Source: an uncultured Acidobacteriota bacterium
GTDB taxonomy: Bacteria; Acidobacteriota; Thermoanaerobaculia; Multivoradales; SZUA-115
Reading direction: 5' to 3'
NCBI GenBank assembly: GCA_937867335.1
Contig: CALMKX010000290.1
Span: forward strand, 1-33,566
Length of the DNA stretch: 33,566 nt
In this document: positions 1-33,566 of the stretch, one piece after another
Numbering within the stretch: the stretch's first letter is position 1
How the letters are laid out: each line of letters starts with the position of its first letter
Made by a program: the position numbers and the translations under genes
Notes under the pieces: generated by a model
What the model was told of the DNA's origin: nothing
What the model saw: the letters and a program-made list of their open reading frames with translations, nothing else
Database searches by the model: none

Positions 1-75
1 CTGTGGCCGCTCCTTGCGATCCTCGTCGTGCTGACCGTCGTCGCCCTGCGGCGCTTCCGACAGACGCTCGACTGA
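1..75 (+). CDS. C-terminal fragment of a membrane protein, probably an ABC-2-type permease
   Basis: Frame 1 is open from the window edge to a TGA at 73-75 and encodes only 24 residues. They form a hydrophobic helix (LWPLLAILVVLTVVALRRF) followed by a short basic tail ending RQTLD. A last transmembrane helix followed by a few charged residues is how many ABC-2 export permeases end. With so little sequence the family assignment is a guess; that this is the end of an integral membrane protein is more secure. The rest of the gene lies to the left of the window. Confidence 0.45.
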   Translation: MWPLLAILVVLTVVALRRFRQTLD

Positions 76-239
76 CGAGGAATTGCTCTACGCCGCCTTC
101 CGCGCGGCGAAGTTGCCGTAGAAGGTCTCATCCCTTTCGGCCATGTCGCGGAGAATCTGCGGCGGTGCGAATCGGGGACCGTAGGCCTGCGCCATGCGGT
201 CGCATTCCTTGACGAAAGTATCGAGTCCGACCGTGTCGA

Positions 240-1580
<1,341 letters not shown>

Positions 1581-1939
1581 CAAGAGACCTGGAGCTTTCT
1601 CGGACCAGGCTTGCGGCCGGAAAGGGCGCGAAGCGCAGGTTCGAATGGGCCGGCGAAATGGTTCGGGGTAAGAAAACGGGGGGCTTGCCGGGGAGACCGC
1701 CGTAGGGCCGAAGGGGCCCGCTTCTCGGATTCGCACCGGGCAGGCCCGGCAGGAACGGGAGTGATGGTCTCATAGATCGGCCCAAACACCAAATCGAGAG
1801 CCTGCAGAGGGCCGGCCGAACGGAGAGCCAGCCCGCTGCGGTGCTCACCCTCGACCCTTTTGGGGTGGCTCCGCTCCTCGTGGCTCGGCTCCCCGTTCTT
1901 CGAGGTTGCCGGCTGGGGGTGTTGAGAGAGAATAGGCCC
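1581..1939. other. Divergent intergenic region, no clear signal
   Basis: A 359-bp stretch between the divergently transcribed helicase and toroid-protein genes. It must hold both promoters, but I found no convincing -35/-10 pair, hairpin or conserved repeat. Open frames that run through it are upstream extensions of the two flanking genes with no family resemblance. Confidence 0.5.
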
Positions 1940-3775
1940 ATGAGCCGCGGGGTCTTGATTCGTTTCGCCCTTCTTCTTCTCCTCCTCACCATGGCCTTCC
2001 TCCTCGCCCGCCGGTTGGCGCCGGTGGAGGCCGAGCCGGGGGCGGAGCATGCGAAAAAGCCCAAGGCCCTGAAGGTGCGGGTGAGCTCCTCGGACGAGCC
2101 CGAGGGGCTGAGCCTCACCCCGGAGCTGCGGAGCCAGCTGCTGGCGGCGGCTCGGGCCCGCCTGAGCGGGGGCAAAGTGGCTCCCGTGGCCGAGCCAGAG
2201 CCGGGCGGAGCTCGGCTGGTGATGGTCTCGTTGTCGCGGCCGAGTTCGCCGGCGGCGGTGGGTGTGGGAAGGGCCGGCAGCCTGGCGGCGGCCCTCGAGG
2301 CGGCGGTGGGGGAGGCGAGCGCGCTGCTCCGTGCCGAGGAGCGAGCCGGGGCTCGGCTGAAGATCGACGTGCTCTCGGAGCTCCTGCCGGAAGAGGAGTT
2401 CGACAGTCACGGCAAGTCCAGACTCGAGGCCGGGCCGGACGGCCTCTGGCTGCCCAAGCCGGACCTCTGGCTGCTGCCCGAAGAGATCGTGGCCAACCGC
2501 CTGGTGGACAAGGACGGCGACCTCCACGGCCCGCGCCTGCGCCAGCTCTTCGCCTCGAGCGCCCGGAAGCAGCGTGAGATTCCCGGCAACCCGGGCAAGA
2601 GCGGCGAGAAGCTGCGCCGGGCCCACTTCGAGAGCCTGGCCGAGGGGCCGGATGGCGCGCCTCTGGCGCTCTACCGCGGCAACACGCTCGAGCCGGCAAT
2701 CACCCCGGCCTCGTTGCTCACGGCAGCCCGGACGGGCGGCGACTATCTGGTGCGCCACCAGAGCCCCGACGGCCAGTTCGACTACCTCTACGAGCCCCAG
2801 AGTGACAGTGTGCCCAGCAAGAGCAACCAGCTGCGCCACGCCGGCACTTGCTACGCCCTGTTCGAGCTCTTCAAGGCCACAGAGGAGCGGGCCTACCTCG
2901 AAGCCGGCGAGAAGGGGCTCGCGGCCCTGGCGCGAGATATCCGACCGATCGACGCGAAGGCAGGCGAGCCACCCGTTCTGGCGCTGGCGGAGGACAGCGA
3001 GGCCAAGCTCGGCGGGGCGGCCCTCGCCCTGCTCGCGATGCTTCGCCACGAGGAGGTGGCGGGGCCCTCGGCCTACCGCGAGAAGCTGGCGCCGCTCGGG
3101 CGTTTCCTGGTTGCCCAACAAGACCCGGACGGGCACTTCCGCTCCAAGCATTTCTTCGGCGCGCCCGACCCGCACGACTTCGACTCGATCTACTACCCCG
3201 GCGAAGCGATTCTCGCGCTGACGCGGCTCCATCAGCTGGACGGCAACCCGCTCTGGCTCGCCACGGCCCGCAAGGGCGCCGATTGGCTGATCCAGGTGCG
3301 CGATGCCGGCAAGGCGATCTCGGACCTGCCCCACGACCACTGGCTCTTGATCGGCTTGAACGAGCTCGAGGAGCGCACCGGCGAGCGGCTCTACCTCGAG
3401 CAGGCGCAGAAGATCGCCCAGTCGATTCTCGAGGCGCAATGGGCGGAGAAAGCACCCCAGCCGGATTGGCGCGGGGGCTTCTACGATCCGCCTCGTTCCA
3501 CCCCCACCGCCACCCGCGGCGAGGCGCTGGTGGCCATGGTGCGGCTGGCCGAGCGCCGGCACCTGCCGAGCGAGGCCTATCGCAAGGCGCTCGTCGCCAT
3601 GGCGGCCTTCCAGCTGCGCACCCAGCTGCGGCCGGAGAACGTGCTCTACCTACCCAGGCCGGACCGCTCCCTGGGCGGTTTCCGTCGCAGCCTCACGGTG
3701 TGGGAAGTGCGCATCGACTACGTGCAGCACAACCTCTCCTCGCTTCTCGGGCTGCGTTCGCTCTTGCCAAGTTGA
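1940..3775 (+). CDS. Membrane-anchored alpha/alpha-toroid (six-hairpin glycosidase-like) protein
   Basis: A 611-aa protein of unknown function. Residues 5-23 form a strongly hydrophobic N-terminal segment (signal anchor or uncleaved signal peptide), so the rest probably lies outside the cytoplasm. The segment up to about residue 140 is Ala/Glu/Arg-rich and unassigned. From roughly residue 250 onward the sequence shows recurring helical hairpins of the kind found in six-hairpin glycosidase-like toroids: YLVRHQSPDGQFDY, the QLRHAGTCYALFEL helix, SIYYPGEAILALTRL and DHWLLIGLNELEE. The recurrent YLxxQxPDGxF pattern suggests a carbohydrate- or isoprenoid-type barrel, but no catalytic residues can be named. 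The ATG at 1940 was chosen because it directly precedes the membrane segment; an open frame extends 33 codons further upstream. It converges on the response regulator gene with a 4-bp gap. Confidence 0.75.
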   Translation: MSRGVLIRFALLLLLLTMAFLLARRLAPVEAEPGAEHAKKPKALKVRVSSSDEPEGLSLTPELRSQLLAAARARLSGGKVAPVAEPEPGGARLVMVSLSRPSSPAAVGVGRAGSLAAALEAAVGEASALLRAEERAGARLKIDVLSELLPEEEFDSHGKSRLEAGPDGLWLPKPDLWLLPEEIVANRLVDKDGDLHGPRLRQLFASSARKQREIPGNPGKSGEKLRRAHFESLAEGPDGAPLALYRGNTLEPAITPASLLTAARTGGDYLVRHQSPDGQFDYLYEPQSDSVPSKSNQLRHAGTCYALFELFKATEERAYLEAGEKGLAALARDIRPIDAKAGEPPVLALAEDSEAKLGGAALALLAMLRHEEVAGPSAYREKLAPLGRFLVAQQDPDGHFRSKHFFGAPDPHDFDSIYYPGEAILALTRLHQLDGNPLWLATARKGADWLIQVRDAGKAISDLPHDHWLLIGLNELEERTGERLYLEQAQKIAQSILEAQWAEKAPQPDWRGGFYDPPRSTPTATRGEALVAMVRLAERRHLPSEAYRKALVAMAAFQLRTQLRPENVLYLPRPDRSLGGFRRSLTVWEVRIDYVQHNLSSLLGLRSLLPS

Positions 3776-3779
3776 GCTG

Positions 3780-4466
3780 CTAGTTCAGGTCCGGGCGCTG
3801 CCTCTTGAGCCGGTAGCCGACGCCCTTGAGGGTTTCAAGCAGCGGAGCGTCGGCTTCGCCGTCGATTTTCTGACGCACCCGATGCACGGTGACGTCCACC
3901 ACATTGCTGAAGGAGTCGAAAGAATCGTCCCAGACGTGCTCCACGAGCTCGCTCTTCGATACCACCTCGTCCACCCGGCTCAAGAGATACTCGAGTACCG
4001 CGAACTCCTTCGGCCTCAAGGTCACCGGCTTGCCGGCCACTTCCACGGTGCGCTTGGCGCGGTCCATCACCACGTCGCCGGCGGCCAGCTGGGTGAGCAG
4101 CTGCCGATGCTGGCGGCGTAGCAGGGAGCGCACCCGGGCCAGGAGCTCGGGGAAGCGGAAGGGCTTGGTGAGGTAGTCGTCGGCACCGTGGTCGAGCCCG
4201 GAGATCATGTCGTCGAGCTCGCTCTTGCCGGTGAGCATCAGGACCGGTGTTTCTTTGCCGCTCTGGCGCCAGAGGGTCAAGAGCTCGATGCCGCTCGGCG
4301 GCGGGATCGACCAGTCGAGCACGATCAGGTCGTAGCTGTTGACGTCCGCCATCTCGGCGGCCGAGACCCCGTCCGCGGCTCGGTCCACGGCGTAGTTCTC
4401 GCCTTCCAAGAGCTCCAGGATGGCTCGAGCCAAGGCCTCGTTGTCCTCGACGACCAGAATCCTCAT
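3780..4466 (-). CDS. OmpR/PhoB-family response regulator (orphan)
   Basis: A 228-aa DNA-binding response regulator. The receiver domain (1-115) has the acidic pocket E7/D8, phosphoacceptor D51 (IVLDW), T79 and K101 (LTKPF). A winged-helix effector domain follows (about 125-225), with RPKEFAVLEYL, DVTVHRVRQKI and a final GVGYRL, the usual end of this family. The loop after D51 reads SIPPPSGIELL rather than the common LPGxSG form. The start is the ATG at 4466 opening MRILVVEDNE. No histidine kinase gene lies within the window, so the partner is elsewhere. The gene is divergent from the multicopper oxidase operon and shares a 322-bp intergenic region with it, which makes that operon a plausible target; this is inference. 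Confidence 0.93.
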   Translation of the reverse strand: MRILVVEDNEALARAILELLEGENYAVDRAADGVSAAEMADVNSYDLIVLDWSIPPPSGIELLTLWRQSGKETPVLMLTGKSELDDMISGLDHGADDYLTKPFRFPELLARVRSLLRRQHRQLLTQLAAGDVVMDRAKRTVEVAGKPVTLRPKEFAVLEYLLSRVDEVVSKSELVEHVWDDSFDSFSNVVDVTVHRVRQKIDGEADAPLLETLKGVGYRLKRQRPDLN

Positions 4467-4591
4467 CCGGCTGGCCTCTGCTTGGGTGAACGATTCCCAT
4501 TGTAGAGCCAAGACCCGGCCGGAGGAAGCGGCCGTGGGCAGGCGCAGGGGCGGCGCGAGTCCCCGCCGGTCGTCAGAGAACAGCCGACAAA

Positions 4592-4619
4592 TGTCCCTGG
4601 ACACCTATGCCCTTTTAAT
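4592..4619 (+). promoter_or_regulatory. Candidate operator and -10 element upstream of the oxidase operon
   Basis: TGTCC-CT-GGACA (4592-4603) is a 5+5 bp inverted repeat. Eleven bases downstream is TTTAAT (4614-4619), five of six matches to the sigma-70 -10 consensus. The -35 position, overlapped by the palindrome, is a poor match, as expected for an activator-dependent promoter. This would give a leader of roughly 160 nt. Short palindromes arise by chance, so confidence is low. Confidence 0.3.
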
Positions 4620-4776
4620 GTTCTTGACAGGAGGCCATCTGGATACTCGGCTCCATGAGTTCCTCAGTCGAGTGGTTCGGAGGTCGGCGGACGCCCCTCT
4701 CGGGTGACGCGAAGGCCGGTCGCGGGCCGCCCGGGCTCTCGACTCCGGCAGGCATCCGAACAACTTCCCATCCCCA

Positions 4777-4783
4777 AGAGGAG
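4777..4783 (+). promoter_or_regulatory. Ribosome binding site of the multicopper oxidase gene
   Basis: AGAGGAG lies five bases before the ATG at 4789 and fixes that start, which also opens a clean signal peptide. Confidence 0.75.
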
Positions 4784-4788
4784 CGACG

Positions 4789-7700
4789 ATGAGAACCAGA
4801 TACCTTCAGCTCGGCCTGGCGCTGCTGGTGGCGGCGACTGCCGGCCTCGGGGCGGCCGCGCCGGTGGCTGCCCAAGCGGACGGGTTCGCCAGCTTGGAAG
4901 CCTCGGGCTCGGCCGCCTTTGCCTCCAACTGCCAGCGCCAGCTCACTGCCTCGGTGGTGGCTCTGGACCAGGTCTTCTTCTGGAATCGCCTGGGCGCCTT
5001 CGAGCCCCAGGGCATGATGTACGCCCTCGAGCGCGACGTGGTCAACGTCGGCCAGGACGAGCTCAACTGCGCCTCGCGCCGGCTGCCGTTGGTGGCCGGG
5101 CAGGTCAAGCTGCGCAAGGACAAGCGGCCCCGGCCGCTGGTGCTGCGCATGAACGTGGGCGATTGCCTGACCATCAAGTTCACCAACCTCCTGGCCAATG
5201 CGCCGGTGGACGACGAACAGCCGGCCACCCGGATGGCCTCGATCCACGTCCAGGGTCTCGAGTACGTGAGCTCGGTCGCCGACGGCGGTCTGAACGTGGG
5301 CCTGAACGCCACGGGAGGTGTGGTGGCCCCGGGCCAGACCACCTACTACCAGCTCTTCGCCCGCGCCGAAGGTACCTACTTGATGTACAGCGGCGGTGCC
5401 ATGGTGGGCGGGGGCGGCGATGGCGGCTCGATCGCGGACGGTCTCTTCGGCGCGGTGAACGTGCAGCCGACGAATACCGAGTGGTACCGCAGCCAGGTGA
5501 CCCAGCGGGACCTGGCGCGCGCGATCACCAACGGCTACCCCGGCAGCGCGGCTTATCCGCTGATCAACTACAACGCTACCTACCCGGCGGGCAACGAATA
5601 CTGCTTCGCCGCCGGCACGCCGGTGTTGAAGATGCTGCAGGCCACCTCGACAGGGGGCCTGGAGATCCTCTACTCCGACCTCACGGCGATCATCACCGGG
5701 CCCGATCACGGCTTCCTGCCGGTCAACTCCTATCCCAACACGCCGAACAACATCTACGTCGACCGACTGGAGCCCTACCGGGAATTCACCATCATCTTCC
5801 ACGACGAGATCCAGGCGGTGCAGGCCTTTCCCCACTTCCAGGATCGGCTGCTCCAGCACACCCTCCACAGCGCGCGCGACGCCTTCGCCATCAACTACGG
5901 CACCGGCGGCGCCGGCGCCGAGGTGCTGGCCAACCGGATCGGCGTGGGTCCGATGTGGAATTGCGTCGAGTGCAAGTACGAGGAGTTCTTCCTCACTTCC
6001 TGGGCGGTGGGCGACCCGGCGATGGTGGTGGATGTCCCGGCGAACTTCCCCTGCACCGTCCAGCAGCTCAAGGACGGCGTCAACTGCGTGCCGCAGCCGG
6101 GCCCGAAGGCCACCAAGGCGCTCTATCCGGACGACCCCTCGAACGTCTACCACAGCTACCTGAACGACAACGTGAAGTTCCGCAACCTGCACGCGGGTGT
6201 CGAAGACCACCACATCTTCCACCTGCACGCGCACCAATGGCTGCACACGCCGAACAGCGATCAGTCGGCGTACCACGACAGCCAGGCGATCGGTCAGGGC
6301 AGCGCCTTTACCTACGAAATCGCCTACGGCGGCAGCGGCAACCGCCCGAAGACGGTGGGGGATTCCATCTTCCACTGCCACTTCTACCCCCACTTCGCGC
6401 AGGGGATGTGGTCCCTGTGGCGGGTGCACGACGTGCTCGAGACCGGCACAGTGCTCGACGACAAGGGCCGGCCGGCGTGGCTCGGGGACGCGAACGGCAA
6501 CGTCACCACGATCACCCGAGCCTTGCCGGACGGCGAGATCCGCTACGGCACGCCGATTCCAGCTCTGGTGCCGCTACCGGGCCTGCCGATGGCGCCCGCC
6601 CCTGGGCCGGTTCAGCTGCGCAACGGCGACATCTACTTCGCCGCCACTCCCGCCACCAGCCCGGGCTACCCCTTCTTCGTGCCGGGCAAGGGCGGCCACC
6701 GCCCGCCCTCGCCGCCTCTCGACCTGATCGACAACGGCGGCCTGGGCCGCCATGTGATCGTCGGCGGCACGGCGGCGTCCGAACAGAACCGTCTCTCGAT
6801 GGCCAAGGACCTGCTCACCGCGCAGGCCAGCTTCTTGAACGAGCTGGGTACCAAGATCGAGAAGGTGGCCATGGCCTTCCACGAGGTCGCGAGCTACAAC
6901 ACGCCCAAGCCTGATTCGGGCGTGCTCGGCCTGTTCAAGACGAACGGCCTGCCGAGGATCCGGGGGGCGCCGTTCGCCGACCCCTGCAACGCGGCCGACG
7001 GAGCTCTGCTGCCGCCCCGCACCTACAAGGCGGCGGACATCCAGATGGACATGGTGTTCAACAAGGTCGGCTGGCACTTCCCGCAGCAGAGGCTGATCAC
7101 GCTGTGGGACGACGTGGTGCCCACCCTCTATGCCCGCAGGCCGCCGGAGCCCTTCTTCTTCCGCGCCAACAGCCGCGAGTGCATCGAGTTCCAGCTCACC
7201 AACCTGACGCCCAACGAATACCTGCTGGACGACTTCGAGGTGCGCACTCCGACCGACATCATCGGCCAGCACATCCACCTGGTGAAATTCGACGTGCTCG
7301 CCTCCGACGGCGGTGGCAACGGCTTCAACTACGAAGACGGCACCATGAGCGCCGAGGAAGTGCAAGAGCGCATCCGGGCGATCCGGGCCTTCAACTCCTG
7401 CCTGGGCGGGGTGACCGGCGGCGATCCCCGCGACGGCACCGACGCCTGCCCGGTGGCGGTGGCCCATCCCTACTTCACGCCCCGCGGCATCGACGCCGAC
7501 TGCGACGGCGTGGATGACTGGCTGGGCGCCCGCACCTCGGTGCAGCGCTGGTGGGCCGACCCGGTGCGCGACAACAACAACGTCGACCGCACCCTGCACA
7601 CGGTCTTCACGCACGATCACTTTGGGCCGTCGACCCACCAGCAAGTGGGCCTCTACGCCGGCCTGGTGATCGAAAAGGAAGGCAGCAGCTGGTTCCACAA

Positions 7701-10152
7701 CGAGACCAACGTGCCCCTCGGCACCCGCACTTCGGACGGCGGCCCCACTTCCTGGCAGGCGCGGATCGAAGGGCCGGACAGCTTCCGGGAGTTCCTGCTC
7801 GAGTTCGCCGACTTCCAGCACGCCTACGAGCCCAACCAGTTCGGGCCGCTGTCGGCCGGATCGCTGCAGCTTTCCTGCCCCGACACGCGCCTGGGCTTCT
7901 TCGACAACGTGGCGGCCGTGAACCCGCCGAACCGCGAGGAGCTGCCCCCGCCCACCCTCTACGACAAGGCACAGCAGTGCCCGATCAACCTCTGCGATCC
8001 GGACGGCACCGTGGTGCCGGCCACCGGCCTCGCGGCCACCCGCGGATTGCCCTGCCCGGAGGCCTTCTCGGCCGCCGACCCGGGTACCGGGGTGGTGAAC
8101 TACCGCAACGAATCGATCGCCCTCAGGGCGAAGCTCGACGGCCAGAACCTGCAAAACCCCACCGAGGCGGGAGATCTCTCGTTCATCTACGAGACCCGCA
8201 CCGACCGCTCGATCGCCTTGCTCAACGACCTGGCTCCGAACCCGTTGGTGCCTTATCCGCCGCTGACGACCGGCCTCTTCCCGGGTGATCCCTTCACGCC
8301 CTTGATGCGAGTCCACGAGGGCGATCGAGTCAAGGTGCGGACCCTGGTGGGAGCTCACGAAGAAGAGCACACCCAGGCGATCCACGGCGCGCATTGGCTG
8401 TTCGAGCCAAACGAACCGGATTCCGGCTTCCGCTCCTCGCAGATGGCCGGGATCTCCGAGTATTTCGACTTCGAGCTGGGTCGCATGCCGAGCCTCGGCA
8501 TCGGCGAGTCGGCGGACTTCCTCTACAAGCCGTCGAACAGCGTCGACTTCCAGTGGAACGGCGTCTGGGGGCTGATCCGCCTCTACCGCGGCGCGACCAC
8601 CGACCTGACGCCGATCAACGCCAACCCCGATGCCCTGGTGGCCACCGACGATGCCACCACCTTCCGCCCGGTAACCCTCACCCGGCCTCAGGACACCGGC
8701 GATACGTCGGCTAGCGCTCGCCGAGCCGACGGCTCCTTCGAGCTGGCGACCGAAGCGGCCACTGCCACCATCACCAAGCCGGTGCTCTGCCCGCGTGGAG
8801 CTCCGCTGCGCCACTACGACGTGGTGGCGGTGTGGGCGCAGGAAGCCCTGCCTCAGGGCACCTTGGTCTACAACTCGAGAAAGGACGTGGTCTACAAGTA
8901 CCAGCACGCTTCCGGCCTCGAATGCGACAGCGGCAGCCCGTGGGTGATCACCGACACCAAGCAGGGTCCGCTGCACGATCCGACGGCGATCCTCTTCTTG
9001 CTGCGCCAGGACTGGGATCCGGTCACCGGCCATATCCTGCCGGGTCGCAACATCGAGCCCCTGGTGCTGCGTGCCCTGCCGGGCGAGTGCGTGGAGGTGA
9101 GCCTCTACAACTCGATCGGTATCCATTCGCCGGTCGACTACGCCGACCTGGACGGCTGGGCCGGCGTGCCGATGATCGTCGAAGGTTTCAACCAGAACGA
9201 GGTCGATCCCTCGATGGACGTCGGCCTGCATCCGCAGCTGGTGGCCTACGACGTGCGCCTCTCGGACGGCACCAACGTGGGTCGCAACCGCGCCACCTTC
9301 TTCAACTACAAGCAGACCGTGGCGCCCTCGCAGACGGTGACCTACCACTGGTACACCGGCACGGTGAGCTACGACTCGCTGGGCAACGCCAACTTCCAGC
9401 CCGTGGAGTTCGGGGCGGTGCCGCTTTCCTCGTCCGATCCCATCAAGCACTCCAACAAGGGGGCGATCGGCGCCCTGATCGTCGAGCCGCTGAGCTCGAG
9501 CTGGCTGGACGCCACCGTCACCGATGTCCAGACGGGCCTGTCGGTGGTCAGCCACGCCCAGGCGCAGGTCACTACGCCTTCGGGCTCCTTCCGTGAGTTC
9601 GTGGCCTTCTACCAGGACGACGTCAACCAGCGCTACTCGGACGGCACTCCGGTGCCCAATCTGGCGGTCTCCAAGGACGCCACCGAGAGCGGGCAGGGCG
9701 GCTTCAACTACCGGGCGGAGCCGATCTGGTTCCGAGCCGGCTGGGCGCCCGAAACGCAGGTGGAGTTCACGCGCACGTTCACCGGTTTCGCCGACATCTT
9801 CCGCGACAGCTTCGTGGGCGCGCGGCCGCAGACTCCGATCGTTTCCGCCGTCCACGGCACCCCGGCCCGGTTCCGGGTGATCCACGCCGCGGGCGATACC
9901 CAGAACCAGGTTTTCGAGGTCACCGGCCACATCTTCCAGGAGGAGGCCTGCCTGGCCAACTCGACGGTGCTGGGCTTCAACGCCAGGTCGAACTGGGCCG
10001 GCTCCCAGCCCTCGATGAGCGCGGGCCGCAAGGCGGATCTGCTCTTCGACGCCTGCGGCGGACTGTTCGGGATCTCTCAGGAGCACCTGTACAAGACCTA
10101 CGTCCCGTGGTCGATCGACGAAGGGATGTGGGGGTTGTTCAACGTTCAGTAG
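4789..10152 (+). CDS. Giant multidomain multicopper oxidase, secreted (MofA/McoA-like)
   Basis: A 1787-aa exported protein with a signal peptide (about 1-30, ending APVAAQA) followed by some six cupredoxin-like domains. Copper motifs: HxxHxHxH at H475-H482 (HIFHLHAH), and HCHxxxHxxxxM at H529, C530, H531, H535, M540 (HCHFYPHFAQGMW), giving a full type 1 site plus half of a trinuclear centre. The other half appears later, as H828/H830 (GQHIHL) and H942/H944 (THDHF, with H950). The first domain lacks these ligands: H153-V-Q155 replaces HxH and GTYLMYS (195-201) replaces GTYxxHxH. A further His cluster (H1194, H1199, H1202) lies in about domain 4, and later domains keep only scattered ligands (H1481, H1714). 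Ordinary three-domain laccases are around 500 aa. This size and motif order recall the giant oxidases implicated in bacterial Mn(II) oxidation. First gene of a five-gene operon; substrate unproven. Confidence 0.9.
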   Translation: MRTRYLQLGLALLVAATAGLGAAAPVAAQADGFASLEASGSAAFASNCQRQLTASVVALDQVFFWNRLGAFEPQGMMYALERDVVNVGQDELNCASRRLPLVAGQVKLRKDKRPRPLVLRMNVGDCLTIKFTNLLANAPVDDEQPATRMASIHVQGLEYVSSVADGGLNVGLNATGGVVAPGQTTYYQLFARAEGTYLMYSGGAMVGGGGDGGSIADGLFGAVNVQPTNTEWYRSQVTQRDLARAITNGYPGSAAYPLINYNATYPAGNEYCFAAGTPVLKMLQATSTGGLEILYSDLTAIITGPDHGFLPVNSYPNTPNNIYVDRLEPYREFTIIFHDEIQAVQAFPHFQDRLLQHTLHSARDAFAINYGTGGAGAEVLANRIGVGPMWNCVECKYEEFFLTSWAVGDPAMVVDVPANFPCTVQQLKDGVNCVPQPGPKATKALYPDDPSNVYHSYLNDNVKFRNLHAGVEDHHIFHLHAHQWLHTPNSDQSAYHDSQAIGQGSAFTYEIAYGGSGNRPKTVGDSIFHCHFYPHFAQGMWSLWRVHDVLETGTVLDDKGRPAWLGDANGNVTTITRALPDGEIRYGTPIPALVPLPGLPMAPAPGPVQLRNGDIYFAATPATSPGYPFFVPGKGGHRPPSPPLDLIDNGGLGRHVIVGGTAASEQNRLSMAKDLLTAQASFLNELGTKIEKVAMAFHEVASYNTPKPDSGVLGLFKTNGLPRIRGAPFADPCNAADGALLPPRTYKAADIQMDMVFNKVGWHFPQQRLITLWDDVVPTLYARRPPEPFFFRANSRECIEFQLTNLTPNEYLLDDFEVRTPTDIIGQHIHLVKFDVLASDGGGNGFNYEDGTMSAEEVQERIRAIRAFNSCLGGVTGGDPRDGTDACPVAVAHPYFTPRGIDADCDGVDDWLGARTSVQRWWADPVRDNNNVDRTLHTVFTHDHFGPSTHQQVGLYAGLVIEKEGSSWFHNETNVPLGTRTSDGGPTSWQARIEGPDSFREFLLEFADFQHAYEPNQFGPLSAGSLQLSCPDTRLGFFDNVAAVNPPNREELPPPTLYDKAQQCPINLCDPDGTVVPATGLAATRGLPCPEAFSAADPGTGVVNYRNESIALRAKLDGQNLQNPTEAGDLSFIYETRTDRSIALLNDLAPNPLVPYPPLTTGLFPGDPFTPLMRVHEGDRVKVRTLVGAHEEEHTQAIHGAHWLFEPNEPDSGFRSSQMAGISEYFDFELGRMPSLGIGESADFLYKPSNSVDFQWNGVWGLIRLYRGATTDLTPINANPDALVATDDATTFRPVTLTRPQDTGDTSASARRADGSFELATEAATATITKPVLCPRGAPLRHYDVVAVWAQEALPQGTLVYNSRKDVVYKYQHASGLECDSGSPWVITDTKQGPLHDPTAILFLLRQDWDPVTGHILPGRNIEPLVLRALPGECVEVSLYNSIGIHSPVDYADLDGWAGVPMIVEGFNQNEVDPSMDVGLHPQLVAYDVRLSDGTNVGRNRATFFNYKQTVAPSQTVTYHWYTGTVSYDSLGNANFQPVEFGAVPLSSSDPIKHSNKGAIGALIVEPLSSSWLDATVTDVQTGLSVVSHAQAQVTTPSGSFREFVAFYQDDVNQRYSDGTPVPNLAVSKDATESGQGGFNYRAEPIWFRAGWAPETQVEFTRTFTGFADIFRDSFVGARPQTPIVSAVHGTPARFRVIHAAGDTQNQVFEVTGHIFQEEACLANSTVLGFNARSNWAGSQPSMSAGRKADLLFDACGGLFGISQEHLYKTYVPWSIDEGMWGLFNVQ

Positions 10153-10170
10153 CGAGAAGAGGCGATTGCC

Positions 10171-12204
10171 ATGTCCACTTCGTTCTCTTGCCATTTCCCA
10201 TGGGTGGAGCGGCTGGGCCGAGGCGCGGGTTTCTTGCTCGTCTCCTCCGCCTTCGCTCTGTCGCTCCTTGCCGCCCCGGCCGAGGCCGTCGCCCCGGTCG
10301 GGGCCCTTTTTCCCGCCCTCCTGGCCGCTTCGGCAACAGCCCCTGTGGCTCTGCCGCGCTACGTCAAGGACGGCCTGGCCGCCGAAGCCGAGCTCTTGCC
10401 CCTCGGCGCCAGCGGCAAGCTGGAGGAGGGCACACCGGTCGAGGTTCGCTTGCGGCTCAAGGACGCCACCACCGGCGAGCCGCTTTCGGGCTCCTATCCG
10501 GCGGCCTGGCTGGACCGGGTTCCGGATCCCGCGGCCGAGGCGGCGGACGCCTGCAAAGAAAAGATCCAGACCTTCCTCTCCGGCTCTCTGCTGTCGAAGC
10601 CGGAAACCGATCTCAACGCCTACTTCGTGCTCGGCCTCAATGCCGATCCTTCCATCACCGTGGTGGACCCCTTGTTCAGCTACGGCGGCAGCAAGCTCCT
10701 GGCCGAGCTCGCGCTGGAGGCGCCTGGGGAGGATTGGGCGGTGACTCCAGACGCCACCCAGCTCTTCGTTTCGATGCCGGACGTGGGCAAAGTGGCGGTT
10801 TTCGAGACCGCCTCGTGGAAATCCATGGGGGCGATCGCCACCGGCGGCCGGCCGATGCAGCTGCTGCTCCAGCAGGATGGCCGCTACCTCTGGGTGGGGG
10901 TGGAAGGAGAGGCGGGCGGAGCTGGCAGCGTCCTGGCTCTCGATACCGCGAGGCGCGCCGTGGTGGGCCGTTTCGCCCTGGGCGGGGGCCCGCTGGAGCT
11001 GGCGTTGGGCAAGGACGACCGCACTCTCCTGGTGGCGGATCGAGCTCGCTCCCAGCTGGTGGCCATCGACGTCGCGAGTCTGGCTGTCTCGGGCCGCCTG
11101 GCGGTCGAGGAGCCGCCGGTTTCCCTGGCCTATTCGGCGGTGGCCGATACCGTGTATCTGGCTCTGGCCGGCCGAGGCGAGATCCTCGCGATCGATGCTC
11201 GCCGGCTCGAGGTGGTGGCCCGGATGGAGGACGCCGCGGACCTCAGCGAGGTGCGAGTGGCACCGGGAGGCCGTCTCGGCTTCGCCCTCGCCCAGGCTCA
11301 CGATCGGGTGTACATCTTCGACACCGCTCGCAACCGCATCGTGCAGAAGGGGGAGACGGAGAAGGCTCCGGACCAGCTCTCTTTCAGCGACTCCCTCGCT
11401 TACATTCGCCACGCCGGCAGTGAGACGGTGTTGATGATCGCCTTGGCCGGCGCCGGGGTGGAGGGCCAGCCGATCGCCGTGGTGGACTTTCCCGGCGGCC
11501 AGCGGCCCTTCGGCAAGGTGAGCCGGCCAGCTCGAGCTCGCGGCATCGTGGCGGCTCCGGGCGAGCCGGCGGTGCTGGTGGCCAACCCGGCTGACGGGAT
11601 GATCTATTTCTACAAAGAAGGCATGGCCGCCCCCATGGGCAGCTTCCAGAACTACGGTCACGAGCCGCGCGCGGCGGCCGTGGTGGACCGCAGCCTGAAA
11701 GAGCGCCAACCCGGGGTGTACTCCACGGTGGCCGAGCTTGGGCCCGCCGGCACGCTGGAACTGGCGTTCTTCCTCAACCAGCCCCGGGCCTACCACTGCT
11801 TCCGCTTCGAAGTCGCCGAGGATCCGCGGCTCGCCCGGGAGCGCGAGAAGAAGCAAGCGGTGCGAGTGGAGTACCTGCCAGGCGCCGCCCGCAGCCTGCC
11901 GGCCACACCGCTCGCGGTGCGCTTCCGGCTGGTCGATCGCGAGAGCGGAACCGCCCGAGCCGGCCGCCACGACGTGGTGGCGCTGGTGTTCCAGGTGCCC
12001 GGCACCTGGCAGAGCCGACTCCTGGCCGAGCCGCTCGCCGACGGCAGCTACGAAGTGCGCTTCACCCCGCGGGACGAAGGGATCTACGCCCTGCAGATCG
12101 AAGCCCGAGCCCTGGGTCTCGCCCTGCAGGAATCTCCCACCTGGTCGATCGTGGTGGGCAACCTCGAGCCGCAGCCAAGCCAAGCGGCTCCCGCTTCGAA
12201 ATGA
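10171..12204 (+). CDS. Secreted YVTN-type beta-propeller protein with flanking YtkA-like domains
   Basis: A 677-aa exported protein with a signal peptide over roughly residues 18-40. The central part (about 155-500) consists of repeated blade motifs such as LFVSMPDVGKVAVFET, VLALDTARRAVVGRFAL and VYIFDTARNRIVQ, the pattern of cytochrome-D1-like/YVTN beta-propellers. It has no heme-binding CxxCH motif. Before the propeller is a short segment (PVEVRLRLKDATTGEPL, 89-105) and after it a fuller beta-domain (about 590-660, with PLAVRFRLVDRESG and GSYEVRFTPRDEGIYALQI); both resemble YtkA-like Ig-fold domains. A conserved-looking Cys lies at 128 (ACKEKI). It starts 18 nt after the oxidase stop, with GAGAAGAGG as ribosome binding site, so it is co-transcribed. 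I infer a scaffold or partner of the oxidase; its biochemical role is unknown. Confidence 0.85.
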   Translation: MSTSFSCHFPWVERLGRGAGFLLVSSAFALSLLAAPAEAVAPVGALFPALLAASATAPVALPRYVKDGLAAEAELLPLGASGKLEEGTPVEVRLRLKDATTGEPLSGSYPAAWLDRVPDPAAEAADACKEKIQTFLSGSLLSKPETDLNAYFVLGLNADPSITVVDPLFSYGGSKLLAELALEAPGEDWAVTPDATQLFVSMPDVGKVAVFETASWKSMGAIATGGRPMQLLLQQDGRYLWVGVEGEAGGAGSVLALDTARRAVVGRFALGGGPLELALGKDDRTLLVADRARSQLVAIDVASLAVSGRLAVEEPPVSLAYSAVADTVYLALAGRGEILAIDARRLEVVARMEDAADLSEVRVAPGGRLGFALAQAHDRVYIFDTARNRIVQKGETEKAPDQLSFSDSLAYIRHAGSETVLMIALAGAGVEGQPIAVVDFPGGQRPFGKVSRPARARGIVAAPGEPAVLVANPADGMIYFYKEGMAAPMGSFQNYGHEPRAAAVVDRSLKERQPGVYSTVAELGPAGTLELAFFLNQPRAYHCFRFEVAEDPRLAREREKKQAVRVEYLPGAARSLPATPLAVRFRLVDRESGTARAGRHDVVALVFQVPGTWQSRLLAEPLADGSYEVRFTPRDEGIYALQIEARALGLALQESPTWSIVVGNLEPQPSQAAPASK

Positions 12205-12213
12205 GGCCTGGCG

Positions 12214-12876
12214 ATGAGACCGAGAGCCTTCTTCACTCCGACGGGTCGTTCTTCGCTCGTTCTTCTGGCCCTGCTCTGCCTCCCAGATCTCGCCTCCGGC
12301 GCCCTGTCCGCGGCCGAGATGCCTTGCCATCACGAAGCCGCGAGCGAGCCGGTTGTGGAGGTTTCGCCCTCGACGATCGAGCTCCCGGCCGTGACCCTGG
12401 TCGACCAGGACGGTCGCTCCGTGGAGCTCACGAGCTTCGCCCGGGGCAAATGGGTGGCGGTGAACTTCATTTTCACCACCTGCACCACCATCTGCCCACC
12501 GATGGGCGCCAACTTCGCCAAGCTGGCCCGGGAGCTCGGCGACCGGCTGGGCCGCGACGTCGAGCTGGTGTCGATCAGCATCGACCCGACGGTGGACACC
12601 CCCGCCCGGCTCAAGGCCTGGCGGAACAAGTTCGGCGTCGAGGCGGGCTGGACCCTCTTGACCGGCGCCAAGCCCCAGGTGGACCGCGTTCTGCGCGTCT
12701 TCGGCGTCACCACCGGCTCGCCCAGCTCGCACACTCCGCTGCTCTTCGTGGGCAGGGGCTCGGGCTCCACCTGGCAGCGCCTCTACGGCATGACGCCGCC
12801 GGCCGAGGTGGTGGCCACCCTCGGCCGCCTGGCCGAGCTCGAAGGCGGGAGCTCCGAGAAAGGGGTGGGCCGATGA
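12214..12876 (+). CDS. SCO1/SenC-family copper chaperone (first of two)
   Basis: A 220-aa thioredoxin-fold protein exported through an N-terminal signal peptide (about 1-33). It has the family copper site: CxxxC at C90 and C94 (FTTCTTICPP) and the distal histidine H173 (SSHTPLLF). SCO proteins deliver copper to, or reduce cysteines of, exported copper enzymes, classically the CuA site of cytochrome oxidase. No cytochrome oxidase genes are nearby; the adjacent giant multicopper oxidase is the likely client. Just after the signal peptide is MPCHH (36-40), which could be an additional copper-binding patch. It begins 9 nt after the propeller gene, with GAGG overlapping that gene's stop region, and its own stop overlaps the next gene by 4 bp (ATGA). 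Confidence 0.93.
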   Translation: MRPRAFFTPTGRSSLVLLALLCLPDLASGALSAAEMPCHHEAASEPVVEVSPSTIELPAVTLVDQDGRSVELTSFARGKWVAVNFIFTTCTTICPPMGANFAKLARELGDRLGRDVELVSISIDPTVDTPARLKAWRNKFGVEAGWTLLTGAKPQVDRVLRVFGVTTGSPSSHTPLLFVGRGSGSTWQRLYGMTPPAEVVATLGRLAELEGGSSEKGVGR

Positions 12877-13460
12877 GCGCTCGCAGGCTCGCTCCGTTCT
12901 GGGCTCTGGCCGCGATCCTCGTACTGCTACCGGCCTTCGGAGCTGCCGGCGAGGACGTCGCCCGCCGCCGCGAGGCCGGCCGGGCCTACTTCACCGATGT
13001 CGTGCTGATCGACCAGCAGGGCCACGAGCAGCGGCTGTGGAGCGACCTGGTGGAAAACCGGGTGGTGCTGATCAGCCCCTTCTTCACCCACTGCGAGGGC
13101 GTGTGCCCGAAGCTCTCGGCCACCCTCGGGCGCCTGCAGGACCGGCTCGGCGATCGCCTGGGCAAGGACGTGCTGATGCTCTCGATCACCGTCGATCCGG
13201 CCCGCGACACCCCGGCCAAGGTGCGCGAGTACGCGGCCCAGCTCAAGGCCAGGCCGGGCTGGTTGTTCCTCTCGGGCAAGAAGGAGAATGTGGACCTCGC
13301 GCTCACCAAGCTCGGCTACTACGTCGATCAACCGGAGGGGCACAGCAACCTGGTGATCGTCGGCAATGAGCGAACGGGCCTGTGGAAGAAGGCCTTCGGA
13401 CTGGCGAGCGCGGAGGAGCTGGAAGCAGTGCTCCAGTCGGTGCTTCGGGATGCGGGCTAG
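12873..13460 (+). CDS. SCO1/SenC-family copper chaperone (second of two)
   Basis: A 195-aa paralogue of the preceding protein, with a signal peptide (about 1-26), CxxxC at C74 and C78 (FFTHCEGVCPK) and H157 (EGHSNLVIV), so all three copper ligands are kept. H73, directly before the first Cys, is a possible extra ligand. The sequence differs strongly from the first SCO protein outside the motifs, so this is not a recent duplication; the two may act in sequence, one as copper donor and one as thiol reductase. The ATG at 12873 overlaps the upstream stop (ATGA), indicating translational coupling; its own 3' end overlaps the cytochrome gene by 11 bp. Confidence 0.92.
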   Translation: MSARRLAPFWALAAILVLLPAFGAAGEDVARRREAGRAYFTDVVLIDQQGHEQRLWSDLVENRVVLISPFFTHCEGVCPKLSATLGRLQDRLGDRLGKDVLMLSITVDPARDTPAKVREYAAQLKARPGWLFLSGKKENVDLALTKLGYYVDQPEGHSNLVIVGNERTGLWKKAFGLASAEELEAVLQSVLRDAG

Positions 13461-15003
13461 GGCCGTCCTCGCCACCCTGCTGGCATTTGCCTCGGCCGAG
13501 CTGAGCGGGCTTCCTCTGGCGGCAGCCGAGCCGCTCTCGGCCGCGGCGTTGCGCGGCAAGCAGTTCTACCTCAACGGCCAGGCTCCGGGAGGGGCGGAGG
13601 TGGTGGCTCAGCTCGAGGGAGGCGCGGAGGTGCCCGCCACCACGCTCTCCTGCCAGAGCTGCCACGGCTACGATGGCCGCGGCCGGCCGGAAGGCTCGGT
13701 GGCGCCGCCGAGCGTGTTCTGGTCGGCTCTCACCCGACCCTACGAGGTGCAGGCGGCGAACGGCCGCACCCGGCCGGCCTACGACGAATCCAGCCTGAAG
13801 CGGGCCCTGATGCTCGGGCTCGATTCGGCCGGCAACCGCCTCTCGCCGGTGATGCCCCGCTACCGGCTGCCCCGCGACGTGGCGGCGGACTTGATCGCCT
13901 ACCTGAAGCGGCTGGACGACGAGCGCGACCCGGGAGTGGCAGAGCAAGAGCTCAGCTTCGGCACGGTGCTGCCTCCCGACGCTCATGCCGCGGAGGCGCT
14001 GCGGCGGCTGTTCGATGGCCTGTTCGAGGGCATCAACCAGGGAGGCGGTATCTACGGCCGGAAACTCCGCCTGGCGACCCTCGAGACTCGAGACGGGCCG
14101 GCGACCGAGGAGAGGCTGCGGCGGTTCGTGGCCGACGACCAGCCGTTCGCCCTGCTCGCTCCCTGGGCTCAGGGTGAGGAAGCGGCGCTCACGGCGCTCG
14201 CCGCCGGGGAGCGGCTGCCGCTCCTGGGTCTCGCGGCGGGGGAGCCGGTGGATGCCGCTTCCGCGGCCCGCTACTGCTTCTACCTCCAGCCAGGAGAAGC
14301 CGGAGTCCTCGAGGGCCTCGCCGAATGGTGGCGCGGGCACCACCGGCCGGGCGAGCGCCTGGCTCTGCTGCTGCCGGAGGAGCCCCTGGCCCGGGCCCGA
14401 GCCAGGGCCGTCGCCGAGCGCCTGGAGGGCGAAGCGCCGCAGGTCGAGAGCTACCCGCCGGGCCGGTTGGAGCCATCTCTGCTGCTGGCGAGGCTCGGAG
14501 CGGAGGTTTCGGCCGTGCTCTTTCTGGGTACTCCGGGCGACGCCGAGGAGCTCCTCGGTGCGGCTGCCAGCGGCAAGCTCTGGCTGATGCCAGGGCGCTC
14601 CTTCGCCGGCCTGCTGTCGAGGCCCCGCCCCGACTTCGGCGGCCGGCTCCTGGCCGGCTTCCCGGACTGGCCCACGGACTTCGATCCCCAGGCTCTCGAA
14701 ACCATCCGCCGGCTCGCAGGCCTCGGCCCCGGGCCGGATTCTTCGCTTCCCCTGCTACGCCAGGCCTACGCCGCCACCGGCCTCGCGGTGGAAGCCCTGC
14801 GGCGCCTGGGCCGGGACGTCCGCCGTGAAGGCCTCGTGGAAACCCTGGCCCAGATCTACGACTTCCCCACAGGAGTCATGCGCCCCCTGAGCTTCGGCCG
14901 AGGACGCCAGAGCGGCACCGACGGCCTCTACGTGGTCGAATTCGACCCAGTGAGCGCCCGGCCCAAGGCCGAGCCCGAGTGGGTGGGGCTTACGCGGTTT
15001 TGA
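13450..15003 (+). CDS. c-type cytochrome fused to a periplasmic ligand-binding domain
   Basis: A 517-aa exported protein. A signal peptide (about 1-26) is followed by a mono-heme cytochrome c domain with CxxCH at C68-H72 (LSCQSCHGYDGRG) and probable axial Met at M135 (SPVMPRY). From about residue 163 it continues into a type I periplasmic-binding-protein fold of the branched-chain amino acid/amide class (for example GLFEGINQGGGIYGRKL and the late YAATGLAVEALRRL). In the usual proteins this domain binds a small ligand for a transporter or receptor; no transporter genes are present here. As last gene of the oxidase operon it could carry electrons from the oxidase, with the second domain serving docking or sensing; this is inference. 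The start at 13450 lies inside the upstream SCO gene; the longer open frame from 13366 lacks a signal peptide at its start. The 3' end overlaps the convergent membrane-protein gene by 14 bp. Confidence 0.85.
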   Translation: MRARAVLATLLAFASAELSGLPLAAAEPLSAAALRGKQFYLNGQAPGGAEVVAQLEGGAEVPATTLSCQSCHGYDGRGRPEGSVAPPSVFWSALTRPYEVQAANGRTRPAYDESSLKRALMLGLDSAGNRLSPVMPRYRLPRDVAADLIAYLKRLDDERDPGVAEQELSFGTVLPPDAHAAEALRRLFDGLFEGINQGGGIYGRKLRLATLETRDGPATEERLRRFVADDQPFALLAPWAQGEEAALTALAAGERLPLLGLAAGEPVDAASAARYCFYLQPGEAGVLEGLAEWWRGHHRPGERLALLLPEEPLARARARAVAERLEGEAPQVESYPPGRLEPSLLLARLGAEVSAVLFLGTPGDAEELLGAAASGKLWLMPGRSFAGLLSRPRPDFGGRLLAGFPDWPTDFDPQALETIRRLAGLGPGPDSSLPLLRQAYAATGLAVEALRRLGRDVRREGLVETLAQIYDFPTGVMRPLSFGRGRQSGTDGLYVVEFDPVSARPKAEPEWVGLTRF

Positions 15004-16609
15004 CCTTGTCGGGGGCGCTACCGCGCAGCCGCCGCCACAACCGCCCATCGCGGTAGAGGCTCGCCGCCAGCCAGAGGATCATCAGCAGCGCGATCAGCCA
15101 GTTGAGCAGGTTGTAGCGGGCCCAGGCGCCGGGGATGCGTAGGCTGGCGAGGTAGAAGGCGAGGAGGAGCAGGCTCTGGCCCAGGTTGAGGCGGCGAGCG
15201 AGGCCGCTTGCGGGCCTCCGGCCGCCCCAGGCTCCGAGCAGGGCGAGGCTGGACCAGTAGTAGCGGGAGGCGACCGTCAGGGCATAGACCGGCACCAGGC
15301 CGAGGAGCCACGCCTGGCGCTCGCGACGAAAGAGCACGGCGGCGAGCCAGCCGAGCACCAGGAGCCCCGCCAGGCCCCAGTAGAGCCCGGTCTGCTCGAG
15401 GAAGTTCTGCTTGCGGGCCGCCACCTCGGTCTTGGGCTTCGGCTCGCCGAGGTCCTGGGTGAAGGCGTGTTTCAGGCCCACCCGCTGCTCGCCGAAAACG
15501 TGCTGAGCGGTGTGGATGCGGATCTTGGCGGCGAACTCTCCCCAGGCGGCGGGCCCGCGGGGCGAGAGGCAACCGATCCCCACGCCCAGAGCCATGGCCA
15601 GGCCGAAGCCGAGCGCGAAGACCACCAGATGGCGCTCGAGCCGGCGCCGGCGCCAGGCCCTCCAGGCAGCGGGCAGCAGCACCGAGAACACCAGCAACAC
15701 GGGGAAGACCCGGGCGAGGGAGGCGAAGGCGAGGGCCAGGGCGGCTGGGATGGCTCGCCTCCGGCTGAGCCAGGCGAGGCCGAGAGCCATGGCCGAGAAC
15801 CAGTCGTATTGCAGGATGCCACCCACCAGGCGACCCTGGTTGACGGGCGTCAAGGCGAAGAAGAACAGCACCCAGAGGGCGGTGGCCGGTCCGAAGCTCT
15901 TGGCGAGCGCCCAGAACGCCCACGCCAAGAGCAGCAGGTCGAGGGCGGTTAGCAGCTTGAAGGCGGCCGGCGACGTGGGCGGCAGCAGCCGGGCGAGCGG
16001 CGACACGGCCACCGACCAGAAGGGTGTGGCGTTGTAGCCGCGGTCGCGGAAGACGGTGCGCCATTTGCGCAGCGGCAGCGTGGGCCCGAGGGCCTGGATG
16101 TCCTGCTGGAACTCCTGCCAGCGAGCGGGGGAGAAATGCTCCTCGGGGCGATAGCCGCCGATCGCCGCCTCCCGGGGCAGCACCGCGTAGGTGTGCTGGT
16201 CCCGCGCCTTGGGCACGGTCTGCCAGAGGCCGCCGAGTTGCTGATCCGCCACCAGGCTCGCGCGGTAGAGGTCGAAGTAGCCCACCTCGCCGAAGTATTT
16301 GGGCCCCAGGTAGTAGTGGTAGGTGTTCCAGCCGCGCACCCAATCCGAGGTGACGAAGCGCCGGAAGTCCCCTCCCGCGGTGTGCACCAGGGCGGCGAGC
16401 GCCAGCACCGCGAGGCTCGGCAGGTACCAGGTGCTCGCTGCTCGCGAGCGGCGGGCGAGCAGAGCCAGGGCGGTACCGCAGGCCGCGAGCAGGATGCGGA
16501 TCCAGAGGTCCTTGAGCACCTGGCCGGCGGCGACGGTGGCGGCGACCGTCGCCAGGCAGAGCACCAGCCACTCCCCTCGACGGCGCCAGCGGGCCCGGTT
16601 GGATCGCAT
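14990..16609 (-). CDS. Polytopic membrane protein, GT-C/DUF2029-like glycosyltransferase candidate
   Basis: A 539-aa integral membrane protein with about ten to twelve predicted transmembrane segments, for example 14-28, 35-48, several between about 195 and 320, and more near the C-terminus. A large extracytoplasmic loop after the early helices carries [20 protein letters not shown], reminiscent of the first loop of polyprenol-phosphate-sugar-dependent GT-C transferases (GT87/DUF2029), where acidic and aromatic residues sit near the active site. A second hydrophilic loop ([17 protein letters not shown]) follows in the middle. The ATG at 16609 begins a basic stretch before the first helix; there is no strong ribosome binding site and a GTG six codons upstream is possible. 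Transcribed divergently from argG and convergently with the cytochrome gene. Donor and acceptor are unknown. Confidence 0.7.
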
Positions 16610-16735
16610 GAGGCGCGAGTCTTCCACGGTTCGGCTTGCAGCAACATGAACGAAGCGGGTGGGGCACGCGGGCCTGCTAAGCTCGAAGTTCGATTCGCGC
16701 GCCCGATTCGGCGGCGCGCCGGGAAGGGATCCGAG

Positions 16736-17934
<1,199 letters not shown>

Positions 17935-17935
<1 letters not shown>

Positions 17936-19296
17936 TGCTGCGCGATCGCTTCGGGCGGCCGATGGCCGCGGAGATGGCGGCCTATTCCTCTTCGATCGAG
18001 GTGGACTCCGCGATGGTGGTGGAGGACCTCGAAGGCTCGATCGCCCACGCCCGGATGCTCGCCGAGGTGGGCCTGGTGAGCGCCGAGGAGGGCCGGCAGC
18101 TGGTGGCCGGGCTGACGGCCCTGCTGGAGGAGGCTCGGGCCGGCAGCTTCGCCCTCGACCCGGCGGCCGAGGACGTCCACATGGCGATCGAGGAGGAGCT
18201 CATTCGCCGCCTGGGCGACGTAGGCAAGAAGCTCCACACTGCCCGCTCGCGCAACGATCAGGTGGCGACCGACGTGCGGCTGTGGCTCAAGCGCAGGCTG
18301 CGCGAGCTGGACCGGGCCCTGGCCGAGCTGCTGGGTGCCCTCGCCGCCCGTATCGAGGCGGATGGGCGGATCCTGATGCCGGGCTATACCCACCTGCAAC
18401 GGGGCCAGCCGATCCTGCTCGGCCACCATCTGCTGGCCCACGCCTGGCCTCTCGTCCGGGACCGCCAGCGCCTGCAACAGGCCGGGGAGCGCCTCGACGC
18501 CTCGCCGCTGGGGGCCTGCGCCATGGCCGGCACACCGCATCCGATCGATCGCGCCCGCACGGCCGAGCTGCTGGGTTTCGCCAGCGTGGTGGAGAACGCC
18601 ATGGACGCGGTTTCCGCCCGCGACCACGAGATCGAGGTGGTGGCCGCCTGCGCCATCGCCATGACCCACGCTTCGCGCATGGCCGAAGAGCTGGTGATCT
18701 GGTCGTCGGCGGAGTGGGCCTTCGTGCGCCTGGGCGAGGCCTACGTCACCACCTCGAGCATCATGCCCCAGAAGGCCAATCCGGACGCCGCCGAGCTGGT
18801 GCGCGGCAAGGCCGGGCGGGTGGTGGGGGATCTGGTGGCGCTGCTCACCTTGGTCAAGGGCCTGCCCCTCGCCTACAACCGCGACCTCCAGGAGGACCGC
18901 CACTCCCTCTTCGACGCCGTGACGACCACCCGCGACACGCTGGCTCTCCTCGCCGGGGTGTGGCGGAGCCTGGAATTCCGGCCCGAGCGCTTCGCCGCCG
19001 AGCTCGAAGGAGACTTCTCCCTCGCCACCGAGCTCGCGGACCTGCTGGTAGCGCGAGGCGTGGCCTTTCGCGAGGCCCACGGCGCGGTGGCCCGGCTGGT
19101 GGCCTGGTGTGAGCAGCACGATCGCAAGCTCGACCAGGTGCCGGAGGAGGTGGCCGTGGCTTGCCATCCCGGCCTCTCCGGAGACCTCCGGCCCTACCTC
19201 GAACCGCGGGCCGCGGCCGAACGCAGAACCTCCCTGGGCGGCACCGCCTGGGGCGAGATCGAGCGCCAGCTGGAGCGGCTCAGGGCGACGCTGTAG
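17935..19296 (+). CDS. argH: Argininosuccinate lyase
   Basis: A 453-aa cytoplasmic enzyme that splits argininosuccinate into arginine and fumarate. Fumarase/aspartase superfamily signatures are present: HTARSRNDQVATD (101-113), MPGYTHLQRGQP (148-159, with a catalytic His at 153) and the flexible loop TSSIMPQKANPD (273-284) carrying the catalytic serine. Length is normal. The start ATG overlaps the argG stop by one base, and the proposed N-terminus MLRDRFGRPM is close to the family's usual start. Together with argG it forms a two-gene arginine operon ending 22 bp before the convergent TrpF-like gene; no intrinsic terminator is visible in the gap. Confidence 0.96.
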
Positions 19297-19318
19297 CCGA
19301 CAAACCGGAGACTGGGCC

Positions 19319-20008
19319 TCAGTCGGGCCGGTAGGGCTGCTTGGCGGCGGCCAGGAAGCGCTCCATCTTGGCCACGGACTTGCGGCCCCGGCGCTGGCAG
19401 AGGCCGGTGTTGGCGTCGAAGCCCGCCGGGCGCACCACGTCGCGGGCGAGATCGACGTTCTCGGGGGTCAGGCCGCCGGCGAGGAACACCGGATAGGGCG
19501 CCAGCCGCTGGACGATGGCGCGCGAGAGGGACCAGTCGTGCACCTGGCCGGTGCCACCCAGGCGGTCGGCCGTTCGGCTGTCGAGCAGCACGGCGTCGGT
19601 GAAGAAGGAAGCCCGATAGGCCTCCTCGATCGAGTCCTCACCCACCACGTGGACAGCCTTCACCACCTTGATGCCGGGTAGCTCTTGCCGGAGCAGGGGG
19701 ATCTGCTTGATCGGAAAGTCTCCCTGGAGCTGGAGCGAAGTGGTCTTCACCCGTCGCCACAGGCTGATCACTTCTTCGGGAGTCGTGCGGTGGGTGACCA
19801 TCACCGAAGAGACGAAAGGCGGCAGCGCCGCCACCAGGGAGCCGGCTTTCTCCGGCGCGAGCTGATCCTCGGACGGGTAGGAGAGGCCCACCAGGAAGCC
19901 CAGCCCGTCCGCCCCCAGGGCGGCCGCCGCCAGAGCGTCGGTGAGGTTGGTCAGGCCGCACACCTTGACGCGAGGCAGGTAGGCGATTTCGCTCGCTGGA
20001 ATGTGCAC
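19319..20008 (-). CDS. Divergent phosphoribosylanthranilate isomerase (TrpF family), stand-alone
   Basis: A 229-aa (beta/alpha)8-barrel protein of the TrpF family, whose members isomerise phosphoribosylanthranilate in tryptophan synthesis. The catalytic pair is present: C17 in KVCGLT and D143 in VLLDS, plus the phosphate-binding GGTG (151-154) and LAGGLTPENV (176-185). Two regions deviate: GFLVGLSYPSEDQ (37-49) replaces the usual GFxFxxxSPR, and DANTGL (198-203) replaces the usual DVSSGVE. There are no other trp genes in the window. The start is GTG at 20008 (reads HIPASEIAYLPRVKVCG); no good ribosome binding site precedes it, so a different start is possible. It may be the tryptophan enzyme of a dispersed pathway or a paralogue with another phosphoribosyl substrate. 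Confidence 0.8.
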   Translation of the reverse strand: MHIPASEIAYLPRVKVCGLTNLTDALAAAALGADGLGFLVGLSYPSEDQLAPEKAGSLVAALPPFVSSVMVTHRTTPEEVISLWRRVKTTSLQLQGDFPIKQIPLLRQELPGIKVVKAVHVVGEDSIEEAYRASFFTDAVLLDSRTADRLGGTGQVHDWSLSRAIVQRLAPYPVFLAGGLTPENVDLARDVVRPAGFDANTGLCQRRGRKSVAKMERFLAAAKQPYRPD

Positions 20009-20050
20009 AGGGCGGGCACGCTATCACAGCGATGTTGCAGCTCGGCGGCC

Positions 20051-20079
20051 TTGACTTATGGTCTATTGCCATATAGGGT
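20051..20079 (+). promoter_or_regulatory. Candidate sigma-70 promoter of the Cys-rich protein gene
   Basis: In a locally AT-rich patch TTGACT (20051-20056, five of six to consensus) is followed by TATAGG (20072-20077, 15-bp spacer) or TAGGGT (20074-20079, 17-bp spacer). It lies about 50 bp before the start codon at 20130. Confidence 0.45.
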
Positions 20080-20117
20080 TCGAGAAGATCCAGTTGTGGC
20101 AGAGAGAGAAACTTCCC

Positions 20118-20125
20118 AAGGGAGG
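20118..20125 (+). promoter_or_regulatory. Strong Shine-Dalgarno sequence
   Basis: AAGGGAGG lies four bases before the ATG at 20130. It decides that start over the in-frame ATG at 20058, which lies inside the promoter. Confidence 0.75.
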
Positions 20126-20129
20126 CTCC

Positions 20130-20567
20130 ATGAGAAAACTGCTGCCCGTCGTCTTTGTCGCTTTGGCCATCGGTATTTCCTTTTCGGGCTCTTTGTCGGC
20201 CCTGACCGCCTCCGAAGAAGCCTTCCTCCAGTCCCTGGGCACCTCGGGAACCCAGCTCGGGAACGACTCCGCCCCGGGCGTGGGTGTCCCGGAGCCCTCT
20301 CTGCGGAGTTGCAGCATTTCCAGGGCCTGCGGGGACGGCAATACGGTTTCCTGCACCGGCACTTTCTCCTGCGTGTTCTCGTGGCGCGGAGTGAGCTGCA
20401 ACGGCAACGAAGTTCCCTGCCCCAATTACTGCAGCATGGGTTGGCGCTGCTCCGAGTGCCCGCTCTACGTTTTCAGCTGTTTCAGCCTCAAGGGCGATTG
20501 CGGAGTCTCGGCCAGCGGTTGCGATGGCAACGACCAGGAGTGCTCCTGCCCTGACGTTCAGAACTGA
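20130..20567 (+). CDS. Small secreted cysteine-rich protein, function unknown
   Basis: A 145-aa protein with a clear signal peptide (MRKLLPVVFVALAIGISFSG, cleavage near residue 25, after SLSA). Next is an acidic/neutral linker that includes SEEAFLQSL, and from about residue 58 a domain with 14 cysteines in under 90 residues, among them SCSISRAC, VPCPNYC, WRCSEC and QECSC. Cysteine spacing and lack of CxxCH argue for disulfide bonds rather than heme. It matches no enzyme family I recognise; small disulfide-rich exported proteins of this look occur in Acidobacteriota. With its own promoter and strong ribosome binding site and no co-oriented close neighbour it is a single-gene unit, likely well expressed. 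It could be a cell-surface or secreted structural, binding or effector protein. Confidence 0.8.
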   Translation: MRKLLPVVFVALAIGISFSGSLSALTASEEAFLQSLGTSGTQLGNDSAPGVGVPEPSLRSCSISRACGDGNTVSCTGTFSCVFSWRGVSCNGNEVPCPNYCSMGWRCSECPLYVFSCFSLKGDCGVSASGCDGNDQECSCPDVQN

Positions 20568-20754
20568 TCCCGTCTGAAGCCTGTCGTCTCTCCTTCCACC
20601 AGCCCCACCCGCCGGATCGGATCGCCCACGAGCTCTCTGCCACGAGAGCGGGGCGGGGCTGCCTCGCGTCGCTCGCCGGCGGCCTGGGCGTTGTAACTTT
20701 CACCCGCCAAGCCCCGTAGTGGAGCCCAGACGTCCGACCCGGGAAGGAGAGCTC

Positions 20755-23208
20755 ATGTCCGGTTGGCTCCAAGATGTACGGCACACGCTCCGTGGCTGGC
20801 GCAGCCGGCCCGGGTTCACGCTGGTGGTGCTCGCCACTCTGGCTCTGGGCATCGGCGCCAATACGGCGATCTTCAGCGTGGTCGAGGCATCGCTGCTCGC
20901 CCCGCTCCCCTTCGGTGAGCCGGATCGCCTGTGCATGATCTACAGCCAGTTCCCTTCCATGGGTTTCAGCAAGTTCTGGGTCTCGGAACCCGAGTACCTG
21001 GAGTTCAGCCGCTGGAACCAATCCTTCCAGGAAGTCGGCGCCTACCGCATCACCTCGCGCAACGTCGGCGGGGCTCAGGGCAACCCGGAGCGAGTGGTGG
21101 CGGCGGTCGCGTCGGCATCGCTGCTCCACGCACTCCAGCCGCAGCTCGTGCTGGGCCGAGCCTTTCTTCCCGAGGAGGACCTGCCCGGGGCCGCGCCGGT
21201 GGTGGTGATCGGCGAGCGGCTCTGGCGGCGAGCCTTCGCCGGGGATCCCGCGCTGGTCGGCAAGCAGATCGAGGTCGACGGCAAGAGCGCCACGGTGGTG
21301 GGAGTGCTCGCCGCGAGCAACCGTCTGGAAGATGCGCCGATCGAAGTCTGGGCGCCGCTGGCGATCGACCCCGCGAACCTGGCCGGTCGCGGCAGTCACT
21401 ATCTCTACCTGGTGGGCCGACTGCGGGACGGAGTGAGCCTGGAAGCGGCCCAGAGCGAGGCCAAGGTGCTGCTCGCCCGCTGGGAGAAGGAGTTCCCGGA
21501 AACCCACAAGCCGAATTCCAAGGAACATCCCCTGGTGGTCACCTCGCTCAAACAGGACCTGGTGGGCGCCGCGCGGCCGGCGCTGTGGATCCTGATGGCG
21601 GCGGTTTCCCTGGTGCTGTTGATCGCCTGCGCCAACGTGGCCAATCTGCTGCTCGCCCGCTCGGAAGCTCGGCAGCGGGAAGTGGCCGTGCGCTCGGCGC
21701 TGGGCGCCGGCAACCGGCGGCTGGCCCGCCAGTTCTTCACCGAGAGCCTGATGCTCGCCGGCAGCGGTGCGATCCTCGGGGTAGGCCTCGCCGTGGTGGC
21801 TGTGAACGCGGTCCTGGCGGCTTTTCCGGGCAGCGTGACCCGGGTTGAGACCGTGCAGGTGTCCTGGCCGGTCGCTGCCTTCGCCCTGCTGGTCACCTTG
21901 GTCACCGGTGTGCTCTTCGGCCTGGCACCCACCTTCCACGCCTGGACCCGCAGCCTCGCCACCCTGCTCAAGGAAGGCGGTAGGACCACCGGCGGTCGCA
22001 CGCGCCAGCGGGTGCGAGCCGGGCTGGTGGTGGCCGAGGTGGCCCTCGCCACGGTGCTGGTGGTGGGGGCTGGGCTTCTGCTCAAGAGCTTCCTCGCCCT
22101 GCAGAAGGTGGATACCGGGTTCGAGGCCCGGGGCGTGCTCTCCTTCGAGCTCGCCCTGCCGCGAGAGCAGTACGCCGAGCCGGCGGTGGTGGAACAGTTC
22201 TTCACCGACCTCACCGCCCGCATCGGAGCGCTGCCCGGGGTGAAGGCGGTGGGCACAGCTTCCGGCCTGCCGCCGCTGCGCGAGGTCGACGCCAACGACA
22301 CCGACTTCGAGGGTGTGCCCCCACCCCCGGCCGGGCCGCTGCAGAACGTGGACTTCTACCAGATCGTTTCCGGGGACTATCTCTCGGCGATGCAGATCCA
22401 GCTGCTGCCGGGGGGGCGCACCTTCTCGCCGGCGGACGAGGCACCGAGTGCCGAGCGGGTGGTGATGGTGAACCAGCGCCTGGCCGAAGTGTTCTGGCCG
22501 GGCCAGAACCCGATCGGCCGGCGCCTGCGGCCGAGCTTCGGTCCCGACGTGCCCTGGTTCAAAGTGGTGGGGGTGGTAGCCAACGTCAAGCAGGCCGGGG
22601 TGAAGGCGCCGGTGGGCACCGAGCTCTACTTCCCGAGCTCGCAGGGGGCCCAGCTCGGTTTCTCGAATCGGGATCGCTTCTTCCTGGTGCGTGCCGAGGG
22701 AGACCTGGTGGCCCTCGCCCAGTCGATCCAGGCCGAGGTCCGGCGCCGAGATCCGGCTCTGCCGGTGGCGCGGCTGCGCTCGATGGAACAGGTGGTGCGC
22801 GAGTCCACCGCGAGCTCCCGCTTCCTCACCTTGTTGATCGGGGTCTTCGGCCTGCTCGCCTTGACCCTCGCCGCCGTGGGCACCTTCGGCGTGCTCTCCC
22901 TTCTGGTGGAGGAGCGGCGCCACGAGCTGGGCATTCGCCTGGCGCTCGGGGCTCGAGCCGAGAGCGTGCTCGCTCGGGTGCTCTCCCAGGGCCTGTCGCT
23001 GGTGGGTTTGGGGCTCGGGATCGGAGTCGCTCTCGCGCTCGTCCTCTCGCGTTGGATCTCGAGCGTGCTCTTCGAGGTGAAGGCCACGGATCCGTCGACC
23101 TTCGCCGTGGTGGCCGCGGTGCTCTTCGGCGTCGCGGTGGTGGCCTGCTGGGCGCCGGCGTTCCGGGCATCGCGGGTCGATCCCATCGAGACGCTCAAGG
23201 CCGGCTAG
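20755..23208 (+). CDS. ADOP-type ABC permease (duplicated MacB/FtsX domains)
   Basis: An 817-aa inner-membrane protein of the acidobacterial duplicated orphan permease family. The N-terminus is typical (LRGWRSRPGFTLVVLATLALGIGANTA, TM1 about 22-44). Then come a periplasmic MacB-type domain, an FtsX block with helices at about 270-400 (LIACANVANLLLARSEAR), a second periplasmic domain (about 450-690), and a second FtsX block at the end (LLVEERRHELGIRLALGA, final SRVDPIETLKAG). Such proteins export or mechanically transmit signals together with a separate MacB-like ATPase; none is adjacent, which is normal for the family. The N-terminal PadR-like region of some members is absent. The start is the ATG at 20755 with GGAAGGAGAG just upstream. 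Substrate unknown. Confidence 0.9.
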   Translation: MSGWLQDVRHTLRGWRSRPGFTLVVLATLALGIGANTAIFSVVEASLLAPLPFGEPDRLCMIYSQFPSMGFSKFWVSEPEYLEFSRWNQSFQEVGAYRITSRNVGGAQGNPERVVAAVASASLLHALQPQLVLGRAFLPEEDLPGAAPVVVIGERLWRRAFAGDPALVGKQIEVDGKSATVVGVLAASNRLEDAPIEVWAPLAIDPANLAGRGSHYLYLVGRLRDGVSLEAAQSEAKVLLARWEKEFPETHKPNSKEHPLVVTSLKQDLVGAARPALWILMAAVSLVLLIACANVANLLLARSEARQREVAVRSALGAGNRRLARQFFTESLMLAGSGAILGVGLAVVAVNAVLAAFPGSVTRVETVQVSWPVAAFALLVTLVTGVLFGLAPTFHAWTRSLATLLKEGGRTTGGRTRQRVRAGLVVAEVALATVLVVGAGLLLKSFLALQKVDTGFEARGVLSFELALPREQYAEPAVVEQFFTDLTARIGALPGVKAVGTASGLPPLREVDANDTDFEGVPPPPAGPLQNVDFYQIVSGDYLSAMQIQLLPGGRTFSPADEAPSAERVVMVNQRLAEVFWPGQNPIGRRLRPSFGPDVPWFKVVGVVANVKQAGVKAPVGTELYFPSSQGAQLGFSNRDRFFLVRAEGDLVALAQSIQAEVRRRDPALPVARLRSMEQVVRESTASSRFLTLLIGVFGLLALTLAAVGTFGVLSLLVEERRHELGIRLALGARAESVLARVLSQGLSLVGLGLGIGVALALVLSRWISSVLFEVKATDPSTFAVVAAVLFGVAVVACWAPAFRASRVDPIETLKAG

Positions 23209-23247
23209 CCGCGCATCCGCTAGACTCGGCTCGCGAGGTTCGCGGAA

Positions 23248-23547
23248 ATGAGCCCAGAGCGCCTCACCCTCCGCCAGGAGCTCACCCGGCTCCTGTCGGA
23301 GGCGCCGTGGTCCTGGCACGACCTCCGGCGCCAGCTGGAGCTGCCGGTGCGCCTGCTCGAGGACGAGCTCCGCCACGTGGAAAAGAGCGCGCGCTCAGCG
23401 GGCCGGCGGCTGGTGATCGAACCGGCCTTCTGCCCCGCCTGCGAGTTGGTCTTTCACGACCGGTCTCTTCGCCATCTCCATCCCCCGAGCCGGTGTCCGA
23501 GGTGCGGGGCGAAGAGGCTCCTGGGGCCGGTCTTCTCGGTCCGCTAG
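23248..23547 (+). CDS. Predicted transcriptional regulator, HTH plus zinc ribbon (COG3357-like)
   Basis: A 99-aa protein with an N-terminal winged-helix-like segment (LTLRQELTRLLSEAPWSWHD and LRRQLELPVRLLEDELRHV, about 6-45). A C-terminal zinc ribbon uses C62/C65 (FCPAC) and C83/C86 (RCPRCG). This matches a small family of predicted DNA-binding proteins known mainly from archaea and scattered bacteria. The ATG at 23248 follows the ADOP permease stop by 39 bp, so the two could be co-transcribed. Its last 153 bp overlap the 3' end of the kinase gene on the other strand; the zinc-ribbon codons lie in that overlap. Regulatory targets unknown. Confidence 0.75.
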   Translation: MSPERLTLRQELTRLLSEAPWSWHDLRRQLELPVRLLEDELRHVEKSARSAGRRLVIEPAFCPACELVFHDRSLRHLHPPSRCPRCGAKRLLGPVFSVR

Positions 23548-26361
23548 GCGAGGCGGTGGCGCGAGCCCAGCGGGCGCGGGCTCGTAGCGAGAGGCGAGCG
23601 CCGGCCTTCCCCAGGCGCGATAGAGCGCCGCCACGCGGGCCCTGGCGCTCGTCGCCATCAGGCTTTCGGCGGGCAGCTGGGCCGAGATGGTGGCAAGGGC
23701 CGCGAGCAGCAGGGGCTCCGCCTCGCTGAAACGGCCGAGCCGGGCGCGGCAGCTGCCGAGCAGGGCCTTGCTCCAGGCGAGATCGAGATGGTCCGCCGGC
23801 AGAGTGCGCTGGCGGCTCTGATAGCTCGCCTCGAAGTAGGGTTCGGCGAGGTCGAAACGCCGGCTCTTGGCGTACATCTCACCGCGATCGGCGTAGGTCA
23901 TGGCGATTTTCGGATGGTTGGGGCCCAGGACCCTGCGGAACAGCGCCTCGGCCTGCTCCTCGAGAGCCACGGCCCGGTCCAGACGACCTCGCTGGAAAGC
24001 CAGCCGGCCCGAAAGCACCAGCCCCTCGCCCACCCAGCTGTGGGTCTCGCCGTAGGCCTCGCGGGCGAGCTCAAGGCCGCGGTCGAGGCTCTCTTCGGCC
24101 TGATCGAGCCGGCCGAGCTGGAATTCGAGGCCGCCCAGGTGGATCAGGCAGCTCGCCTGGAGCAGCGGGCTCGGGTTCTGGCGGCGGGCGAGAGCCTCGA
24201 GGGTCTGGCGGTAGCCTCGCTCGGCCTCGGTGTAGCGCCCGAGGCCCTGCTGAGCTTCGGCCAAGGCGATGCGGCCGGCGAGGGTGTCCGGATGGTCCGG
24301 CCCGAGGCTCTTCTCCAGGGCCTCCCGAGCGCTCTCCGCGAGCTCGAGGGCGGCGTCGAACCGGCCGAGGTCGATCATCAGGTCGGCGAGCTCGAGGCGC
24401 ACGGCGGCGGTGTTCGCGTGGTCTTCGCCGAGCTGCCGGCGAGTGATCTCGAGCACCCGCCGGAGCAGCCTCTCGGCCTCGACGAAGCGAGCTCGACCCC
24501 GCTCGACGGCGGCCAGCTGCACCATCACCCGCGCCACTCCCGGCCCCTCCCTACCCTCGTACCGCTCGAAGGCGGCGAGGGCTTCCTCGAGTACCGGGCC
24601 CGCTTCCTCCCGGCGGTCGAGGGCGAACAGCACGCCGGCCCATTGGCGCAGGGCATCTCCCAGGAGACGACCCTGCGGCTCCACCTGGCGCAGGATCGAG
24701 ACGGCACGCCGCAACATCCACTCGGCCTCGGACGGCCGGCCCTGCTGGAGCCGGGCGCCGGCCAGGCTGATCAGGCTCTTGACCGTGGGGATCGCCTTCG
24801 GCCCGTCGGTCGTCTGTCGATGGACCAGCGCCCTCTTGAGCAGCGGCAGCGCCCGCTCGGTGAGCCCGAGGCCGAGGTAGCCACGCCCCAGGGCGTCCTC
24901 GAGAGCGGCGCCGACCTCCGGATCGAGAGAGCTCTGCGAGTCGAGCTGCTCGGCGGCGCGGTCCAGGAATTGGGCCACCGTGAGGGCGGCTCCGCGATCT
25001 TGATGAGGGTCCGCTTGCTCCAGGGTCTCCACCAGAAGGTTGAGCGTTCGCTGCGCGCGGTCCCGCTCGCGGCTGGCGCGGCGGCTCTCGAGCAGGGCGG
25101 TGGCCAGCGCCTGACCGACGAGCATCGCGGCGAGCGCTGCTGCGGCCAGGCTCCGCCGGTGGCGGCGGAGGAACTTCCGCAGCCGGTAGCCGAAGGTCGC
25201 CGGGCGGGCCAGGATGGGTCGCAGCTCGCGGTAGCGGGCGAGATCCTCGGCCAGCTCGGCCGCCGAGGCATAGCGGTCCGCTGGCTGTTTGGCCAAAGCC
25301 TTCCGGGCGATGGTGCCGAGGTCCCCGCGCAGGCGGCGGACGAGCTCTCGGGGCGTTGTGCCGCGCGCCGCGGCGAGGGCACGCTGGAGCTCCGGCGAGG
25401 CGGTCGCCACGGCTTGGCCGAGCGAGAGCGGCTCCTGCTCGAGCACGGCCTGCTCGAGCTCGAAAGCCAGCCCGCGGTCGAGCCGGTAGGGCGAGACGCC
25501 GGCCAGCAGCCGGTAGAGCAGCACTCCCAGCGAGTAGAGATCGCTCGCGGTCGAAACCGGCCCACCCAGCACCTGTTCGGGGCTGGCGTAGGCCGGGGTC
25601 ATCACCCTGAGGCCGGTGCGAGTGGCCTCGGGATGGCCGTCCTCGCCGCCGTCGTCCAGGCGCTTGGCGATGCCGAAGTCGAGCAGCTTGGGTTCGCCCT
25701 CGGCGGTCACCAGCACGTTGCCGGGCTTCAGATCCCGATGCACCAGCAGGTTCTGGTGAGCGTGCTGGACCGCCTGGCAGAGCCGGCCGAAGAGCTCCAG
25801 CCGAGCTTCGAGGCTCAGCCGGTGCTCATCGCAGTAGCGGTCGATCGGCTGGCCTTCGAGGTACTCCATCACCAGGTAAGGCCGGCCGTCCGCGGTCATG
25901 CCGCCGTCGTAGAGGCGGGCGATGCCGGGATGCTCCAGACGAGCGAGGATCTGGCGCTCCGCGCGGAAACGGGCGAGGCCATCCCGCGTGGCGAGGGCCG
26001 GGCCGAGGACTTTGATCGCCACCTGCTGGTGGAAATGCGGCTCGACCCGATGGGCCAGGTAGACGGTGCCCATGCCGCCCCGGGCCAGCACGCCGTCGAG
26101 GCGGTAGGGGCCCAGGCTGTCGCCCGCGGCGAGCTCGTTCCTGCTGCCTCCAGGCGGCTCGAGGAAGCCCTCCGCGCTGGAGTCGGCTGCCAGCAGCCGC
26201 TCGACTTCCTGCCGCAGCCCGTCCGAATCCGGGCAGGCGCCCGCGAGCCAGCCGGGCCGCAGCTCGGCCGGTTGCTCGAGGGCCGCCTGGAACAGTCGCT
26301 CGAGCCGGCGCCAGCGCTCCTCGAACTCGCCCGGGGCGGTCGCCTCGGCGCCCTCGGGCAT
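23395..26361 (-). CDS. Membrane Ser/Thr protein kinase with TPR sensor region
   Basis: A 988-aa PknB-type kinase. A short N-terminal helical domain (about 12-60, ERWRRLERLFQAALEQP) is typical of acidobacterial and planctomycete kinases paired with ECF sigma factors. The kinase domain (about 85-385) has LARGGMGTVY, catalytic K117 (VAIK), HRDLKPGN with D210, DFG (228-230) and the APE-like YASPEQ (258-263), so it should be active. One transmembrane helix (about 404-423) follows. The extracytoplasmic part (about 430-925) is a run of TPR repeats such as LGLTERALPLLKRALVHR and LGRYTEAERGYRQTL. After about residue 930 comes a Pro/Arg-rich tail encoded antisense to the zinc-ribbon gene. The start ATG is one base after the sigma-factor stop: the two genes form one translational unit. 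Confidence 0.92.
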   Translation of the reverse strand: MPEGAEATAPGEFEERWRRLERLFQAALEQPAELRPGWLAGACPDSDGLRQEVERLLAADSSAEGFLEPPGGSRNELAAGDSLGPYRLDGVLARGGMGTVYLAHRVEPHFHQQVAIKVLGPALATRDGLARFRAERQILARLEHPGIARLYDGGMTADGRPYLVMEYLEGQPIDRYCDEHRLSLEARLELFGRLCQAVQHAHQNLLVHRDLKPGNVLVTAEGEPKLLDFGIAKRLDDGGEDGHPEATRTGLRVMTPAYASPEQVLGGPVSTASDLYSLGVLLYRLLAGVSPYRLDRGLAFELEQAVLEQEPLSLGQAVATASPELQRALAAARGTTPRELVRRLRGDLGTIARKALAKQPADRYASAAELAEDLARYRELRPILARPATFGYRLRKFLRRHRRSLAAAALAAMLVGQALATALLESRRASRERDRAQRTLNLLVETLEQADPHQDRGAALTVAQFLDRAAEQLDSQSSLDPEVGAALEDALGRGYLGLGLTERALPLLKRALVHRQTTDGPKAIPTVKSLISLAGARLQQGRPSEAEWMLRRAVSILRQVEPQGRLLGDALRQWAGVLFALDRREEAGPVLEEALAAFERYEGREGPGVARVMVQLAAVERGRARFVEAERLLRRVLEITRRQLGEDHANTAAVRLELADLMIDLGRFDAALELAESAREALEKSLGPDHPDTLAGRIALAEAQQGLGRYTEAERGYRQTLEALARRQNPSPLLQASCLIHLGGLEFQLGRLDQAEESLDRGLELAREAYGETHSWVGEGLVLSGRLAFQRGRLDRAVALEEQAEALFRRVLGPNHPKIAMTYADRGEMYAKSRRFDLAEPYFEASYQSRQRTLPADHLDLAWSKALLGSCRARLGRFSEAEPLLLAALATISAQLPAESLMATSARARVAALYRAWGRPALASRYEPAPAGLAPPPRLADREDRPQEPLRPAPRTPARGMEMAKRPVVKDQLAGGAEGRFDHQPPAR

Positions 26362-26362
26362 C

Positions 26363-26950
26363 TCAGCCGCTCGCCGGTTGAGGGGTGAAGCCTGGGGCGA
26401 GCTCCTGGAACAACCAGGCTCGAGCCAGGCGCCAATGCCGGCCGATGGTCTCGGACGAGACCCCCAGAGCCTGGGCGGTTTCCTCTAAGGTGAGGCCAGC
26501 GAAGAAGCGCAGCTCGACGATGCGGGCCTTGAGCGGGTCTCTGGCGGCGAGCCCGTGGAGGGCGTCGTCGAGAGCCACCAGGTCGAGGGGGCGGTCGCGG
26601 CCGAGGTCCGCCACCTCGACCAGACTCGCCCGCTGCGCCTGGCCGCCCCGCTTGAGCCGGTTGCGGTTGCGTGCGTGGTCCACCAGGATTCGGCGAATCA
26701 GGTGGGCGGCGAAGCTGTAGAAGTGATTCCGGCTGGGCCAGCTGAACCCCTGTCCCTCGGCCAGGCGCAGGTAGGCTTCGTGGACCAGGGCGGTGGCCTG
26801 GAGGGTGTGGTCTCCCCGCTCGTGGGCGAAGAGGCCGACCGCGATCTTCTTCAGCTCCTCATAGACCACAGGCAGGAGCTGGGAGGCGGCCTCGGAGTCG
26901 CCCGAGCTCCAACGCTCGAGCAGCTCGGTGAGAGGAAGGTCGTTGGTCAT
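26363..26950 (-). CDS. ECF-type RNA polymerase sigma factor, kinase-linked (ECF43-like)
   Basis: A 195-aa sigma factor with region 2 (about 15-95) and region 4 (about 135-190, with IVELRFFAGLTLEETAQALG as the helix-turn-helix). In region 2.2, where most ECF factors carry an acidic DAED-like motif contacting the core enzyme, this protein reads LQATALVHEAYLRL (50-63), with threonines T49 and T53 and no acidic cluster. That is the signature of sigma factors activated by phosphorylation from a linked Ser/Thr kinase (EcfP/PknT of Vibrio parahaemolyticus). No anti-sigma gene is adjacent; the kinase gene starts one base downstream. The ATG at 26950 begins MTNDLPLTELL. Own promoter probably lies in the 105-bp gap upstream. 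Confidence 0.92.
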   Translation of the reverse strand: MTNDLPLTELLERWSSGDSEAASQLLPVVYEELKKIAVGLFAHERGDHTLQATALVHEAYLRLAEGQGFSWPSRNHFYSFAAHLIRRILVDHARNRNRLKRGGQAQRASLVEVADLGRDRPLDLVALDDALHGLAARDPLKARIVELRFFAGLTLEETAQALGVSSETIGRHWRLARAWLFQELAPGFTPQPASG

Positions 26951-27055
26951 GCCGAGAGCGTCCTGGCCTCAGCGAAGTACGCTCGAGCCGGCCGGAAGTT
27001 CAGGGGCCGGCAGGGGTAGCCGCGTGGGCAGCTCCCCGCCGGCTTGTGCAGCGGC

Positions 27056-28486
27056 TCAGCGGCCGGGGGCCGGCGTCTCGGCCGGAGCCGGCAGCCACTC
27101 GCCGGGCCATTCAGCGGCGGCGAGAGCGGCGACGGCATAGGCCGCCACGTTCTGGGCCAGGCCCTCGCGGTCGACGAAGGCGAGGGTGTCGTCCACGGTG
27201 TGGTGGACCTCGAAGTAGCGCGTGGCGTCCTGCCAGAGGTCGAGGGTGGGTACCCTCGCCGAGCGCAGCGGGTTGAGGTCGGCTCCGCCCCGGCCGGTGT
27301 TGGCCCCCAGCTCGATGCCCAGAGGCTTGAGCAAGCCGGCGATCTCCGCCGCAACCCCGCGCTGGCTCTCGTCGACGCCGGTCGCCATGGACCAGACTTT
27401 CCCGGTGCCGAGGTCCGCTTCGAGCGCCATCTTATGAGCGGCGAGCTCGGCGGCGTGGGCCTCGGCGTAGGCCGTCGCGCCGGAGAGACCGAATTCCTCG
27501 TTGGCGAACAGCACCACTCTCAGGGTGCGGCGAGGCCTCTCGCCGGCGGCGGCGAGCCGCGTCGCCGTCATCACCACGGCGCAGCCGCTGCCGTCGTCCT
27601 GGGCGCCGAAGCCGAGATCCCAGGAGTCCAGGTGAGCGCCCAGGAGCACGACCTCCCCGGGCCGCTCGCGCCCCTTGAGCTCGCCGATCACGTTGGCGGA
27701 TTTCTCGTCCGGCAGGCTGCGGGTCTCGAGCTCGAGGCGGAAGCGCACCGCCCCGCCGCGGGCGACTTGAGCCGCGAGGAAATCGGCGTCCACGTTGGCC
27801 AGGGCGGCCGCGGGGATCTTGGCGACATCGGGCTGATAGCGGATCCCGCCGGTGTGGGCGACCCGGTGGTTGGAGGTTCCCGCCGAGCGGATCAGCAGGG
27901 CCACCGCGCCTTTGCGCGCCGCTTCGGAGGCGCCGGCTCCGCGCTTGGCGACTGCCTTGACGTAGCCGGTGGCATCCCGCGTGGCCGTCATCACCTCGTC
28001 GATGAAGACGATTTTGCCCCGCGCCCCGCCCTCGGGCAGAGCCTTGACGGCATCGAGAGAGGTGAGGCGGAGGATCTCGGCGTCGAGACCGCCCGGGGGA
28101 GTGGCCACGCTGCCGCCCAGGGCGGTGAGCACCACACCGCGGGAGAAGGGCGTGAGCACGGTGCCACGGTTCAGCCCACGGTCCCAGTGCGGAACCGTCA
28201 CCGGCTCGGCATGCACATTCTCGAAGCCCAGCTCCTGGAGCTTCGCCAGAGCCCAGGCCACTGCCTGGCGGTCCCCCTCGGAGCCGGCGGGGCGGGGCCC
28301 CACGGTGTTCACCAGGGACTCCACCAGGCCGTAGGCCGAGGTGTCCGCCAGGGCCTTCTCGCGCAGCGCTGTGGCCCGTGCCACCAGCTGGGGTTCGAGG
28401 TTCTCGGCCCGAGCGGCAGTCGCCCCGAGGGCGCACCCGGCCATCCACAGAACCAGGCCCACGCGGGCGAAGCTCTCCCTTTTCAT
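27056..28486 (-). CDS. Peptidase family M28 (zinc aminopeptidase/carboxypeptidase Q-like), exported
   Basis: A 476-aa metallopeptidase with an N-terminal signal sequence (about 1-27, GLVLWMAGCALGATAARA). The Cys at 18 could make it a lipoprotein, but MAGC is a weak lipobox. A PA-type insert lies around 110-235. The M28 catalytic part starts near 265: H285 and D287 in GAHLDSW, bridging Asp in AQDDGSG (295-301), catalytic and ligand Glu in NEE (329-331), D358 in EADLG, and a late EVHHTVDDT supplying the last His. All metal ligands are present, so it is likely an active exopeptidase in the periplasm. The start at 28486 is supported by GGAGAG about six bases upstream. It follows the HIT gene by 53 bp on the same strand and precedes the sigma-factor gene. 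Confidence 0.93.
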   Translation of the reverse strand: MKRESFARVGLVLWMAGCALGATAARAENLEPQLVARATALREKALADTSAYGLVESLVNTVGPRPAGSEGDRQAVAWALAKLQELGFENVHAEPVTVPHWDRGLNRGTVLTPFSRGVVLTALGGSVATPPGGLDAEILRLTSLDAVKALPEGGARGKIVFIDEVMTATRDATGYVKAVAKRGAGASEAARKGAVALLIRSAGTSNHRVAHTGGIRYQPDVAKIPAAALANVDADFLAAQVARGGAVRFRLELETRSLPDEKSANVIGELKGRERPGEVVLLGAHLDSWDLGFGAQDDGSGCAVVMTATRLAAAGERPRRTLRVVLFANEEFGLSGATAYAEAHAAELAAHKMALEADLGTGKVWSMATGVDESQRGVAAEIAGLLKPLGIELGANTGRGGADLNPLRSARVPTLDLWQDATRYFEVHHTVDDTLAFVDREGLAQNVAAYAVAALAAAEWPGEWLPAPAETPAPGR

Positions 28487-28539
28487 TTGAGCTCTCCAGA
28501 AAGTCGAAGTCGCCCCGCGATTCGGGGCGGAGATTTCCA

Positions 28540-28968
28540 CTAGCCGGTGCCGAGGGCCTGCTGCAGTCGCGCGAGCAGGCTTGGGGCTGCTTCGGGGTCG
28601 AGGCGACCGGGCTGCCAGCCGATGCCGAGTCCGCGCTCGCCCAGCTTGGGAATGATGTGGAAGTGCACGTGGAACACCGCCTGGTGCGCGGCCGAGCCGT
28701 TGTTCTGGAGAACGTTGTAGGCCGTGGCGCCGGTCGCCTCGAGCACGGCTCGGGCGAGCCTCGGCAGCACCCGGCCCAGGGCCGCCGCCGATTCGTCCGA
28801 GAGCTCGTGGAGGAAAGCCTTGCGCTCCTTGGGGATCACCAGCACATGACCGTTGCTCAAGGGGCTGACGTCGAGGAAGGCGAGGACCTGAGCGTCCTCG
28901 TAGACCCGGTGGCAAGGGATCTCGCCGTCGAGAATGCGATCGAAGATGGTTGGACCCTGACTGGACAT
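28540..28968 (-). CDS. HIT-family nucleotide hydrolase/transferase
   Basis: A 142-aa cytoplasmic protein of the histidine-triad superfamily, Hint branch. These small dimeric enzymes hydrolyse nucleoside phosphoramidates and related adenylated compounds. The N-terminus has the usual TIFDRILDGEIPCHRVYED, followed by NGHVLVIPK (39-47) and the catalytic triad H100-V-H102-F-H104 (HVHFHIIP) near the end. Length is typical. The ATG at 28966-28968 begins MSSQGPTIF. First gene of the minus-strand run leading to the M28 peptidase; divergent from the zinc transporter operon. Confidence 0.95.
   Translation of the reverse strand: MSSQGPTIFDRILDGEIPCHRVYEDAQVLAFLDVSPLSNGHVLVIPKERKAFLHELSDESAAALGRVLPRLARAVLEATGATAYNVLQNNGSAAHQAVFHVHFHIIPKLGERGLGIGWQPGRLDPEAAPSLLARLQQALGTG

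Positions 28969-33566: not shown

Follow-up and report, generated by a model that had tools for sequence, protein, structure and literature searches.

A probable MnxG-type manganese oxidation operon in an acidobacterium

The 33,566-nucleotide stretch of acidobacterial DNA analysed here, hereafter the window, carries at positions 4789-15003 five same-strand genes that probably constitute an MnxG-type manganese oxidation operon. A sequence-only reading of this DNA had proposed an exported metal-oxidase system in an acidobacterium, likened by oxidase size to MofA and McoA, which are implicated in Mn(II) oxidation, and built with unusual partners. The exported metal-oxidase system stands, and the proposed relatives and the novelty of the partners do not. 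The locus is an acidobacterial version of the known mnxG system, and no new kind of machine.

The first gene (4789-10152, plus strand) encodes an exported, 1787-aa giant multicopper oxidase of the MnxG type, recognized through the NCBIfam family NF041487, PDB entry 9bxa and relatives that are 55-60% identical to it. Downstream on the same strand are a 677-aa secreted beta-propeller of the YVTN/YncE type (10171-12204), two SCO1/SenC copper chaperones, SCO A (12214-12876, 220 aa) and SCO B (12873-13460, 195 aa), and a 517-aa fusion of a mono-haem cytochrome c with a Peripla_BP_6 substrate-binding domain (13450-15003). An open reading frame check recovered all five frames where the sequence-only reading had placed them, with the same spacing of 18 nt and 9 nt between the first three genes and overlaps of 4 nt and 11 nt between the last three, and the export signals claimed for all five N-termini can be recognized by eye. 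Chance does not explain the tight packing, because many genomes contain these five genes in this order. A high GC content at third codon positions backs the frames of the oxidase, propeller, SCO A and cytochrome genes; the SCO B gene is absent from the automatic gene caller's list and rests on its Pfam match, and an alternative in-frame ATG at 13366 would extend the cytochrome fusion to 545 aa.

The earlier family assignments were borne out by Pfam, NCBIfam and PDB searches. Both chaperones match PF02630 (5.5e-21 for SCO A and 1.2e-17 for SCO B) and keep the CxxxC motif, as CTTIC in SCO A (C90/C94) and CEGVC in SCO B (C74/C78), and SCO A also matches the SCO structure 4hde (E=4.2e-17). The closest PDB entry to the propeller is the surface-layer protein 1l0q (E=9.7e-18), and its profile matches are TIGR03866, YncE and the hydrazine-synthase beta subunit, accompanied by weak YncE/cytochrome-D1-like matches in Pfam. 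The fusion protein matches PF13458 (3.6e-19) and PF00034 (7.5e-4) and carries the haem motif CQSCH at residues 68-72; a PDB search with it returned no match.

Searched against NCBIfam, the oxidase matched a single family, the manganese-oxidizing MnxG family NF041487, at 1371.5 bits (E=0) over three stretches. In the PDB, only Bacillus MnxG gave a strong match (9bxa, E=7.6e-86), and Pfam added a weak Cu-oxidase_3 match. Significant similarity to MnxG thus runs along the protein in both NF041487 and 9bxa, which places it in a broad MnxG-like family. For comparison, NF041487 gives 2229 bits for a Hyphomonadaceae protein and 2300 bits for a further acidobacterial one, the best relatives found, 333 bits for the Bacillus-type MnxG homologue of Priestia megaterium, about a quarter of the window oxidase score, and 152 bits for a second giant-oxidase family of the same order. 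Judged by these profile scores, the window oxidase is nearer to Pseudomonas MnxG than Bacillus-type MnxG is, yet it is not an equivalog by the NCBI rule, which sets the cut-off for the Pseudomonas type at 3100 bits. With a score below this cut-off, the oxidase cannot be called an ortholog of Pseudomonas MnxG with certainty.

The copper sites of the oxidase are complete. In an alignment with 40 relatives, every histidine and cysteine ligand is invariant and the axial methionine is kept in 39 of them. The motifs stand in the permuted order C-D-A-B, an order shared with the homologous Bacillus enzyme, and together provide all type 1 and trinuclear ligands: motif C, HIFHLHAH, at 6211-6234 (H475, H478, H480); motif D, HCHFYPHFAQGM, at 6373-6408 (H529, C530, H531, H535, M540); motif A, HIH, at 7270-7278 (H828, H830); and motif B, HDH, at 7612-7620 (H942, H944), all on the plus strand.

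The gene set argues in the same direction as the oxidase. In Pseudomonas putida GB-1, the mnxG operon (PputGB1_2447 onward) consists of mnxG, a propeller with 40-residue YVTN repeats, two SCO1/SenC genes, a cytochrome-c/amino-acid ABC substrate-binding protein and SurA (PMC11409713 Table 4), and its first five genes and their order are the same as in the window. This type of operon is conserved in strains MS-1 and DSV-1 (PMC11409713), and strain OF001 has a matching one (PMC8218464 Fig. 2c). The partners that had seemed unusual are therefore those of a published operon (PMC11409713, PMC8218464). The two systems differ in that the window oxidase is about 150 aa shorter than Pseudomonas MnxG (1787 versus 1944 aa; PMC3600357) and in that the sixth Pseudomonas gene, SurA, has no counterpart adjoining the window operon: no SurA-like gene was found in the neighbourhood, where the operon is followed by a GT87-like gene on the opposite strand (14990 to about 16650). 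Bacillus MnxG is a protein of about 1220 aa that works with MnxE and MnxF (PMC5622069), and no genes resembling these occupy the 184 nt between the upstream regulator ORF, which extends to 4604, and the oxidase start at 4789. Unlike the window operon, the mnxG gene of Priestia has no SCO/cytochrome set annotated beside it.

The same comparison bears on MofA of Leptothrix and McoA of P. putida, which are likewise giant multicopper oxidases linked to manganese oxidation. That the locus is a system of their type is suggested by the similar size of the oxidase and by the SCO gene adjoining mcoA in GB-1, but this SCO gene is the sole conserved neighbour of mcoA (PMC11409713), and the mof operon comprises mofA, the mip-like mofB and the cytochrome gene mofC (PMC8218464). 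Both the best profile match and the five-gene order belong to mnxG, and we regard a MofA/McoA-type system as very improbable.

Manganese is the best-supported substrate, because a strain of P. putida in which MnxG alone is produced oxidizes Mn(II) and Mn(III) (PMC5906577) and because an mnxG deletion strain forms manganese oxide ten-fold more slowly, the double knockout forming none (PMC11930936). For the window oxidase, we infer Mn(II) oxidation from homology and gene context, in keeping with the substrate favoured by the sequence-only reading. Its closest characterized relatives by profile and PDB search are manganese oxidases and not enzymes with organic substrates. Multicopper oxidases often accept several substrates, and an MnxG-like enzyme of the same architecture could act physiologically on something else, for instance Fe(II), Cu(I) or a phenolic or other organic compound, with manganese oxidation as a side reaction. 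The oxidase shares 44-45% identity with the top-scoring members on the Pseudomonas MnxG profile, which leaves room for such a change, as does a score below the equivalog cut-off, and the oxidase paralogues of several relatives suggest that substrate may have diverged within the family. We nevertheless consider another substrate unlikely: all partner genes correspond to those of the mnxG operon in Pseudomonas, among characterized enzymes the only close relatives of the window oxidase are manganese oxidases, and the Bacillus-type MnxG, whose family has been shown to oxidize Mn(II), is more distant in profile score from the Pseudomonas enzyme than the window oxidase is.

By analogy, the giant oxidase would be exported and would receive its copper from one of the SCO proteins or from both. 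Mn(II), and in the case of Pseudomonas MnxG also Mn(III), would be oxidized at the type 1 copper site formed by motifs C and D, and the electrons would reach O2 by way of the trinuclear center, to which all four motifs contribute, yielding Mn(III/IV) oxide outside the cytoplasm. We infer the roles of the SCO, propeller and cytochrome proteins in the same way. The propeller, a near-obligate partner of the oxidase, is probably structural or substrate-delivering. The cytochrome fusion had been cast as the component that removes electrons. A multicopper oxidase reduces O2 with these electrons at a trinuclear site of its own, so this role is not required, and a part in copper loading or maturation fits better because the fusion is paired with the SCO genes. 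Most likely it either provides electrons for the loading of copper or has a share in maturation. Were electron removal its role after all, electrons from the metal could pass through the operon cytochrome c into the respiratory chain and yield energy. A c-type cytochrome is indeed encoded in all mnxG-bearing genomes of the order, and passages of PMC11409713 and PMC11930936 that cite Caspi 1998 and de Vrind 1998 describe cytochrome c maturation genes as needed for manganese oxidation in P. putida. However, the intact trinuclear copper site means that the oxidase can reduce O2 itself, a genome search for RuBisCO gave no match, and four oxidase copies in relatives (L002, L041, L042 and L044) have no cytochrome nearby. 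A respiratory system thus appears doubtful, and less probable than the use of a different substrate.

The only regulator in the neighbourhood of the manganese oxidation operon is of the OmpR type (PF00072 and PF00486). Its gene, which the sequence-only reading did not mention, is divergent from the operon (3780-4604, minus strand) and is a candidate operon regulator. At six related mnxG-type loci, regulators are 51-63% identical to it, some of them beside histidine kinases. In Pseudomonas, control is exerted by the sensor kinases MnxS1/S2 and the sigma-54-dependent regulator MnxR. None of these lies in the neighbourhood here, where they would not have to be adjacent, and regulation of the window operon may differ. 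We considered a minus-strand ORF at 1580-3562 as the kinase partner of this regulator and rejected it, as it has no Pfam match and a plus-strand ORF at 1841-3775 is the likelier gene. Searches found no sigma-70 promoter-like site, and terminator-like sites occurred at chance level. Elsewhere in the window, a zinc or manganese uptake transporter is encoded at 29094-31773 (plus strand) by genes for a ZnuA-type metal-binding protein, an ABC ATPase and a likely permease, and at 23395-26950 (minus strand) an ECF sigma factor adjoins a protein kinase with TPR repeats. A search for animal haem peroxidases (MopA) gave no match in any control genome.

Whether the five genes keep company in related genomes was assessed in a set of 59 genomes from the same order, the source genome included. 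The MnxG clade is present in 14 of them, the cytochrome/substrate-binding fusion in exactly the same 14, and the propeller in those 14 plus one more (G042). The chance of the exact match between MnxG and the fusion is 1/C(59,14)=7.5e-14 if genomes are treated as independent and shared ancestry is ignored. The gene set is therefore recurrent, in line with the cooperation that its packing had suggested. The same five-gene order is found at eleven other loci (L003, L038, L039, L040, L046 with L009, L047, L048, L049, L051, L052 and L058), among which the oxidase lies in at least two frames in L049 and L052 and is cut by a contig end in L046 and L051. In seven of these, from other Acidobacteriota and a Hyphomonadaceae MAG (L003, L038-L040, L047, L048 and L058), the oxidases are 38-57% identical to that of the window.

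Other related loci depart from this pattern, with modules that are reordered, split or duplicated (L053, L054, L060, G008 and G022). The gene set is reordered at L053, L054 and L060, the oxidase copies of L041, L042 and L044 have only a propeller beside them, that of L002 has none of the partners beside it, and G008 carries its SCO-SCO-cytochrome unit on a separate contig (L091). Several related genomes hold two or three oxidase paralogues. In wider samples, NF041487 matched at E<=1e-50 in 9 of 396 Acidobacteriota and in two genomes, G431 among them, of a set of 398 sampled around G431. The oxidase tree, built by a quick method with several open forks and with no authentic Pseudomonas sequence included, groups the window oxidase with that of a genome of the same family (G002) within an acidobacterial group, outside which fall Indioceanicola and the pair formed by G244 and the Hyphomonadaceae sequence.

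The survey also brought up several further systems. A second giant multicopper oxidase family (L063-L073; length about 1690-1854 aa, identity to the window oxidase 27-28%) is common in the same order, has all copper ligands and in some cases lies near SCO-like genes. Plasmid-borne alphaproteobacterial operons (L075, L079, L081, L084 and L085) encode giant MnxG-like oxidases of about 1850-2430 aa that are annotated as hypothetical. Behind the oxidase, most of these operons continue with a protein at the place of the propeller, a single SCO and a cytochrome. A LodA-like/haem-oxygenase-like protein adjoins a distant mnxG-propeller pair (L062:13142-17068). The Hyphomonadaceae mnxG operon is immediately preceded by genes for a secretin, a type II secretion ATPase and pseudopilin-like proteins (L003:888-9787), which may be relevant to how the oxidase is exported. 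The genome from which the window derives has three secretin matches.

Because some oxidase copies have only a propeller or nothing beside them, and because the SCO-SCO-cytochrome unit of G008 lies on another contig, we tentatively suggest that the MnxG system could consist of two separable modules. An enzyme module of oxidase and propeller, duplicated in acidobacteria and perhaps retargeted to different substrates, would be accompanied by a maturation module of two SCO proteins and the cytochrome fusion, able to serve several oxidase copies. This arrangement is a possibility that we would not yet favour.

Acidobacteriota are common in soils and sediments, and the present locus places a complete mnxG-type operon among them. 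Earlier, manganese oxidase homologues in this phylum had received passing mention, in a Thermoanaerobaculia MAG (PMC9224936). That oxidase, propeller and cytochrome fusion occur together in the 59-genome set is an argument that the downstream genes of the Pseudomonas operon, which have been little studied, belong functionally to the manganese oxidase system. If the two-module arrangement is true, the cytochrome/substrate-binding fusion would be an obligatory and so far unstudied maturation factor of MnxG, and would offer one candidate explanation for the loss of manganese oxidation in P. putida mutants defective in cytochrome c maturation.
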